A stretch of 64,000 nucleotides of DNA from Gammaproteobacteria bacterium. GTDB lineage: Bacteria; Pseudomonadota; Gammaproteobacteria; Pseudomonadales; JAUIET01. Location of the stretch: contig JAUIHW010000013.1 of assembly GCA_030431775.1 (NCBI GenBank), positions 1 through 64,000 of the forward strand, read 5' to 3'. Within the stretch, counting starts at the first letter, position 1. Every line of letters starts with the position of its first letter. Below are positions 1-64,000 of the stretch, in pieces. Under the pieces are notes generated by a model that saw nothing but the letters and a program-made list of their open reading frames with translations, searched no databases and had not been told where the DNA came from. The position numbers were made by a program, and so were the translations under genes.

Positions 1-1
1 G

Positions 2-454
2 CTGGCGCTGGAAATCGGCCGCGCACTGAACGACCGCACAACGACACTCGCAGAAACCATTCAGCGAATTAATGACATCAGCGGCGGAAAGCAGTTATTC
101 AGCGGTACCGTGCAGGCAACGGACAGCCGCATTAAGGATGGCTTTACGATTGGCCGCATCGTGTTGCAAGGCCAGGGTGACTGGACAAACCACAGCTGCG
201 AAATTGAACTTAAAAACGAAAACATGCTGGCGCGCGTGGATGGGCAGCTGGTAGTCACCATACCAGAACTGATCTGCCTGCTTGACAATGACAGTCGCCA
301 ACCATTGACCAACCCGATCAGCGGCTCGGGCCAGAGCATCAGTGTGCTCATCTGCCCGGCACCCAAGCCGTTTTTGAGCGAAACCGGCCTAAGGATTTTC
401 GGCCCTGGCTATCTTGGCTTGAACAGTGCATTTCAGCCGTACTGCACTGGATAA
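2..454 (+). CDS. C-terminal part of a DUF917-like (hydantoinase-related) protein, 5' end outside the window
   Basis: The frame is open from base 2 to a TAA at 452-454, so the gene begins to the left of the window. About 150 C-terminal residues are visible. Their pattern (DIELKNENMLARVDGQ, then VTIPELICLLDNDSRQPL, then a closing FGPGYLGLN) recalls the C-terminal half of DUF917 proteins, a poorly characterised family often found beside hydantoinase or amidase genes. An internal GTG at 110 is not a convincing start because similarity continues upstream of it. The SDR gene starts 59 bases downstream on the same strand. The family call rests on remembered sequence character and the exact substrate cannot be stated. 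Confidence 0.6.
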   Translation: MALEIGRALNDRTTTLAETIQRINDISGGKQLFSGTVQATDSRIKDGFTIGRIVLQGQGDWTNHSCEIELKNENMLARVDGQLVVTIPELICLLDNDSRQPLTNPISGSGQSISVLICPAPKPFLSETGLRIFGPGYLGLNSAFQPYCTG

Positions 455-513
455 GCACTGGCCGATAGAAAAGATTTCTGCGACACTGCCGCTCCAATAC
501 AGTGGAGAAGACC

Positions 514-1290
514 ATGGAACTGCGGGGAAAGACTATTGTAATTACCGGTGGTGGCAGCGGCATTGGTAAAGCGCTGGCACAGCGCTTCCAACTGGAAGGA
601 GCGAACAATCTGGTGATCGCGGACCTGAACGGTGATAACGCCAAAGCGGTAGCCAACAAAGTAGCCGGAGTTGCGCAGCAAACCGATGTTTCCAATGAAG
701 ATGACATTCGGGAGCTTATCGAAGTCACCGAGGCCGAGCTTGGACCCATTGACCTGTTTTGTTCAAACGCCGGGGTTGCTCTGGGGCCAGACCTGAACAG
801 CAGCAACACCGAGTGGGAAGCCAGTTGGAACATCAATGTGATGGCACATGTCTATGCCGCACGCCATTTGGTGCCACGCATGGTTAAACGCGGCGGCGGC
901 TATTTTATGCATACCGCCTCTGCCGCAGGTTTGCTGAACCAGATTGGCGGTGCGGCCTATGGTGTCAGCAAACACGCGGCCGTCGGTTTTGCCGAGTGGT
1001 TGGCTATCCACCATGCTCACCAGGGTATCAAAGTCTCAGTGCTCTGCCCGCAAGCAGTGCGCACCCCGATGACCGATAACGACACCGAGTCCACCGCTGC
1101 TGCCGCCAGCGATGGAATGATGGAGCCCGAAGAGTTGGCCGAATGTGTGGTACAACAACTGCGCGAGGAATCGTTTCTGATACTTCCCCATGGGGAGGTA
1201 CTGGAGTATATGCGGCGTAAAACGGCGGATTATGACCGCTGGATTGGCGGCATGAATCGCTTGATGCTGCGGCTTCGAAGTGATGGCTGA
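514..1290 (+). CDS. Short-chain dehydrogenase/reductase (classical SDR)
   Basis: A 258-residue NAD(P)-dependent oxidoreductase of the classical SDR type. Visible motifs are the dinucleotide-binding TGGGSGIG at residues 11-18, NAG at 85-87, Ser136 and the catalytic Tyr149-x3-Lys153 (YGVSK). An acidic Asp at the end of the second strand (VIADLNG, Asp37) favours NAD over NADP. The ATG at 514 is chosen over the in-frame GTG at 502 because GTGGAGAAG lies just upstream of it as a ribosome binding site. It follows the DUF917-like gene closely and may be co-transcribed. The substrate cannot be told from sequence. Confidence 0.9.
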   Translation: MELRGKTIVITGGGSGIGKALAQRFQLEGANNLVIADLNGDNAKAVANKVAGVAQQTDVSNEDDIRELIEVTEAELGPIDLFCSNAGVALGPDLNSSNTEWEASWNINVMAHVYAARHLVPRMVKRGGGYFMHTASAAGLLNQIGGAAYGVSKHAAVGFAEWLAIHHAHQGIKVSVLCPQAVRTPMTDNDTESTAAAASDGMMEPEELAECVVQQLREESFLILPHGEVLEYMRRKTADYDRWIGGMNRLMLRLRSDG

Positions 1291-1305
1291 TTCAGTACCC
1301 TCTTA

Positions 1306-2016
1306 CTACAGGGCTTTAGTGAGCCAAAGCCTGAAAGTATCATCAGATGTGCTCCGGGTAATACCTTTCAGATAACCTGCTTGAAGTGACCAGCCTTGAC
1401 CAAGGCTGGCGCTCAGGGTCGGGCCTATCTGGTGGCGTTGCTCCTCAAAGCCGGGCATGTCATCAACAAAACCATACCGGTTAAACATGGAGAGCGCCAG
1501 ATTAAAGCCTTGCAATGCCTTGTAGTTCAGACTCGCGCGAGTCTGCAAAGCGAGGCCGGACTCTCGGTTTTGGCCAAACTGCACGCCAGTCAGTAGCAGA
1601 GTTCGCAGCATCCAGCGGTCATCAAAGTGCAGGTCGCTCATCCAGTGCAGGCCAAAAACATAGGGGCGTCCATCATCACGAGCCAGCAGGTCAAAGCGCA
1701 CTCCCTGATGCCAGTTTGACCGAATGTCAGGTAATTGCCAGAACAATTCGCCCTGCAGGTAATCATGCTCGTGCTGGCCGTTTGCCATTTCTCGGCGCTG
1801 TACCACCACTCGCCACATAAAATCATCGTTAATCGATCGCTGATAGTGCAGCCGCTGAGCATCCCGGTCGGTATCGCTGTCCAGCGCAATCCGGTACTGC
1901 CATGATTGATGCCCTTCATTGACCACCGGGCCAAATACTCCACCAGTATTTTGCCCGAGCGCCGGTAACGAAAACGCGCTCAATGCAAACACTGCCGCGA
2001 TTAGCCGGTTTCTCAT
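1306..2016 (-). CDS. Exported protein, probable outer-membrane beta-barrel, function unknown
   Basis: A protein of about 236 residues with a clear Sec signal peptide (MRNRLIAAVFALSAFSLPALG, cleavage probably after ALG). The remainder has many alternating hydrophobic/polar stretches rich in Trp, Tyr, Phe and Arg and no internal membrane helix, which fits an outer-membrane barrel. The last residues (FRLWLTKAL) resemble a barrel terminal strand, though they end in Leu rather than Phe. The ATG at 2016 is preferred over two upstream TTG codons because TAGGGGGC sits 7 bases before it. It is convergent with the preceding SDR gene. I do not recognise a named family. Confidence 0.75.
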   Translation of the reverse strand: MRNRLIAAVFALSAFSLPALGQNTGGVFGPVVNEGHQSWQYRIALDSDTDRDAQRLHYQRSINDDFMWRVVVQRREMANGQHEHDYLQGELFWQLPDIRSNWHQGVRFDLLARDDGRPYVFGLHWMSDLHFDDRWMLRTLLLTGVQFGQNRESGLALQTRASLNYKALQGFNLALSMFNRYGFVDDMPGFEEQRHQIGPTLSASLGQGWSLQAGYLKGITRSTSDDTFRLWLTKAL

Positions 2017-2109
2017 CAACAAGCCCCCTATTTCAACCCCGATCGTCCATCATCAATCACCGTAAGCAGTAATGAAACCGTGATCCACTCGAACATTTGG
2101 AAACATTCG

Positions 2110-2124
2110 TTCGAAATTTTCGAA
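2110..2124. promoter_or_regulatory. Candidate operator: 15-bp perfect palindrome upstream of the barrel gene
   Basis: TTCGAAATTTTCGAA is a perfect inverted repeat around a central T, about 94 bases upstream of the barrel-protein start. A partly similar TCGAACATTTGGAAACATTCG stretch adjoins it (2088-2109, with small gaps in the symmetry). The position and symmetry suit a dimeric repressor or activator site. No cognate regulator gene is in the window. Confidence 0.35.
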
Positions 2125-2173
2125 TTAATTCAAGTCTCATTATCGTTGTGATTTGTTGGTTCGCCCCGCCCCA

Positions 2174-3043
2174 TCAGGTACTGATAATGATTTGTGTAGA
2201 AAAACTGTGCCGGCTTGCCAGTAACTGAAGCTCGGCCTTACTGGCCAGATCGTCCCCGGCGTCAGCAAAGTCCGCATGCCCCCACCAGGGTTCGATACAT
2301 ACAAAGGCCGCGCCGGGTTTGGCCCAGATTCCGAGATGCGGCGCTCCTCCCGTGCGTATTTGAACAATGTTTCCCAAATCACGATGTAGCAGACTAATGC
2401 GGTCTGAATTGATGTTTTTGAACACCAATGCATCATCGACAAAACTGTCCGCACGCAGCCAGATACGGCCCTGTTGCAGGGGGTAGGCCCGGCTATCGCG
2501 TTCCAACAAACCGGCAGTGTTCACACTGAACAGCTGCAGATTTTCGCTACGATTGAACTCGATTGCATAATCGCTGTGCGAGTATTTTTCAAGATCCAGA
2601 CAGAAGGCTGGATGCGAACCGATGTTAAAAGGCATCACGTCATCACTGGTATTGACCACCGTGTACTCAATGCGAAGTTCAGCAGCATCCAGTATGAACT
2701 CAACATGCAGTTCAAATTGCCACGGAAATACCGCCAATGTCTCCCGACAGGCGATCAGGCGGAATCGGGCCTGCGATTTCGCGCTTCCACGGCACTCGAA
2801 TTCTTTACGCTTGACAAACCCGTGCTTTTCCAAGCTGCATTGCCGGCCGTTGAAATGCACTTGTTGGTGCTTTAATGCTCCCACAATCGGAAACAAAATG
2901 GGCGCTCGTCCGCTCCAGACGTCACTTGTGCCACCCCACAGCAGCTCCTGGTCATTCGCCTTGCGGCGTAAGGAATGTAATTCAGCACCCAGAGTATTCA
3001 CAACGGCGCAAAGCTGTTCATTTTCGATACTGACCAAGGTCAT
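2174..3043 (-). CDS. Aldose 1-epimerase family protein (LacX-like)
   Basis: A 289-residue cytoplasmic protein of the aldose 1-epimerase/mutarotase superfamily, LacX-like branch. Visible family features are the N-terminal LGAELHSLRRK, the substrate-binding segment LFPIVGAL, a conserved HGF (residues about 84-86), NIGSHPAFCL with the likely catalytic His, and a late FVCIEPWWGHAD carrying the likely catalytic Glu. These enzymes interconvert sugar anomers; the substrate here is unknown. Its ATG overlaps the stop codon of the TonB receptor gene (ATGA at 3041-3044 read in reverse), so translation is probably coupled. This pairs an uptake receptor with a sugar enzyme. Confidence 0.87.
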   Translation of the reverse strand: MTLVSIENEQLCAVVNTLGAELHSLRRKANDQELLWGGTSDVWSGRAPILFPIVGALKHQQVHFNGRQCSLEKHGFVKRKEFECRGSAKSQARFRLIACRETLAVFPWQFELHVEFILDAAELRIEYTVVNTSDDVMPFNIGSHPAFCLDLEKYSHSDYAIEFNRSENLQLFSVNTAGLLERDSRAYPLQQGRIWLRADSFVDDALVFKNINSDRISLLHRDLGNIVQIRTGGAPHLGIWAKPGAAFVCIEPWWGHADFADAGDDLASKAELQLLASRHSFSTQIIIST

Positions 3044-4977
3044 CAGAATCTCAACTGTAATCCAAGACGCGGTTCTAAGCCTGGAGCTCGAAAACCCACC
3101 GCTTCCGAATAATCCTGGTCAAATAGATTATCGACAGCCAGAGTGACTTCCAAGGCCGGATGAACGTAATACCGCACTGCCAGATCAACCCGAGTATGCG
3201 GGGAAAGCTCCTGATAGCCCACCGGGTTTGCTGGCGTTTGGAACGGCAATGCGGCTTCCAGGTTGGTGTGGTTCCACAGCCAGTCCATGTTTAATGACCA
3301 CTTGGCTGCTATTTGGTAAAAAACATTTAGACCACCGTGCCAATGCGGCCGGCCACGCAAGCGGGAATCACTGTTCACTACTTCAGTATCCACATAGCTC
3401 AAGTAAGCCTGGGCAGACAAGTGCTCACTGGGCGCCAGATTGATTTTAAAATCGCCACCGCGAGTTTTCACGAGATCACGGTTCACATTGCGAAACTCCG
3501 ACAATTCGAAATCGATCAGGTTGGCATAATCATTACGATAGCCAGACAGTTCCAGCGACGCAGCGCCGCCCCAAAACTCCTGTACAAAGGCAAGTTCCAG
3601 GGTTTCACTGGTTTCCGGGAGCAAATCAGGGTTCCCAACGACCGAATTACCCAATGCAGTAAAACTCGGCAGCTTGAAACCTTCTCCATAGCTTGCTCTG
3701 AAAGTTGTTCCGGTGGGTTGCAAACGGTAAGCACCACCGAGACGTACTGTCATCTGGTCACTGCTGGAATCCGGCATGTCATAGCGGCTGCTCAGGTTGA
3801 GCACCACACCTTGTAGCCGCCCGCCAGGTTTGTAACGCAGCTCAACAAAACCACCCATGCTGTCGCGTTTTAGATCAAAGTCAGAACTCAAGCGAATACT
3901 GCCCAGGAAATCGGCCCAGCCGTTGTTTCGACCGTCTTCTTGGCGACCATCAAGGCCAAACAAAAACTGCAGATTATCTGCCGCTAACCACTCTAAAGAC
4001 CAATTCACTGTGCTGCGTTGATAGCGGACGTCATCCAGCCGAGGCGGTGCATCAATGAATGGCACAATCCCAGGTGATTCAAACAATTGTTTGCGGCTAA
4101 ACCAGTCTGCGCGCAGCATACTGTGCAATTGATCAGAGTGTTTCCAGCTAAGACTCAGACCAGTGCTGAAGTCCTCCAGCTGTTCTTCGTCCAGCGCAGG
4201 CATCTCGGCGAACTCCCTCCCGCCACTGTCTTCCGGAAAGGCTTGCCGATCAGATTCCGCATAGCGTCCGACCCATATCAGCTCGAGAGAGTCGAGCTCA
4301 GCCGAAAGCTTCAGATTAAAATGGTCGTTCTCAAAATCACTGGCAGGAACAATGCCTCCCGCGTCCATAAGCCCGGCAGAGAACGCATAGCCGATACCAG
4401 CCGCTTCCCCGGCTGCGCGATAATGGGTTTCATGGTAACCATTGCGGCCAATATCCGTGCTGACGGCCTGCTGTAGTGGCCCACTGCCGCTGAGGGTAAT
4501 GATATTAATGACACCAGCCAGTCCGCCGGAGCCATACAGCGCAGACTGTGCACCATGAATCACCTCTATTCGATCGATACTGTCAAGTTCCAGACTGGAA
4601 AAATCGAAACCGCCACCCCGTGAGTTGGTCGGGTCATTCACTTCTACGCCGTCAATCATCACCTTGGTGAAATTTGGCTCCGCACCACGCAGGTAGAGTA
4701 TCGATACCCCTCCTCTGCCGCCCTGCTGAGAAATTTGCAAACCGGGCACAGTGCGCAACAGATCGATGGCTGAACTCTTGTGCCGACGGCTAATCTGTTC
4801 GCGGGTGATAACACTGACGCTGCTGTCCACATCCTGAGGTCTGGAATTCAGGCGGGTACCGGTCACTAATATCTGTTCCGTGTAACGTTTATCAGTGCCA
4901 GCTAGCTCGTCGGCACTGCTGTAAACGGCCAACAACAGCGCTGGCAGAATTGAAAAAAGTCGGGCGTTGTTTTTCAT
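3043..4977 (-). CDS. TonB-dependent outer-membrane receptor (BtuB/CirA-like)
   Basis: A TonB-dependent receptor of about 644 residues for energised uptake across the outer membrane. It has a signal peptide (MKNNARLFSILPALLLAVYS), a TonB-box-like EQILVTGTR, a plug domain with GRGGVSILYLRGAEPNF and SALYGSGGLAGVINIIT, and a long barrel ending in a terminal Phe (LGLQLRF). The size and plug resemble BtuB/colicin-I receptor types. The ATG at 4977 is chosen because a signal peptide begins there; the frame stays open a further 25 codons upstream with no signal character. It is divergent from the GabD-type gene with about 100 bases between, too short for a cobalamin riboswitch. The coupled epimerase hints at a carbohydrate or glycosylated ligand. 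Confidence 0.92.
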   Translation of the reverse strand: MKNNARLFSILPALLLAVYSSADELAGTDKRYTEQILVTGTRLNSRPQDVDSSVSVITREQISRRHKSSAIDLLRTVPGLQISQQGGRGGVSILYLRGAEPNFTKVMIDGVEVNDPTNSRGGGFDFSSLELDSIDRIEVIHGAQSALYGSGGLAGVINIITLSGSGPLQQAVSTDIGRNGYHETHYRAAGEAAGIGYAFSAGLMDAGGIVPASDFENDHFNLKLSAELDSLELIWVGRYAESDRQAFPEDSGGREFAEMPALDEEQLEDFSTGLSLSWKHSDQLHSMLRADWFSRKQLFESPGIVPFIDAPPRLDDVRYQRSTVNWSLEWLAADNLQFLFGLDGRQEDGRNNGWADFLGSIRLSSDFDLKRDSMGGFVELRYKPGGRLQGVVLNLSSRYDMPDSSSDQMTVRLGGAYRLQPTGTTFRASYGEGFKLPSFTALGNSVVGNPDLLPETSETLELAFVQEFWGGAASLELSGYRNDYANLIDFELSEFRNVNRDLVKTRGGDFKINLAPSEHLSAQAYLSYVDTEVVNSDSRLRGRPHWHGGLNVFYQIAAKWSLNMDWLWNHTNLEAALPFQTPANPVGYQELSPHTRVDLAVRYYVHPALEVTLAVDNLFDQDYSEAVGFRAPGLEPRLGLQLRF

Positions 4978-5079
4978 GTTTGCAATATAGATGACCGCTG
5001 CGCCTTTGTCTCGTACCCGCTTGATTTCCGGCCGTGAAACAGGCAATCTCACGATTCAGTAACCTTTCGGAATGTGTAC

Positions 5080-6540
5080 ATGAAATTAACCGACGCTTCC
5101 TTGCTGCGCGGGCAGGCTTTTATCGATGGCAAATGGGTGGATGCGGACAGCGGAGAGACCCTGGCCGTGGTTAACCCCGCTAATGGCCAGGAAGTTGCCA
5201 CCGTTGCAAAGTGTGGCACGGCTGAAACCCGTCGTGCCATCGAAAGCGCCAACGCCGCTCTGCCTGCCTGGCGCGCCCTTTCAGCAAAGGAGCGCGCTGT
5301 TCTGTTGCGTAAGCTATACCAGCTGATGATGGAGAATCAGGAAGACCTTGCCCAAATTCTGACCGCCGAGCAGGGCAAGCCATTGGCTGAGGCACGAGGG
5401 GAGATAGCTTACAGCGCAAGCTTTCTGGAGTGGTTCGCCGAGGAAGGCAAACGACTGTACGGCGACACCATTCCGGCCGGCTCCAATGACAAGCGCATTG
5501 TGGTGATCAAGCAGGGTATTGGCGTGATCGCCGCCATCACCCCGTGGAACTTCCCCAGCGCCATGCTGGGCCGCAAAATCGGGCCGGCTCTGGCTGCCGG
5601 CTGCACGGTGGTTTGTAAACCGGCCAATGCCACACCGCTGTCGGCCTATGCCATTGCCGTGCTGGCCGAGCGCGCTGGCTTCCCACCCGGCGTCATCAAT
5701 ATAGTAACCGGTCGCACCGGCGAAATCGGTGGCGAAATCACCAGCAACCCGATTGTGCGCAAACTCACCTTTACTGGCTCTACGCCAGTGGGCAAACAGT
5801 TGATCGCCGAGTGTGCCGCCACTGTGAAACGCACCTCTATGGAATTGGGCGGCAATGCGCCCTTTATCGTCTTCGATGATGCCGACCTGGACGCCGCTGT
5901 GCAGGGGGCTATTGCTTCCAAGTACCGTAACGCGGGACAAACCTGTGTGTGCGCCAACCGGATGCTCGTGCAGGATGGCGTGTATGACGCATTTTCAGAA
6001 AAGCTGGCTGCCGCGGTAGCGGAATTCAAGCTGGGCGACGGAAGCGCAGACGGCGTCACCATGGGCCCGCTGATCGATGAAAAAGCTGCCAACGACGTTA
6101 TGAGCTTTATTGACGATGCGACAGCTAACGGGGCTACCGTGCTGTCAGGCGGCGGTCGCTCAAACCTTGGCCCGGCCTATATCGAGCCAACCATTTTGAC
6201 CAATGTCAACGATTCCATGCGAGTGTTTCGTGAGGAAATCTTCGGCCCGGTTGCCCCATTATTTCGTTTCAGCACCGAGGAAGAAGCCATTACATTAGCC
6301 AATGATACTGAATTCGGTCTGGCCGCGTACTTTTATGCGCGCGATATCGGCCGGGTCTGGCGGGTTAGCGAAGGACTGGAGTACGGCATCGTTGGCATCA
6401 ATGAGGGCATTATCTCCACTGAAGTCGCGCCCTTCGGAGGCATGAAAGAATCCGGCAATGGCCGTGAAGGCTCTAAGTATGGTCTGGAAGACTATGTGGA
6501 GATCAAGTACCTTTGTATGGGCGGATTGGCAGCCAAATAA
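5080..6540 (+). CDS. gabD: NAD(P)-dependent succinate-semialdehyde dehydrogenase family protein
   Basis: A 486-residue aldehyde dehydrogenase very close in pattern to E. coli GabD across its length. Visible are the N-terminal MKLTDASLLRGQAFIDGKW, ITPWNFP, the cofactor loop FTGSTPVG, the general base Glu in MELGGNAPF, the nucleophile in NAGQTCVCANR, and APFGGMKESGNGREGSKYG. It oxidises succinate semialdehyde (or glutarate semialdehyde) to the acid in the cytoplasm, for example in GABA or lysine breakdown. The ATG at 5080 matches the family N-terminus; a GTG at 5074 would add two residues. No gabT is adjacent, but a class III aminotransferase is encoded at 47-48 kb. It is convergent with the acyltransferase gene. 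Confidence 0.93.
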   Translation: MKLTDASLLRGQAFIDGKWVDADSGETLAVVNPANGQEVATVAKCGTAETRRAIESANAALPAWRALSAKERAVLLRKLYQLMMENQEDLAQILTAEQGKPLAEARGEIAYSASFLEWFAEEGKRLYGDTIPAGSNDKRIVVIKQGIGVIAAITPWNFPSAMLGRKIGPALAAGCTVVCKPANATPLSAYAIAVLAERAGFPPGVINIVTGRTGEIGGEITSNPIVRKLTFTGSTPVGKQLIAECAATVKRTSMELGGNAPFIVFDDADLDAAVQGAIASKYRNAGQTCVCANRMLVQDGVYDAFSEKLAAAVAEFKLGDGSADGVTMGPLIDEKAANDVMSFIDDATANGATVLSGGGRSNLGPAYIEPTILTNVNDSMRVFREEIFGPVAPLFRFSTEEEAITLANDTEFGLAAYFYARDIGRVWRVSEGLEYGIVGINEGIISTEVAPFGGMKESGNGREGSKYGLEDYVEIKYLCMGGLAAK

Positions 6541-6562
6541 GCGGCGTTGTCACACGGCACGA

Positions 6563-8488
6563 TTACAGCAGTGGCCGATCGGGATGCTCCCTGGCATACC
6601 GCCTACCCGTCATTTCGGCAAATGGCCGGGAATGATGATGACGATCATAGAACATGGGCGTGCCGTCCTCTGCAACTGATGCACAGTTCGCCAACTGACG
6701 CCCAGGACACAGCAAGCCCACCCGGTCAATGTACAGATCGGCAACGCGCATTAATTCAGAGTATTTAGGCGCATCTTCGGGTGCCTGTTCGAAGTAGCGC
6801 ACGTTGTCCGGTTCAATACAGGCGTCCTGACGGCCAGATTCATTGATCAAATGCGCGCAGTGCCGCGTGGTGTGAATGTATCCACCAAGGATTGCCAGTT
6901 TCATTTCCGGGTTCATCTGTTTAAGACGCTCAATAATGCGCCTCAATGCCGGGCGACTTCTGAATGGGTTATCAGTCGCATAGAGCAATAAGTCGGTGGA
7001 TTGGACAAATTCCGGTGCAAACAAGGCATCTAATCGTTGTTGGCATTTTTTGTTGCTGGTGACAAACTCGCCCCGCTGAACATTAAGGTGCTTGCAATCG
7101 TTGGTCGTACCAAAAATCGTGATATTGGAGGGCAAGCCAGATTCCTGCAGGTATCCGTGTAAAAAATTGTAACCATCCGGTTCATGTGAATTACCGAATA
7201 CCAGAATATTGGGCCCTTCAAACTTTCTGCAGCGCTCATCTTCCGCTGAAAAATGCACCCGGCACGCGCTGCGGGTATGAGCGAATCGATCGGCCTTGCC
7301 CTCTTCTATCTGGCTGGGTGTTAGCTGCATTGACGGCTTCCGCCACTGCCAGCCGGTACCCAGCCAAGCGGTCGCCAACACGGCGGCACACAGAACTGAG
7401 ACAAACACGGTAGCAGCAGCAAAGCGGCCGTGCGGCACGGCTTCGGTCTGCGCATAGGATCTTCTGTAGAAACGCCTTTCTACACCGTAGTGCAACAGTA
7501 ATGTGAACAATAACACCAGTGTGGCCAACAGTAATTGATCCGGGGGATCCAGTTGCAAACCGAATTCGTAGCGGTAAAGCGCAACCGCCGGCCAATGGAC
7601 CAGATACATGGAGTAAGAAACCCGACCAAACCAGAGCATGACTGGATTTTGCATCGCAATCGCGCATAAGCGAGGCAGGCCATTCGCCCCTGCAATAAGT
7701 ACCAACATCGCACCGACGGTAGGAATGATGACTACCCACCCCGGGAATAATACGGCTTCGCCAAAAGTAGCAACACTGACTGCAATCAGCAGCATGCCAA
7801 CAATAAACAGACCGCCATTTAGCGATTTGCCGGTAAAGCGCGCACAGTAGTCGGCAACGAAAAGCGCCAATGCACCGAGAGCAAACTGAAAAACCCGAAA
7901 CGGTAGCAAGTAGAAGGCTGCCGACTCGCTGATGGTGGTATACCAAACGCAGCCAATAAAGCTAACCAGGGAAAGTAGCGCAAATGAAACCCAGAGAGGC
8001 ACTCGATTCCGAAGCGCCCACAAACCAATCAGTAGCGCCGGCCAGAACAGGTAGAACTGCTCTTCCACACCCAATGACCAGGTGTGCAGGAGTGGCTTAA
8101 GCTCCGACTCAGTATCCCAGTAGCCCGCCTCGCTGAAGAACACGAAATTAGACACACTGAATAGCGCTGCAACCGCGGAGCGCGCGTACGCAATCATGCT
8201 GTGGGGGGACAGGACAAATACTGCCGCCACCGTGGTACCAACAACGGTAGCAATAAGTGGGGGAATCAGACGCCGAATGCGGCGTGTATAAAACTGACCA
8301 AGCGTAAAGCTGCTCGATTCAATATCGCGGAGGATGATCGACGTAATCAGGTAGCCGGAGATTACAAAAAAGATGTCGACCCCTACATAACCACCCTCGA
8401 AACCCGGCACGCTTAGGTGAAAAATCACAACCACCAGCACAGCGATTGCGCGCAGGCCATCAATATCGGATCTGTATTTCAATGCCAT
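6563..8488 (-). CDS. Membrane acyltransferase-3 protein with C-terminal SGNH domain (OafA-like)
   Basis: A 641-residue integral membrane O-acyltransferase. The N-terminal part has the acyltransferase-3 signature DGLRAIAVLVVVIFH and roughly ten hydrophobic helices (about residues 10-370), with WSLGVEEQFYLFWP and YSMYLVHWP. After a last helix comes a periplasmic SGNH-hydrolase-like domain: block I at ILVFGNSHEPDGYNF and a closing FYDRHHHSRPFAEM with the catalytic Asp and His. Two-domain proteins of this kind O-acetylate lipopolysaccharide or other surface sugars. It is the last gene of a minus-strand run with the methyltransferase and threonine-synthase/DegT genes, consistent with glycan decoration. 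Confidence 0.9.
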   Translation of the reverse strand: MALKYRSDIDGLRAIAVLVVVIFHLSVPGFEGGYVGVDIFFVISGYLITSIILRDIESSSFTLGQFYTRRIRRLIPPLIATVVGTTVAAVFVLSPHSMIAYARSAVAALFSVSNFVFFSEAGYWDTESELKPLLHTWSLGVEEQFYLFWPALLIGLWALRNRVPLWVSFALLSLVSFIGCVWYTTISESAAFYLLPFRVFQFALGALALFVADYCARFTGKSLNGGLFIVGMLLIAVSVATFGEAVLFPGWVVIIPTVGAMLVLIAGANGLPRLCAIAMQNPVMLWFGRVSYSMYLVHWPAVALYRYEFGLQLDPPDQLLLATLVLLFTLLLHYGVERRFYRRSYAQTEAVPHGRFAAATVFVSVLCAAVLATAWLGTGWQWRKPSMQLTPSQIEEGKADRFAHTRSACRVHFSAEDERCRKFEGPNILVFGNSHEPDGYNFLHGYLQESGLPSNITIFGTTNDCKHLNVQRGEFVTSNKKCQQRLDALFAPEFVQSTDLLLYATDNPFRSRPALRRIIERLKQMNPEMKLAILGGYIHTTRHCAHLINESGRQDACIEPDNVRYFEQAPEDAPKYSELMRVADLYIDRVGLLCPGRQLANCASVAEDGTPMFYDRHHHSRPFAEMTGRRYAREHPDRPLL

Positions 8489-8533
8489 TGCGTCTTATTC
8501 GGAGGATTCCTACAACTGCCCGGCAGCCGGCCG

Positions 8534-9517
8534 CTATTCGTCGGGCACTCTGAGGCAAAGTTCTGGCGTTCTGTTTTTCCAACAGGTCAGCTTACGAGGC
8601 TTCACGGATACGTGCGCAAGCATCTGGGTTGGTTTGATCAGGCCGCCATCGATTGCCGCATCATTCAGCAGTTCAAGGGAATTGACGAAAGAAAGGTCAT
8701 CTTCATTCGCCAGACTGAAATTCGGTCCGAGCGCGTGGTTCAAAAACCGTTCCGTGATGCCACCATAAGCATAGAAACGCAGAAAGGAAAAACGCTCCAG
8801 CATGAGCGGCAACACGTCCTGGGCGCGTATACCTTCAAAAGAATTCAGCGAATAATCCTTGTCCGGATAGCTATCCAGGAATCTTTCCTCACGGTGGCTG
8901 TACCGATAGCGCCGGGGCATTTCAGCCCAGATTTGGTCGATAAGGCGACGACATTCGGGCCATGCGCGGTGGCCATTCCGGCCAATCACATCTCGGGTGA
9001 GTAAGAGCCCACCATCAGCAATCATCTGTACGACGCTATCAAATAAGCTTTCGAGTTCGGTCACATGGTGCAGTACCTGATTGGCAATAACCAGTTCCCG
9101 AGAGCCATCAACAGCAAGGGCATTGAAATCACCCTGAAAGAAACTCACGTGATCGGCGACACCGCTATCGGCTGCCATCTTATTAGCCGTCTCGACATTG
9201 TTGGAAGAATATTCGAGACCCTCTATTTGGAAGTTCGTGAAGCCCTGCTTCAGAAGCTGCCTGGCAATACCCAGTTCCATTTTTCCATCGCCACTTCCCA
9301 GGCTCAGCACACGAACAAGTTCGTGCTGCGCTGCTTTCGCTTTAATGGGCCCCGTGTAGAATTCAAATTGATTGCCGCGACCAAAAACCTCATCCAGCCG
9401 TGGACGAACGTAGCGACGCGCACGGTAAGTGCAAATTTCCGGCAAGGGTTGGTAAGCATTGTCACTTTCAAAGTGACGCTGCTCCCCCGCCATACGATGC
9501 TCAATTGCTTTACTCAT
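8534..9517 (-). CDS. Class I SAM-dependent methyltransferase
   Basis: A 327-residue protein with a Rossmann methyltransferase core. Motif I is VLSLGSGDGKMELGIA (about residues 69-84), an acidic residue ends the next strand (IEGLEYS), and ELVIANQVLHHVTELES is the motif II/III region typical of Methyltransf_25/31 proteins. The C-terminal 150 residues, including YRYSHREERFLDSYPDKDYSL, are not a domain I recognise and may bind the acceptor. It lies between the acyltransferase and the threonine-synthase-like gene on the same strand, so an O- or N-methyltransferase acting on a polysaccharide precursor is plausible but unproven. Confidence 0.8.
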   Translation of the reverse strand: MSKAIEHRMAGEQRHFESDNAYQPLPEICTYRARRYVRPRLDEVFGRGNQFEFYTGPIKAKAAQHELVRVLSLGSGDGKMELGIARQLLKQGFTNFQIEGLEYSSNNVETANKMAADSGVADHVSFFQGDFNALAVDGSRELVIANQVLHHVTELESLFDSVVQMIADGGLLLTRDVIGRNGHRAWPECRRLIDQIWAEMPRRYRYSHREERFLDSYPDKDYSLNSFEGIRAQDVLPLMLERFSFLRFYAYGGITERFLNHALGPNFSLANEDDLSFVNSLELLNDAAIDGGLIKPTQMLAHVSVKPRKLTCWKNRTPELCLRVPDE

Positions 9518-9588
9518 GGCTGAATTTTACAGGCGGACACACAAGAAGCCACAGCCAAATCGTGGCAGAAATACGCCTGAAATAGTAA

Positions 9589-10821
9589 TCAATAGAACCG
9601 GGTGTAATCCACCGGCTGGTCTTTATCCAGGGTTTGTGCGACAGGCGCCATCGGGTATTTGAGGCCGGTAGCGCAGTTAAAAAGCACAGCCGTTTCGTTT
9701 GCGCTGATCAGACCTTGTTCGCGGGCAAGCTGATAAGCGGCCGCGGTTGCCGCCCCTTCCGGACATAACAGCAGGCCTTCGTCCTGAGCAATACGGTCAC
9801 GCACTGTCATCAGCTGCTCATCACTGACAGCAATGGCAAAGCCATCAGACTCACGCACCGCGCGTAAAATCAGAAAATCGCCGACCGCGATCGGCACCCG
9901 GATACCGGCAGCCACCGTGGCCGCGTTTTCCCACAATGGTGCATGCTCCTCTCCCTGCTCCCAGGCATTGACAATGGGGGCACAGCCTTCGGCCTGAACA
10001 GCCACCATGCGCGGCAGTTTGCCGTCCAGCCAGCCGATCGTTTTTAGCTCGTGGAAGGCCTTCCACATGCCAATCAGGCCGGTGCCGCCACCCGTGGGAT
10101 AAAAGATCACATCCGGCAAGGTCCAGCCCAGCTGCTCGGCCAGTTCCAGACCCATCGTTTTCTTACCTTCAATGCGATACGGCTCTTTCAACGTGGATAC
10201 ATCGAACCAGCCAACCGGCTCCTTACCGTCGCCAACAATACGACCGCAATCGTTGATCAGGCCATTGACCAACCAGGTATCTGCGCCCTGCTGCTGGATT
10301 TCCCGAATATTGATGTCCGGCGTATCTTCCGGGCAGAACACAGTCGCCCGCTGCCCCGCCCGCCGAGCGTAGGCCGCCAGCGCGGCGCCAGCATTGCCAT
10401 TGGTCGGTATGGCCAGGTGCTGCAGACCAAGCTCCTTGGCCATGGACACGGCCAGGCACAATCCTCTGGCTTTGAAAGAGCCCGTGGGTAAACGCCCCTC
10501 GTCCTTGACCAGCAACTTGCCGGGCTTCGCCCCCAATGCGGCCGCTGTTTGCTGCAGGCTGATCAGCGGGGTCATGACCTCGCCCAGGGATACCCGGTTT
10601 TCTGCGAGCGTAACCGGCAGAAACGGTGCGTACCGCCAGAAACCCGGTGCCGCTGCCTGGTTGATCATGTCCTTGCTGACAGCATCACGAATAGCGTCCA
10701 GGTCATAACGTACGAGCAACGGTCGCCCAACCCGGGACAAACCATGCACCTGGCCCGCCGGATAGTGTTCTCCAGTCATGGAACATTCAAGATGGGATAC
10801 GAAAGTGTCGGTCATAATCAT
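9589..10821 (-). CDS. Threonine synthase-like PLP enzyme
   Basis: A 410-residue fold-type II PLP enzyme. The Schiff-base lysine is in LPTGSFKARG (about Lys118), and the phosphate-binding loop is YPTGGGTGLIG. The order of segments (LECSMTGEHYP, GRPLLVRYDL, then the catalytic core) matches threonine synthase, which makes threonine from O-phosphohomoserine. The N-terminal element, which in many homologues carries four metal-binding cysteines, keeps only one here. The ATG overlaps the TGA of the upstream DegT gene (ATGA), so the two are translationally coupled. This location in a glycan cluster is unusual; a related beta-replacement or elimination reaction supplying an amino acid substituent is possible. 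Confidence 0.8.
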   Translation of the reverse strand: MIMTDTFVSHLECSMTGEHYPAGQVHGLSRVGRPLLVRYDLDAIRDAVSKDMINQAAAPGFWRYAPFLPVTLAENRVSLGEVMTPLISLQQTAAALGAKPGKLLVKDEGRLPTGSFKARGLCLAVSMAKELGLQHLAIPTNGNAGAALAAYARRAGQRATVFCPEDTPDINIREIQQQGADTWLVNGLINDCGRIVGDGKEPVGWFDVSTLKEPYRIEGKKTMGLELAEQLGWTLPDVIFYPTGGGTGLIGMWKAFHELKTIGWLDGKLPRMVAVQAEGCAPIVNAWEQGEEHAPLWENAATVAAGIRVPIAVGDFLILRAVRESDGFAIAVSDEQLMTVRDRIAQDEGLLLCPEGAATAAAYQLAREQGLISANETAVLFNCATGLKYPMAPVAQTLDKDQPVDYTRFY

Positions 10822-12026
10822 TCCACGAAGTAAACAGCCGCCTGTTCAGCAATTATTTCGGCACAAAGCCGGCAATCGTCCACGGAGAAGGTGAGTGGCA
10901 CACGAAAATCAACAGTGGTCGCCAGCACCTTTCGGGTCTGAGGCAGCTCAGGTATGTGCGCCAGATACCGCCAGCTGTCAAAACGGCTGGTGAAGCCGTG
11001 CGGCGTTTCTCTGCCAAACCATTTTAACTCAACTCCGCGTTGCTCGCAGGCGCCAATAAACGCCTGAATGGCGCTGGCGTCCATACCGACCGTATGGAAC
11101 TGAAACGACGAGCCGACAAAATTTTCGCGACGGTCGCGCTCTATGACACGAATCCCCGGCCGGCCGCGCAGGACATTCAGCAACACCCGGTAACGCTCAT
11201 TCCAGCGACGTATATTGGCATCAAGACAGGGCAGCTGAGCTCGCAGGATCGCAGCCCGCAGGTTGTCCATACGTGCCGAGCAATTTGGCGAGGTCCATTT
11301 AAGTTGTGCAAAATACTGCGCTGCCGGCGCTGCACCGTGCCGCTCATACAGCATGTACGAACCGGACAGCAGAATTGCCTGTGCCATCATTCGCGGGTCA
11401 TTACTGCACAGCAGGCCACCTTCGCCGGAATTCAGGTGCTTGTAGGTTTGCGTGGAGAAACAGGCAAGTACGCCGGTATTGCCGGACAGAACACCATTCC
11501 AGCGTGCCCCCATGGTGTGCGCGCAGTCTTCAATTATCACGATGTCATGGCGCTTGCAGATCTGAGCAATCGCATCCATATCAGCAATACGGCCGCGCAT
11601 ATGCGATAACAATAAGTAACCTGCCTCTCCAGTACTCGCCTGACGTTCAAGGTCAGCCAGGTCAACACACCAGTCATCGCTGATCTCGACGAATTGCGGC
11701 ACAGCGCCAACCGCATGCAGCGCTCCCGGCACAGGTGCGAGTGTGTAGGCATTCGCCAAAACCTTGTCACCCGGCAGCACACCGGCAGCTCGCAGCGCGA
11801 TCTGCAGCGCCTGACCACCGGATGTGACCGCAAGACAATACCTACGGCCTTGATAGGCCGCGTATTCTTTCTCCAACAGCTCCGTCTCAGACGCTTCCCC
11901 GTCGGCTGTGTTATAGCGGTGCAGGCGGCCGCTGCGAAGGACTTCAATCGCGGCAGCAACGCCCGCATCAGGTATGGCTTCCTGTTGGGTAAAGGGTTTG
12001 TTGAAGAGCTTCGTGATAATTGCCAC
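10818..12026 (-). CDS. DegT/DnrJ/EryC1/StrS-family aminotransferase
   Basis: A fold-type I PLP aminotransferase of about 402 residues. Features seen: AVTSGGQALQIALRAAG near the start of the PLP domain, IIEDCAHTMGARWNG with the PLP-contacting Asp, and the Schiff-base lysine in STQTYKHLNSGEGG. Members aminate keto-sugars to amino-sugars for O-antigens and related glycans, or act on related substrates. The GTG at 12026 is proposed as start because homology begins shortly after it; the frame is open to a TTG at 12131, but that stretch has no family character. It overlaps the threonine-synthase-like gene by four bases and is divergent from the SDR at 12186. Confidence 0.82.
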   Translation of the reverse strand: MAIITKLFNKPFTQQEAIPDAGVAAAIEVLRSGRLHRYNTADGEASETELLEKEYAAYQGRRYCLAVTSGGQALQIALRAAGVLPGDKVLANAYTLAPVPGALHAVGAVPQFVEISDDWCVDLADLERQASTGEAGYLLLSHMRGRIADMDAIAQICKRHDIVIIEDCAHTMGARWNGVLSGNTGVLACFSTQTYKHLNSGEGGLLCSNDPRMMAQAILLSGSYMLYERHGAAPAAQYFAQLKWTSPNCSARMDNLRAAILRAQLPCLDANIRRWNERYRVLLNVLRGRPGIRVIERDRRENFVGSSFQFHTVGMDASAIQAFIGACEQRGVELKWFGRETPHGFTSRFDSWRYLAHIPELPQTRKVLATTVDFRVPLTFSVDDCRLCAEIIAEQAAVYFVE

Positions 12027-12185
12027 CCCTGAAAAAATTTTTAACGAGTCCGGAAGAATAAACTGGAGCGCCCATACTGACAATTGCCCATCATATCCAA
12101 GGGCAAGCCAATCCTTGCCAAACGCACACAATTCTAAGCTACGATTTTGCTAATCTACTTCAATAGCAACAGCAACGGAAAACTT

Positions 12186-12971
12186 ATGGACCAACGTTTA
12201 CAAGGCAAAGTGGCCCTGATCACCGGTGGCGCCTCTGGAATCGGACTGGCCTGTGCAAAGCGCTTCGCACGCGAAGGCGCCGCAGTCATAGGCTTCGACC
12301 TGCAAAGTGCTGAACATTGGCAGGCAGCCGAGGAAATTACAGAGCACCAGCTGTTTATCAATGGCGATGTCATGGATCTTGAAGCCCAGGAAGCGGCCGT
12401 TGCCCAGGCCGTCGACCGTTTTGGTCAGTTGGACATTATCGTGACGGCTGCCGGCATCGGCGACGCAGGGCCTGTACACATGTTGGATCAGACGGCCTGG
12501 CAACGGGTAATTGATATCAACCTCACAGGTACTTTTCTCAGCATCAAGGCCGCGCTCAAGCCGATGATGGAACAGCGCAGTGGCAGCATTATCACCATTG
12601 CCAGTATTGAAGGCCAACTGGCCTCGGAAGGTGGCAGCTCTTACAACGCCTCCAAGGCCGCCGTGGTCAATTTGACCCGCAATGTCGCCATGGACTACGC
12701 TCAGTTGGGGATACGCGCGAACGCTATATGCCCGGGTTTTATTGAAACGCCAATGTTTAATTCGGTCATGGAACACATGCCGGACCTGAAAGAAAGCGTT
12801 AGGAAACAGCACAAAATGATGCGCTTCGGCCAGCCGGAGGAAATGGCCGGAATCGCCTATTTCCTGGCATCCAGCGACGCCTCATTCGTAACTGGCCAGG
12901 CAATAGCAGGTGACGGCGGCTACACCTGTGGCCCAAGCCACGGCATTGTTGAGATGATGGGTTTGACATAA
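12186..12971 (+). CDS. Short-chain dehydrogenase/reductase (FabG-like)
   Basis: A 261-residue classical SDR. It has TGGASGIG at residues 13-20, an Asp after the second strand (VIGFDLQS, NAD preference), the active-site Ser in ITIASIEGQ, the Tyr-x3-Lys pair in SYNASKAAV, and the C-terminal SDASFVTGQAIAGDGGYT typical of FabG-like SDRs. The ATG at 12186 follows the cofactor-binding start; an upstream in-frame codon at 12147 would only add a low-complexity Asn/Ser stretch. The Rieske oxygenase gene starts 16 bases downstream. The two probably act in sequence, hydroxylation and alcohol oxidation, on one substrate. Confidence 0.9.
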   Translation: MDQRLQGKVALITGGASGIGLACAKRFAREGAAVIGFDLQSAEHWQAAEEITEHQLFINGDVMDLEAQEAAVAQAVDRFGQLDIIVTAAGIGDAGPVHMLDQTAWQRVIDINLTGTFLSIKAALKPMMEQRSGSIITIASIEGQLASEGGSSYNASKAAVVNLTRNVAMDYAQLGIRANAICPGFIETPMFNSVMEHMPDLKESVRKQHKMMRFGQPEEMAGIAYFLASSDASFVTGQAIAGDGGYTCGPSHGIVEMMGLT

Positions 12972-12987
12972 CAGGTACAGGTGCCCT

Positions 12988-13980
12988 ATGAACTTTCCAA
13001 TTTGCGAATCTCGAACCCAGGTAACACCCTATTTTCCGATTGGCTGGTATTCCATTGCCCGCAGCCATGAGTTGCGCAGCGGCGAGGTCATGCCGGTTAC
13101 CATATTCGATCGCGAACTCGCGTTATATCGCTCGCGCAGTGGGGCGGTGAATGTCATGGACGCATTCTGTCCGCACCTCGGCGCTCATTTGGGCGTCAAG
13201 GGCCGGGTCATTGGCGAAGACCTGCGCTGCCCGTTTCATGGCTGGAAATTCGGTCCGGACGGTAAATGCAATCATATACCCTACTGCGATGATATCCCTG
13301 AGCGTGCCAGCGTCCGTGCCTGGCATGTGGAAGAGGCCAATGATTCGATCATGCTCTGGTTTCACCCGGAAGACAAGGCGCCCACGTTTCCAAACCCAAT
13401 ACTGGAAGAACTCAGCAGCGATCTGTGGAGCGAACCGCAGTACTGGGAGTTTACTGTGCCGAACCACGTACAGAACATAGCCGAAAATGTTTGCGATCCG
13501 GAGCATTTTCAGTATGTGCATAACATGCCCAATACACCACCGAACGAAATCACCATTGAGGATAATGGCAGAATTCTCCATCTTGTGGCCGATGCCAAAG
13601 AGGCGGTACATCCCAACACATTACAGGCGACTGTTTACAACCCGGGGCATGCATTGGTGCGCACTACCTACGGCGAAGGCGCCGAGATGCTGGTGTATTC
13701 CACCGCCCAGCCAGTCAGCTTGTATGAAACCAAAATGCGCTGGACACTGACTGTTCGCAATGAAATTGTTGACATGGTTGGTGATGATGTCATGACCGGG
13801 ATCAAAAACGGTATTTTCGATGACATGCACATCTGGCAGCACAAAATCTATCGGGAAAAGCCGGTGTTCTGCAATGCAGATCGTGACCTGGTCACGTTCA
13901 GGAAATGGGTTCGCCAATTCTATGTAGATGGCATGCGGTTCGTTGAAACCGAGAAACCTGCCGTTAGATTTGTTGAGTAA
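12988..13980 (+). CDS. Rieske-type mononuclear iron oxygenase (KshA/VanA-like)
   Basis: A 330-residue ring- or chain-hydroxylating oxygenase subunit. The Rieske [2Fe-2S] ligands are Cys61-Pro-His63 and Cys81-Pro-Phe-His84. The mononuclear iron site is in ENVCDPEHFQYVH (His173, His178, with Asp170 as the electron-relay residue). Size and layout are those of single-component-type oxygenases such as 3-ketosteroid 9-alpha-hydroxylase KshA and vanillate demethylase VanA, which need a separate reductase; none is seen nearby. It follows an SDR by 16 bases. It sits inside the polysaccharide region, so the substrate could be a glycan precursor or a lipid/steroid. Confidence 0.87.
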   Translation: MNFPICESRTQVTPYFPIGWYSIARSHELRSGEVMPVTIFDRELALYRSRSGAVNVMDAFCPHLGAHLGVKGRVIGEDLRCPFHGWKFGPDGKCNHIPYCDDIPERASVRAWHVEEANDSIMLWFHPEDKAPTFPNPILEELSSDLWSEPQYWEFTVPNHVQNIAENVCDPEHFQYVHNMPNTPPNEITIEDNGRILHLVADAKEAVHPNTLQATVYNPGHALVRTTYGEGAEMLVYSTAQPVSLYETKMRWTLTVRNEIVDMVGDDVMTGIKNGIFDDMHIWQHKIYREKPVFCNADRDLVTFRKWVRQFYVDGMRFVETEKPAVRFVE

Positions 13981-13987
13981 TGCTTGT

Positions 13988-14950
13988 TCAGGCCTGATAG
14001 CCCAGGCTTTCCAGGGCTAAACCCAATCGTGCGCTGACTAATTTATTGCTGTCAGCGAATTTATTTCGCGCATGAAAATCGATCTTGCGGCGCAACAATG
14101 ATTTAAACGGCTTGTCCCACACACCCATGGAGCGCTCACTATTTAGCATCTCAATGCGCCACTGGTGAATGTTGTCAGTTTCCCGGATCAGGCCCGTTGG
14201 GCTATGGCTATTGATCAACACACGGTTCATCAAGCCCGCGGTTAACAGCCGGAAATAATCCGAATTAGGGTTTATTACGTTGCCAAATTGCGCTGCTGCT
14301 AGCGGCGCAATCGATTCAGACACGCCCGCGAAGCGCTGAATTTCGCGCAGCTCGTATTCCGGCTGTTTGCATAAGGTCTCATACGGCAACACATGAACAT
14401 TGTCGTCGCCAAACCGTTCCACATACAGGTTAATGATGCGGTGAAATCTCAGGTACTCCAGCCAACTCGCCCAGGACTCATTTGCTGGCTGTTCCGCCAG
14501 CAGCTGCTTCACCCCAATAGAATGCCCCCAGGCCAGGAGTGTTTTATACAGCGAAGCCAGCAACGCTCGTTGTTCACGAATCACGATTAAAATTCGCGCT
14601 TCCGGGAACGCGGACTTGAGAATGTCAGCCAGTAGCTCAGAATCGGGAGCCCCTCTCATGAAGTTGCCAGACAGATGTTCAGAGCTACAAACCGGAACAA
14701 ATCCTTTGGCTTGAGGGTGCTTCAGCTTTTCAGCACATCGTTCCACCAGGCCACTGACCGCCGACTGTTCTGCTATTGCGCCCCCAGTGTCGAGAACCCG
14801 GGATACCAGTAGTGAGACACCCATCGGGCCAACCGCCTGAATAAACCCATTCTCTCGGTTGAAAAAAAGTTGTTGCAGCCAGGTAGATGCGCATTTCGGG
14901 TAGCCGATATGCACTAAAGGACGCTCAGCAAAGGTTTTGTACCGCGTCAT
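13988..14950 (-). CDS. Sulfotransferase-family protein
   Basis: A 320-residue protein with the PAPS-dependent sulfotransferase layout. The 5'-phosphosulfate loop is HIGYPKCASTWLQQLFF (about residues 16-32), and the 3'-phosphate segment is ILIVIREQRALLASLYK. LPYETLCKQPEYELREIQRF further on is a typical late family segment. It would move sulfate from PAPS to a sugar or similar hydroxyl in the cytoplasm. It is the third gene of a minus-strand run after the sulfatase and a second sulfotransferase-like gene, nine bases from the latter. Its stop lies seven bases from the end of the convergent Rieske gene. Confidence 0.83.
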   Translation of the reverse strand: MTRYKTFAERPLVHIGYPKCASTWLQQLFFNRENGFIQAVGPMGVSLLVSRVLDTGGAIAEQSAVSGLVERCAEKLKHPQAKGFVPVCSSEHLSGNFMRGAPDSELLADILKSAFPEARILIVIREQRALLASLYKTLLAWGHSIGVKQLLAEQPANESWASWLEYLRFHRIINLYVERFGDDNVHVLPYETLCKQPEYELREIQRFAGVSESIAPLAAAQFGNVINPNSDYFRLLTAGLMNRVLINSHSPTGLIRETDNIHQWRIEMLNSERSMGVWDKPFKSLLRRKIDFHARNKFADSNKLVSARLGLALESLGYQA

Positions 14951-14959
14951 TGAACCGGC

Positions 14960-15559
14960 TTACACACCAAAATTAATTTTCCTTTGATCACTCAGGCGAT
15001 TGAACTCGCGCAAGAAATCTTCGTAGCTCGTACCATCCAATACATATTGCAGCTTGCGAAAGCTGTACTGTGCATCCATGGCAAGGCGTGGAAAATACAG
15101 AAAAGTGTGTGCAATATCGTGTCTGACCAGGCCTTCAACCAAACGGTAAAACAGGCTCAATAGCTTGTCTCGCAACTCGCTTTCATTGGTACAGCCATCA
15201 AATAAACCGCCCGGCCCATCACCCACTCGCAGCCGACTGTTCAGCGCATCATCAAAGTGCCGGATGGGAATATAGACGTGGTCCAGGCACACATCTTCGC
15301 GAGACGCAATAAAATCGAGCAGCTCACTGCTCTGCGGACTTTTTATTATACGTTGCGGGTTGGTAGCCCACATGCCCGGTTCATGTTCATCGGCTAACCT
15401 GAACACGCCGCTTTCCAATCCGGCATGACTGACCGGGTCTACGTTATCGATTTGATCAGCCGTATACCCGGTATCCAGTTTCAGAGCTGTCAGCAACTGC
15501 ATCAAGAAGGTAGTTCCGGCGCGTCCGGTACCGGCAATCAGTACTTTCCCTTCAGCCAT
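14960..15559 (-). CDS. Small sulfotransferase-like P-loop protein
   Basis: A 199-residue protein whose N-terminus KVLIAGTGRAGTTFLMQLL has the PSB-loop pattern of sulfotransferases (G-x-x-R-[SA]-G-T-[ST]). VCLDHVYIPIRHFDDALNS is the likely 3'-phosphate-binding strand and helix. It is shorter than most family members (220-320 residues) but has no sign of truncation by frameshift. Its ATG lies 8 bases inside the end of the sulfatase gene, so the two are coupled. A nucleotide kinase is the alternative, but the kinase Walker A lysine is absent (GRAGTT), which favours sulfotransferase. Confidence 0.7.
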   Translation of the reverse strand: MAEGKVLIAGTGRAGTTFLMQLLTALKLDTGYTADQIDNVDPVSHAGLESGVFRLADEHEPGMWATNPQRIIKSPQSSELLDFIASREDVCLDHVYIPIRHFDDALNSRLRVGDGPGGLFDGCTNESELRDKLLSLFYRLVEGLVRHDIAHTFLYFPRLAMDAQYSFRKLQYVLDGTSYEDFLREFNRLSDQRKINFGV

Positions 15560-17594
15560 TCCATTCCCCTCGACTTTCTGTATAGCTTAAGTGCCCGTCA
15601 GTCGGCCGGCAAGCCTGCCAGGCCAGCTCTTTGATACTTGGATAAAACAAGGCATCGTTTCGGCGTTTGCGTTTAATCAATCGCAGCATTGCAGGGTTCG
15701 GCAGAGAAACATTGACTGGTTCATTCCCTGCACTGCGACTGATATTGCTTAGCATGACCTTACCCAGAGAATGCACTGGGCTGTGAGGAAATCGCAGGGG
15801 CCGCTGTATGTGCTCGTCCTTGAATTGCGGTGTAGGCACATCGACTGTCGCTACAAGCTGGCGGTTAACAAACAGCTTCATGCGCGTCGCTGCTTGTTCC
15901 CTGGCCAGCATACCGGGATTAACAGACGAAAGGATAATTTCCTGACAGCGGTTTTCAGATACTATCGGGCCTGTTATCGACTTATCCAGCAACGACAAAA
16001 CCAAGCGGCCCTCTTTAGTGAATGTCAGTTGCCAGATTTCAGCCTGCTCTGCCAGCACGACATCGAGCTCACTTCCCGGCGCAACTGGTTGAACGGTTAC
16101 TCCCAAGCCCAAAGTAAAATTACCGACGCCCGGTGTTCGCTCGGCCGCAAAGCCTGGTATCTCTCTGCTTTCACTGGATTCTGACCAGTCATCCTGATAC
16201 AACAGGGACAGCCTTTCCAATTCACGATAAAAGAGCGGCGAATAATGCCGGTAAAGAGCAGCGGAGTCTGCAAATGCATTTTCGGCCCCCGTGTAGTCAA
16301 GGGACAGGTCAACACCTGCAGCTGGAAACCCCCAAGATGAGCTATAACGCCAGTTGGAAACAGTATCCAGATAACTGGTGCTAAAAGCATCCACGACCCA
16401 ACTGTAATCCTCCCACAGCCGCGGTTCAGGCACTACCCGTTCACCGGACCCCAACAGCAAGCCCAGCAAGCTGTTTCCGTCTAAGGTCTCATCAGTTTTT
16501 CCTTCCAGCAATTCCTGAATTGTCGGGTAAATGTCAGTATTCATCACAATTTCATTCTGCTGACGACCTGAAGCAATCTTCTCATGCCAGCTGAAAATAA
16601 GCGGCGTTCTGAAACTACCCTCCTGATTCCCAGACTTTGCACCAACAAAGGGAAAATTATTATTGACCTCCGTATTCGTGCCACCGTTGTCGCTTAGAAA
16701 AATAACTACAGTATTCTCACGCTGACCTGTCTCATCAAGCTTCGCCAGAATGTCACCAACCGCTGAGTCTAACTGTAAAACCAATGCGCGATAGCGACCT
16801 TCCGGGGTCGCCGCAAACTGCTGCGCAAACCGTTCATGTGGATCTATCGGGGTGTGCGGTGCAAAAAAGGCATGCATCAAAAACCAGGGCTGGCTTTTAT
16901 CTGCATTCCCTTCAATCGCCTGAAGTGTATTAGTCAGTAGAAGGTCGGTAAGATGGCCCGTATGCTGCTGGGGTGGCTGGTTATCGCTTCTCAAATATGG
17001 ATTCCGGTAAGTGGGGCGCAAATGCTTGGGATGATCATGCGGAACCGCTGTAGCCAGCTGCCATTGATTCAGAAAGCCAAACCAATGGTCAAAGCCCTTT
17101 TGCAGTGGCCAGCCCGAACGAAATCGTTCACCCGCGTGCCACTTACCTGTTAACTCTGTGTGATAGCCCTGCTGTTTCAGATACTCAGCCAGCGTCAGGT
17201 ACTCATCAGGAATCTTGCTGCCGTCGTGACGGAAACCGGACCTTTGCGCGTAGCGGCCGGTCAATATGGACACACGGCTGGGTGAGCAAGTCGTATCAGC
17301 ATAGTGCCGGGTAAAACGCATGCCACTGGCTGCCAGTTCATCAATATTGGGGGTTCTGGCTTCCGGATTACCGTTGTAGCCCACATCATTGACCCCCAGG
17401 TCATCGGCCAACAACAGCAAAATGTTGGGCCTGAGCCCGTGCTCAGGCTGGCTGGTATCAGCCGTTTTGATCCAGCTGAGCAGACCAATAATGCCGAAAA
17501 GCCCCAGCAGACCCCACCACAGGCTGCCGTTCAGGAGCAGCGGTAATCCCTGCCAACCCGCGCTGGCGCTTTCCTGAGCGTAGCCGTCCGTCAA
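15552..17594 (-). CDS. Membrane-anchored type I sulfatase
   Basis: A 680-residue alkaline-phosphatase-superfamily sulfatase. A hydrophobic segment at about residues 25-41 is an uncleaved anchor or signal. The metal site begins at LLLLADDLGVNDVG, and Cys103 in TTCSPSRVSIL is the CxPSR signature cysteine converted to formylglycine. TLAEYLKQQGYHTELTGKWH is the second signature, and VVIFLSDNGG carries further metal ligands. It should hydrolyse sulfate esters outside the cytoplasm. The last ~180 residues are an uncharacterised extension. Being the first gene ahead of two sulfotransferases, it may trim or remodel the sulfated glycan made here. No formylglycine-generating enzyme or anSME gene is in the window. 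Confidence 0.9.
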   Translation of the reverse strand: MTDGYAQESASAGWQGLPLLLNGSLWWGLLGLFGIIGLLSWIKTADTSQPEHGLRPNILLLLADDLGVNDVGYNGNPEARTPNIDELAASGMRFTRHYADTTCSPSRVSILTGRYAQRSGFRHDGSKIPDEYLTLAEYLKQQGYHTELTGKWHAGERFRSGWPLQKGFDHWFGFLNQWQLATAVPHDHPKHLRPTYRNPYLRSDNQPPQQHTGHLTDLLLTNTLQAIEGNADKSQPWFLMHAFFAPHTPIDPHERFAQQFAATPEGRYRALVLQLDSAVGDILAKLDETGQRENTVVIFLSDNGGTNTEVNNNFPFVGAKSGNQEGSFRTPLIFSWHEKIASGRQQNEIVMNTDIYPTIQELLEGKTDETLDGNSLLGLLLGSGERVVPEPRLWEDYSWVVDAFSTSYLDTVSNWRYSSSWGFPAAGVDLSLDYTGAENAFADSAALYRHYSPLFYRELERLSLLYQDDWSESSESREIPGFAAERTPGVGNFTLGLGVTVQPVAPGSELDVVLAEQAEIWQLTFTKEGRLVLSLLDKSITGPIVSENRCQEIILSSVNPGMLAREQAATRMKLFVNRQLVATVDVPTPQFKDEHIQRPLRFPHSPVHSLGKVMLSNISRSAGNEPVNVSLPNPAMLRLIKRKRRNDALFYPSIKELAWQACRPTDGHLSYTESRGEWNG

Positions 17595-17760
17595 TTCCCC
17601 AGCCCCTGTAAATTAATGAGGAGAATTATTGGTTAAAGCAGTACGAGATGCACGGGCTAAGTTTGTGAACAATCCTTGCGCGCGGCCCAACTGGGCTGCA
17701 TAAGTGATTGAAAAGCACTATTATTCAGGCTTCCCGCTGAGGTGACCTGCCCGCACCGCA
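17595..17760. promoter_or_regulatory. Divergent intergenic region between sulfatase and MBOAT genes
   Basis: These 166 bases separate the minus-strand sulfatase operon from the plus-strand MBOAT operon and must hold both promoters. A GAGGTGA ribosome-binding-like sequence at 17739-17745 lies about 15 bases before the MBOAT ATG, which is rather far. I could not identify a convincing -35/-10 pair or palindrome. Confidence 0.4.
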
Positions 17761-19287
17761 ATGCTATTCAATTCAATCGAGTTTCTGTTTCTGTTTCTGC
17801 CAACGACGGTATTGGGGTTCTATCTGCTGCAGCGCGGCGGCAGTGTCTGGGCGGTGCGCTGGCTGGTATCAGCCTCGCTGTTTTTCTATGCCTGGTGGCA
17901 CCCGCCCTTACTGCTGCTGCTCCTCGGATCAGCCACATTCAACTACCTGATTGCCCGCCTGCTGGAAAAACACCGTCATCGCCTTGTGCTCAGTGTTGGC
18001 GTTCTGGCCAACCTGCTTCTTTTGGGTACTTATAAATATGCCACGTTCATAGCAGATAATGCCGCCTGGCTCTTTGGTGCGGATATTGCTGCACCTGACA
18101 TTGTATTACCGCTGGCGATCTCGTTCTTCACCTTTCAACAAATCGCCTATCTGGTGGATGTTTACAGGAATTATCCTGCCGAAAAATCCGCCTGGAGATA
18201 CCTGTTGTTTGTGAGTTTTTTTCCCCAGCTGATTGCAGGCCCGATCGTACACCACACTGAAATGATGCCGCAGTTCAACCATTTAACCAGGGCACTGGAC
18301 GCCTGGCTGCTTGCCCCCGCAATCACCCTGATCACTCTGGGCCTTGCCAAAAAAGTCCTGCTTGCCGATACCTTGCTTGTTGTCGCAGACCCAGGCTTTG
18401 CCATGGCGTCACAAGGCCTGCCTTTGAATGGCCTGGAGGCCATTACCAGCGCCACCGCTTACTCACTGCAGCTGTATTTTGATTTTTCTGGTTACTGCGA
18501 CATTGCTATGGGTTGCGCACTGCTGTTCGGAATTCGACTACCGATCAATTTTGAGTCCCCGCTAAAAGCCACCAGTATCATTGATTTCTGGCACCGCTGG
18601 CACATAACTCTTAGCCGCTTTTTGCGTGACTATCTGTATATCCCCCTGGGCGGAAATCGACACGGTACACCCCGGCGCTTTGGCAACTTGCTGATCACTA
18701 TGCTGCTCGGTGGTCTGTGGCACGGCGCAGCCTGGAATTTCGTTCTGTGGGGCGGACTGCACGGCGTATTTCTGATGCTCAATCATGGCTGGCGGCACGT
18801 AAGCAACGCCCGATTTGCGAATGACCCTCGCCTATTGGTACGGCTTCCTTCAGGCGTTTTAACCTTTGTCTGCGTAGTCTCTGCCTTCGTCTACTTTCGG
18901 GCTCCCGATGTGGCCACAGCCAACCGACTGTTGCAGTCAATACCTGATAACATGGCGTGGTCGTTAGGCGATCACTATAAGAAAGCCGTCTCTGAATCAC
19001 TAAACGGAGATTTGCTGGGCTTGCTGACCCATGGCTTTGGGGCTGATCTTTTTATCGGCGGTATCATGGCAGGCACTCTGGGAACTGCTTTGTTACTGCC
19101 AAACAGTTTGTCAATTATCAGTCAAACCTCCGCAGACATTAGCACACAGCCACCGCGTGGGCAGCGCTCGGTGATTGCCCTGCGTTGGCGCAGTAATACG
19201 CTGTGGGCAATACTGATTGCCGGCCTGATGGTGGCCGTGTGTTTGTCGCTGAGCCAAGTTTCACCCTTTCTGTATTTTCAATTTTAG
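17761..19287 (+). CDS. MBOAT-family O-acyltransferase (AlgI-like)
   Basis: A 508-residue polytopic membrane protein starting MLFNSIEFLFLFLPTTVL, the usual AlgI/DltB-type N-terminus. The active-site region FWHRWHITLSRFLRDYLYIP and LLGGLWHGAAWNFVLWG carry the conserved histidines of MBOAT enzymes. About ten or more membrane helices are predictable by eye. In alginate and related systems this protein moves acetyl groups across the inner membrane to a periplasmic SGNH transferase. The next gene encodes a plausible partner of that kind. This pair most likely O-acetylates the exported polysaccharide. Confidence 0.92.
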   Translation: MLFNSIEFLFLFLPTTVLGFYLLQRGGSVWAVRWLVSASLFFYAWWHPPLLLLLLGSATFNYLIARLLEKHRHRLVLSVGVLANLLLLGTYKYATFIADNAAWLFGADIAAPDIVLPLAISFFTFQQIAYLVDVYRNYPAEKSAWRYLLFVSFFPQLIAGPIVHHTEMMPQFNHLTRALDAWLLAPAITLITLGLAKKVLLADTLLVVADPGFAMASQGLPLNGLEAITSATAYSLQLYFDFSGYCDIAMGCALLFGIRLPINFESPLKATSIIDFWHRWHITLSRFLRDYLYIPLGGNRHGTPRRFGNLLITMLLGGLWHGAAWNFVLWGGLHGVFLMLNHGWRHVSNARFANDPRLLVRLPSGVLTFVCVVSAFVYFRAPDVATANRLLQSIPDNMAWSLGDHYKKAVSESLNGDLLGLLTHGFGADLFIGGIMAGTLGTALLLPNSLSIISQTSADISTQPPRGQRSVIALRWRSNTLWAILIAGLMVAVCLSLSQVSPFLYFQF

Positions 19288-19298
19288 GCACGGTGGGT

Positions 19299-20492
19299 AT
19301 GTCAGGGCAAACTGCCAACAGCTATCTCAAAATGCTGACCCTGGTTTTTCTAGCGATCAGTCTGTTGATTATCGCGTTTAACTTTATCAGTAACCCTTTC
19401 AAAATCTACCCTGATCTCAATGGCTTCGGCCCCCAGCGTAATGCGGACCTGTTCTGGTATGCGCGCTTGCATAAACCGTATCGGGTGGCCAGTTTAAAAC
19501 CCAGCCACCTTATCGCCGGCAGCTCACGAGCCGCACGCCTGCCACCCGAATTGCTGGCCGGCAAAGGCTATAATCTTGCGTTGCCCGGCGCCACTTTATT
19601 TGAGGTACGTCGTAATATTGAGCATGCACACGCGCATCAAGACTTGCAGCAGATTGTCATCATGCTGGACTTCGAGATGTTCAGAGCACAGTCCAAAACC
19701 AACCTCATCGGTGACGATAACCGACTGCGCAGAATCAAGCCCAATACAGCTGAACAGCTGAACTACTACCTCGCAATGGCCGAAGACCATTGGCGCAGCT
19801 TGTATTCACGCGGTGCAATCGCCAGCAGCTGGAAGCTGATAACCAATCAATCGAACACGCAGCGAGAATTTTTTGCTGACGGTACCTGGCGCAGCAAGCT
19901 TGCAAAGCGCAATATGCGCGACTGGATGCTGCGCTCCAAAGTCCGTGAGTACGCAGCTTATACGCACAAAGATGCGCTGGATTATTCGCAGTTCCGACAG
20001 CTACTTGCTTTTTTACAGCAGCAGCGCATTCAGACCTATTTGCTGATTGCGCCGAATCATGCTGGGATCTTACACAGCATGAAATTTGCCGGAGCCTGGT
20101 CAAACTATCTGCAGTGGCATCAGCAGCTGCTGGCTGAGCTGAAAAAATATCCGTCAAATAACACTTCAGTAACCCTGTTCGGCTTGGAACATCAAGCTGC
20201 GTGGGTAATGCAAGCGCCAAAGCAACAGCCGGCCTACTTTCGCGACGGTTTGCATATGACACCGTTCGCCGGCCGGGCACTCATGCGCTGTTTGGCCGCT
20301 TCACCAGAGTGTGAGCCTAAAAACCGCCCTCAACGACTGGCCGACAACACTATTGGACAGTACTTAAGCCAGCTTGAGCAAAACACGCGGGATTATGCAG
20401 TTCAGCAAAAAGAAGACAGCAAGCGTCTGCGGATGATGTTCAACGAGTCTTACCGGAAGACTTCTACTTCCGCTCCCAGCGCTCCCAAATGA
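19299..20492 (+). CDS. Membrane-anchored SGNH-like protein, putative MBOAT partner (AlgJ/AlgX-like role)
   Basis: A protein of about 397 residues with one N-terminal membrane helix (residues about 10-30) and a periplasmic remainder. LIAGSSRAARLPPEL fits SGNH block I (G-S-S-R), and FRDGLHMTPFAGRALM carries a D-x-x-H pair at the right end for the catalytic Asp and His. Together these suggest an acyl-esterase/transferase fold. The ATG at 19299, 12 bases after the MBOAT stop and preceded by GGTGGG, is chosen; the frame is open further upstream but overlaps the MBOAT gene. The fixed order after an AlgI-like gene supports a joint O-acetylation role. The last 29 bases overlap the convergent FkbM gene. 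Confidence 0.72.
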   Translation: MSGQTANSYLKMLTLVFLAISLLIIAFNFISNPFKIYPDLNGFGPQRNADLFWYARLHKPYRVASLKPSHLIAGSSRAARLPPELLAGKGYNLALPGATLFEVRRNIEHAHAHQDLQQIVIMLDFEMFRAQSKTNLIGDDNRLRRIKPNTAEQLNYYLAMAEDHWRSLYSRGAIASSWKLITNQSNTQREFFADGTWRSKLAKRNMRDWMLRSKVREYAAYTHKDALDYSQFRQLLAFLQQQRIQTYLLIAPNHAGILHSMKFAGAWSNYLQWHQQLLAELKKYPSNNTSVTLFGLEHQAAWVMQAPKQQPAYFRDGLHMTPFAGRALMRCLAASPECEPKNRPQRLADNTIGQYLSQLEQNTRDYAVQQKEDSKRLRMMFNESYRKTSTSAPSAPK

Positions 20493-21201
20493 ACTTGTAA
20501 TCCCACACCACTCTGTGGGTTTTCGCGAGGCGCCGATTAATCGATCGCCTCATGCCGTGAGCTCCAGTGACAAATTCGTGATACTGAATCATGATCACTT
20601 CGCAGCGCTCCATCAGGCCGCACTCGAGCATGCGCTCGAGCACCTCGTATTCCGCTCCTTCAATATTAATTTTAAACAGATTCACGTCTCCGTCCGGCAG
20701 TTCCGCAAACGCGTCGTTGACATCCTGCAATTGAATACTTGTCTGACCGAAGCCGGCATCACCCTTGCGGGAATCCTGTTCGATGATACTGGAACCAGGC
20801 CCCTTCAATGACAGCGTATGCTCGCCGCTGCTTGCGGCCAGTCCAACCGGGTGGATTGCTACTTTGGGGTTGTTAGCGAATCGCTCTTCAAGCTTTCGAA
20901 TGGACGAAGGCATGGGCTCATACACATGAATGATCGGGTCATACAGCTCAACCAGAGCTGCGGCCCACTCGCCGTTAAACCCACCGACATCCATCACTAC
21001 ATCATCCGGGCTCAGGCCTAATGAACCCTGCAATAGCTTCTGATTGTAATTGGCTTCGGCAAAGCGGTAGAACGCCCTGGAATAGCGCGTTGCTTCCAGA
21101 ATCGCGCGCTGCATTTTATTGGCATCGGCATGTTTGCGCCGCTGGCTCGCTATGTAGGGCTTTAACAGATAACCCTTGATCTCATACCAATTCACATTCA
21201 C
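20464..21201 (-). CDS. FkbM-family methyltransferase
   Basis: A 245-residue SAM-dependent methyltransferase of the FkbM type. It has VVMDVGGFNGEWAAALVELY as motif I, HVYEPMPSSIRKLEERF as the acidic strand, and NLFKINIEGAEYEVLERM, the FkbM D/N-x-x-K-I-x-x-E-G-x-E segment. Such enzymes O-methylate sugars in surface glycans and polyketides. Start codons are GTG at 21201 or, better spaced from the AAGGGG ribosome site, GTG at 21195. The gene follows another methyltransferase by three bases and overlaps the convergent SGNH-like gene by 29 bases. Confidence 0.88.
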   Translation of the reverse strand: MNVNWYEIKGYLLKPYIASQRRKHADANKMQRAILEATRYSRAFYRFAEANYNQKLLQGSLGLSPDDVVMDVGGFNGEWAAALVELYDPIIHVYEPMPSSIRKLEERFANNPKVAIHPVGLAASSGEHTLSLKGPGSSIIEQDSRKGDAGFGQTSIQLQDVNDAFAELPDGDVNLFKINIEGAEYEVLERMLECGLMERCEVIMIQYHEFVTGAHGMRRSINRRLAKTHRVVWDYKFIWERWERK

Positions 21202-21204
21202 CCC

Positions 21205-21936
21205 TTAGCGACGAGCCCGGGAAAGCTTACGCTGCAACTCATGATAATGTCCCACTGTGACATAGAACTTCTGCAGTTCATGGCGGCCCATTTCGTCGCC
21301 ATCGAACATCAGATCAAACAAAGTGCCAGCGGGCCGCGAAGCACCCGGCACGATGACGACGCCAAGCCCGAAGCCAAACCGAAATTCATAACTTTGGTAC
21401 TGCGGCTTAATATCCTGCCAAAATCGCCAAACGCCAAAATCTTCCATTCGCGCTTCAATATCATGGAACAATACCACGCCTCCGGGGCGCACTTTGGGCA
21501 GCCACGTCTGAAAATCATGACTTACCGCGTCGTAAGTGTGCAGGCCATCAATATGTAACAGATCAATGGACTGATCAGCAAAATGATCAGCAGCTTCATC
21601 AAACGTCATTCGCAGAAGGTAACTATTGCCCCGATAGTGCTCGCGGCAATGATCACGCACCATTTCAAAGACTTCCTCACCGTAAGCACCGGTATGCTCA
21701 TCGCCCTGCCAGGTATCCACCGCATAAGCAAGGCCATCTACATTGTTTTCCTGCAAGGCCTGACAAAATGTGAAAAATGACAGGCCATTGTGAGTGCCAA
21801 GCTCTACAATCTTCGATGGCTGCAGCGTGGCTACAAGATCATAGGCAAACGGCATGTGGTCAACCCAGGTGCTCATGACCATTTTCTTTGCCGTAAACTG
21901 AACGGATGGTGGCATGAATATGCAGGGGTGTTGCAT
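21205..21936 (-). CDS. Class I methyltransferase (Methyltransf_24-like)
   Basis: A 243-residue SAM-dependent enzyme. IVELGTHNGLSFFTFCQAL is motif I, AVDTWQGDEHTGAY the following acidic segment, and DLLHIDGLHTYDAVSHDF then VVLFHDIE give the metal-binding-type Asp/His pattern of the Methyltransf_24/cephalosporin-hydroxylase group, often sugar O-methyltransferases. The ATG at 21936 is supported by AGGA eight bases upstream. It begins a two-gene methyltransferase operon and is divergent from the glycosyltransferase run at 22036-25526; about 100 bases between them hold both promoters. Confidence 0.85.
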   Translation of the reverse strand: MQHPCIFMPPSVQFTAKKMVMSTWVDHMPFAYDLVATLQPSKIVELGTHNGLSFFTFCQALQENNVDGLAYAVDTWQGDEHTGAYGEEVFEMVRDHCREHYRGNSYLLRMTFDEAADHFADQSIDLLHIDGLHTYDAVSHDFQTWLPKVRPGGVVLFHDIEARMEDFGVWRFWQDIKPQYQSYEFRFGFGLGVVIVPGASRPAGTLFDLMFDGDEMGRHELQKFYVTVGHYHELQRKLSRARR

Positions 21937-22035
21937 GATAGTATCCTATTGGCCGCCTGGAGCGCTGCGTATTGGTCGACAATCCTCTATGGTATACGAC
22001 TATCTATTCCGCCAACAGTTTGGAAATTAACAACC

Positions 22036-22839
22036 TTGGCACGGTTTATCCACATTGCAATTGTCAGCCATGGGCAGGCCGCCCTGGTCACCAATCTGCT
22101 CAATGATCTGGAAGCACTGGATGAACGGGATCAGTTGCAGGTAACGATTGTTGTCAACAAACCCGAGTCCTTTTCAGCGCCATCGCTGTCGATCCCAGTG
22201 AGCATCCTGCGCAATGAGTGCGAACAGGGGTTTGCTCGCAACCAGAACAAGGCCTTTGCAAACGCTCCCCTGCCGGATGCCAGGCGGTTTTTTGTGGCGC
22301 TTAACCCGGATGTTACAGTGGCGGACAGCATTTTTACCAGCCTCGCCGAGCAGTTGAGCAAGGACGCTCGCCTTGGCGTGGTCGCACCGGCGGTCTATGA
22401 CCCGCAGAACAACATTCAGGAAAATGGTCGGCGCTTTCCAAGTCCCTTATTTATTATCCGCAAGGTCTTCGGCCTGCATCCCAAAGACCACATGGACCTG
22501 AACCAGCCCTGCGTGCAGGTAGACTGGGTCGCCGGAATGTGCATGCTGTTCGAGTGCAAGGTTTTTGCCAGCGTTCAGGGTTTTGACGAACGCTACCGCT
22601 TGTATTACGAAGATGTGGATATTTGCCTGCGCTTGCGCGAAGCAGGCAAGCGGGCCGCTGTGTGCCCCGACTACCGTATTACCCATATTGGCCAGTGGCG
22701 CAGCCGCCGTAATCTACGTTACTTCAGTTGGCATCTTAGCAGCCTACTGCGTTTCCTTTATCGTCATCAACGCTTTCGTATGCGAAAAGCTCGGCCACCT
22801 GCAACGCCTCAAAACACCAATGGAGTTCAGAAACTGTGA
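22036..22839 (+). CDS. GT2-family glycosyltransferase (rhamnosyltransferase-like)
   Basis: A GT-A glycosyltransferase of about 267 residues. It has IHIAIVSHGQ at the start, FFVALNPDVTV with the DxD-equivalent (N-P-D), VDWVAGMCMLF, and GFDERYRLYYEDVDICLRL, the acceptor-side motif of rhamnosyltransferase-like GT2 enzymes. A TTG at 22036 is proposed as start because homology begins immediately after; upstream in-frame codons run antisense into the divergent methyltransferase gene. The start is therefore uncertain. Its stop overlaps the next gene (GTGA), so the sulfotransferase that follows is coupled to it. Confidence 0.85.
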   Translation: MARFIHIAIVSHGQAALVTNLLNDLEALDERDQLQVTIVVNKPESFSAPSLSIPVSILRNECEQGFARNQNKAFANAPLPDARRFFVALNPDVTVADSIFTSLAEQLSKDARLGVVAPAVYDPQNNIQENGRRFPSPLFIIRKVFGLHPKDHMDLNQPCVQVDWVAGMCMLFECKVFASVQGFDERYRLYYEDVDICLRLREAGKRAAVCPDYRITHIGQWRSRRNLRYFSWHLSSLLRFLYRHQRFRMRKARPPATPQNTNGVQKL

Positions 22840-23561
22840 CAGTCGTCAATATTGCGGCCGCAAGCCGTCGACCGGAACGGGTCATCTGTGTTCTGGGAAT
22901 GCACCGAAGCGGTACGAGTTGTCTGACCGGCTCATTGCAGGAGCGTGGTTTGATTCTGGGCAAATATCATCAAAAAAACCCCTTCAACAAGAAAGGCAAC
23001 CGTGAAAACCAGGACGTTGTGGACTTGCACGAAGCGCTATTGATAAACAATGCCGGTAGCTGGGATCAACCACCCTCAAGTGCATACTGGGGCACGGAGC
23101 ATATCGAAACTGCCTGCGCAATACTTGCCCGCTATGCAGATGCCTCTCACTGGGGCTTCAAAGATCCACGCTCGCTAATGTTCATCGACGGTTGGCGCGC
23201 TTTGGTGCCCGACATTCATTTCGTGGGGACTTTCCGCCACCCTTTCAAAGTTGCTGCGTCATTGGGGCATCGCAATGCCATGCCGGAAGCGCAGGCAATT
23301 GAGCTGTGGCTTGCCTATAACAAACGGCTGCTGGCGCTCTATCAAGAGCTGAGATTTCCAATTCTCTGCTTCGACTGGGAAGAGCATCGATTTCAAAGTG
23401 CAGTGAGTGGCATTGCCATGCAGCTGGGGCTGGATCAGCCCCCTGCAGATCAACCATTTTTTACCGAGGAACTGCGCAGCCACGAGTCCCATGGCGATCG
23501 CTCGCTGCCACCTGAAATCGCTCCGATCTACGAGCAGTTGCTCGCAGCCAGCGAATCCTGA
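22836..23561 (+). CDS. Sulfotransferase-family protein
   Basis: A 241-residue PAPS-dependent-type sulfotransferase. The N-terminal VICVLGMHRSGTSCLTGSL is the 5'-PSB loop and FVGTFRHPFKVAASL the 3'-phosphate strand-helix. WGFKDPRSLMF lies between, as in related bacterial proteins. Its PSB loop is almost the same as that of the fusion protein at 25512-29171 (LGMHRSGTSLLANLL), so they belong to one subfamily. The GTG start overlaps the TGA of the glycosyltransferase gene. It probably sulfates a sugar added by the neighbouring transferases. Confidence 0.85.
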   Translation: MTVVNIAAASRRPERVICVLGMHRSGTSCLTGSLQERGLILGKYHQKNPFNKKGNRENQDVVDLHEALLINNAGSWDQPPSSAYWGTEHIETACAILARYADASHWGFKDPRSLMFIDGWRALVPDIHFVGTFRHPFKVAASLGHRNAMPEAQAIELWLAYNKRLLALYQELRFPILCFDWEEHRFQSAVSGIAMQLGLDQPPADQPFFTEELRSHESHGDRSLPPEIAPIYEQLLAASES

Positions 23562-23578
23562 GGAACGTCTGCAGCACC

Positions 23579-24544
23579 ATGTTCGCAGAATTTTGTAAAC
23601 GCTTGCTGGGCCGGACTCAACTACCTCGATTAACAGTCATTGTCATCATATACGACATGGCCGAGCAGGCAGAGAAAACCCTGCACTCTCTCAGTGCAGA
23701 GTACCAGCTAGGCGTTGTTGCTACGGATTATGAAGTCATCGCTATTGAAAACCGCAGTGGGCACACAATGTCACCTGAGTTCGTCAAACAGCTGCCGGGC
23801 AATATCCGCTACTTTTTGAGAGACGAAACCGTACCAACCCCGTTGCCGGCGATTGATTTTGCGGTGAAACAGGCTCGCGCACCGGCCATCAGCATTGCCA
23901 TTGATGGTGCTCGGCTGGCTTCCCCTGGCATCATTCAACAGACCTTGCAGGCTCTGCAAATGCACCCGAATGCAGTCGTCGCTGTGCCCGGCTACCATCT
24001 CGGCGAAAAGCTGCAGCAGGAATCCACTAAAGAAGGTTATGACCGGACTTATGAGGCACAATTACTGGCCGATATTGAGTGGCCAAACGACGGCTATCGT
24101 CTTTTTGAGATCAGCTGCCTCAGCGGCTCGTGTCGTAACGGTTTCTTACTGCCGCTCAGCGAAAGTAATTTCCTGTCGATGCCGCAGCATCTGTACCAGG
24201 CCATTGGTGGTATTGAACAGGGGTTTACCACCCCAGGTGGCGGCTTTGCCAACCTGGATCTTTACAAGCGCGCCTGTGAGTACCCTGGCAGTCAGCTGTT
24301 TATGCTTGGCGGAGAAGGCACTTTCCACCAGCATCACGGCGGAGTAACGACCGGTGGCAAGCAGAACGCCGAGCGCGAGGCGCTTATGGAAGCTCAGCGC
24401 CGGCAATACGAAACAATGCGCGGGAGCCCTTATAACGCTCCTCGAGTTGAGCCGGTCCTGCTCGGCCCCATGAAGCCGGCTGCCCACCGCTTTATGGAAC
24501 ATTCCCTACGGCGTGCGATGCAATCACGAGGGATCGATGTTTAA
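23579..24544 (+). CDS. GT2-like glycosyltransferase, first of a paralogous pair
   Basis: A 321-residue GT-A type protein. RLTVIVIIYDMAEQAEKTL begins the nucleotide-sugar fold, and YEVIAIENRSG is the second strand. The usual DxD metal site is replaced by AIDGARLASPG, with a single Asp. A late GGEGTFHQHHGGVTTGGK motif (GEG-x-FHQ-x-HGGVTT) is shared with the next gene. The two are about the same length and align throughout, indicating tandem duplication and divergence. A sugar transferase role in the local glycan is likely; donor and acceptor are unknown. The next gene starts eight bases inside its end. Confidence 0.8.
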   Translation: MFAEFCKRLLGRTQLPRLTVIVIIYDMAEQAEKTLHSLSAEYQLGVVATDYEVIAIENRSGHTMSPEFVKQLPGNIRYFLRDETVPTPLPAIDFAVKQARAPAISIAIDGARLASPGIIQQTLQALQMHPNAVVAVPGYHLGEKLQQESTKEGYDRTYEAQLLADIEWPNDGYRLFEISCLSGSCRNGFLLPLSESNFLSMPQHLYQAIGGIEQGFTTPGGGFANLDLYKRACEYPGSQLFMLGGEGTFHQHHGGVTTGGKQNAEREALMEAQRRQYETMRGSPYNAPRVEPVLLGPMKPAAHRFMEHSLRRAMQSRGIDV

Positions 24545-25526
24545 GTCAGGCCACAGCGCACAGTTAACGCTTAGCGTTATCGTCATAGGCTACCGGATGC
24601 GGAAGCAGCTGCAGAACACGCTCTACACGCTGTCCGCCAATTACCAGCGTGGCGTGACAGACAGCCAGTACGAAGTGATTGTTGTCGAAAACCACTCCGA
24701 TGATGAGCTGGACCCGCAGGTCGTGCAAAATCTTGGAAGCAATTTTCGTTATTTCCATCGTGAGGACCACAGCGGCGGTCCTGTGGACGCGATGAACTTT
24801 GCGTTTCAACAGGCCAAAGGTGAGGTGCTGTGTTTGATAATAGACGGGGCGAGAATGGTCAGCCCCGGCTTGCTGGACACGGCACTCATGGCTTTTGAAG
24901 CCACTAAGCATGCCGTAGTCTTTGCGCCTGGCTACCATATCGGTGAGCAGGAACACCACACGCTTGGCAGGGATTACAGCTATGCCGACGAAGAAGCTTT
25001 GATGGCCAGCATTAACTGGCGGAACGACGGATACCAGCTGTTCAATGTAGCCACCTTTAGCAATTCGAACCGCCAGGGATATTTACGTCCGGTTATGGAA
25101 TGCAATTGCCTGTTTGCCAGCGCTGAGACATTCCGCAAGGTAGGTTTCGCCGACACACGCTTTAACCTGCCAGGCGGCGGAGCAATCAACCTGCATATGA
25201 CCCGGCAAATCGGCATGTTACCGGAGTCGCGATTATTCATTCTTCCAGGAGAGGGCTGTTTTCATCAGTTTCACGGTGGCGTGACCACATCGAATAATGA
25301 GCAACTGGAGCAGAACCTGAAACTCTTTAAAGAACAGCTGGACAGCTTCTGGGACGGTGAGTTTAATGGCTTGCGTCGTGAACCCAGTCTGCTGGGCACC
25401 ATCACGCCTGAAGCCTACCCTTTTTTCGCTGAATCGCTGCGCACGTTCAACAAACGTAGCCAGCGCCTGGCAGCGAACGGCCAACCACTCTGGCCCGACG
25501 ACGATATTGCCTCAGGACATGTTTGA
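24537..25526 (+). CDS. GT2-like glycosyltransferase, second of a paralogous pair
   Basis: A GT-A protein of about 329 residues, paralogous to the preceding gene. It has LTLSVIVIGYRMRKQLQNTL, YEVIVVENHSDDEL, LIIDGARMVSPGLLD in place of a DxD loop, and GEGCFHQFHGGVTTSN. The ATG at 24537, after GAGGGATCG, is chosen over an upstream TTG and lies eight bases inside the previous gene, so translation is coupled. Its last 15 bases overlap, tail to tail, the large fusion gene on the other strand. Sugar specificity cannot be inferred. Confidence 0.8.
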   Translation: MFKSGHSAQLTLSVIVIGYRMRKQLQNTLYTLSANYQRGVTDSQYEVIVVENHSDDELDPQVVQNLGSNFRYFHREDHSGGPVDAMNFAFQQAKGEVLCLIIDGARMVSPGLLDTALMAFEATKHAVVFAPGYHIGEQEHHTLGRDYSYADEEALMASINWRNDGYQLFNVATFSNSNRQGYLRPVMECNCLFASAETFRKVGFADTRFNLPGGGAINLHMTRQIGMLPESRLFILPGEGCFHQFHGGVTTSNNEQLEQNLKLFKEQLDSFWDGEFNGLRREPSLLGTITPEAYPFFAESLRTFNKRSQRLAANGQPLWPDDDIASGHV

Positions 25527-28500
25527 ATGGATTCCGAGCTCATCAAACAGTGTATTGAGCACGTGTTGTTCAGAAAAATGTTGTGCAATACAGTCAATAC
25601 CTGCACCTGACAGTTCGCGCCAGGCCTCATCATCGCTTAACAATTCCTGTACAGCGACTGCAAAAGTAGCCGGCTCGTCAGCGATACGCATTTTTCCAGG
25701 CGCGTCTGGAATTCCCTCCGCCCCAATGGTAGTGGTTACCACCGGCACTCCCTTGCTGAAAGACTCGAGCACCTTGCCCTTGACCCCAGCTCCATAGCGC
25801 AAGGGCACAATGGCAAGGCGAACCTGCGCATAAAGCGCCTCCAGTTCCGGCTCGCTGACGCGACCGTGCACCTGGATGTTGGCATGCTCGATATTTTTTA
25901 ATGCATCGGGAGGGTTCGAGCCGATCACATGCAATGAGATTTGAGGCCTCTGCTTCAGAACCAGCGGAAAAACGCGCTCGATAAACCACATGATCGCATC
26001 CAGATTCGGCGGGTGCCCGTAACCGCCGACAAACAGCAGGCCTGATCGATTCGTGAGCTCCGGTACCGTTCGTTGCCAATCCTGATAGATATAGAGGGGA
26101 ATTGCACGCGCATTGATGGACGGTTCAATGTTTTGGATAAGCTCCACCTCATGGGCCGATGGATACAGCACCTCATCAACCCGATTGAACAGTTCAAACT
26201 CACGCTGCCGCCATTGTGCGGCTTCTTCCCGCAAAGCCTGGGATTTCTCCAGCTCAGCCTGCCGCTCGATTCGCAAAAAGTGCAGATCATGTCCGAAGTA
26301 CAACAGCTTGGGACGTTGCGGCAGTTCCTGCAGCACATCGATATAAGGCCCAACAATGTGCGGTCGCTGTAAAAATGTGTAAGCGAAATAATGACCGTTG
26401 CTGCGCAGCCAGTCGCGCCAGTTTTTTGCATACCAGTTACCGTAGAGCACTTCCACGCCAGCTGCCTGAAGTTCGCGGGTATACGGCTGGTGAGGATAAA
26501 AATTATCACCAAGGAATACCACCTTCAGGCCGGCCTTCTGAAACAGGCGAATGTAGTGGTAGCAACAGCGGGAACCGGCATCCTGGTCAAAGTGCGGGAC
26601 ATGGTGATCTACCACCAGCATCAGCGGCCTGCCCTGCACGCGCTCGCGCGCCAGAAACACCGATTCGCCATTGGGGTAATGGCTTTCATCCAGACGATGC
26701 GCCCAGCGCTCCCGAAATTTTTGCTGGTTCTGAACCTGGTATTGCTTTATGCCAGTGCTTTCATCCGTGCCGTGTGACACACCTTCCAGATGCACCACCT
26801 CAGACTCGGGTTGATAGACCACTCGCAGACCCTGCTCCCGGACCCGAAATGCCAGATCAGTGTCTTCGTAATAGGCCGGCAGGAAGTGTTCATCAAAGCC
26901 CTGCAACTGGTCCCACAGTGTCTTCGCCAGCATCATGCAGGCACCGGAGACATAATCAACATCGCGCTGATAATTGAATTCCGGAGCTTGCGGGTCCTGC
27001 GAGTGACCCCAGTTCCAGCCGCTGGCATCGCGCCAAATAATCCCTCCGGCCTCCTGCAGCTTACCATTTGGAAAGAGCAGCTTTGCACCGGTCAGGCCAA
27101 TGCTTGAATCGCGACGCAACAGGTCAAGCATTGGGGCCAGCCAGTTTGGTTGGACAATGGTGTCGTTATTGAGCAGCAACAGGTACTCGCCATCGCAATG
27201 CTGGGCCGCCCGATTGCAGTTACGAAGAAATCCCTGGTTAGTTGGCTGGCGTACTACCTTGACTCCCGAAACATAGCGCTCCAGGTGTTCCGTGTCATCG
27301 CTTGAGCAGTCGTCGGCAACGACCACCTGATACGGTGTGCGCTCTGCATCGGTGTGCTTCAGTATCGCCTGCAGACAATCCAGGGTGGTTGCCAGCTCGT
27401 TATATACCGGCAGCAAAATGGAAACCAGGGGCTGATCACTAACGGGGAACTCCAGTGGTTCACCGGCATACTGTACCAACTCGACGCCTTGGCTGTCCCC
27501 TAGGTAGCGCTGAACAGCGCCCTCAGTAACCAGGCGTGCCTGATGGGCTGGCATGTCGAAGACCACCTTATGCAGGTTTCTCACCCGCGCCGCATCCAGA
27601 CTTTTCAGGGTTTTAACCGGCGACCGTGCCGCCTTGCCCGACAAATAGGCCAACAGCCTGAATTTTTCCGGCAGAGCCGAGAGATTTGAATCACCACCAC
27701 TGCGCGCCAGAGATTCATACTCCTGAGTTCTGATCAGACTGGCCTCAAGCCCGGTTGGACGGCCGAGTCTAAGCGTTAGAAGTTTATAGAACCGCGACAG
27801 ATTGGCCACCAATCGACCAAACAAGGACCGGCGGAAGCGCCACAGAGCAACTCCGAGATCAACCAGCAAAGAGCCGGCTTCAAGCAGTTCCTGGCGAGTT
27901 GATTGCAACTCAGCGTTCAACGACTGGACCTGCTCCCGCTGGCGCGCCAGCTCGGTCTGATGTGCAGTTAGTTGATGATTAGATTCCCTGAGTTCAAACA
28001 GAGCTTGGTCACGTACCGAGTTGGCTTCTTGCAGCTCCCGCCCACGTTCCTCCACCAATTGCCGGGCAGTGGTCAGTTCATGTGAATCCCGGCCATAGGC
28101 TTCGGCCAGGCTTGAATGTTCCTGTTGCAACTTTTCGTGTAGGCGGCGCAGCTCTCGCAACTCATCAGAATCGGCCTGGTAGGTAATCGCAAGGCTTGCA
28201 TGTTCCTGTTGCAAGGTATTGTGCAGGCGACGCAGCTCTTGTAACTCCTGAGTATCCGCCTGATAAGCATCGGCAAGGCTATTGTGCTCACCCAACAACG
28301 CCTCGTGAGCCGCATACAAATGACTAAACTCCTGCTGTCGTTGTTGCCTTTCGGCGAGCAACACCGGGCGGCTGTCCGCGCCCTGGTCTACGCCAGAATA
28401 CTCTTGCAATAGCTTTAAACTGGCATCGCTAACATCGGGGCGTTGCCAGGTTCTATCAAGTTGACTGCGATAGAGCTCCCTCTGCGGTTCACTGAGAGCA

Positions 28501-29171
28501 AACTCCTGTGGTTCGGGTGTAGAATCAGACTGCATCACCAGCCCGGTAATCCGTTGCTCGCCAGGGAAACTCAAGCCATTGATACCGCTGGCAACCAGGC
28601 CATCATACAGCTCCCTGGCGCCTTTTATGGGATCTTTGAGCAATGTTTCATAGTTGAACTGCAGGCACTGTTCCGGCCGTACTGCCCGCATTACCTCGCA
28701 GGTATAAAATTCCCACAGTGCAAGGCCCACTGGTAGCGGCATGCCATTTCGCCGCTTAAGTGACCGGGCAATTTTTAAGGGGTGGCGACTGGTAAACAGA
28801 TACAAAACATCGGACCAAACCGCTTGCCAGAGTGGTAATGTCAGGCACATTCGAGGATCTTTAATCAGGTAAGGCTGGTGTGCCGTCAGCTTCTGAATCA
28901 GTTCCTCCATGTCTGCTCGATAGGTATTGGTAGCAGCACGCAGTTCCCCTCTGTCAAGCGCTGCGGGACAATCCCAACTCACACCAAGGGCAGTGAGCAT
29001 TTTGTCATTCAGCGCGACCACATCGTTGCGCTCAAAAAAGCCCCCAGGGTTGTCGTGCTGCGCCGCCATCAGCTCATCCGATGAGCCAAGGTATAAGCCC
29101 ATCTCATGCAGCAAATTGGCTAACAGCGACGTGCCGGATCGATGCATGCCAAGTATGATTAAGCCGTTCAT
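25512..29171 (-). CDS. Multidomain protein: sulfotransferase - coiled coil - GT2 - GT4 glycosyltransferase
   Basis: A 1219-residue cytoplasmic protein with four parts. Residues 1-245 are a sulfotransferase (PSB loop LGMHRSGTSLLANLL at 7-21; 3'-phosphate segment YLFTSRHPLKIARSL at 124-138). Residues about 270-430 are a long coiled coil containing three near-identical 28-residue repeats (295-378). Residues about 580-800 are a GT2 domain (PLVSILLPVYNE, VVADDCSSDD, LLLNNDTIVQPNW, AYYEDTDLAFRVRE). Residues about 848-1210 are a GT-B/GT4-type domain (AGSRCCYHYIRLF, LLFVGGYGHPPN, IVPLRYGAGVKGKVLE). It would sulfate and glycosylate one growing chain from a single scaffold. The ATG follows the upstream GT2 gene by 10 bases. 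Confidence 0.9.
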   Translation of the reverse strand: MNGLIILGMHRSGTSLLANLLHEMGLYLGSSDELMAAQHDNPGGFFERNDVVALNDKMLTALGVSWDCPAALDRGELRAATNTYRADMEELIQKLTAHQPYLIKDPRMCLTLPLWQAVWSDVLYLFTSRHPLKIARSLKRRNGMPLPVGLALWEFYTCEVMRAVRPEQCLQFNYETLLKDPIKGARELYDGLVASGINGLSFPGEQRITGLVMQSDSTPEPQEFALSEPQRELYRSQLDRTWQRPDVSDASLKLLQEYSGVDQGADSRPVLLAERQQRQQEFSHLYAAHEALLGEHNSLADAYQADTQELQELRRLHNTLQQEHASLAITYQADSDELRELRRLHEKLQQEHSSLAEAYGRDSHELTTARQLVEERGRELQEANSVRDQALFELRESNHQLTAHQTELARQREQVQSLNAELQSTRQELLEAGSLLVDLGVALWRFRRSLFGRLVANLSRFYKLLTLRLGRPTGLEASLIRTQEYESLARSGGDSNLSALPEKFRLLAYLSGKAARSPVKTLKSLDAARVRNLHKVVFDMPAHQARLVTEGAVQRYLGDSQGVELVQYAGEPLEFPVSDQPLVSILLPVYNELATTLDCLQAILKHTDAERTPYQVVVADDCSSDDTEHLERYVSGVKVVRQPTNQGFLRNCNRAAQHCDGEYLLLLNNDTIVQPNWLAPMLDLLRRDSSIGLTGAKLLFPNGKLQEAGGIIWRDASGWNWGHSQDPQAPEFNYQRDVDYVSGACMMLAKTLWDQLQGFDEHFLPAYYEDTDLAFRVREQGLRVVYQPESEVVHLEGVSHGTDESTGIKQYQVQNQQKFRERWAHRLDESHYPNGESVFLARERVQGRPLMLVVDHHVPHFDQDAGSRCCYHYIRLFQKAGLKVVFLGDNFYPHQPYTRELQAAGVEVLYGNWYAKNWRDWLRSNGHYFAYTFLQRPHIVGPYIDVLQELPQRPKLLYFGHDLHFLRIERQAELEKSQALREEAAQWRQREFELFNRVDEVLYPSAHEVELIQNIEPSINARAIPLYIYQDWQRTVPELTNRSGLLFVGGYGHPPNLDAIMWFIERVFPLVLKQRPQISLHVIGSNPPDALKNIEHANIQVHGRVSEPELEALYAQVRLAIVPLRYGAGVKGKVLESFSKGVPVVTTTIGAEGIPDAPGKMRIADEPATFAVAVQELLSDDEAWRELSGAGIDCIAQHFSEQHVLNTLFDELGIHSNMS
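28038..28289 (-). repeat. Three 84-bp in-frame tandem repeats encoding the coiled coil
   Basis: Residues 295-322, 323-350 and 351-378 of the fusion protein repeat as EH-x-SLA-x-x-Y-x-x-D-x-x-EL..., each 28 residues (exactly four heptads). The first two copies share long DNA identity, for example AGGCGACGCAGCTCT / AGGCGGCGCAGCTCT on the plus strand. The period keeps both reading frame and heptad phase, so unequal exchange would lengthen or shorten the rod without breaking the protein. Confidence 0.85.
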
Positions 29172-29181
29172 AGCGCCGCTC

Positions 29182-30168
29182 TCATGTCAACCCACGCCAG
29201 CGAGGTAGCCACTGCATCCTGGACAGTAAGGTCAAATATCCTGCCCGACGTGATACCTGGCCACGCTTTGCGAAGGTTTGCGGCAACATTTTGATGGCAT
29301 CGTACTTGGCTCGAAAAATTGCGCTGCCATGCCCTTTCGCGCAATACACAAGGACACAAACGAGGTTCATCAGCAAATGCAGGGGTAACAGCACCACCGC
29401 GAGGAGTAGCGGCATATCCTTCCAATAGGTCAGCACCAGATTCCGGTGACCATAATATATCGGTACCGCGGCTTGCTTCACCAGTCCGCCACCGATGTGA
29501 TTAACCATCGCGTTACTGACATAGCGACACGGGTAGCCTGCGAGTTGCAGACGAAAGCCCAGGTCGACGTCTTCGAAGTAACAGAAAAAGTCTTCGTCAA
29601 ATAAGCCTACCTCAAGCAGAGCAGATCGACGATAAACAGCTGCACCAGCGCATGGAGCAAAAACGTTATCCGAACTATTTTCTTCATCAAGAAATCGCCG
29701 TCTATAAAATCTGCGCCAAGCAATGCCAGTAACATGATAAATATCGCCCGCACCATCGTATCGAAGGGGTCGCTCTGTCATAAGCATACAAGAGGCAAAG
29801 GAGCCGTATTCTGGCAGGTTTTTAGCCGCTACCGCCGTGGTATATAGCCAATCTGGTGCGGCTTCTGCGTCTACATTTAGCAAGGCTATCAGCTCAAAAT
29901 CATGCGCCAACTCAATCGCTCGATTATTAGCTCCAGCAAAGCCCAGGTTATTGCTCTGCCTCAGCAATGTTAACGGTAGGTCAGGGTACTGTTGGAGACA
30001 GTCGAGCGAGTCGTCCTGACTGTTATTGTCTACGATGTAGATACAACCCGGTAGCAGGCTTTGTCTCTGCAGGCTACCTAGACAACGCTGCAACAGCTTG
30101 CCGCTATTCCAGTTAACTAGAACCACAGCTATTGAAGGTAACTCAACAACGCTCTCGTCCCGGGACAT
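29182..30168 (-). CDS. GT2-family glycosyltransferase
   Basis: A GT-A enzyme of about 328 residues. SIAVVLVNWNSGKLLQRCL, YIVDNNSQDDSLD, IALLNVDAEAAPDW (DxD-equivalent N-V-D) and GLFDEDFFCYFEDVDLGFRL are the standard motifs of rhamnosyltransferase-like GT2 proteins. A hydrophobic stretch near residue 260 (LLLAVVLLPLHLLMNLVCVLV) suggests membrane association at the C-terminus. The ATG at 30168 is preferred over a TTG at 30192, although neither has a strong ribosome site. It lies between the ABC transporter ATPase gene and the fusion gene on the same strand. Confidence 0.88.
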   Translation of the reverse strand: MSRDESVVELPSIAVVLVNWNSGKLLQRCLGSLQRQSLLPGCIYIVDNNSQDDSLDCLQQYPDLPLTLLRQSNNLGFAGANNRAIELAHDFELIALLNVDAEAAPDWLYTTAVAAKNLPEYGSFASCMLMTERPLRYDGAGDIYHVTGIAWRRFYRRRFLDEENSSDNVFAPCAGAAVYRRSALLEVGLFDEDFFCYFEDVDLGFRLQLAGYPCRYVSNAMVNHIGGGLVKQAAVPIYYGHRNLVLTYWKDMPLLLAVVLLPLHLLMNLVCVLVYCAKGHGSAIFRAKYDAIKMLPQTFAKRGQVSRRAGYLTLLSRMQWLPRWRGLT

Positions 30169-30215
30169 CGATTTAGCGTTTGGGAACACCAACGCCTAAC
30201 TCCAAAGTTCGCAGA

Positions 30216-30935
30216 TTAATCTCGCTTACCGGCATGTGCCATGTAGCTCTCGTAGGCATTTACCACCTCATCGACTGGCCCCTGCATGTAGGTAACTCCG
30301 TTCTCGATCCACACTGCGCGATTGCAGAGCTGTTTAACAGTTGCCGGCTGGTGCGACACCAGTACCACTGTATGATCTGACAAGATTCTTTGCCGCAAGG
30401 CTGCATTCGACTTGGCCCGGAACTCAGCGTCACCAACTCCAAGCACTTCATCTATCAATAGCACATCCGGGTCAAGGTTGACCGCGATCGAAAAACCCAA
30501 GCGCGCTCGCATCCCGGCTGAATAGACTTTTATTGGGTCGTAGATTGCATCCCCCAGTTCTGAAAACTCTATAATCTGCTCCATTCTATGCTGAATTTTC
30601 TCACGGGGTAGACCCAGCAGCATTCCGCTTAATACAGCATTTACATACCCATTCAGTTGCGGATCAAAGCCTACTTGCAAAGCAAGCAATGCACAGCTGA
30701 TATCTCCCTTTACAACCTGCCCACCATCAGCATCGATAATTCCGGCGAGCACTCTGAGCAAAGTGCTCTTACCCGACCCATTCCGTCCGAGAACACCCAC
30801 TGAGTCTCCACGGTTAATATCAAAACTGACGTCACGTAGAGCGTGATAATAATCGGTCTTGAATAGCGAACGAGACTTTTTGTAGCGTACCGAGACGTTT
30901 TGCAAGCTTAGCAACGGACCGCTTTGATTGCTCAT
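30216..30935 (-). CDS. Polysaccharide ABC exporter, ATP-binding protein (Wzt/KpsT-like)
   Basis: A 239-residue ABC ATPase. Walker A is GVLGRNGSGKSTLL, the signature is YSAGMRARLGFSIA, Walker B is DVLLIDEVLGVGD, and the switch His is in VVLVSHQPATV. The pattern is that of the ABCH/KpsT-Wzt group. It lacks the ~150-200-residue C-terminal carbohydrate-binding domain of O-antigen Wzt proteins, so it resembles KpsT or short teichoic-acid/O-antigen types. Its ATG overlaps the permease stop (ATGA), indicating a coupled two-component transporter for the locally made glycan or its lipid-linked form. Confidence 0.92.
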   Translation of the reverse strand: MSNQSGPLLSLQNVSVRYKKSRSLFKTDYYHALRDVSFDINRGDSVGVLGRNGSGKSTLLRVLAGIIDADGGQVVKGDISCALLALQVGFDPQLNGYVNAVLSGMLLGLPREKIQHRMEQIIEFSELGDAIYDPIKVYSAGMRARLGFSIAVNLDPDVLLIDEVLGVGDAEFRAKSNAALRQRILSDHTVVLVSHQPATVKQLCNRAVWIENGVTYMQGPVDEVVNAYESYMAHAGKRD

Positions 30936-31699
30936 CGTATGGCAAGCCTTGGGTATAGTGCGGCGAATCTATGGATTAATGTCATAGCCAGCCAGAAGAT
31001 CAAAAGACTGCACACGCATATTATGAACAAGCTGAACCAGCTCGGACTTTCTCCGCGCAACAGAATTGCCCGATACTGGTCAATAAGATTAGCCATTGGA
31101 TTGAGCAGAAAGTACTCCTGATACCGTTTATCAATCATGTCGACAGTAAAAAACACTCCGGAGCAAAACATAAAAAAGCGTATCAATAGGCTGATTACGT
31201 ATTGCAAATCGGGTAGAAATGGCAATAGCGCTGCGGCCAGTGAGGCCACCGACAAAATCAACAACAATTCGGTAATGAGCAGAGCTGGCAAAAAACTCCA
31301 ACTGGATTGCAGCCCGGTGGCGAAGGCCAGAAATACCAATAGCAAACCAAATACAATTGCCTGCTTAATAGTATGAGTTAATACCACTGAAAGTGGGAAC
31401 AGCGCTTTGTCAATGTTGACCTGGTTGATCAGTCCACTGGCCATAAATATACTTCCGCTGGCGGCAGACACTGCGTTTGCAAACCAGGTCCATACAACCA
31501 CACCGACCAACAGGTTGTATATAAAACCAGGCCCTCCTCGCTGCAATAGAACTTCAAAAACAAAGTAGAACGCGATGATCAGAAAAGCTGGTTCAAGAAC
31601 CCACCAGAGATAACTTAAATATGTCTGTTGTACTTCAGCCTTTAGCCTGGAAACGGCATGAAACCATAGCATGTCTAGCGTCAGGGGCTTACGAACCAC
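30932..31699 (-). CDS. Polysaccharide ABC exporter, permease (Wzm/KpsM-like)
   Basis: A 255-residue ABC-2 type membrane protein with six hydrophobic segments. LSYLWWVLEPAFLIIAFYFVF near the N-terminus is the typical amphipathic/first-helix region of Wzm/KpsM proteins, and FFMFCSGVFFTVDMIDKRYQ followed by LLNPMANLIDQYRAILLRGE is the conserved late segment. A GTG at 31699 with GGAG about ten bases upstream is the likely start. Together with the following ATPase it should export the polysaccharide across the inner membrane. No Wzx flippase or Wzy polymerase was recognised in the window. Confidence 0.92.
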   Translation of the reverse strand: MVRKPLTLDMLWFHAVSRLKAEVQQTYLSYLWWVLEPAFLIIAFYFVFEVLLQRGGPGFIYNLLVGVVVWTWFANAVSAASGSIFMASGLINQVNIDKALFPLSVVLTHTIKQAIVFGLLLVFLAFATGLQSSWSFLPALLITELLLILSVASLAAALLPFLPDLQYVISLLIRFFMFCSGVFFTVDMIDKRYQEYFLLNPMANLIDQYRAILLRGESPSWFSLFIICVCSLLIFWLAMTLIHRFAALYPRLAIR

Positions 31700-31721
31700 G
31701 GCTCACTTTCTCCAATTTTAT

Positions 31722-32513
31722 TCAGCCGGGTTTGTTGGCAGTTATTACTCGGGAGAACTTTTCCCAGTATACGCCGTACTCAGGCGTGTTCTCTGTATGA
31801 AACACAATATTAGAAAACCCGGCAGCGGTCAGCTCCCGCTCTAACCGAGTCTGATTAAATACTCTCATTTCAAGAGTACTGCCAGGCCCACCATGAAACT
31901 TTGGTGAGTCAGCGATAGTCTTACGCCCATCTGCATGTTCAAGTTCCACTTCCCAGTCTCCCGAATCGACCTGATAGGAGCGGTAACCAATGACATCCTC
32001 AGGATAGTGCTCAAAGGACTCGTCTCTGAACATGTAGGGTACCGTCAAAATGAGTGCGCCGCCAGGTTTAAGCACTTGCGCGGCACCCACAAAAGCGTTC
32101 AAACTGGGCGGGTTCACGTGCTCAAAGACGTCAGAAGAGATTAGCAGATCAGCACTATTCCTATATTTTGGGCTGGGGGAACAAATATCAAGAAAAGGTT
32201 CCTCATGAAAAAAAGTATTAATGTAATCATAGGTTTTCTTGAGAGGCTTGGCATACACCGGACTATCAGATAGGCCAATAATTCGAATTGAACGGTTGAC
32301 TGGATGATTGTTGAGTGGAATGACTTCGCCCAAAACTATCCGGGAAACATGCATGGCAATGGCTTGAAAGCGCCCATTAGCACCGCAAAACGGATTTCTG
32401 CAATTTCTTATTTCGCGGGAGCCCGCTGCTATGTTCAAACTAAAGGATTTGCCGCAAACAGGGCAAATAGCGGGGACAATAGATCCATCTGCGTTATTAT
32501 CAGAAATCAACAC
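31722..32513 (-). CDS. Methyltransferase with N-terminal zinc-finger-like segment
   Basis: A 263-residue protein. Residues about 17-45 hold ICPVCGKSF then NCRNPFCGANGRFQA, a four-cysteine cluster likely to bind zinc. The rest is a class I SAM methyltransferase: IRIIGLSDSPVY as motif I region, LLISSDVFEHVNPPS as the central motif, and AAQVLKPGGALILTVPYMF as the strand-4/5 segment of Methyltransf_11/23 proteins. Such Cys-rich methyltransferases occur in O-antigen clusters. The start is a GTG at 32513, weakly supported. It heads the minus-strand transporter operon and is divergent from the sulfotransferase at 32689. Confidence 0.82.
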   Translation of the reverse strand: MLISDNNADGSIVPAICPVCGKSFSLNIAAGSREIRNCRNPFCGANGRFQAIAMHVSRIVLGEVIPLNNHPVNRSIRIIGLSDSPVYAKPLKKTYDYINTFFHEEPFLDICSPSPKYRNSADLLISSDVFEHVNPPSLNAFVGAAQVLKPGGALILTVPYMFRDESFEHYPEDVIGYRSYQVDSGDWEVELEHADGRKTIADSPKFHGGPGSTLEMRVFNQTRLERELTAAGFSNIVFHTENTPEYGVYWEKFSRVITANKPG

Positions 32514-32688
32514 TCTTAACCAGCTGGTATTTTATCAACGTAATTCTTGCATTAAACAGGAGACCCGGCAAAAGTATTATTGGTGAATATTTTGCGCAAA
32601 AAACATTCCGCGGTACTGTATAAATGAAGCAAGAAGCAGGTTCGCAAGGCTATAATCTGCGGCCTCGTTTAAAGTAAGCCACAAATCA
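32514..32688. promoter_or_regulatory. Divergent promoter region
   Basis: 175 bases between the methyltransferase/transporter operon and the sulfotransferase/methyltransferase operon. On the plus strand a perfect -10 hexamer TATAAT lies at 32651-32656, without a good -35 at 17 bases. A weaker sigma-54-like TGG-N10-TTGC pattern (TGGTGAATATTTTGC, 32581-32595) is also present but lacks the CAC of the -24 box. The region is noticeably AT-rich. Promoter assignment is tentative. Confidence 0.35.
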
Positions 32689-33360
32689 ATGGCCATCATT
32701 AGCCACAGTCAGAACTTCATTTTCGTGCATGTTCCAAAAACTGGCGGCACATCGGTTAGTAACTATCTCTCCTCATATACGTCATACTGTGACCTTGAGC
32801 TTGGTGGCACGGAGTTTGGTGAATCTTTGCAGAAGGCCTACCGCAAACGCTTCCGACTTTACAAGCATGTACCTGCGAGTGGCATCAAAGCGGTGATCGA
32901 TAGCGGCTTCTGGGAGAAATCCTTCAAGTTTGGGATCGTGCGCAACCCCTATCAAAGAGCAATTTCCACCTATCATTTCTTACGCAACTGGTCGGGTACG
33001 CCAGATCGAATTCGAAACAAACTTGATAAGGTCGAAAATTTTGAGCAATTCGTTCATTCCGGGATATGGGATGAACTTGACGGTCCAGACAAAATGTTTA
33101 AAGCTCAATCTTTCTGGCTGTGTGAGGAAGAGCACTCAAAGGAACTTTTAGTTAATTACGTCGGCAAACTTGAGCATCTTCAGCCGCATATGGACTTTGT
33201 TACAGAGTCCATAGGCTTGCCACCAAACCCCAAATCTACTCTTAAGGCACTGAACCGCTCCAGCAGGAAGCGGGGGCCTCTTGAACTCTCGGATAAAACC
33301 AAAGAATTAATTGCGGAAAAATACCGAAGCGACTTCGAAACCTTCGACTACCCGCTTTAA
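32689..33360 (+). CDS. Sulfotransferase family 2-like protein
   Basis: A 223-residue protein with the Sulfotransfer_2 layout. FIFVHVPKTGGTSVSNYL (residues about 9-26) is the PSB loop in its P-K-T-G-G-T-S form, and FKFGIVRNPYQRAISTYHFL is the 3'-phosphate-binding strand and helix. LLVNYVGKLEHLQ resembles the late segment of heparan/chondroitin-type 2-O- and 6-O-sulfotransferases. It would use PAPS to sulfate sugar hydroxyls. The ATG at 32689 precedes the first strand directly. The large methyltransferase gene follows by 30 bases. Confidence 0.87.
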   Translation: MAIISHSQNFIFVHVPKTGGTSVSNYLSSYTSYCDLELGGTEFGESLQKAYRKRFRLYKHVPASGIKAVIDSGFWEKSFKFGIVRNPYQRAISTYHFLRNWSGTPDRIRNKLDKVENFEQFVHSGIWDELDGPDKMFKAQSFWLCEEEHSKELLVNYVGKLEHLQPHMDFVTESIGLPPNPKSTLKALNRSSRKRGPLELSDKTKELIAEKYRSDFETFDYPL

Positions 33361-33390
33361 CTGCGCTCGATCGCTGCACAAGAGGCAAAA

Positions 33391-34902
33391 ATGACTATAT
33401 GTGAAACCGAGATTTTCGATAATTTCAGCGCTCAACTGGGCGAGATTGCCTGGCATACTTTTACCATCGACAAATCAGTTGACCAAGTCAGTCAGAACCA
33501 TTTCAAGCAACTAAAACCCTACCTCAAGAAATATCGCCCTAAACGCTTCCTTGAACTTGCTTGCTATTTTCACTACACCGCGAACCTCATTAACGGGCAT
33601 TTTGCTACTGACACTTACCTATGCGATATTTCACCGCATTCGCTGGTCGGAGGAAAGAAAGCCAGCACTAACGCCGGCATCGCCGCCAACTCAAAGTTAA
33701 TTGCAAGCGATTTCCACGACATACCGTTTGAGGATGAATCATTCGATTTTGTTTATATATCATCAGCGGTTCACCACACGAGAACACCTGAGGTAGTACT
33801 GCAGGAATGCCTGCGCGTTCTGTGTGATGGCGGAATTCTATACATTAACAATGAGCCTTGTGAGAGAGAATTTGCTTTCCATAAGTTTCGCACAAACCGC
33901 CGCGCAAATTTTACAGATTTCGAGAAATACATAGACAGCCAGGGATTGTTGAGAACCATTACATCTTACCTATTTCAAGCCCGCCCTGAAGAACTCTTCG
34001 GCATGGTAGAGAACGACCAAATCAGTCTGGACACTTATTTAAGCTGCGTCTCGAGCCACAAATTGCTAGAGCTAAAGCTTGATTGGCGCACTCATTTATC
34101 AGCATTGGATGAACTGATCCTTAATTCCGACCTGAGATTTTCGGAATTGGCGAACCTCATAAATTCCGAGTTGAACTCGCGCCTATCGAACGCCATTATT
34201 AAGCGAAACGAAGAACTGATGGGGATGTCGCTTCCAACACCCGCGGAAATCGATTCAATGAGCCAACGGGTCGCGGAATCGATAACAAAACTGCCAAGAA
34301 AAGGTCTAGAGCGAGACAAAGCCCTTACGCGCTTGTTTGGTGGGATACTGCAAATGACTGTTCGTAAAAACGGCAAATCCAGCAAACTTGCTGAGTTAAA
34401 ACAATACAAAAAGCTGCCAATGGAAGACGACGTTCATATAAAGCCGCTGCGTGGAATGGGTTACGAAGTAATGATTGATCGCCCCTTGCTACCACATATC
34501 CCAAACAATGAGAGCGATAAGCTGGCGAAGATCTTTCCACCCACCGAATGGAGTACGCAAACCAGTGACCTTGGGACCCACGCGGCGTTAATCCCAAAAT
34601 GTTCAGAGCCAAACATTCACTTGCTGGCACCAGCGAATAGTATTCTGCTGATTCGAATGTTTACGCCTTGCCCGAATGAAGCTTACAAAATTGTTTTCCT
34701 TGCGAACGGCAGTCCTTTGGAGGAAATGGTTGTTGCGAATGCAGAAAGCCGATTGCTACGAAAACTACTTATCGATCCCTTAGACAAAATCACTCTGCGC
34801 TTCGTAGATTTACAGAACAGTCAATTACCACAACCTAAGATGATTAGAATACCAGTGATGCAACTAATTCCCGTTCAACCAGGTAGTACTTCTGAACCAT
34901 AA
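33391..34902 (+). CDS. Large protein with class I methyltransferase domain
   Basis: A 503-residue protein. Residues about 55-150 form a SAM methyltransferase core: FLELACYFHYTANLI as motif I, YLCDISPHSLVGGKKA as the acidic strand, and IPFEDESFDFVYISSAVHH as the Methyltransf_11 motif. Residues about 190-500 are alpha-helical then beta-rich and not a family I recognise; a late FTPCPNEAYKIVFLANGSPL could be a beta-sandwich or binding domain. RBS-like AGAGGCA precedes the ATG. With the upstream sulfotransferase it forms a two-gene plus-strand unit inside the glycan cluster. Its substrate is unknown. Confidence 0.75.
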   Translation: MTICETEIFDNFSAQLGEIAWHTFTIDKSVDQVSQNHFKQLKPYLKKYRPKRFLELACYFHYTANLINGHFATDTYLCDISPHSLVGGKKASTNAGIAANSKLIASDFHDIPFEDESFDFVYISSAVHHTRTPEVVLQECLRVLCDGGILYINNEPCEREFAFHKFRTNRRANFTDFEKYIDSQGLLRTITSYLFQARPEELFGMVENDQISLDTYLSCVSSHKLLELKLDWRTHLSALDELILNSDLRFSELANLINSELNSRLSNAIIKRNEELMGMSLPTPAEIDSMSQRVAESITKLPRKGLERDKALTRLFGGILQMTVRKNGKSSKLAELKQYKKLPMEDDVHIKPLRGMGYEVMIDRPLLPHIPNNESDKLAKIFPPTEWSTQTSDLGTHAALIPKCSEPNIHLLAPANSILLIRMFTPCPNEAYKIVFLANGSPLEEMVVANAESRLLRKLLIDPLDKITLRFVDLQNSQLPQPKMIRIPVMQLIPVQPGSTSEP

Positions 34903-34937
34903 AGCCCTGTTTATTGCAGCAATCGACGCCAGATAAC

Positions 34938-34986
34938 TTGAGATAATTTATCTCAACTATCGCTAAAGTGGATCTGACGGCCACTT
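34938..34986. terminator. Two hairpins between convergent genes, possible terminator region
   Basis: In the 83-base gap between the convergent methyltransferase and deacetylase genes lies a perfect 8-bp inverted repeat with a 3-base loop (TTGAGATA / TATCTCAA, 34938-34956). A second, 6-bp pair follows (AAGTGG / CCACTT, 34966-34986). The first is A/T-rich and lacks a following T-run, so it is not a classical intrinsic terminator; its place between convergent genes is the main support. Confidence 0.35.
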
Positions 34987-35900
34987 CAATACAGTTCTCG
35001 CAGCTCACTTAAGCCAACGAACTCAAAACCCTGCTCACGACACCAATGCAGCACCTTCACCATATCGTCGATAAAGCGCTGCGCTTCGGCCTCGTTCTGC
35101 GGGTAGGGAGTGGCGCAGGGAATGACCTCCATGGAATGAAACATCATGTTCAGATGGAGCACTTCCTGGTCGCTGAACGTTTGTAAATGCCACTCGGCTA
35201 CCGCCTGCATTTGCTCGACCGAAGACATCCACGGTCGAAACCACCTTGGCATACGAAACCAGCGACGCTTCATGGTAACCGGTGCCTGCAGGAGCGCGCG
35301 TGCAGGGCCGGGCTTCGCGATGTTATCTGGCGCCGGGAAATAGGGCTGCAGTGGCGCTTTACGGAAGTCGACCTGGCCATTGGGCTCTTCCCAGCGAATA
35401 AAGGGAGTCACACTGCTGTCTACAAGATAGCCAAGCTTTTCCAGAGAATTGATCGAATGGTGATTTGCTCCGTAACGACCTGCACGAAAGCTGGTGGGTT
35501 TGTAGCCAAAGCAGTGTTCAAACAGCCTTGTCAGATTCTCCAGCTTGGCATACTCGATATCGGGCGGGTAGCTGCACTGGAAGTCCGGGCTGTCCACGCC
35601 CGCGTAATCGGTATATTTTTTGTTCGGCTCTATAAACGCGGCATGCAGATGAGTACCGTACTCGTAGGAACCCTGCAGTGCCCTCAAGGCGCCAACCGAC
35701 GCCGGATCCTCCATCACCTCAACAGTCAACAGGTAAGTTGGAACCGCGCCTACCGATTCGAACGCGGGCTGCAAGCGGTTTGGCAGACCTTCCGTGATGG
35801 ACTCAAAGGTGAGCGGGCTGGAGCGCACCCATGCTGGATCATGGTCACATTCAGTATCGATGGTGATGGTCACGACCACCTTTTCTGTTTTGTTAGCCAA
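34986..35900 (-). CDS. Polysaccharide deacetylase-like (NodB-fold) protein
   Basis: A 304-residue protein starting VVVTITIDTECDHD, the first NodB motif with the catalytic Asp and metal Asp. YEYGTHLHAAFI gives the metal-binding His pair (H-x-H rather than the classical H-x3-H), and FGYKPTSFRAGRYGA is motif 3 with its Arg. LHLNMMFHSMEVIP is the late His motif. The NodB fold removes N- or O-acyl groups from sugars; this WalW-like branch is common in polysaccharide clusters. No ATG exists; a TTG at 35900 is taken as start, with GTG codons a few residues later as alternatives. It is divergent from the GT4 pair. Confidence 0.8.
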   Translation of the reverse strand: MANKTEKVVVTITIDTECDHDPAWVRSSPLTFESITEGLPNRLQPAFESVGAVPTYLLTVEVMEDPASVGALRALQGSYEYGTHLHAAFIEPNKKYTDYAGVDSPDFQCSYPPDIEYAKLENLTRLFEHCFGYKPTSFRAGRYGANHHSINSLEKLGYLVDSSVTPFIRWEEPNGQVDFRKAPLQPYFPAPDNIAKPGPARALLQAPVTMKRRWFRMPRWFRPWMSSVEQMQAVAEWHLQTFSDQEVLHLNMMFHSMEVIPCATPYPQNEAEAQRFIDDMVKVLHWCREQGFEFVGLSELRELY

Positions 35901-36060
35901 TGCGTTTCAAACCCGACAGACGGCAGGAAAACCAAACTATAAGTCTAGCAGCAAACGGACGACCCGACGCCTGAGTGACCGGCCTTAATCCGCAAGGACT
36001 GTGCTATTCTCAAGGAAAGCCCACACACCGACTACAGCCAGCAGAACTAAGGATTTGCCC

Positions 36061-37173
36061 GTGGAAAACAGCAAAACCCCGATTCTGCAGATTATTGACC
36101 ACCTTGGCCCCGGCGGTGCACAGCGGCAGTTTGTTGAACTGGCGCTCGGCTTGCAGCAACGGGGCTACCCATTGCTGGTTTGCGCACTCGATGCGCACAA
36201 AACCGAGTTTGTTCAGCCCCTGAAATCAGCAGGTATCGAGGTAAAACTGATCGCACAGTCCGGCAAGCTGGACATCCAGGCCGCCAAGATGCTTTATCAG
36301 AGCATTTGCCAATTCCGGCCCGCCATCGTGCAAACCTGGTTGTATACGGCGGATATGTACGGCCGCAGCATGGCTTACTGCTATAAGCGGCGAGCAAGAA
36401 GCGACCTAAAAATAATCAGCAGCATCCGCAGTGCAGAGACCGACAAGAAATCGCTGTATGTTTGGGTGGACCGGCTGTTACGCAAAATTACCGACCAGTT
36501 TACAGTCAACGCAGCAATTCTGGGAGACAGCTTGCAGCAACGCGAGTGGGTAGCAAAGGAGAAGATCCGTACCATTTACAATGGAATTGATTTTCGCTAT
36601 TTCTCCGGCGGCGAGCTGCAGGGGTCGGCCAGGGAGTCCGGGCCTTACCGGATTATCTATATTGGCCGACTGAGCAGTGAAAAGCGACCTGAACTGTTCA
36701 TCCAAGCGGCGGCACAATGCCTGAAGGCTCGAGAAGACCTGGAGTTTATAATGCTCGGCAGCGGCGAAGCGGCACCCTTTCAAGAACTCGCCGGACAGCT
36801 TGGCATTCAGAACAAGCTACATATGCACGGCTTCAGCGATGACATTGGCCCGCTGCTGCGGCAGATGGACATACTGGTTTCCTGCTCGGATTACGAGGGC
36901 TGTTCCAACACCATCCTGGAAGCAATGGCTGCGGGTGTGCCCGTGGTTGCTACGGCCGTTGGCGGCAATCGCGAACTGGTCAGAGAAGATGCTGGGTGGC
37001 TGGTCACGGCAAACTCTGCCCCGGCACTGGCGCAAGGCATTCTTGACGCCCTGAATCAACCGGGCAAACGCGATGCGGTTCGCCAACTGGCCTACCAACG
37101 AGTCAGCACAGAGTTTAGCAAAGCGCATATGGTTGAGCAGCATGAACAGCTGTACCGGCAACTGCTGGCATGA
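36061..37173 (+). CDS. GT4-family glycosyltransferase
   Basis: A GT-B enzyme of about 370 residues. ILQIIDHLGPGGAQRQFVEL opens with the glycine-rich acceptor loop, RIIYIGRLSSEKRPELFIQA starts the donor domain, and the E-x7-E motif is in DYEGCSNTILEAMAAGVPVV. It transfers a sugar from a nucleotide donor to the growing glycan on the cytoplasmic side. The GTG at 36061, seven bases after AAGGA, is preferred to an ATG-like codon 60 bases upstream that adds an unrelated stretch. The next gene starts within its stop codon (ATGA). Confidence 0.9.
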   Translation: MENSKTPILQIIDHLGPGGAQRQFVELALGLQQRGYPLLVCALDAHKTEFVQPLKSAGIEVKLIAQSGKLDIQAAKMLYQSICQFRPAIVQTWLYTADMYGRSMAYCYKRRARSDLKIISSIRSAETDKKSLYVWVDRLLRKITDQFTVNAAILGDSLQQREWVAKEKIRTIYNGIDFRYFSGGELQGSARESGPYRIIYIGRLSSEKRPELFIQAAAQCLKAREDLEFIMLGSGEAAPFQELAGQLGIQNKLHMHGFSDDIGPLLRQMDILVSCSDYEGCSNTILEAMAAGVPVVATAVGGNRELVREDAGWLVTANSAPALAQGILDALNQPGKRDAVRQLAYQRVSTEFSKAHMVEQHEQLYRQLLA

Positions 37174-38273
37174 ATGTTCGCCCACTGGTTATTCACATGA
37201 TCGATGAACTGCCGCCCAATGGTGCGGAGCGACTGATCGTGGATGTATTGGCGCGGCGATCCGACCAATTCGACTATCGTGTGCTTTGCCTGGTGCGCGG
37301 TGGGGAGCTGCAAAAAGATATTGAAGCGCTCGGTATACCCGTGGACATCATGGATAAACGTCTGGGCTTTGACTGGCGGCTGATCCCAAGGTTATTACGC
37401 TATCTAAAGCGGCATGATCCAGCGGTTGTACACACTCACCTGTTCACTGCCGATTTTTGGGGTCGGCTGGCGGCCTGGCTGGCTGGCGTACCGGCCATCT
37501 TCTCAACCAGCCACAGCGAGAATAATTGGAAATCAGCGCTGCATCGCCTGCTGGATCGATGGATGGCCGCGGTATCTACCCGGGTCATTGCCTGTACGGA
37601 CCGCGTGGAAACCGTTTTGATTGAACGAGATAGAATTCCAGCAAAGCGAATCTCAGTCATTGCCAATGGCATAGATTTGGAGCGCTTTGCCCCAGCCAAT
37701 CGCTGCAACCTGGAAGCGGAATTCGGCATCTCTCCGGCTAGTTGCACGCTGGCGATTATCGGGCGTTTTCACCCGGTGAAAGGGCACCTGTATTTTCTCG
37801 GGGTGTTTGCTGAACTCCTGAAACAGGTGGATGCGCATCTGTTACTGGTTGGTGATGGCGAGTTACGCCCGGCCATTGAGCAAAAGATCACAGAACTGAG
37901 ACTGGATGACGCTGTCACACTCGCCGGCTTTCGCCGTGATGTACCGGCAATTCTTAATAGTCTGGACATTGTCGCACTGCCCTCGGAGCTGGAGGGCTTA
38001 CCCATGGTTGTGCTGGAGGCCATGGCAAGAGGTAAAAGCGTAGTAGCCCATGACGTGGGTGGCATTGCTGATGTGATCAGCGACCAGACACTCGGCAGAG
38101 TCGTGGAACCAAACAATGCGGCACAGATGCTAGCGACGCTTATTGAGCTATGCTCCAGTTCGGAGACAAGAAGGAGCATCGGTGCTAATGCCGAACGTCT
38201 TATTCGCGGCAAATTCAATGCCGCCAGCACCAGTGCCGCTTATGAAGCACTATACAAGGATGCGATCGGGTAA
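37170..38273 (+). CDS. GT4-family glycosyltransferase
   Basis: A 367-residue GT-B protein related to the preceding one. VIHMIDELPPNGAERLIVDV is the N-terminal loop, VHTHLFTADFWGRLAAWL a conserved acceptor-domain segment, LAIIGRFHPVKGHLYFL the donor-domain start, and ELEGLPMVVLEAMARGKSVV the E-x7-E donor motif. The ATG overlaps the upstream stop, so both are translated in step. It converges with the esterase gene, two bases between stop codons. This gene closes the main polysaccharide region. Confidence 0.9.
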   Translation: MNVRPLVIHMIDELPPNGAERLIVDVLARRSDQFDYRVLCLVRGGELQKDIEALGIPVDIMDKRLGFDWRLIPRLLRYLKRHDPAVVHTHLFTADFWGRLAAWLAGVPAIFSTSHSENNWKSALHRLLDRWMAAVSTRVIACTDRVETVLIERDRIPAKRISVIANGIDLERFAPANRCNLEAEFGISPASCTLAIIGRFHPVKGHLYFLGVFAELLKQVDAHLLLVGDGELRPAIEQKITELRLDDAVTLAGFRRDVPAILNSLDIVALPSELEGLPMVVLEAMARGKSVVAHDVGGIADVISDQTLGRVVEPNNAAQMLATLIELCSSSETRRSIGANAERLIRGKFNAASTSAAYEALYKDAIG

Positions 38274-38275
38274 AT

Positions 38276-39184
38276 TTAGGCCCAGGCCTGTTGCACAAAG
38301 CTCACCACTTCGTCGGTGGCTGCCCTGGCTTCGGGTAGCACGGCAAGCAACGGAAATACATGTGGCATTTCAGGCCAGACCGTCAACTGAACTGACACAC
38401 CTGCTTGTTTGGCTTTTTCAGCAGCAAGCAGGCTGCTGTCCAGAATCAGTTCGGTACTGCCCACGTGAAAAGCCAAAGGTGGTAAGCCGGTGAATTCATT
38501 ATAATACGGCGATACCCGGACGTCGGCAGGGCTGTGCTTGCCCAGATAGAGCTGGCGCATCCAAAACAAGATCGGCAAATTAAACAGTGGGTCTTTGCCA
38601 GCGTTGTTGTAAATTGAATCGCCGGTGAAACAGGCATCGGTCACCGGTGACAACATCACTGCAGCCGCCGGTAATTGCAGACCTTTGTCGCGTGCCGACA
38701 TCAGAGTCACCAGAGACAGATTGCCTCCGGCCGAGTCACCGGCAATCACGATATTATTTGCCTGATAACCGCGCTGCAATAACTCCTCATAACAGGCAAG
38801 GCTATCCTCTGGCGCTGCCGGAAACGGGTGTTCCGGCGCAAGGCGGTAATCTGGCATAAAGGCGTCACACTGCAGGCGCTCACACAGCAGGCTAACGTAC
38901 TCCGTATGCAGCGGGAGTGCCGCCTCGAAAAAGCCACCGCCGTGCAAATACAGCAGCACCTTGTCCGTGCGCATTGAACCGTATTCAAACCGAGGCGCGG
39001 GCACGCCGCCGAGCGAGTCGTCTGCAATCCGCACTGCATCAGGAATTTTCGGCTTGATCCGGCCGAAGCGTTTAGCCGTTTGTGCGCGCAAATATTCGGG
39101 GGTTTTGCTGACATCAAAACGACGTCGCACCAAAAATCGCAAGGCCAAATTGACCAGGCGAGCACGCCAGGATGGCGAAGACAT
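38276..39184 (-). CDS. Alpha/beta hydrolase, hormone-sensitive-lipase (HSL) family esterase
   Basis: A cytoplasmic esterase of about 302 residues. LLYLHGGGFFEAAL is the HGGG oxyanion-hole motif, IVIAGDSAGGNLSLV carries the nucleophile Ser in GDSAGG, and the Asp and His should lie near STELILDSSLLAAE and MPHVFPLL. HSL-family enzymes hydrolyse short to medium acyl esters, including those of terpenes and steroids. The ATG at 39184 is preferred over a TTG at 39220. It immediately follows the GlcD-type oxidase on the same strand and belongs with the catabolic genes, not with the glycan genes it converges on. Confidence 0.88.
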   Translation of the reverse strand: MSSPSWRARLVNLALRFLVRRRFDVSKTPEYLRAQTAKRFGRIKPKIPDAVRIADDSLGGVPAPRFEYGSMRTDKVLLYLHGGGFFEAALPLHTEYVSLLCERLQCDAFMPDYRLAPEHPFPAAPEDSLACYEELLQRGYQANNIVIAGDSAGGNLSLVTLMSARDKGLQLPAAAVMLSPVTDACFTGDSIYNNAGKDPLFNLPILFWMRQLYLGKHSPADVRVSPYYNEFTGLPPLAFHVGSTELILDSSLLAAEKAKQAGVSVQLTVWPEMPHVFPLLAVLPEARAATDEVVSFVQQAWA

Positions 39185-39220
39185 TTCTTTTGACAAGTTT
39201 TTATCTCGCTGTTGAGACAA

Positions 39221-40588
39221 TCACAATACTTTGCCAGGGTTCAGTAGTCCGGCCGGGTCCAGGGCGTTTTTCAATTGACGCATGACGGCAATTTCAATGT
39301 CCGACCGGGAACGATCCAGATAGTCTTTCTTCTCAAGCCCTATACCGTGTTCTGCCGAAACACTGCCGGTAAACGCCTGCAGATTATCGTATACGATGCA
39401 GTCGATGGCCGCCTTATCCTGGTGGGGACCAATACCCAGATGAATATTGCCATCGCCCAAATGACCAAACACTACCATCCTTGCATCGGGATGGTCTGCC
39501 GCCAGCGATTTTTCAACCCGGCTGACATACTCTTCCATGTAACGAATAGGCAGGCTGACATCAAAGGCCGACAGCGGGTACAGCGCCAATACAAAGGCTT
39601 CCACATCATCCCGCATTTGCCATAGGGCCTGGCTTTGACCTTCGGATTGCGCAATAACCGCGTCCGCAATCAAACCCTGCTCAAGCAATTCGCCGAGTAT
39701 TTCCATGAACTGCTCTTCCTCACGCTCCTGAACGGAACCGGTACTTTCGAGCAGCACGTAGTAAGGGTAAGTAGGCGGTAGCACTGCCGGATGGCGCTCA
39801 GATTCCTCCACCAGCAGTCGGTAGTGGTTATTCCACATGACTTCAAAGGCACTGAGCTTGCCTTCGAGAGCGACACCCAGGTGGTTTAGCAGCTTATACA
39901 CAGCCGTGAAATCATCCATCGCAACAAACGCGGTCTGCACGGCGGGCTGGCGCGGACGCAAGCGAAGTACCGCCCGGGTAACAATACCCAACGTCCCTTC
40001 ACTGCCAATAAACAGGTGTTTCAGGTCGTAACCGGTATTGTTCTTAAGCACTTCATTCATGGACGACAACACCGTGCCGTCGGCCAGCACCGCCTCCAAT
40101 CCAAGCACCTGCTCACGCATCATGCCGTAGCGCACCACATTGTTCCCACCAGCATTGGTGGCAATGGTTCCACCAATGGTCGCACTGCCACGTGCACCCA
40201 GATCCATGGGGAACAGCCAACCCGCTTCCTGCGCCGCTTCCTGTACGGTCTGCAATGGCACTCCGGCCTGTACGGTCATGATTCCGGCGTTTTCATCAAG
40301 ATGCTCGACCCGGTTCATTCGTTCTACTGATAGGGCAATATCCTGTGGTTCACAACGAGTGCCATTGACCAGTCCGGTCAGTCCTCCCCAAGGTACCACG
40401 GTTTGTCCAGCCCCATGACACAGGCGCATCACCTCGGCCAACTCATCGGTAGAGCGCGGCCGCACAATCGCTTTCGCCGGACACTCGCCCTGCCCCCAGG
40501 CTTCATTCGGCCGGGCACGGACGTCGTCACCAACAAGCAGACCGCTTTCGCCCACCACCGACTTTATTTGCTCTAACAGCTCACTCAT
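39221..40588 (-). CDS. FAD-linked oxidase, GlcD/D-lactate dehydrogenase type
   Basis: A 455-residue flavoprotein of the VAO/PCMH family. VVPWGGLTGLVNGTRC and GGTIATNAGGNNVVRYGMMR are FAD-binding loops, LKHLFIGSEGTLGIVT follows, and VSAEHGIGLEKKDYL near the end is the substrate-site signature of GlcD, D-LDH and D-2-hydroxyglutarate dehydrogenase. It oxidises a 2-hydroxy acid to the 2-keto acid, passing electrons to quinone or a flavoprotein. AGGAG lies seven bases before the ATG. Its TGA at 39221-39223 lies 36 bases before the esterase ATG. Confidence 0.92.
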   Translation of the reverse strand: MSELLEQIKSVVGESGLLVGDDVRARPNEAWGQGECPAKAIVRPRSTDELAEVMRLCHGAGQTVVPWGGLTGLVNGTRCEPQDIALSVERMNRVEHLDENAGIMTVQAGVPLQTVQEAAQEAGWLFPMDLGARGSATIGGTIATNAGGNNVVRYGMMREQVLGLEAVLADGTVLSSMNEVLKNNTGYDLKHLFIGSEGTLGIVTRAVLRLRPRQPAVQTAFVAMDDFTAVYKLLNHLGVALEGKLSAFEVMWNNHYRLLVEESERHPAVLPPTYPYYVLLESTGSVQEREEEQFMEILGELLEQGLIADAVIAQSEGQSQALWQMRDDVEAFVLALYPLSAFDVSLPIRYMEEYVSRVEKSLAADHPDARMVVFGHLGDGNIHLGIGPHQDKAAIDCIVYDNLQAFTGSVSAEHGIGLEKKDYLDRSRSDIEIAVMRQLKNALDPAGLLNPGKVL

Positions 40589-40783
40589 GGCAATCTCCTA
40601 GGCGTGCGTTCTGCACTTAAACGATCCAATTAAAACTGTAGCGGAGGCACTATCGCATCAATCAGGCCTGGGTCGCCACTATAACAATGAATGGAAGCTT
40701 ATTGCAGCTATGACTAAGCGACCGGGGTTTTAATGACGTCTGGCAATTGGCACGTAGCGGTTCAGTCGAGATAAGGACCGCTA

Positions 40784-42289
40784 CTATTGCTGCACTCGCC
40801 TCAAGTATCGCTTGGTAAGCAGGTCGAGCTTATCTCGCAACACGTTCCTACGTAGCCGATCCTTTTCGCTGAACACCAACCACTGGTCCTGTTGCGCTGT
40901 ATAGGGTTGCCAGTTTGTCAGTTCGCGGGCGTTCGGGTCGCCATTGCGGGCAAACTGCAACCAGTGTTGCTGCATACGCCGGCTGACCTCACGAATCGCC
41001 TCGTTGCTGTCGTTGTGGCCTTGAAACAGCAGGTAGGCATCGTAGCCATGTGGCGTGCCATGCCAAGCTTCGCGTCGCTGTGATGGGCCGAGATCGATGT
41101 AGTACAGATAAGCCGGCGCGTCCACTTTTGCCATACTGTCCGCCAGATAGCGGGCCGATAACAGATATCGATTGTCGCCAAAGACGCGAGACCAGCCCAG
41201 TGTGGCATCATTGGCGAAATCATCGGCATAGGCCTTTTTCAAAGCCGGCAAGTCAGCCGCGAAGCTGGCGCTGAACGCCGCCTGATTAACGCCAGACATC
41301 ACCATAATATTGCCCTCGAAGCTGTTTCCTCCAGACATGTAGGGCACGTTGGCCTGTTGGCCACGCGCAAACAGAATTCCGGGCTCTTCGCGCAGGGAGC
41401 GCCCGTCCACTATAGGAAGATGGAAGCCTTGCACAGCCTGTGCCAAATCATTGGCATCCAACTCATACAACAGGGACTGGTCTTGCGGTTGTGCGGTAAT
41501 TCGGGCCACCAGCTCCATCGCCAAGCTTTCTGCGCGCACTGCAAGGCCGAAGGACATGTTGCGCGGCGCCGGGCTCTGGGCGCGTTGTGCGCGCGGCAAG
41601 GCCCAGCTGGCATAGCCACTTTGCGCAATGGCCCGGTGAAAAAGCCCGTGGGCGCCCTGGTTGACCATTAGCATGTTGACGGCCATGCCGCCCGCGGACA
41701 CACCAAAAATAGTCACATTGTTAGGTTCGCCACCAAACTCTTGAATATTAGCCTGCACCCACTGCAGTGCCGCCACCATGTCAAGCAAGCCCAAATTTGC
41801 CTCAGTACCTGGCAGCGATGGGTGCTGGAAAAAGCCCAGCGGCCCAAGGCGATAATTGAATGAGACAATCACAGCACCCTGCCGGGCAAATACATCGCCG
41901 GGAATTCGACCACTACCGGCCCGGAAGCCACCGCCGTGGATCCAGACCATGACCGGAAGTTTGGCCGAACTATTATTCTCTGGCGCCCAGACGTTCAGGT
42001 ACAGGCAGTCCTCAGATTGCTCGCCAACCCCCATCTGAGGCATGACCACTTGCGGGCAGGAAGGCCCAAAGTTATTGGCAGCGATGATTTCTGGCGGCGA
42101 TTCCAGAGCCTGAGGAACCTGCCAGCGCAATGCCCCGACCGGGGGCTTTGCATAGGGTACGCCCAAAAAAACGCTAAGCCCATCTTCAGCCTTGCCTGCT
42201 AAGGGGCCCGACGTTGTCAAAACCGGGTCGGCAGCGAGTCCGTAGCTGCCGAGCAGGAAGCAAAAAGCCAGAGTTCGAAGAGTCTTCAT
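40784..42289 (-). CDS. Exported type-B carboxylesterase
   Basis: A 501-residue esterase with an N-terminal signal peptide (MKTLRTLAFCFLLGSYGLA). SEDCLYLNVWAP and VMVWIHGGGFRAGSG are type-B carboxylesterase signatures; the nucleophile is in VTIFGVSAGGMAVN, where Gly-Val-Ser-Ala-Gly replaces the usual Gly-Glu-Ser-Ala-Gly. HGTPHGYDAYLLF probably holds the catalytic His. It should act in the periplasm or outside on carboxylic esters. The P450 gene lies six bases upstream on the same strand, so the pair are likely one transcript within the catabolic region. Confidence 0.9.
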   Translation of the reverse strand: MKTLRTLAFCFLLGSYGLAADPVLTTSGPLAGKAEDGLSVFLGVPYAKPPVGALRWQVPQALESPPEIIAANNFGPSCPQVVMPQMGVGEQSEDCLYLNVWAPENNSSAKLPVMVWIHGGGFRAGSGRIPGDVFARQGAVIVSFNYRLGPLGFFQHPSLPGTEANLGLLDMVAALQWVQANIQEFGGEPNNVTIFGVSAGGMAVNMLMVNQGAHGLFHRAIAQSGYASWALPRAQRAQSPAPRNMSFGLAVRAESLAMELVARITAQPQDQSLLYELDANDLAQAVQGFHLPIVDGRSLREEPGILFARGQQANVPYMSGGNSFEGNIMVMSGVNQAAFSASFAADLPALKKAYADDFANDATLGWSRVFGDNRYLLSARYLADSMAKVDAPAYLYYIDLGPSQRREAWHGTPHGYDAYLLFQGHNDSNEAIREVSRRMQQHWLQFARNGDPNARELTNWQPYTAQQDQWLVFSEKDRLRRNVLRDKLDLLTKRYLRRVQQ

Positions 42290-42295
42290 AATTGA

Positions 42296-43546
42296 CTATC
42301 CAGTTTCAGCATCAAACTGAATGGGCATCGCTTTTATGGTGTTCACAAAATACGAACGCATGTAGGTCACCTCTCCGCTAAAACGCGGGTTGCGCAGCCT
42401 CGGGATGAGCTCCTCAAAAATCACCCTTAACTCGAGGCGGGCCAGGTTCATGCCCAGACAAAAGTGCTCACCAATTCCAAAACTGCGAATTTCCTGGCGT
42501 AGTTTGGGAAGGCGTTTGTGCCGGTGAATATCAAACTGCATGGCGTCATCACCGTAGGCATGCTCGTCGTGGTTGACCGCATGATAATGCAAAATCACCT
42601 TGTCGCCTTTTTTCACTCGCTGGCCAAAAATATCCATATCCTGCATGGCGGTACGGCGCATGGCGATAAACGCCGTGTTATAGCGCAGAATTTCCTCGAT
42701 GGCCTGCGGTATGTCTTCGGGGTGCGCAACCAGGTGTTCAAGCTGCTCAGGGTGCTCGACCAACAAACGCATACCATGCGAGGTGACAGTCCGGGTGCTT
42801 TCATTGCCACCGACCATAATCAGTATAAACATCCAGGCAAACATGTCCTCCGAGATCGGCTGGCCATCCACGTCGGCTTCCAGCATGGCCTGTACGACCG
42901 CACTGCTTGGGTTTTCACGCTGCTTCTTGGCCAATTCTGCCGCGTACAGCAGTACCTCGATATTCGCCTGCTGAGCCTCTTCCATCCCGCCGGGAACATC
43001 CGGGTCATCGGCAAACGCCATAATATTGGTCCAGTCGAAAAACTTCTTGCGGTCCTCAATCGGCACGCCAAGAATTTCCAGAATCGCCATCAGCGGTAGC
43101 TCTGCGGCCACCTCCTCGACAAACTCGCATTGCCCCTTACTCGCTACCCGGTCGATGATTTCGCGCGCCTTATCACGCAGCCAAGGCTCCATGGCGTTCA
43201 CCGCACGCGGCGTAAAGGCATCGCGCACCACTTTGCGGTACTTCATGTGACGCGGGGGGTCCATACTAATAATGAAGTTTTCCTTCATCATCTCCTGTTG
43301 CAACTCTTGACCGGGCTCAGGCTCCATCGGAAACGGGCCTTGCTCAGCCGACGAGAACAACTCTGGATTCTGAGAGATATAGTCCAGGGCATCTCGGCGG
43401 ACCGCAGCCCAATAAGGCACGCCGGTATTCGGGTCTTCAATTTTGACCAGCGAGCCTGCCGCGCGAATCTCTGCCAGTTTGTCGTATGGCATGCCATTCA
43501 CATAGGCATCCAGGTCCAGTAAATTCAAGTGAGGACATTGACTCAT
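42296..43546 (-). CDS. Cytochrome P450 (CYP125/CYP124-like pattern)
   Basis: A 416-residue soluble bacterial P450. The haem-binding loop is FGIGEHFCLGM with the thiolate at Cys363, the K-helix E-x-x-R is EILR at 285-288, and the I-helix is GGNEST (246-251), where the acid/alcohol pair Glu-Ser precedes Thr. DPPRHMKYRKVVRDAFTPR resembles actinobacterial CYP124/125/142 and proteobacterial relatives that hydroxylate the ends of isoprenoid and sterol side chains. It needs ferredoxin and reductase partners, not seen here. Divergent from the HsaA-like gene (about 170 bases between), it likely starts oxidation of a terpenoid or steroid. Confidence 0.92.
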   Translation of the reverse strand: MSQCPHLNLLDLDAYVNGMPYDKLAEIRAAGSLVKIEDPNTGVPYWAAVRRDALDYISQNPELFSSAEQGPFPMEPEPGQELQQEMMKENFIISMDPPRHMKYRKVVRDAFTPRAVNAMEPWLRDKAREIIDRVASKGQCEFVEEVAAELPLMAILEILGVPIEDRKKFFDWTNIMAFADDPDVPGGMEEAQQANIEVLLYAAELAKKQRENPSSAVVQAMLEADVDGQPISEDMFAWMFILIMVGGNESTRTVTSHGMRLLVEHPEQLEHLVAHPEDIPQAIEEILRYNTAFIAMRRTAMQDMDIFGQRVKKGDKVILHYHAVNHDEHAYGDDAMQFDIHRHKRLPKLRQEIRSFGIGEHFCLGMNLARLELRVIFEELIPRLRNPRFSGEVTYMRSYFVNTIKAMPIQFDAETG

Positions 43547-43718
43547 GATTACCCTGCCATGTAATTTCAGTTGCTCTGCATTACGCCGCAGGCCAGATCA
43601 TCTTGTCAACGCAGCCTGATTACGATTAGCTCAGAAAGCTCAGCACTGACCCCGAAGCCGGTTGACCATCAGGCAATTAGGTATTTAACTGCTGGCCAAT
43701 GACGTAAGGAGTATGACC

Positions 43719-44906
43719 ATGGCCAAGTCCACCAGCCCCAGCCCCGATGAACTGCTTGCCAAAGCCCGGGGGCTGCAGCCGCGATTTGCCGAGCGCTGCG
43801 CGGAAACCCGTGAGTTACGGCGGGTTCCGGAGGCCTCCATGGCGGAGCTTCAAGAGGCCGGATTCTTTCGCATAATGCAGCCCAAACGCTATGGCGGCTT
43901 CGAGATGAATCCCAAGCATTTTTACGATGTAGTCTTTGAAGTGGCGCGAGCCTGCCCCTCCACTGGCTGGGTTTTAAGCGTTGTAGGCGTGCATAACTGG
44001 CAACTCGGGCTGCTGGACGTTCAGGCTCAGGATGATGTCTGGGCTGACGACTCTTCGATTCTGATCTCTTCCTCGTACGCTCCCAAGGGCACCGCCAAAC
44101 CCGTAGATGGCGGCTACCAGTTCAGTGGACAATGGCAGTTTTCCTCGGGGTGTGACCATGCCGACTGGGTATTTGTAGGAGGTGCAATGCCGGAGGACCC
44201 CAACTTTCCCGGCGTGCCACAAATTGCTTCTTTTTTGATTCCGAAACAGGACTACGAGATCATCGATGACTGGCACACCAGTGGCCTGCAGGGTTCTGGC
44301 AGTAAATCGATTAAAGTCAATGAGGTATTTGTGCCTGCTCATCGGGTTCATACCTTCATGCAGGGCTTCACAGGGGACAATCCGGGCGCCAAGGTCAATA
44401 CCTCACCGATCTTCAAGCTACCTTTTGGTCAGGTGTTCATTCGCGCCGTATCCACCCCTTGCGTGGGCACCGCTCAGGGCGCACTGGATGCCTACTGCGA
44501 GTACAACGCAGAGCGGCGCAACAGCGTCGGCATGAAAGTCGTCGACAACCCGGCCAGCCAGCTCGCCGCGGCCAATGCGTTGGCAGCCATCAGAACCGCG
44601 CGGCTGAAAATGCACCACGCATTTGACACGCTGTTAGGGAATGTAGAACGCGGCGAGCCTTTCGCTGATCGTGACCGGGTGGAGTTTCGTCATGATTCCA
44701 CCAACTCTGTGGAAAGCCTGATACCGGTGGTGCAGGAACTATTAGCCAATTCAGGCGGCAGTGCCATCTATTTGGGCAACCGGGTCAATGAGCTGTACCA
44801 GGACATGCTGGCATTTCGTCAGCACGCGGCAAACCAGGGCTTTGGGCCGGCAGTGAATCTGGGAGCCGTGATGTTTGGAGCACCATTGCAGGATGTGTTC
44901 TGCTAG
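43719..44906 (+). CDS. Flavin-dependent monooxygenase, acyl-CoA dehydrogenase fold (HsaA-like)
   Basis: A 395-residue protein of the group D flavin monooxygenases (HsaA, HpaH, DszC-like). RVPEASMAELQEAGFFRIMQ opens the helical domain; AKPVDGGYQFSGQWQFSSGC and DWHTSGLQGSGSKSIKV are the beta-domain segments seen in HsaA, and the usual acyl-CoA dehydrogenase catalytic Glu is not evident. HsaA hydroxylates a steroid-derived phenol using reduced flavin from a partner reductase, absent here. The second ATG (43719) is spaced correctly from AAGGAG. The TAG stop at 44904-44906 is formed with the first bases of a palindromic element; without it the frame would read on. Confidence 0.87.
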   Translation: MAKSTSPSPDELLAKARGLQPRFAERCAETRELRRVPEASMAELQEAGFFRIMQPKRYGGFEMNPKHFYDVVFEVARACPSTGWVLSVVGVHNWQLGLLDVQAQDDVWADDSSILISSSYAPKGTAKPVDGGYQFSGQWQFSSGCDHADWVFVGGAMPEDPNFPGVPQIASFLIPKQDYEIIDDWHTSGLQGSGSKSIKVNEVFVPAHRVHTFMQGFTGDNPGAKVNTSPIFKLPFGQVFIRAVSTPCVGTAQGALDAYCEYNAERRNSVGMKVVDNPASQLAAANALAAIRTARLKMHHAFDTLLGNVERGEPFADRDRVEFRHDSTNSVESLIPVVQELLANSGGSAIYLGNRVNELYQDMLAFRQHAANQGFGPAVNLGAVMFGAPLQDVFC

Positions 44907-44958
44907 CATCGGCTTCTATTCGAGTGTAATTTTTGCTGCCAGGCTTTTTCGGTACTTC
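44904..44958 (+). repeat. Left outer arm of the palindromic element
   Basis: This 55-base arm pairs with 45341-45395; five mismatches (positions 12, 14, 22, 27 and 48 of the arm) and no gaps. It starts TAGCATCGGC and contains GCTGCCAGGCTTTTTC. Similarity to the right half continues, with small gaps, through the spacer up to the hairpin. Confidence 0.88.
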
Positions 44959-44974
44959 TGGATTGTGCCACTTA

Positions 44975-45120
44975 TGGGCTTCCACTCGCGGGGTTTTTGC
45001 TGCGTGACTTGCCCCCTCCGGGGTTCCCTCTATCAAAAAAATGCCTTTCGCTGAAAGTCATTTTTTCTCCTTCGGTCTGCGTCTCTTACCTTCGCAAAAG
45101 CCCCCGCGAGTGGAAGCCCA
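44975..45120 (-). repeat. Left hairpin module of the palindromic element
   Basis: Arms 44975-45000 and 45094-45120 pair over about 26 bases with one mismatch and one bulge. They enclose a 93-base core that, read on the minus strand, is about 78 percent identical over its alignable parts to the core of the right module. Within the core, AAAAAATG/CATTTTTT with CTTTC-GCT-GAAAG forms a further small hairpin (45034-45066). Confidence 0.85.
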
Positions 45121-45167
45121 GTCAGGGGACACGCCACAGGATCTACCAAATAGATGTGTCTCTCACA

Positions 45168-45323
45168 CTAAGGCTTGCGGCCAATAATGGCTTTCACGGA
45201 GGTAAAAGACGCCGGCCGAGAGAGCCAAAATGACTAGCCGCAGGCGACGGCATGTTGGTGAGTGAGGGTACCGCGGAGCGGCCAAGTCGCGCAGTGAAAG
45301 CCATTATTGGCCGCGAGCCTGAG
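45168..45323 (+). repeat. Right hairpin module of the palindromic element
   Basis: Arms 45168-45197 and 45294-45323 pair over 30 bases with two mismatches, enclosing a 96-base core. The core shares GGTAA-x-AGACGC, AAAATGACT and CAAGTC-x-CGCA with the left core, in the opposite orientation. The arm sequence itself (GCGGCCAATAATGGCTTTCAC) shows little resemblance to the left module's arms. Confidence 0.85.
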
Positions 45324-45340
45324 CTATCGGCACTCTCCTG

Positions 45341-45395
45341 GAAGTACAGAAAAAGCCTGGCAGCAAAAGTTACCCTCGAATGGCAGCCGATGCTA
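45341..45395 (-). repeat. Right outer arm of the palindromic element
   Basis: Inverted partner of 44904-44958, ending CCGATGCTA. Pairing stops exactly at the terminal TA; the flanking bases on the two sides (GTTCTGC left, TGGACACC right) are unrelated. Confidence 0.88.
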
Positions 45396-45427
45396 TGGAC
45401 ACCACGGTATTGGGCATGCCCAAGCAA

Positions 45428-46423
45428 CTAAACGTAGCCGTGCTCGCGAAACCACTGTACCGCATCCTCGATCGCCGTTTCGATCGGTGTTTGCGGTAGG
45501 CCCAGCTCATTGACCGCCTTGGACGCATCGATGTAAAAAGGTTGCAAGGTATAGCTGGTGTTTTTCACAGTGGTTGCCGGGGCGCGGCCAGTCAGCTTAG
45601 ACCAGAGTTCCATCAGGCGGGCCACACGTAACATCATCTTCGCCGATACTTCTTTGGTCGCAGCACCTTCCACTCCGGCAAGCCGGGCGATCAACTGAAT
45701 CAGATCCTTGCTTGGCATATTTGCGTCAGTGTTGCCAAGAATATAGGACTCACCAATACGGCCCTTCTCCATGGCTAACACATGCCCCATGGCAACATCG
45801 CGCACATCAACCGGACAAGCACCGCCTTCCCAATAGTTTTGCATTTTGCCCTGCAATGTTCGGATAATCATTGTACCGGTGGGGGTAGGAGCACGATCGC
45901 CCGGACCAAACGGCAGACCTGGCATCACCAGAGTAGCCGGCAGGCCATCGGCCACCAGGCCTCGCACCATTTCATGACTGATGTACTTCGACAATATGTA
46001 CTCACTGGCCCAAGGCCAGGAGTTAAACTCGGTTTCTTCGGTGGAATAATCACCGTTGCCGGGGCAGCCAATTGCGGCGATGCTGCTGGTGTAAACAACT
46101 TTCTCAATGCCTTCGCGCAATGCCGCCTTCATCAAGCTGCGGGTTCCACCAACGTTGATCTTGTAATGCAGGTCCGGATCCTTGGTCCAAATGGCGAACA
46201 GGGCTGCCAGATGGTAGATGCGATTACAGCCCTTGACGGCCGCGTGCAGGGAATCCGGCTCCAGCAGGTTACCTTCAACAAACTCGACATCCATCCCGTC
46301 CAATGGAGAACGGTCCTCACCGCGCATCACCATAACGCGCAACTGCTCACCCCGTTCAAGAGCCAGGCGCGCTACGTGGTTGCCAATAAATCCAGTCGCG
46401 CCGGTGATCAGTGTCTTGCTCAT
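45428..46423 (-). CDS. NAD-dependent epimerase/dehydratase family protein (3beta-HSD/DFR-like)
   Basis: An extended SDR of about 331 residues. TLITGATGFIGNHVARLALE is the nucleotide-binding start, IYHLAALFAIW the conserved strand, VVYTSSIAAIG the Ser segment, and SEYILSKYISHEMV the Tyr-x3-Lys pair. Overall order resembles dihydroflavonol reductase/3-beta-hydroxysteroid dehydrogenase and hopanoid-associated HpnA proteins. The ATG at 46423 overlaps the stop of the upstream SDR (ATGA), so the two are coupled; a frame extension of 13 codons upstream is inside that gene and unlikely. Probably an alcohol oxidation or keto reduction step in the same catabolic pathway. Confidence 0.88.
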   Translation of the reverse strand: MSKTLITGATGFIGNHVARLALERGEQLRVMVMRGEDRSPLDGMDVEFVEGNLLEPDSLHAAVKGCNRIYHLAALFAIWTKDPDLHYKINVGGTRSLMKAALREGIEKVVYTSSIAAIGCPGNGDYSTEETEFNSWPWASEYILSKYISHEMVRGLVADGLPATLVMPGLPFGPGDRAPTPTGTMIIRTLQGKMQNYWEGGACPVDVRDVAMGHVLAMEKGRIGESYILGNTDANMPSKDLIQLIARLAGVEGAATKEVSAKMMLRVARLMELWSKLTGRAPATTVKNTSYTLQPFYIDASKAVNELGLPQTPIETAIEDAVQWFREHGYV

Positions 46424-47220
46424 CCCACGAAACTCGAAAAGTCCGGCCCGCGCCGCAGACAATGGCCACCATCGACATTAATGCACTGACCGGTAATCCA
46501 GCGGGACTCCGGACCAATCAAAAACCGCGCCAACTGCGCAACATCTTCTGGTTGGCCGACATCATTCATCGGGGTGTTATCGATGTAGCTTTTATACACG
46601 TCACTGTCGCGGGGAATGCCGTCCATGATTTCAGTAGCAATGAAACCCGGCCGAATAGCGTTGAAGCGAATATTCTCAGCTCCATACTCGTCAGCGGCAT
46701 TGCGTATCATGGCCTCGATTCCCGCTTTCCCCGCGCAGTAGGCATGAAAAAAAGGATGGGTGATATGTCCAGCCAACGAGGACATACCCACGAACGATCC
46801 TCCGCCCGCTTTCTGAAATTCGCGAATACTGTGTTTCATGCAGAGCATGGTGCCCAGTACATTCAGGTCAAGCACGCGTTGGAATTCGGCCGTATCCACC
46901 TTGCCGTAGGGCATTGGAATACCACCGCCACCCGCATTGGCCACCACCGCGTTCAACTGACCAGTCGGCTGAGCGGCTTTTGCCACCATGGATTCCACGC
47001 TGTTTTCGTCAGTGACATCACCGATAACCCAGTGAATTTGCCCCTGGCCCTGGCAGTCCTTTGCAATGTCAGCGCTGGCATTTCGCAAACTTTCCTCGGT
47101 TCGCCCGGTGATGGTTACCGCAGCCCCCGCGCTTGCCAGCAGCTTGGCACAGGCCTTACCAATGCCGGTCCCTCCACCAGTCACCAAAACCGCCTGCCCA
47201 GCCAAAACCTCATCGGCCAT
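46420..47220 (-). CDS. Short-chain dehydrogenase/reductase
   Basis: A 266-residue classical SDR. AVLVTGGGTGIGKACAKLL is the cofactor site, NAGGG the structural motif, SFVGMSSLAGH the Ser strand, and AYCAGKAGIEAM the Tyr-x3-Lys pair; ITGQCINVDGGH is the usual C-terminal segment. An Arg after the second strand (VTITGRTEES) suggests NADP. Such SDRs include 2,4-dienoyl-CoA reductases and AtuB/AtuG of the acyclic terpene pathway; which applies is open. It is coupled to the epimerase-family gene by a four-base overlap. Confidence 0.9.
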   Translation of the reverse strand: MADEVLAGQAVLVTGGGTGIGKACAKLLASAGAAVTITGRTEESLRNASADIAKDCQGQGQIHWVIGDVTDENSVESMVAKAAQPTGQLNAVVANAGGGGIPMPYGKVDTAEFQRVLDLNVLGTMLCMKHSIREFQKAGGGSFVGMSSLAGHITHPFFHAYCAGKAGIEAMIRNAADEYGAENIRFNAIRPGFIATEIMDGIPRDSDVYKSYIDNTPMNDVGQPEDVAQLARFLIGPESRWITGQCINVDGGHCLRRGPDFSSFVG

Positions 47221-47280
47221 CGTGCTACTCCTGAAAAAAAAGAAAAGCCTAACCGAGCCAGACGGCAGCTACCATGACCA

Positions 47281-47310
47281 TATGGACAGCCGCGCCATGG
47301 ACAGCCGCGC
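47281..47310. repeat. 15-bp tandem duplication
   Basis: ATGGACAGCCGCGCC occurs twice in a row (about 47282-47311) in the 95-base gap between the SDR and the aminotransferase genes. It is intergenic and has no clear role. Confidence 0.6.
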
Positions 47311-47315
47311 CGGTT

Positions 47316-48641
47316 TTATTCGACGGAGTCCAACACCCGACCTACCGCCTCAAACATTGCATTCAGGTCGTCCGGCCGCGAGTTGAGAAACGGTGAAAAC
47401 TGCAGAATATCCATACCGTTTCGGATCACCAGGTTCTCTTCCCAGAAGCACTTTTTATGGGCCTCCAGACCGCGTTGCCCAGGCGCACCGTCCCTAGGGG
47501 CCATTTCTATCGCCCCCATCAGCCCAAAATTGCGTACGTCAATGACTTTTGGGTGCGTCGCCAGACTGTGAATGGCGTCTTCAAATACCGGCTCCAATGC
47601 ACGGGCCTGCTCGATAATCCCTTCCTCGTGGTAAACATCCAAGGCCGCCACGCCCGCGGCTGCCGCAACAGGATGACCGGAGTACGTGTAGCCATGGAAC
47701 AGCTCAACCATGTGCTCCGGACCCTCCATAAAGGTCTGATAAATGTTCTCTGTGACCAGTACCGCCCCCATCGGGACCACGCCATTGGTTAGGCCTTTGG
47801 CAGTGGTGATAATGTCGGGCATGACATCGAAACGCTCGGCCGCAAAATTCGCTCCCACCCGGCCAAACGCATTGATGACTTCATCGAATATAAGCAAAAT
47901 ACCATGCTCCGAGCATATTTGCCGAAGGCGCTGCAGATAACCATGTGGCGGTGGCAGAATCCCGGTCGAGCCGGCCACAGGCTCGACAATGACCGCAGCA
48001 ACCTTGCCCGCACCGTGAGCGGCAATAATGCTCTCCAGTTCATCGGCCAGTTCGACCCCATGCTCGGGTAAGCCCCGGGTGAAGGCATTGCGTTGCAAGT
48101 CATGAGTGTGAGGGAGGTGCTGTACACCGGGTATCAGATTGGCGAGGTAAAGATTCCGGTTGGCCGCAATGCCACCCACGGAAATGCCGCCGAAATTGAC
48201 GCCATGGTAACCACGCTCTCGTCCTACCAATACTGTTCTGTCGTTGTCGCCCCGCATTTGATGATACGCCAGCGCTATTTTCAAAGCCGTATCGGCAGAC
48301 TCGGAGCCGGAATTGGTAAAAAAGCAGCGGGTGAAGTCATCCGGTGCAAAGTCCACCAGTTTCTCAGCAAGAGTGAAGGCCTGATCATTACCCACCTGAA
48401 AGGACATCGCATAATCCAGGCTGGCCACCTGGCGCTGCACTGCTTCAACGATTTTCGGGTGACAGTGGCCGACACCGGTTGTCCACAGGCCCGAAAAACC
48501 ATCGTACAAACGCTGCCCGTTTTGTCCGTGATAATAATGTCCCTCGGCACCCACGATGACCCGCGGAGACTGTTTAAAATCCCGGTTCGAGGTAAACGCC
48601 ATCCAATGCGCCTGAATGCCCTCATTCAATGGATTTTGCAT
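47316..48641 (-). CDS. Class III PLP aminotransferase (omega-amino acid:pyruvate type)
   Basis: A 441-residue fold-type I aminotransferase. FFTNSGSESADTALKIA is the PLP phosphate site, GRERGYHGVNFGGISVGG the following loop, LLIFDEVINAFGRVG holds the PLP Asp, and the Schiff-base lysine is in TTAKGLTNGVVPMG. The N-terminal HWMAFTSNRDFKQSPR is typical of beta-alanine/omega-amino acid:pyruvate aminotransferases, which transfer an amino group to pyruvate to give a semialdehyde. GGGAG precedes the ATG by a few bases. It could feed the GabD-type dehydrogenase at 5-6.5 kb, but the two are far apart. Confidence 0.92.
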   Translation of the reverse strand: MQNPLNEGIQAHWMAFTSNRDFKQSPRVIVGAEGHYYHGQNGQRLYDGFSGLWTTGVGHCHPKIVEAVQRQVASLDYAMSFQVGNDQAFTLAEKLVDFAPDDFTRCFFTNSGSESADTALKIALAYHQMRGDNDRTVLVGRERGYHGVNFGGISVGGIAANRNLYLANLIPGVQHLPHTHDLQRNAFTRGLPEHGVELADELESIIAAHGAGKVAAVIVEPVAGSTGILPPPHGYLQRLRQICSEHGILLIFDEVINAFGRVGANFAAERFDVMPDIITTAKGLTNGVVPMGAVLVTENIYQTFMEGPEHMVELFHGYTYSGHPVAAAAGVAALDVYHEEGIIEQARALEPVFEDAIHSLATHPKVIDVRNFGLMGAIEMAPRDGAPGQRGLEAHKKCFWEENLVIRNGMDILQFSPFLNSRPDDLNAMFEAVGRVLDSVE

Positions 48642-48677
48642 AGCACTCCCTCCCTACTCTGACCGAAACAGGCGGAA

Positions 48678-48707
48678 ATTATATAGCGCCCGCAGGCCGG
48701 CTGGTAA
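48678..48707 (-). promoter_or_regulatory. Candidate sigma-70 promoter of the aminotransferase gene
   Basis: On the minus strand TTACCA (48702-48707) and TATAAT (48678-48683) are 18 bases apart, placing transcription start near 48671 and leaving a leader of about 30 bases before the aminotransferase ATG. The -10 is perfect; the -35 is a partial match. Confidence 0.45.
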
Positions 48708-48756
48708 TTTTTAGCGCCCCGCGAGCTGACTGAGATTAAATTCCGCCAGAATATGG

Positions 48757-50772
48757 CTACCCGTCACTCGCTTCTGCGCTGGCCGCGCCAACATCAAGGC
48801 GCATTAATACAGAATCTGCCGCAACCTGGCTGCCCGCGGTTTCCAGCAATTCCGCCAGCACACCATCGGCTTCAGCGACGATTTCGTAGTGCATTTTCAT
48901 CGCCTCCAATACCGCCAGTGTCTGGCCGGCACGCACTTCCTCACCCGGTGACACCCGTACCTCAAGCAGCAGACCGTGCATTGGGGCAATCACCTGGCTG
49001 GCATCACCCGCACTGGTGCTGCTGCCAGCCTTGCGGATTGCGTCTTCCAGATGAAAGCAACGTCCTTCGATATCAACATAGTGTTCAGCATCACTCATTG
49101 CATGAAAAAACACCCGGTAGGGAATACCGTCCACTTTAAGGCGGTGAATCGGGTCGGAAGACTCCAGAACTTCAACATCGATCGAAAGGCCATCACAGCT
49201 CACTTCATAATGGTGTTGGGCACGCGGAATAATATGCAAATCAAACTGCTGATTCTTCACGGTGTACTGCTTCCTCGCCATCAATGGTCTCGCATTACTC
49301 CAGTTCTTCAGCTCTGGCGACACTCCAACAGCTTTGTCCATGAACACGTGATAATCGTATTCGCAGGCCAACACCGCCGATATTGCCGCATCGCTATGCG
49401 CAAAGTCAGGGCCCATTGGTACGCCCTCTCCGAAAGCTTCAGTGATAAAAGCCGTGGTCGCCCGGGCCGCCGCAAACTCCGGATGATCCAGACAGTCCAG
49501 CAGGAACGCCTTGTTGCTGGTCGGACCAAAAAGGCAGCTGTCTCGCAACGCCGCCATCAGGCGGCGACGTGCGCTGTCACGGTCCTCACCCCAGGCAATC
49601 AGCTTGGCGACCATCGGGTCGTAGAATGGCGACACCAACTGACCGCTTTGAATGCCATCATCAATCCTTACCCCCTCACCACTGGCAGGATGCCAGAGTG
49701 CAATCTCGCCACTGGTCGGCAGAAAATCCTGTGCAGGATCTTCGGTATACAAACGCACCTCGATGGCATGCCCCTGCCATTGAATATCCTGTTGAGAGAA
49801 CCCCAGAGCTTCTCCTTGAGCCACCTGTAACTGTAAAGCGACCAAATCACGCCCGGTTATAACTTCAGTGACCGGATGCTCGACCTGTAACCGGGTGTTC
49901 ATCTCCAGAAAATAAAACTCACCGTTGGCGTCCAAAAGGAACTCAACGGTTCCAGCACCTTGGTAATTAATGCTGCGAGCCACGGTAACAGCCGCCTCAC
50001 CCATCCGCTGGCGTAATACGGGGTCGAGCACCGGGCACGGCGCCTCTTCAATTATTTTTTGATGACGCCTCTGAACTGAGCAATCGCGCTCACCCAGATA
50101 CACAGTATTTCCATGACAGTCGGCAAACACTTGAACCTCGACGTGTCTTGGCCGCACAACGGCGCGCTCGAGAATCAACTCGCCGTTACCAAATGCGTTT
50201 TCAGCCTCGGCGCGCGCCAGACGAATAGCGTTGGCCAGCTCGTCTTCATTCTCAACCAGTCGCATGCCTCGGCCGCCGCCACCCGCGGCGGCTTTGACCA
50301 TCAGTGGCAAGCCGAGCTGTCGGGCCTGATCACACAAGGCTTCGTCAGTTTGATCTCTGCCTTGATAACCCGGAATACAGGGCACAGAGGCCTCGATCAT
50401 CAGGCGCTTTGCTTCGGCTTTGTTGCCCATCGCCCGAATAGCGGTCGCGCTGGGGCCGATGAACACGAGTCCTGCCTGTTCACAGGCTTCAGCAAACTCG
50501 GCATTTTCGCTGAGGAAGCCGTAACCAGGATGAATGGCCTGGGCTCCGCTGCGTTTGGCAGCTGCGAGAATTTTATCAGCGCAAAGATAGGATTCATTGA
50601 CTGGCCCCGGACCGATCAACTCTGCGTGATCAGCAAGAGCTGGGTGTGGAGCTGACCTGTCGGCCTCTGAATACACGGCAACACTTCGATAACCCAGAGA
50701 GTTTAGGGTGCGCAACACCCGGCACGCTATTTCGCCACGGTTAGCGACCAACACTGAGGAAAACTTTGTCAT
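48757..50772 (-). CDS. atuF: Biotin-dependent acyl-CoA carboxylase alpha subunit (geranyl-/methylcrotonyl-CoA type)
   Basis: A 671-residue protein combining biotin carboxylase and biotin carrier domains. VLVANRGEIACRVLRTL opens the biotin carboxylase, AAAGGGGRGMRLV is the ATP-grasp loop, EMNTRLQVEHPVTE the active-site region, and the biotinyl lysine is in VLEAMKMHYEIV near the C-terminus. Length and partners (a beta subunit and an AtuA-type gene in the same operon) point to geranyl-CoA carboxylase AtuF more than methylcrotonyl-CoA carboxylase; sequence alone cannot separate them. It carboxylates a branched unsaturated acyl-CoA. The beta gene lies 9 bases upstream. Confidence 0.85.
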   Translation of the reverse strand: MTKFSSVLVANRGEIACRVLRTLNSLGYRSVAVYSEADRSAPHPALADHAELIGPGPVNESYLCADKILAAAKRSGAQAIHPGYGFLSENAEFAEACEQAGLVFIGPSATAIRAMGNKAEAKRLMIEASVPCIPGYQGRDQTDEALCDQARQLGLPLMVKAAAGGGGRGMRLVENEDELANAIRLARAEAENAFGNGELILERAVVRPRHVEVQVFADCHGNTVYLGERDCSVQRRHQKIIEEAPCPVLDPVLRQRMGEAAVTVARSINYQGAGTVEFLLDANGEFYFLEMNTRLQVEHPVTEVITGRDLVALQLQVAQGEALGFSQQDIQWQGHAIEVRLYTEDPAQDFLPTSGEIALWHPASGEGVRIDDGIQSGQLVSPFYDPMVAKLIAWGEDRDSARRRLMAALRDSCLFGPTSNKAFLLDCLDHPEFAAARATTAFITEAFGEGVPMGPDFAHSDAAISAVLACEYDYHVFMDKAVGVSPELKNWSNARPLMARKQYTVKNQQFDLHIIPRAQHHYEVSCDGLSIDVEVLESSDPIHRLKVDGIPYRVFFHAMSDAEHYVDIEGRCFHLEDAIRKAGSSTSAGDASQVIAPMHGLLLEVRVSPGEEVRAGQTLAVLEAMKMHYEIVAEADGVLAELLETAGSQVAADSVLMRLDVGAASAEASDG

Positions 50773-50781
50773 TTGATGTTC

Positions 50782-52404
50782 CTAAATTCTTGCCACACCA
50801 AAGCTGTTAGGCCGCACGCTCCGCTGGCGCTGCTCCTGAACTGTCTCCAGCAGAAAACCCAGCGTCCGGCGACTGTCGCGCGGGTCGATCATACCGTCGT
50901 CCAGACAGTGCCCCGAGGTGTAAAAGGCGTCCGCTTGGCTGTCGAAGTGCTGGGCCAAGGCCTGTTCCTGCGCAGCAATGGCTGCTTCATCCACTTCCTG
51001 GCCGGCAGCCGCCGCTCGACCGCGGGCCACCATACCCATGGTTTTGCCCGCCTGCTCTCCACCCATCACGCCGGTTTGTGCATTGGGAAAGGTGTATAAA
51101 AAATCGGGCTCATACGCACGACCACACATACCATAGTTACCCGCACCGAAGCTAGCGCCGGTCATCATCGTAATGCGAGGCACAGCGAGGTTGCGTACCG
51201 CCTGAATCATCTTCGAGCCATGTTTGATCATTCCAGCCTGCTCGGATTTGGTCCCCACAATATAACCAGTCGTGTTCTGCATAAAGATCACTGGAATACT
51301 CGCCTGGTCGCACAACTGCAAAAATTGTGTGACCTTTCCCGCACCATCGGGGTCTATCGGGCCGTTATTGCCAACAATTCCGCAGGCCTGACCAAAAATC
51401 TCAGCCTGAAGACAGACGGTCGCGGAACCAAAAGCTGGCTTGAAATCGAGCAGATCAGAGCCGTCAACAATTCGCGCTACCAACTCACGCATATCATAAG
51501 GGGTACGATAATCACAGGGCACAACCCCGGCTATTTCGTCAGGGTCATAGACAGGCTCGCGGCCACCGGACACGTGCTTATTGGTGCAGCCCGCGTTCCA
51601 TTGCAGCCGCTGTACGAGCTCTCGAGTAATTTGCATCGCATGCCCATCATTCTCAGCGAGGTATTCAACCAGCCCAGAGGTAGTCGCATGCATGCTGGCC
51701 CCACCCAGTTCCTCTTCGGTGGCCACCTCCCCGGTTGCAGCCTTAAGCAATGGAGGCCCCGCCAGATAAGCGCGGCCATTATCTTTAACTCCAATCACAT
51801 AATCACTTAGCCCTGGCATGTATGCACCGCCGGCGGTCGAAGAGCCATGCAGCACAGATATAACCGGTATGCCCTGCTTGCTCAACTGGGCAAGGCGACC
51901 AAACAACGCGCCGCCTTCAATAAAGCCTTCTACGGTGTAGTTAAGCAGGTCGCCGCCGGCACTTTCAACCAGATGAATGAATGGCAGCTTTTGCTCCTGT
52001 GAGATCACCTCTGCGCGCATTATTTTGTAACCGCCTGCGGTGGTCAGAGCGCCTGCCTGAATACCACTGTCATCGACAACCACCATACAACGCACACCGG
52101 AAACAAAGCCAATACCGGCGATCACTGTTGATCCCGGCAGCGATTTATCCGGGTCTGGAGTATCCAGCAAGTATCCGGACAGATTACCTACTGTCAGAAA
52201 TGGCATGCCTGGGTCCAGCAGCCGGGCCAAGCGCTCTCTTGGTGTTAGCTGGCCACGCTTATCAAAGCGCGGCTTACGTTGTTCGGACTTATGTGGCGCA
52301 CGCGCATTGAGTTCTTGCAGCCGGGCAATAAGGCCCAGCATCTCCTTACGGTTCCTCTGAAAGGCCTCGGACGAGGGCTTAATCTTAGAAGTAAATACAG
52401 GCAT
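50782..52404 (-). CDS. atuC: Acyl-CoA carboxylase beta subunit (carboxyltransferase; AtuC-like)
   Basis: A 540-residue carboxyltransferase. RGQLTPRERLARLLDPG is the usual early segment, HLVESAGGDLLN and SVLHGSSTAGGAYMPG are the acyl-CoA-site loops, and IPVIFMQNTTGYIVGTKSE then MMTGASFGAGNYGMCGRAY are the carboxybiotin-site loops. This is the beta partner for the biotin protein encoded 9 bases downstream. The N-terminal MPVFTSKIKPSSEAFQRNR recalls geranyl-CoA carboxylase AtuC, and an AtuA-type gene four bases upstream supports that over methylcrotonyl-CoA carboxylase. Confidence 0.88.
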   Translation of the reverse strand: MPVFTSKIKPSSEAFQRNRKEMLGLIARLQELNARAPHKSEQRKPRFDKRGQLTPRERLARLLDPGMPFLTVGNLSGYLLDTPDPDKSLPGSTVIAGIGFVSGVRCMVVVDDSGIQAGALTTAGGYKIMRAEVISQEQKLPFIHLVESAGGDLLNYTVEGFIEGGALFGRLAQLSKQGIPVISVLHGSSTAGGAYMPGLSDYVIGVKDNGRAYLAGPPLLKAATGEVATEEELGGASMHATTSGLVEYLAENDGHAMQITRELVQRLQWNAGCTNKHVSGGREPVYDPDEIAGVVPCDYRTPYDMRELVARIVDGSDLLDFKPAFGSATVCLQAEIFGQACGIVGNNGPIDPDGAGKVTQFLQLCDQASIPVIFMQNTTGYIVGTKSEQAGMIKHGSKMIQAVRNLAVPRITMMTGASFGAGNYGMCGRAYEPDFLYTFPNAQTGVMGGEQAGKTMGMVARGRAAAAGQEVDEAAIAAQEQALAQHFDSQADAFYTSGHCLDDGMIDPRDSRRTLGFLLETVQEQRQRSVRPNSFGVARI

Positions 52405-52408
52405 CTGA

Positions 52409-54220
52409 TCACCGTTCCTTCAACAATTCAATAACCTTATCCCCAATGGGAATTGGCACATCCAGGAGTAATTGTGCAAAGCCTTTGCCCTGAGGGTCGC
52501 TGCGGAGACTGGCCACACCACCGCCTCCTAACACGTCGTGCAACAAATAATTGATGGCATGAATTCCGGGCAACAAAAAGCGCTCTACCGATTCGGCGCT
52601 CGGATTATTAAGAAAATGGGCAAAACGCTCTGCAACCACTTCGGTCGTCAGTGCCGAATAAATATAAGGAAGGTACTGTGGCTTGCGAGCGATGACGCCG
52701 ATATTTGCTTTATTCCCCTTGTCGCCACTGCGCGCATAAGCGAGCTTTACCAAAGGCACGGTGTGTTGGCCCTCTTCAACCGATGGAGGGTCGTGTGGAC
52801 GTTGTGCCAAGAATTGCTGGTTTGTCGGCTGGGTTGTCTCTGAGCAATCCGTACTCTTGCCATTGCAATCAACGCTGATCGCAACCCGTTCCTTCGGTAA
52901 AAGAAAGGAAAACAAACGCACAACCGGCGACGGCTTCGGTCGACCTCCCGCAAAGCCGCACAATCCCGGTGGCCCAGCAAGTCCAAGCCCGGCAATTTCC
53001 TTCAAAAACAGGCCAATACCCAGAGCATCCTCATGTTTTGCCGCCAGCTTAAGGACCACTTCCCGAGCGGTATGTTGCTGTGCGAAAGCGCCGTAATGTG
53101 CCTCCGCACCTAAGACATCAATACTGGTTTCAGAGAAGTCGCTCAGCCCAAACTGCTCAAGTCGCACGCTGGCACTGCGTAAACAGGCCTCTGCAAATGC
53201 TTGTGCTTTTCGAGCGGCATCAATACCGTAGAACGTTACCTGGGTTCCACCACGAAACTGATCCGCGACCGTAGCACTGACCTTATAGCTGTTTGGTGCC
53301 GGGTAACCTCTGGCGCCACTTACCAGCACTCGATCATCGGCAAGCTGGTCCATGGTGACATTAGAGAAGTCGCAAACAACATCTGGCAGCAAGTAAGCCT
53401 GTGGGTCGCCAATTTCATACAGCATCTGTTCGGCGACCGTGGCCACGCTTACCAGGCCAGCGCTTGGCTCGGCCTTACTGCAAACAAAGTCACCATTTTC
53501 AGCAAGCTCTGCGATTGGATAACCCGTGTTTTCAAAAGCGCCTTGTAAAAGCTCCCAGTCCGTGAAATTACCTCCGGTAGCCTGAGTCCCGCATTCCAGT
53601 ATGTGGCCGCACAGGGAGCCCGCCGCCAGCAGGTCATAGTCATCGCGCTGCCAGCCAAAACTGTGAATACCGGCCGCAAGAGTAACCGCACTGTCAACGC
53701 AACGCCCGGTAATCACTATGTCGGCTCCCCTATCCAGGGCATTGGCAATCGGAAAGGCACCCAGGTAAGCATTGACGCTCTGCACCGATGCCTTGGCCGG
53801 GCAGGCATCGCCGGAGAACATCTCAGTGATCTGCTCGTTGGCAAATTCGTCAAGCAACGGCATGAGATCATCGCCCGTCACGCACGCCACCTGCAGGCTA
53901 ATGTCCTGCTGGTCTAATAGCTCTCGTACCGCCGCCGCACAGGCGAGCGGATTGACCCCACCCGCATTGGCGATGATTTTCACGCCCTGACGAGTGATTT
54001 CTCCAAGATTCGGTTGCAGTGCGAAGTCAAGAAAATCGGTAGCAAAACCGGCGGCCGGATTCTTGGCGCGTGCTCGCGCGAGAATGGACATTGTAATCTC
54101 TGCAAGGTAATCATAAACAATGTAGTCCAAGTCGCCGCCGGCCAGAAGCTGCGGCGTCGCGCGGGCCGAATCACCCCAGTAACCGCTCGCTCCGCCAATT
54201 CGTATGGTCTTTTTATTCAT
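52409..54220 (-). CDS. atuA: Acyclic terpene utilisation AtuA-family protein
   Basis: A protein of about 603 residues. IRIGGASGYWGDSARATPQL opens the AtuA N-terminal domain (DUF1446), followed by family segments IIANAGGVNPLACAAAVREL, VITGRCVDSAVTLAAGIHSF and SLCGHILECGTQATGGNFTDW. A smaller C-terminal domain begins near LVKLAYARSGDKGNKANIGV. AtuA is needed for citronellol/geraniol growth in Pseudomonas, but its reaction is not established. The ATG at 54220 begins the family N-terminus; 13 upstream codons are unlikely. It is first in an operon of atuA, atuC and atuF-like genes with gaps of 4 and 9 bases. Confidence 0.88.
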   Translation of the reverse strand: MNKKTIRIGGASGYWGDSARATPQLLAGGDLDYIVYDYLAEITMSILARARAKNPAAGFATDFLDFALQPNLGEITRQGVKIIANAGGVNPLACAAAVRELLDQQDISLQVACVTGDDLMPLLDEFANEQITEMFSGDACPAKASVQSVNAYLGAFPIANALDRGADIVITGRCVDSAVTLAAGIHSFGWQRDDYDLLAAGSLCGHILECGTQATGGNFTDWELLQGAFENTGYPIAELAENGDFVCSKAEPSAGLVSVATVAEQMLYEIGDPQAYLLPDVVCDFSNVTMDQLADDRVLVSGARGYPAPNSYKVSATVADQFRGGTQVTFYGIDAARKAQAFAEACLRSASVRLEQFGLSDFSETSIDVLGAEAHYGAFAQQHTAREVVLKLAAKHEDALGIGLFLKEIAGLGLAGPPGLCGFAGGRPKPSPVVRLFSFLLPKERVAISVDCNGKSTDCSETTQPTNQQFLAQRPHDPPSVEEGQHTVPLVKLAYARSGDKGNKANIGVIARKPQYLPYIYSALTTEVVAERFAHFLNNPSAESVERFLLPGIHAINYLLHDVLGGGGVASLRSDPQGKGFAQLLLDVPIPIGDKVIELLKER

Positions 54221-54349
54221 TGGCCGCAACCCGATAGAAACCCAAAAAAAACGCCGCATTGACGCGCCTGCGACGGCTTCCAGGATACTATAGGTTGAGC
54301 GGTAGAAAGACTATTGAAATGGTGCCAGCAAAAGGACTGCAAGTGCCAC

Positions 54350-55642
54350 TTAGAGACAACCCCGTACGCCTTCTCGCAATGCCGGGTCCAGCAATTCCAG
54401 ATTGCGGATTATGTTGTCATGTGGCACTTCGCACAGCACGCCGAAATCCATGTTCGCCGTTTGTGCAATGCGGTTGCGGTCCAGCACATTACCCACCACA
54501 CTACCGCTCTCTCCGCCATTGGCTTCCAGCGAGAACCCGGCGGTGAACTGTGGCCGCCAATTGATCGTCGAAGACTGTCCCGCCCCACTGACAAAATTAT
54601 CAAGCAGCAGATTTTCGCTGGTATGACGTTGTACCGAGTTAGAACCTGCCAGGACGATTCCAACCTTTGCGGGGCGCACGATAGTGTTATCCCGCACCAG
54701 ACTCTCGGATGCGCCGTGCACCAGTTTGATTCCGAATAGGTAACTGTTATAAATGGCATTCGAACGAATGTTCACTCGCTGGCCAAAGCTGTCAATGCCC
54801 TCACCAACACTGGCAATGCTGTTATTCAACACCCAGATATCGTGTGCTTCCGGACCAGCGATATTGATAGCGTCAGTCTCAACCCTGTTTCGTGCGCGCA
54901 GCTCTTCGCTGACCTCCAGGCCCATCAGGTAATTATTGCTTACCAGCACGGCTTGTGAATTAATGATGACGCCATTTCTGACCAGACGGGATGAATCAAT
55001 CGCAATAGCCGTATGTTGAGTTTCGCTGCTTGTATAGCTGGAATGCACGATGTTTGACGTGACAGAAGCCCACTCCACCGAATCCAAGGCAATGACCAGC
55101 CCATTAGAAAAACCGGATACTTCCAATCCGGATACCGTGATGTGGCGCCCGCCCCGAATTCGAACAGCCGACATCACCGAGCCGTCTTCAAACTCCTTGA
55201 TGATACGGAAGTCACGCAATTCAATATTCGCCACATCCGTTCCCAAGAGCGCATTTGCATTGCTGTCGAATTCGGTGTCATTAGAGCGGTTGTCAAAGCC
55301 TGCTGGCCCCGCCGTTAGCAACAGCCCACCCTGGCTGTGCGAATGCAGCGTGAGATTACTGCGAAGCCTTATCGCGCTGGATATGCGATACAAGCCGTCC
55401 AGTTCGACTTCATCATTATTGTCAATCGCAGACTGTACCGCCGCGGTATCATCAATCTGGTCGCCAGCAACCGCGCCATAGTCGGCCGGCGTGATCGCAT
55501 TGGCGGGCAGGGCCAGCATGCAGAAGAAAACCCAAATTAGCAGCACCATGCTCTGGGCGATATTCTCCAAACGCGAACCATCACGCATATTCCGCAAGGT
55601 TTTTGAATATTGCGCCTTATTACTTTCGTTAGTTTTTAGCAT
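54350..55642 (-). CDS. Exported right-handed beta-helix (pectate-lyase-3-like) protein
   Basis: A 430-residue protein with a long basic N-terminus (about 30 residues), a hydrophobic signal core (MVLLIWVFFCMLALPANA), then ITPADYGAVAGDQIDDTAAVQ, the hallmark start of pectate-lyase-3/GH28-like parallel beta-helices. The rest shows repeated N-x-I/V-x-N turns (VSNNYLMG, VLNNSIAS, VRDNTIV), as in beta-helix coils. Members are polysaccharide lyases, hydrolases or epimerases, or non-enzymatic binding proteins; catalytic residues cannot be assigned here. GGGGAT six bases before the ATG supports the start. It is divergent from a large glycosyltransferase gene and may act on the same glycan. Confidence 0.8.
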   Translation of the reverse strand: MLKTNESNKAQYSKTLRNMRDGSRLENIAQSMVLLIWVFFCMLALPANAITPADYGAVAGDQIDDTAAVQSAIDNNDEVELDGLYRISSAIRLRSNLTLHSHSQGGLLLTAGPAGFDNRSNDTEFDSNANALLGTDVANIELRDFRIIKEFEDGSVMSAVRIRGGRHITVSGLEVSGFSNGLVIALDSVEWASVTSNIVHSSYTSSETQHTAIAIDSSRLVRNGVIINSQAVLVSNNYLMGLEVSEELRARNRVETDAINIAGPEAHDIWVLNNSIASVGEGIDSFGQRVNIRSNAIYNSYLFGIKLVHGASESLVRDNTIVRPAKVGIVLAGSNSVQRHTSENLLLDNFVSGAGQSSTINWRPQFTAGFSLEANGGESGSVVGNVLDRNRIAQTANMDFGVLCEVPHDNIIRNLELLDPALREGVRGCL

Positions 55643-55925
55643 ATAGCTATCCCCGCGGCCATACTCGGGCCGCCACTAAATTGGCAGAGAAAATAACGGG
55701 TTTGCTGCGTTCCCAGTGGCGTTTGATACGCCAGATCGCCAGCTCACGGCCAAATTATCAAAGCGGCATTTATCTGTCCATTAATTAACCGACGTGTGAC
55801 CGATTGCCGTGTGTTTTACGACCAACGGCTTAGCAAATGCTCAAACTTCGACTACACCCGGTAGAAAACGGCATTAAACCACCTGAAAAGCTACCGTTTA
55901 TCTTGGATTTTGACTGACTTGGGCT
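55643..55925. promoter_or_regulatory. Divergent intergenic region, promoters not resolved
   Basis: 283 bases between the beta-helix gene and the large glycosyltransferase gene. It must hold promoters for both. I saw no sigma-54 box, no strong -35/-10 pair, no tRNA and no significant open frame. Confidence 0.4.
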
Positions 55926-58382
55926 ATGCTCAAAGAAAATACCAAGGATGGATACGCAGGCTATGGAAGGTGTCTCGCGGTGTGGGTGAATTTTGTCAAT
56001 TCATTGGACCCATCGCTCCCCAGTTTTCGCTACCGGGCTCTCTGGCCCGCTTTGCATCTCGGCACCCGAGGTCACCATACTCTGGTCACAGACAATCCCC
56101 AGGCTGTGACCTTAACGCCGGATACCCGGGGCGTTATTTTCACCAAGCACTTTGACGATACCACGCTACAACTTGCCTGGGATGCCCAGCGTAAAGACAT
56201 TCCGGTTTTACTCGAGCTGAGTGACAACATTTTTGCTTCGGGATATCGCGGAGGTGTGCAGGGGGTCAAAACTGTCGCCACCTTCCGTTCACTGGCCGAG
56301 CTGGCCAGCGCAATTCTTGTACCCACGCACGCTCTTGGGGAAATCGTTCGCCAACAGCTCAATCACACCCAGGCAGCAATCCACGTGGTACCGGACTGCA
56401 TAGAGCAGGAAGAGCAGGTCAGGATGCTCTACACCAATCTGTATGGCAGCAACTGGCGACTTGGAACGCCAGCATCATCAACGTTCGTTCTTTCTGATTC
56501 GTTAAGCGTACACGGCAAATTGAGACGACCACGGACTTCTACCAAGAGCAGGTCGTATAAACAGGCCATACGAAAACTTGTCAGCAACGACCTTAACTCC
56601 AATCGCGCCCTGCTCAAAGCCGGCATTCAAAATGTCCTGCGACGTCTCCCCGGCGGGCTGGGTACAGCGCACAAACAGCCGAGTTTTCCGTTACTGGACA
56701 CAGGCCAATCAGTTATCTCGCACACACGTCAGTATCGAAAAACCGTGCTTTGGTTTGGTAACGCCGGACACTCGGCCGCCGATCAGGGCATTGCTTCCAT
56801 TCTGCGATTTTCGGCGGCGCTGACACGAATCAACCGGGAGCAAGCGATCGAGCTGCTTGTGGTCAGCAATAATCGGGCAAAGTATGACGAATATATTCGT
56901 CGCTTAGCGATTCCGAGTCGCTATGCCGAGTGGGATCCTGTCAGCATTTTTCAGCACCTTAGAGATGCCGACGTGCTGATCCTGCCCAACAATAATGACG
57001 ATTACTCGAGAACAAAGTCTGTCAACCGGGTGGCACTCGCGCTGTCAATGGGCGTGCCTGTGGTCGCCGACGACTTCGCTGATCTGCAGCTGTTTCGTGA
57101 CTGTGTGGCCTGCGAGGACAGTTATACCGGTCTGCGCCGTTACTTGATTGAGAACCATGCCGAGCAGGATATTAACCACGCCCAACCCATTCTGGCTGCC
57201 CACTATACGCCGCAGCGAGTTTCTAACGATCTTGCCAATGTACTTGATAAGGTGTCCGCTGAGGACCCCAGACATCGGCCGTGCTTACTCTTTGTGTTTG
57301 ACCTAATACAGGACTTTGATGTGCTCAGACCGATTCTTGAGCACTTTATCGCGATGGGCCAATGGCGTATCAAGGCCCTGGTTTCGCGCTGGTTGATGGC
57401 TCAACCAGGCGTGCTGGAAGACTATCTCGCTAACAAAGAACTGAAGACAGAGGTACTTGAGCGTGAGGAAATTATCGCCGGGCAGAGTAACTCGCTGGCG
57501 TCGGCACATCTGGTATTTCTCGCTGCAGAAACCAGTCTCGGCCCACACCGGGTCGCGCACCGTATTGCCCAATTAGCTCGTAAGCAAACGATTCCTGCTG
57601 TCACTTTTCAACACGGCCTTGAAAACGAAGGGCTGACCTACTTTGGGGAAAACCGTCTGGTACGATTTGCGTCGGACAAAATATTTCTTTGGAACGATCT
57701 ACCGGTCGACAGTCGACACATCAGTCGACGAACACGCAAGAAGTGTCAGCCCTTGGGCCTGTTCCGCAGCCATGATAGCGCTCAACCCTGTAAAGAACTG
57801 AGTCACCGATTGCGCTGCGAAAAGCTGGTCGGTGTGTTTGAAAACCTGCACTGGGAGCGCTACAGCGAATTATACCGGCAGCGTTTCCTGAGCTCACTGC
57901 TCACCGCTGCGCAGACCCAGCCAGACATGTACTTTATCGTCAAACCTCATCCGGCGGGTCGCTGGTTCAATATTGCCAGCGGAATTCCAGACACCTTGCC
58001 TGGCAATGTATTTGTGATTGATTATCAAGACGAACTGTGGAGACAGGTTTCCGCTAACCAGTTACTCACTCTGGTGGACGCTGTTGTTACCACGCCGTCC
58101 ACCATTGCTGTCGACGCGGCACTTTCCCGCTTGCCGGTGGCAATAGCGGCTCATGGCCTGGAAGGTCTAAGCGCTTACGCCGGCCTGGACCTGCTCCAAG
58201 ACGCGCAGGACTGGCAGGAATTTGTTGGCCGCGGTCCGGATGACACCGTGGCGACCATCCAGGCAGGTCAGCGTTTTCTGCGGTCACGAGTGCGTAAAGT
58301 CAATCCGTTTGATGAGCTCGAGGCAGAGGTAAGCAAGCTTCTTAGGATAAACCAGCCGCAAACTGTCAATTACGCGCACTAA
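55926..58382 (+). CDS. Large two-part glycosyltransferase / capsule-type transferase
   Basis: An 818-residue protein. The first ~450 residues look like a GT-B glycosyltransferase (SLPSFRYRALWPALHLGTRG, VLWFGNAGHSAADQGIASIL, VLILPNNNDDYSRTKSVNRV, ALSMGVPVVADDF). The second part (about 455-810) has QLARKQTIPAVTFQHGLENE, YFIVKPHPAGRW and VDAVVTTPSTIAVDAALSR, the pattern of capsule (KpsS/LipB-like) or CDP-glycerol glycerophosphotransferase-like GT-B domains. A GTG at 55980 is an alternative start. Its last 17 bases overlap the VanZ-like gene on the other strand. It should extend or initiate a surface glycan; donors are unknown. Confidence 0.78.
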   Translation: MLKENTKDGYAGYGRCLAVWVNFVNSLDPSLPSFRYRALWPALHLGTRGHHTLVTDNPQAVTLTPDTRGVIFTKHFDDTTLQLAWDAQRKDIPVLLELSDNIFASGYRGGVQGVKTVATFRSLAELASAILVPTHALGEIVRQQLNHTQAAIHVVPDCIEQEEQVRMLYTNLYGSNWRLGTPASSTFVLSDSLSVHGKLRRPRTSTKSRSYKQAIRKLVSNDLNSNRALLKAGIQNVLRRLPGGLGTAHKQPSFPLLDTGQSVISHTRQYRKTVLWFGNAGHSAADQGIASILRFSAALTRINREQAIELLVVSNNRAKYDEYIRRLAIPSRYAEWDPVSIFQHLRDADVLILPNNNDDYSRTKSVNRVALALSMGVPVVADDFADLQLFRDCVACEDSYTGLRRYLIENHAEQDINHAQPILAAHYTPQRVSNDLANVLDKVSAEDPRHRPCLLFVFDLIQDFDVLRPILEHFIAMGQWRIKALVSRWLMAQPGVLEDYLANKELKTEVLEREEIIAGQSNSLASAHLVFLAAETSLGPHRVAHRIAQLARKQTIPAVTFQHGLENEGLTYFGENRLVRFASDKIFLWNDLPVDSRHISRRTRKKCQPLGLFRSHDSAQPCKELSHRLRCEKLVGVFENLHWERYSELYRQRFLSSLLTAAQTQPDMYFIVKPHPAGRWFNIASGIPDTLPGNVFVIDYQDELWRQVSANQLLTLVDAVVTTPSTIAVDAALSRLPVAIAAHGLEGLSAYAGLDLLQDAQDWQEFVGRGPDDTVATIQAGQRFLRSRVRKVNPFDELEAEVSKLLRINQPQTVNYAH

Positions 58383-58776
58383 CCCCTGAGAAAGCTCCCA
58401 GCTGCCGTTTCAGGCGACGCGCTAACAGCAGTCCGGTCAGAAAGCCTGCGGTATTGGCGAGCTGGTCGGCCAGGGACGCTTCCCGATCGGGTGTCAAGGA
58501 TTGTAGCAGCTCAATAGCTGGACCTAGCAGAAACAGCAGGGCCAGCGCGATCAGCAGGCTACGCTGCTTCGGGAACGCCAATGCGGCCAGGAGCACGTTC
58601 CCCAAATGCATTAGAAAATGTACGAGCTTGTCCAGGTGGGGAATATCAATACCCTCCATGTCAACAGGCGTCAGGCTTGCATACACCTCAAGCGCCACCA
58701 GAAGCAGTAAGCCCGCACGGAACAACCACTGGCTGTTGGGGTGGCAAATAAGGTCGGCCAATTGTCTTGTAACCAT
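58366..58776 (-). CDS. VanZ-like small membrane protein
   Basis: A 136-residue protein with three to four hydrophobic segments. LDKLVHFLMHLGNVLLAALA with its conserved Asp and His, and PAIELLQSLTPDREASLADQLANTAGFL read in two pieces, match the VanZ-like family (D-K-x-x-H, then E-x-x-Q, then D-x-x-x-N-x-x-G). Function is unclear in most bacteria; VanZ itself gives teicoplanin resistance, but the wider family is common in polysaccharide loci. It overlaps the end of the convergent glycosyltransferase gene by 17 bases. Confidence 0.85.
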   Translation of the reverse strand: MVTRQLADLICHPNSQWLFRAGLLLLVALEVYASLTPVDMEGIDIPHLDKLVHFLMHLGNVLLAALAFPKQRSLLIALALLFLLGPAIELLQSLTPDREASLADQLANTAGFLTGLLLARRLKRQLGAFSGVSARN

Positions 58777-58906
58777 ACAGTAATGGCACCGTGTTCATTC
58801 TAAAAATAGACTAGCACAGAGCTCCGATCGCCGTACTACGCCGGTAACTCAAGCACCCTAACGGCAGCGGAAACCATTATTACGCTCAGCCAACGAGGAC
58901 TACGCC

Positions 58907-60217
58907 ATGGCCTGGGACTTTGCCACACCCGCAGAATTCGAACCCGACCTGCAATGGATGCGGGATTTTGTTGACCAGACATTGATTCCCCTGGAATTAC
59001 TGTATGAAGGCCTGGACCAGCAGCAGCTGGACCGCCTTTGGGCGCCGCTTAAGCAGCAGGTGAAAGACCGCGGACTGTGGGCAGCGCATTTGCCACCTGA
59101 GCATGGTGGCCAGGGGTATGGCCAGGTTCATCTTGCCCTGATGCACGAGGTTCTGGGCCGCAGTGAACTGGCACCTGAGATATTCGGTTGCCAGGGGCCA
59201 GACTCGGGGAATGCCGAGCTGTTGGCCGTTGGTGCCAACGAGGCGCAGAAACAGCGTTGGCTTTACCCCCTGCTCGCCGGTGAACTGCGTTCCACCTTCG
59301 CACTGACCGAGCCGCACACTTCAGGCTCCGATCCGACTGGTATCAAAACCCGCTGTGAACGGGATGGCGATGAATGGGTAATTAACGGTCATAAGTGGTT
59401 CGCCTCCAATGCCAGCGTCAGCGACTTTTCGCTGGTCATGGCGGTCACCGACCCGGAGGCCCCGCCACACAAGCGCGCCGCGATGATAGTCGTCCCAAGA
59501 GGCACGCCCGGCATGCGTGTTGTCCGAGATGTCGGCAGCATGCACGACCCGCATTATTCACCCGAGGGATTTCTGATGGACCGCATAGGCGGACACTCTG
59601 AGGTACTGTTTGAGAACTGCCGCGTACCGCTGGACCATATGATTGGCGAGCCTGGGGAAGGTTTTGTACTGGCGCAAAAACGTCTCGGTGGCGGACGAAT
59701 CCACCACGCCATGCGCATGATAGGGCAATGCAATCGCGCATTTGAAATGCTCAAGGAGCGAGCAATTGCTAGAGAAACTCGAGGCAAGCCGCTGGCGAAG
59801 CAGCAAATGGTCCAAGCGATGCTGGCCGACAGCTATGTTGAAATCGAAATGGCGCGCCTGCTGGTATTGAAATCGGCTTGGACCATGGATACGGAGGGCC
59901 CCTTCAGCAAAGCGGCCCGACTCGACATCTCTGCGTCTAAATTTGCAATTCCGAATATTCTTCTGACCGTGATCGACCGAGCGATACAGCTGCACGGCGC
60001 GATGGGCTACTCCACTGACATGCCCCTGGAAAAAATGTATCGCGGTGCCAGAGCACTGCGGATAGCCGATGGTGCCGACGAAGTCCACAAACAGAGCGTA
60101 GCCCGGCTGCTGCTGGAAGACGTGGAAGCAAACGAATCGGGCCTGCCGAGCGAGCATATTCCAAGCCAGCGGCAGCGCGCTGAAGCTCGTTTCGGCCATT
60201 TACTGGCTGACTTGTAA
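58907..60217 (+). CDS. Acyl-CoA dehydrogenase
   Basis: A 436-residue FAD-dependent acyl-CoA dehydrogenase. HLPPEHGGQGYGQVHLALMH is the N-terminal helical segment, STFALTEPHTSGSDPTGIKT the FAD-binding signature, and LHGAMGYSTDMPLEKMYRGAR (read as two parts) with LRIADGADEVHKQSVAR the C-terminal signature. The slightly long form resembles the ACAD10/11-like and 'AtuD/FadE-like' proteins acting on branched or long chains. CGAGGA lies seven bases before the ATG. It is not closely flanked by other beta-oxidation genes but fits with the carboxylase and oxygenase genes upstream. Confidence 0.92.
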   Translation: MAWDFATPAEFEPDLQWMRDFVDQTLIPLELLYEGLDQQQLDRLWAPLKQQVKDRGLWAAHLPPEHGGQGYGQVHLALMHEVLGRSELAPEIFGCQGPDSGNAELLAVGANEAQKQRWLYPLLAGELRSTFALTEPHTSGSDPTGIKTRCERDGDEWVINGHKWFASNASVSDFSLVMAVTDPEAPPHKRAAMIVVPRGTPGMRVVRDVGSMHDPHYSPEGFLMDRIGGHSEVLFENCRVPLDHMIGEPGEGFVLAQKRLGGGRIHHAMRMIGQCNRAFEMLKERAIARETRGKPLAKQQMVQAMLADSYVEIEMARLLVLKSAWTMDTEGPFSKAARLDISASKFAIPNILLTVIDRAIQLHGAMGYSTDMPLEKMYRGARALRIADGADEVHKQSVARLLLEDVEANESGLPSEHIPSQRQRAEARFGHLLADL

Positions 60218-60365
60218 AAAGATTTCAAGCAGTAAATAGCCCGGCAACTGGGGTCGATAGGCGGTAGCAATGCTTCGCTCGCACTGTCGATTTCCTTAAC
60301 ACCACTTCTTTTTTGTTCATTTTTTGATCATATTTTACTTCGTTAAATCAATGCCTTAGCAAACT

Positions 60366-60380
60366 TGGCACAGTCTCTGC
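60366..60380 (+). promoter_or_regulatory. Sigma-54 (RpoN)-type promoter of the small PEP-CTERM-like gene
   Basis: TGGCACAGTCTCTGC has the -24 TGGCAC box and a -12 CTGC, with the invariant GG (60367-60368) and GC (60379-60380) exactly ten bases apart. Transcription would begin near 60391, giving a leader of about 18-25 bases. The region upstream (60218-60360) is AT-rich and contains TGATCA, as expected of an enhancer-bearing stretch, though no activator site can be named. Confidence 0.7.
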
Positions 60381-60408
60381 TATCTGGTTATTAAATGATC
60401 AGATTTTG

Positions 60409-60738
60409 ATGGCGATGAACGGGACTACTACAACAAGCAAGCAAGGGCACAGCGGCATTCTGCTCACTACCTGCCTGCTGGCAATGCTACTGGCCGCGGT
60501 AAATGGCTATGCCTCGGCGCCGGAGCCTGCTGCTAAACCTGCACAGCCATCGTCCATACATCAACAAGCGCCAGCGACTGCTGACAAAGCTGATTCGCGA
60601 TACAGCCCGGCGGACACGAAAGTTGAACGCTCCGCCAGCAATGACGCCCCGGCCCAACTCGAGTTTGGCACTCTGGCGCTGCTGGCGCTTGGCCTGCTGG
60701 CACTTGGCCTGGCTCGCCAAAAAGTACGCTCTAACTGA
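60409..60738 (+). CDS. Small exported protein with PEP-CTERM-like sorting tail
   Basis: A 109-residue protein (107 if ATG 60415 is used) with three parts. A signal-like segment (GILLTTCLLAMLLAAVNGYA) is followed by a Pro/Ala/Ser-rich middle of about 45 residues, then a C-terminal helix FGTLALLALGLLALGLARQK with a basic end (VRSN). The tail matches the hydrophobic and basic parts of PEP-CTERM exosortase signals closely, but PAQLEFG stands where V-P-E-P should be. It is flanked by a sigma-54 promoter and a strong terminator, so it is a single-gene transcript. PEP-CTERM proteins accompany exopolysaccharide loci. No exosortase gene is in the window. Confidence 0.72.
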   Translation: MAMNGTTTTSKQGHSGILLTTCLLAMLLAAVNGYASAPEPAAKPAQPSSIHQQAPATADKADSRYSPADTKVERSASNDAPAQLEFGTLALLALGLLALGLARQKVRSN

Positions 60739-60771
60739 ACAAACCTGGGGGGATTTTACCAGTTGGTTCTT

Positions 60772-60798
60772 GCCCTGCTTCGGCAGGGCTTTTTTTTT
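60772..60798 (+). terminator. Intrinsic terminator
   Basis: GCCCTGC-TTCG-GCAGGGC forms a perfect 7-bp G/C stem with a stable UUCG loop, followed by nine T residues (60790-60798). It ends the small PEP-CTERM-like transcript 33 bases after its stop codon. Confidence 0.93.
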
Positions 60799-60998
60799 GC
60801 TCGCTATCCTGCGTCTATTTTCGAAACACCGATGGCATACTGCAGGTCAATCGCAGCCATTGCCGAATGGGCCCGCTGTGGTAATCTATAGCGACGCAGA
60901 CACTTTCTTAAACAATCTGCCCCTGGCGAAGCGACTGGCTTGGGCGGCCTGCCCGCGTGTCAGGGGCTGCTTTGCTCAAGGTCACGCTGGAAAGCAGA

Positions 60999-62723
60999 AT
61001 GAAACAACTCGGCATCCTCGATTCCGCCTTTATCAACCTGGAAAATCCGGTCACACCGCAGCATGTGGGTGGACTCAGTATTTATGACCCGTCAACCGCA
61101 CCTGGCGGATTCGTCCGATTCAAAGAGGTGTTGGCCAATTTCGAGCAGCGGCTGCATCGCTTGCCTTTATTCCGCACTCGCCTGGTGGCAGTCCCCGGCG
61201 ATTTCGATCGCCCTTATTGGATAGAAGATAAGAATTTTGATGTGGAGTTTCATATTCGGCACATATCCTTGCCCAATCCAGGCGACTGGCGACAACTCTG
61301 GATTCAGGTTGCCCGCCTGCATGCCCGGTCACTCGACATGTCCCGTCCTCTCTGGGAAGCCTACATAATCGAAGGTCTGGACAATATCGAAGGTCTGCCA
61401 AAAGGCGCATTCGCGATGTACACCAAAATGCATCACTCCCTGGTGGATGGTGCAGGCGGGGCCTCGTTCATGTCTGCGTTGCACGACTTGCAGCCCGTGC
61501 CAGAAAAGGACCCAAACAGCGAACCGAATACCATTATTGTTGACCGCCAGCCCGGCGAGGCCGAACTTTTTCTGCGCGGACTGCTGAATCGCACCACCGG
61601 CTCACTGGAAATGATGCGTGGCTTTAGCAATGCCATTTCCGAACTGGTCGGCTACGGTCTGGACGTGGCCAGGGATAAGGTGCCCAAACCGGCTGTTACC
61701 GCGCCCAAAACCCGCTTCAATAATCGGGTTGGCCCTCACCGGGTTGCTGAGGCTGCGGTGTTCGAACTGCAGGATTTCAAGGACATCAAAAATGCGGTTG
61801 GCGCTACGGTCAATGATGTGGCCCTGTCGATTATTGGCGGTGCCATGCGGAACTACCTGCGGGGCAAAGGTGAACTGCCGGAAGAATCGTTGGTGGCCGG
61901 GGTGCCCCTGAATATGCGCGAGCGGCGTGAATCAAGCTCCGACAATAACCAGGTCGCATCCATGTTCACTCGCCTGCATACCGAAATTGCTGACCCGGTT
62001 GAGCGCGTCAGTGCCGTTCGTGAAAGCGCCGGCAAGGCCAAGCAGGAAGCTGAAATCAGCCCACTGATTGACTCTCTGAAAGTGGCCGGCTTCTTCTCAC
62101 CCTTGTTGTCCAAAACGGTGGCTGAATTTTGGGCACGTAATCACATCAGCCGTTTTATACCATTGAATATCAGTACGGTCGTTACCAATGTTCCGGGCCC
62201 CAATTTTCCGCTGTATTGCGCCGGCGCCGAAATGGTTCGCTACCACGGCCTTGGCCTGCTCACGCCCGGTTGTGCCCTGTTTCAGACGGTATTCAGCAGC
62301 AATGGCATGATTTCCATCACCATTCTCGCTGATCGCAATGCCATGCCTGACCCAGAGACATACAAGGAATGCCTGGAGCAGTCCTTTTTGGAAACCTATC
62401 AGGCCGCTCTCGGGCGCAAGCCGGGTAAGGCCTCGGCAATGGCCGCAGCGGAACAAACGGCAGGACAAAACAAGTCCGCACGCACCGGAGCACAGAAAAG
62501 CCGCCAAAAGAAAGCGGCCAAACGCCCAGGCAAGGTGGTGACCACCAAGCGGGCAGCGAAGACTGCTCCTGAGAAGCCCGCGCCTGTCAAGCGCGCACTG
62601 AATGGCAGCAAGGCAAAACGTTCTCCCAGAAGTATCGTAATTCCAAAAACGGCCAAACGCACCACCAGCAGCCGGGTTGCGGTTGCCCCGAAACGAAAAC
62701 GAAAAGCCGTCGCTGAGGCTTGA
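60999..62723 (+). CDS. Wax ester synthase/diacylglycerol acyltransferase with lysine-rich tail
   Basis: A 574-residue WS/DGAT enzyme. It esterifies fatty alcohols or diacylglycerol with acyl-CoA to make storage lipid. The catalytic HHSLVDG is at residues 145-151, PLWEAYIIEGL lies just before, and NDVALSIIGGAMRNYL with VTNVPGPNFPLYCAGAEM are later family segments. The enzyme body ends near residue 470. A tail of about 100 residues then follows that is rich in Lys, Arg, Ala and Pro (KKAAKRPGKVVTTKRAAKT and similar), unlike the ~460-residue family norm. The ATG at 60999 matches the family N-terminus. It converges with the Nudix gene ten bases later. Confidence 0.9.
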   Translation: MKQLGILDSAFINLENPVTPQHVGGLSIYDPSTAPGGFVRFKEVLANFEQRLHRLPLFRTRLVAVPGDFDRPYWIEDKNFDVEFHIRHISLPNPGDWRQLWIQVARLHARSLDMSRPLWEAYIIEGLDNIEGLPKGAFAMYTKMHHSLVDGAGGASFMSALHDLQPVPEKDPNSEPNTIIVDRQPGEAELFLRGLLNRTTGSLEMMRGFSNAISELVGYGLDVARDKVPKPAVTAPKTRFNNRVGPHRVAEAAVFELQDFKDIKNAVGATVNDVALSIIGGAMRNYLRGKGELPEESLVAGVPLNMRERRESSSDNNQVASMFTRLHTEIADPVERVSAVRESAGKAKQEAEISPLIDSLKVAGFFSPLLSKTVAEFWARNHISRFIPLNISTVVTNVPGPNFPLYCAGAEMVRYHGLGLLTPGCALFQTVFSSNGMISITILADRNAMPDPETYKECLEQSFLETYQAALGRKPGKASAMAAAEQTAGQNKSARTGAQKSRQKKAAKRPGKVVTTKRAAKTAPEKPAPVKRALNGSKAKRSPRSIVIPKTAKRTTSSRVAVAPKRKRKAVAEA

Positions 62724-62733
62724 ACCCGGCCGC

Positions 62734-63432
62734 TTAGCCGCTGAACTGATACTGCCAGGCGCCCTGTCCCGGCATCAGACACCGATGCCGGGGGCCAGGC
62801 AAACTCGGATCGCTGGTTTCATAGCCGGCATCCCCACTGTAAAGAGCCGCCAGCACACCATCGTTCTCAGCAAACCTGGGCTCGTAAATTCGTGGCGTTC
62901 GCGCAGCGAATGCCGCCAGCGCCGGCTTGGCTTCTTTAAATTCTGAAAGCTCGGTCAGCGATACAAAGGTTGGCGGCATCAGTTCGATATCACGGTCTGC
63001 ATGGCGTTCCAATGCCATTTGTGGAGCCACCCAAAGGTGGTCATGTATTTCCGAGCCATCAATCACCACTCGCTCGGCATCTGCATACTGGCACATGAAA
63101 AACCAGGTCGCGAAGCGCTTCGGCATCCGTGCGGGCGTCGTCCAATGCGCGTAATAAACAAACTCCTCCGGGTCCAGTATCAGGCCACATTCTTCGCGCG
63201 CTTCACGAGCAGCGGCATGGGTCGCTGCATCCGAATCGTTTCTGCTGTTGGCCGCCTGATAGTCCGGCTCGTCAAAGCGCCCACCGGGAAACACCCAGGC
63301 CCCGCCCGCAAATGCCAACTTCGAATTGCGGCGTAACAACAGGGTTTGCAGGCCTTCATCACTGTCGCGCAGCACAATCACCGTGGCGGCCGGGCGGATC
63401 TCAACCTTATCCCCTGGCTCTTTCATTGTCAT
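62734..63432 (-). CDS. Nudix hydrolase
   Basis: A 232-residue Nudix protein. WVFPGGRFDEPD opens the Nudix box and AAAREAREECGLIL closes it, with an insertion of about 15 residues between them compared with the canonical G-x5-E-x7-REUXEExGU spacing. This longer arrangement is typical of the NUDT7/NUDT19 CoA-diphosphatase-like group and of some NUDT proteins acting on CoA or nucleotide-sugar substrates. The N-terminal IRPAATVIVLRDSDEGLQTL fits. The ATG overlaps the stop of the upstream peroxiredoxin-like gene by four bases, so the two are coupled. Confidence 0.87.
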   Translation of the reverse strand: MTMKEPGDKVEIRPAATVIVLRDSDEGLQTLLLRRNSKLAFAGGAWVFPGGRFDEPDYQAANSRNDSDAATHAAAREAREECGLILDPEEFVYYAHWTTPARMPKRFATWFFMCQYADAERVVIDGSEIHDHLWVAPQMALERHADRDIELMPPTFVSLTELSEFKEAKPALAAFAARTPRIYEPRFAENDGVLAALYSGDAGYETSDPSLPGPRHRCLMPGQGAWQYQFSG

Positions 63433-64000
63433 CGACTGCCCTCCAGGAGCGACAAATATTCTGCCGGGTCCGGCCGCAGTCGATAATTGTCGGTTTGATC
63501 CGAATAAATGATTTTGCCTCCTCGATCGGTCAAGATGACCGTTGGGTAAAAGGTATCCTGATCATACCCTCGCATACCGAAAGGAGTGCCATTTTGATGG
63601 CGTAATCCCAGTTCTGCAGCCAGGGCATGGCGCTCATCCACACAAAAAATAAGCGGCACTGAAAACTTCTCAGCGAGTTGCTGGCTTTGCTCCTGTGATT
63701 GCCAGGCGATTACAAACACCAGGACACCTCGATCACGCAAATGTTGGTATTGCTCTGCGACCTCGTTGATTTGGGCAACGCATAAAGGGCACCACGCCCC
63801 CCTCACAAACAGCAGCAGACAGGGCGCGCCTGCCTGGGTCGGCGTGTAGTATCTGCCATCAATACTGCGCAGCCTGAACGGTGGTAATTGAGCGCCAGCA
63901 CACAGCGCTGGGCTGACATTACGGCCCAGGCGGGAATACCAGAATACATACAGCAGCGTGCCCAGCAGGCCGGCCACCAGGGCGTACAGCGCAGGCAGAG
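63429..64000 (-). CDS. Membrane-anchored peroxiredoxin/thioredoxin-like protein, 5' end probably outside the window
   Basis: At least 182 residues of a thioredoxin-fold protein. LLFVRGAWCPLCVAQINEV contains the C-x-x-C active site (CPLC), VFVIAWQSQEQSQQLAEKF and FYPTVILTDRGGKIIY are later AhpC/TSA-type segments. An N-terminal hydrophobic stretch (LLGTLLYVFWYS) anchors it, with the redox domain likely periplasmic. A GTG at 63977 could be the start, but the frame stays open to the window edge with more hydrophobic residues (ALYALVAGLLG), so the true start is probably beyond 64000. It reduces peroxides or disulfides. The Nudix gene overlaps its end. Confidence 0.8.
   Translation of the reverse strand, partial: LPALYALVAGLLGTLLYVFWYSRLGRNVSPALCAGAQLPPFRLRSIDGRYYTPTQAGAPCLLLFVRGAWCPLCVAQINEVAEQYQHLRDRGVLVFVIAWQSQEQSQQLAEKFSVPLIFCVDERHALAAELGLRHQNGTPFGMRGYDQDTFYPTVILTDRGGKIIYSDQTDNYRLRPDPAEYLSLLEGSR

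Follow-up and report, generated by a model that had tools for sequence, protein, structure and literature searches.

Organization of the element in the window

Between two convergent genes in the window (the whole stretch of DNA that was analysed, 64,000 nucleotides) lies a 492-bp element (44904-45395), the parts of which are collected in Table 1. A first-pass annotation had described it as one quasi-palindromic unit with 55-bp outer arms, a long hairpin in each half and a palindromic centre. The repeat finder recovered the arms (44904-44958 against 45341-45395) with the annotated 50 of 55 positions complementary (91%), together with both hairpins, and reported no separate palindromic centre. 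The two halves also repeat each other imperfectly in inverted orientation (45056-45102 and 45189-45235, 79%, repeat finder), and in BLAST the full 492 bp of the element matched the reverse strand of the same element at 67%. Four ORFs of at least 60 aa overlap it, all of 68-83 aa, in agreement with the annotated lack of a credible gene.

Both strands fold far below shuffled sequences in energy: -280.7 kcal/mol for the plus strand (z -17.4) and -263.5 kcal/mol for the minus strand (z -13.2), with 0 of 100 dinucleotide shuffles equally stable in either case. In the minimum-energy fold of the whole plus strand, the two halves pair to give a long rod rather than the T-shaped structure that had been proposed. 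In the alignment of copies, the structure that is kept is each half's own hairpin, not the fold of the whole element.

The interval is a composite of two related hairpin modules of about 150 nt, with their 5' ends facing, plus flanking remnants of further modules. The annotated pair of inverted hairpins stands as such, but the modules as natural units span 44972-45123 and 45168-45323, and the remainder of the 492 bp consists of what appear to be decayed neighbours. The outer arms look like decayed 3' halves of additional modules, the left one probably so. For the right arm, an alignment with a score of 40 covers the 3' end of a module copy in another locus (L006) and its flank; the left arm is weakly similar to other module 3' ends, over a 13-base stretch alone (score 26), and has a direct repeat at 44930/44994 (17 nt, 82%, repeat finder).

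Table 1. Coordinates of the element and of its flanking genes in the window
Feature	Position	Strand	Evidence
Flanking gene ending at the element, 397 aa	43713-44906	+	ORF list; acyl-CoA-dehydrogenase-like by eye
Left outer arm, a probable decayed 3' half of a module	44904-44958	-	Complementarity to right arm; weak 3'-end similarity; direct repeat
Module A, full length	44972-45123	-	Covariance model R1, 149.6 bits, E 5.3e-37
3' arm of module A	44975-44998	-	Pairs with 45097-45120
Conserved core of module A, two inner hairpins	44999-45096	-	19-module alignment and consensus fold
5' arm of module A	45097-45120	-	Pairs with 44975-44998, 24 nt, 92% (repeat finder)
Centre between facing 5' ends, 44 nt	45124-45167	none	Gap between R1 matches
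Module B, full length	45168-45323	+	Covariance model R1, 161.8 bits, E 2.7e-40
5' arm of module B	45168-45197	+	Pairs with 45294-45323, 30 nt, 93% (repeat finder)
Conserved core of module B, two inner hairpins	45198-45293	+	19-module alignment and consensus fold
3' arm of module B	45294-45323	+	Pairs with 45168-45197
Right outer arm, resembling a decayed module 3' half	45341-45395	+	Alignment with L006 copy, score 40
Flanking convergent gene, 344 aa	45428-46462	-	ORF list; NAD-dependent epimerase-like by eye

Anatomy of the module

Across the family, the module is a unit of about 150 nt in which complementary arms surround a conserved core of about 100 nt with two inner hairpins. The consensus fold of 19 modules from the window's genome and a congener comprises 45 pairs, 31 of which changed on both sides. 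Inward from the arms comes a conserved strand, which in much of the window's genus reads GCGAAGGTAAAAGACGCAGGCCGAAGGAG; it is followed by an inner hairpin, by GAGGGAACC, by a small hairpin and, on the way back to the 3' arm, by CAAGTCACGCAGC. The inner hairpin carries A and T runs in the window's genus, and this A/T-run hairpin is swapped for other sequence in Dasania. The loop of the small hairpin is mostly GGA, a rough GGA-loop pattern fitting 103 of 120 distinct modules; GNA-type loops are unusually stable in DNA. A Dasania subtype (L089:6845-7015, L098:4293-4463, L112:3208-3378 and similar modules) has other sequence with TTTTTAGATAAAG or the like in place of the small GGA-loop hairpin.

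The median arm is 25 bp long by local arm alignment of the 120 distinct modules, a set that leaves out identical modules, L006:1382, L038 (at the site of L146) and loci that carry no genome label, and in which some arm alignments are very short (4-9 bp). They differ between subfamilies and have little in common across genomes beyond a few inner bases, yet they are nearly complementary: those of the L119 module pair at 33 of 33 positions, and in 8 of the 120 modules the arms are perfect over at least 20 bp. The arms form 51 clusters, which is an overcount, as some clusters are related. The modules of L026 and L059 are atypical in that their paired arms are short.

For the sequences beyond the arms, 101 modules, represented by 67, were kept after removal of those that lie close to a locus end or whose arm score is weak. 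The commonest tetranucleotides in the 15 nt upstream of the 5' arms of these representatives were CGAT (19) and GATG (16), a possible end motif in counts uncorrected for composition. In the window's own genome, a 15-base motif from the 3' end of the module was counted 15 times at one mismatch or fewer, and its reversed control 0 times; 3' halves appear to be common, because 6 or 7 of the 15 occurrences fall outside the listed full modules. Outside the full modules, on the right flank of L003 and the left flanks of L004 and L005, 5'-truncated modules (3' halves with a period of about 64 nt) stand in tandem and in the same direction, and look as if copying began from the module 3' end.

Copies and distribution

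The annotation had called for BLASTN against the same and related genomes. The 4.67-Mb genome of the window gave 20 matches to the element on six contigs, both strands counted; in a sample of 56 genomes, 8 matches were found in a single congener and none in the other 54. Strong full modules under the covariance model R1 number 15 in the window's genome, where the weakest of 16 matches (29.6 bits, overlapping a strong one) was left out, and 6 in the congener. The interval is neither unique nor unconserved, and its arms are recovered by a repeat finder; the proposal of a new MITE-like family holds as regards a repeat family of many copies, but not as regards its likeness to MITEs, since the ends are not constant and no autonomous partner was found among the loci examined.

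The family is scattered among the genes of certain marine bacteria and extends beyond the genus. With R1, modules were detected in at least 10 of 293 sampled genomes of the order, the window's own included, which was the sole carrier detected among 369 genomes sampled from the class. Among 390 sampled genomes of the order, the model R2, built from 88 matches, detected modules in at least 15, spread over 9 of 142 genera; among 274 of the class it did so in at least 2, the window's own and one other. All of these counts are lower bounds, because stricter filters were used and few candidates were scored per genome. A pattern scan of named genomes returned 16 stretches, 15 of which were confirmed by the covariance model; the confirmed carriers are Pseudomaricurvus alkylphenolicus, Dasania sp. 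GY-MA-18, the marine gammaproteobacterium HTCC2143 and one gammaproteobacterial MAG. Pseudomaricurvus and Dasania are placed in Cellvibrionales in the NCBI taxonomy. The remaining stretch (L094), from a Myxococcales MAG, had no model support and was set aside as a chance match.

Outside these genomes, the viral contigs gave 0 exact pattern matches, and E. coli (20,395 records), phage and plasmid sequences gave no match at E 0.01. No Rfam 15 family reached its gathering score in the window or in 17 further loci; with relaxed E-values, just three weak and implausible models (a miRNA, a snoRNA and a spliceosomal RNA; E 0.5-6.6) touched the window element, and none appeared in four other loci at E up to 1. 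A literature search, of incomplete coverage with most subscription journals outside it, returned no title or abstract describing the module family. In several drafts, modules were observed at or near contig ends (L032, positions 1-159; L037; G717:C34:43-195; G717:C37:1-142), so these repeats probably break assemblies and their copies are undercounted.

Covariation and strand bias

In alignment A3, 42 of the 45 pairs changed on both sides and 89.9% of pair cells held standard pairs, as against 35-45% when the partner was slid by 1-3 columns; the many copies with covarying stems that the annotation had proposed to look for are present. Because A3 had been fitted to the model, the arms were tested separately by plain local alignment. 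Among the arm positions of the 120 distinct modules there were 2586 Watson-Crick pairs, 227 sense-strand G.U, 21 A.C and 141 other combinations. An earlier pass over 86 modules (the 88 hits minus L006:1382, which is weak and overlapping, and L090:7889, which is cut at the locus end) had given 183 G.U against 14 A.C. When each position was counted once per arm cluster, the numbers were 101 and 18; 33 clusters had more G.U, 2 had more A.C and 16 were tied (sign test 4e-8, a value that is too small, as some clusters are related and not fully independent).

By these data, one strand of each module is kept foldable, as RNA or as single-stranded DNA. Palindrome repair or a double-stranded site should prefer neither strand. 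Selection on a folded single strand is the best account of the bias; mutation biased along the sense strand could be an alternative source of the G.U excess. The covariation is of the one-strand kind seen in structured RNAs, and folded single-stranded DNA would give the same signal.

Arrangement and genomic location

Neighbouring modules mostly have their 5' ends facing. Among 59 neighbouring pairs (L006:1382 and L038 left out), 39 are arranged 5'-to-5', 17 are 3'-to-3' and 3 have the same direction. The linkers of the 5'-to-5' pairs are 42-55 nt in 25 of 39 cases (range 10-200), and those of the 3'-to-3' pairs are 58-87 nt. Loci with exactly two modules have the 5'-to-5' arrangement in 15 of 18 cases, and alternating arrays reach six modules in Dasania and four in HTCC2143.

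The modules are found predominantly between convergent genes, as in 36 of 53 module sites, with 13 sites between tandem and 4 between divergent genes. By comparison, 5 of 80 background gaps of at least 100 bp in the same loci are convergent (Fisher p 2e-14). The 53 sites are best matches rather than a random draw, with genes called by a simple ORF rule; they include five orthologous Dasania pairs and leave out L120 (the same site as L148) and contig-end loci such as L090, L032 and L037. Where single modules stand between same-direction genes, inspection of five cases found 3 opposite to the genes and 2 along them. Single modules also adjoin genes that resemble by eye rpsA/ihfB, zapA with 5-formyltetrahydrofolate cyclo-ligase, and grpE (L036/L108, L033 and L037, respectively). 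These single copies had suggested a conserved RNA locus, an idea that was rejected as the contexts differ.

Protein comparison identified three sites common to two Dasania species, and at two further Dasania sites a search for an empty site found both occupied in the other species. The number of modules at these two further sites was four against one in one case and six against three in the other. Among the sites compared, Dasania arrays stay at orthologous places while their module number changes. Protein comparison within a first subset of the loci revealed no recurring neighbour gene across genomes beyond these orthologous sites; the cross-genome hits above 35% identity came from the shared Dasania sites and from ORFs called in module DNA, apart from a few hits of 35-51%. 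On contig 82 of the window's genome (L109:4842-6365), two unlike modules placed 5'-to-5' and 1.2 kb apart flank a 365-aa gene. This gene was considered as a lost transposase and dismissed, being hydrolase-like by eye.

Possible mode of spread and function

The reading that we favour, which falls just short of being probable, is that the element is a single member of a dispersed family of non-coding repeats, which act like oversized REP/BIME repeats and are copied in trans as folded single-stranded DNA. A hairpin-recognising nuclease acting in trans would copy and spread the module as a folded single DNA strand, in analogy to the copying of folded single-stranded DNA that has been proposed for REP repeats and RAYT transposases. 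A REP-like life is favoured because the arrangement, the location and the G.T tolerance of the modules match the REP traits given in the available part of one report (PMC3733652). Support comes from the dispersal of the modules, their covariation and G.U bias, the pair geometry, the convergent sites, and the stable Dasania sites with changing module number. Convergent gene ends may be the places where an insertion harms least, and hairpins located there may, as a secondary effect, shield the two transcripts or keep them apart. RAYT itself was not supported as the copying enzyme: Y1_Tnp genes exist, but the 17 loci around 14 Y1_Tnp matches contained 0 modules. Y1_Tnp went undetected in 3 of 10 carrier genomes searched, which are 83-96% complete. 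No insertion event was caught among the loci compared.

Against copying as single-stranded DNA, the tolerance of G.U fits RNA equally well. The main rival, possible but rather doubtful, is that the transcribed sense strand works folded, as a small RNA or as a 3'-end element controlling stability, processing or readthrough, and is spread by recombination or another enzyme. Strand-specific covariation with G.U wobbles, the conserved core and the position of modules at gene 3' ends are consistent with such an RNA, and the available text of the REP paper takes G-T pairs to hint at transcription or RNA (PMC3733652). In addition, a promoter-like site in the centre of a Dasania pair (L092, minus strand 6400-6373) aims into the neighbouring module in the sense direction; however, the promoter-like sites of L092 number 2 against 0.9 expected, which is near chance, and the window element has none, its centre at 45124-45167 included. 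The lack of an Rfam family and of a fixed orientation for single modules between same-direction genes also argues against an RNA, as does the 5'-facing pair, in which transcription running on from either flanking gene first reaches a module in antisense. The suggestion that each pair is a MITE or DNA transposon relic, namely both ends of a larger element that has lost its interior, accords with the inverted geometry, the dispersed copies and the gene-flanking modules of L109, but is improbable given that module ends are not constant, that the L109 gene is hydrolase-like, that no neighbour gene recurs save at orthologous sites and that the core fold is conserved, unlike that of a relic.

Two explanations that take the modules as sites or signals fare worse still. 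Convergent sites gather positive supercoils, and long near-perfect arms, including the eight perfect ones, might serve a double-stranded site or cruciform (e.g., for gyrase or a nucleoid protein) with the palindrome kept by template-switch repair; this is very improbable, as neither a double-stranded palindrome nor repair would be expected to give the strong one-strand excess of G.U over A.C. A bidirectional transcription terminator is the least probable of all. The convergent location and the A and T runs of the inner hairpin in the window's genus would suit it, whereas that hairpin is replaced in Dasania, a separate terminator-like hairpin is found next to the Dasania array L092, and terminator-like sites in the window element number 2 against 0.9 in shuffles.

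The modules might represent a new class of genomic hairpin, in which a sequence-conserved core of about 100 nt functions as a folded single strand, the complementary arms change freely and outward-reading pairs lie between convergent genes, spread by a novel hairpin-copying enzyme or acting as a novel RNA class; we offer this tentatively, as a possibility. Many bacterial genomes contain REP-like repeats, the role of which is still debated. The present family is unusually informative, with its long core, clear strand bias, fixed pair geometry and no linked RAYT, and some of its carriers are cultured. Finding what copies or reads the modules would either widen the REP mechanism to include a new enzyme or uncover a new class of RNA.

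Comparison with known repeats

ERIC and Correia elements are of similar size, intergenic and strongly folding, but the modules do not have constant terminal repeats. Copies of ERIC and BIME occur in E. coli, and the 20,395 E. coli records searched contain no module match, an indirect test that takes the presence of ERIC in them as given; as far as tested, the annotated lack of a match to ERIC and REP/BIME elements was borne out, and no Rfam family matched either. The modules share a covarying one-strand fold with Rfam 15 families, although none reaches its gathering score. They differ from MITEs in the variability of their ends (51 arm clusters among 120 modules, an overcount), and no empty site was found among the loci examined. 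The TIR repeats of TIRYT transposases are described, in the available part of the report, as longer, sometimes self-complementary, and present as dimers or clusters flanking a tyrosine transposase gene (PMC3733652). Compared by that description, the modules resemble them in length, self-complementarity, dimers and clusters, but no tyrosine transposase gene flanked by modules was found in the loci around Y1_Tnp matches.

For REP repeats, the same partial source lists dimers with spacers of 20-100 bp, clusters, convergent or unidirectional location, and G-T pairs (PMC3733652). Like the GTAG- and CGTC-tagged REP, REPIN and BIME repeats, as far as that source describes them, the modules are dispersed, intergenic and palindromic, and form inverted dimers and alternating clusters, often between convergent genes. 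Inverted dimers and alternating clusters are evident in the pair counts (39, 17 and 3), and the convergent or same-direction location in 36 plus 13 of the 53 sites. In contrast, a REP unit has 20-40 bp and a short stem, whereas the module has about 150 nt and two further inner hairpins, which makes REP/BIME about four times smaller. Neither tag is conserved: in the 67 representatives, GTAG occurs 5 times and CGTC 0 times in the 15 nt upstream, and GTAG 0 times and CGTC 3 times downstream. No link of the modules to RAYT (Y1) genes was found in the loci compared, and they occur in tens where REP repeats occur in hundreds of copies, where counted. On the traits compared, and with size, tag and RAYT features setting the modules apart, the nearest known kind is the REP/BIME repeats.
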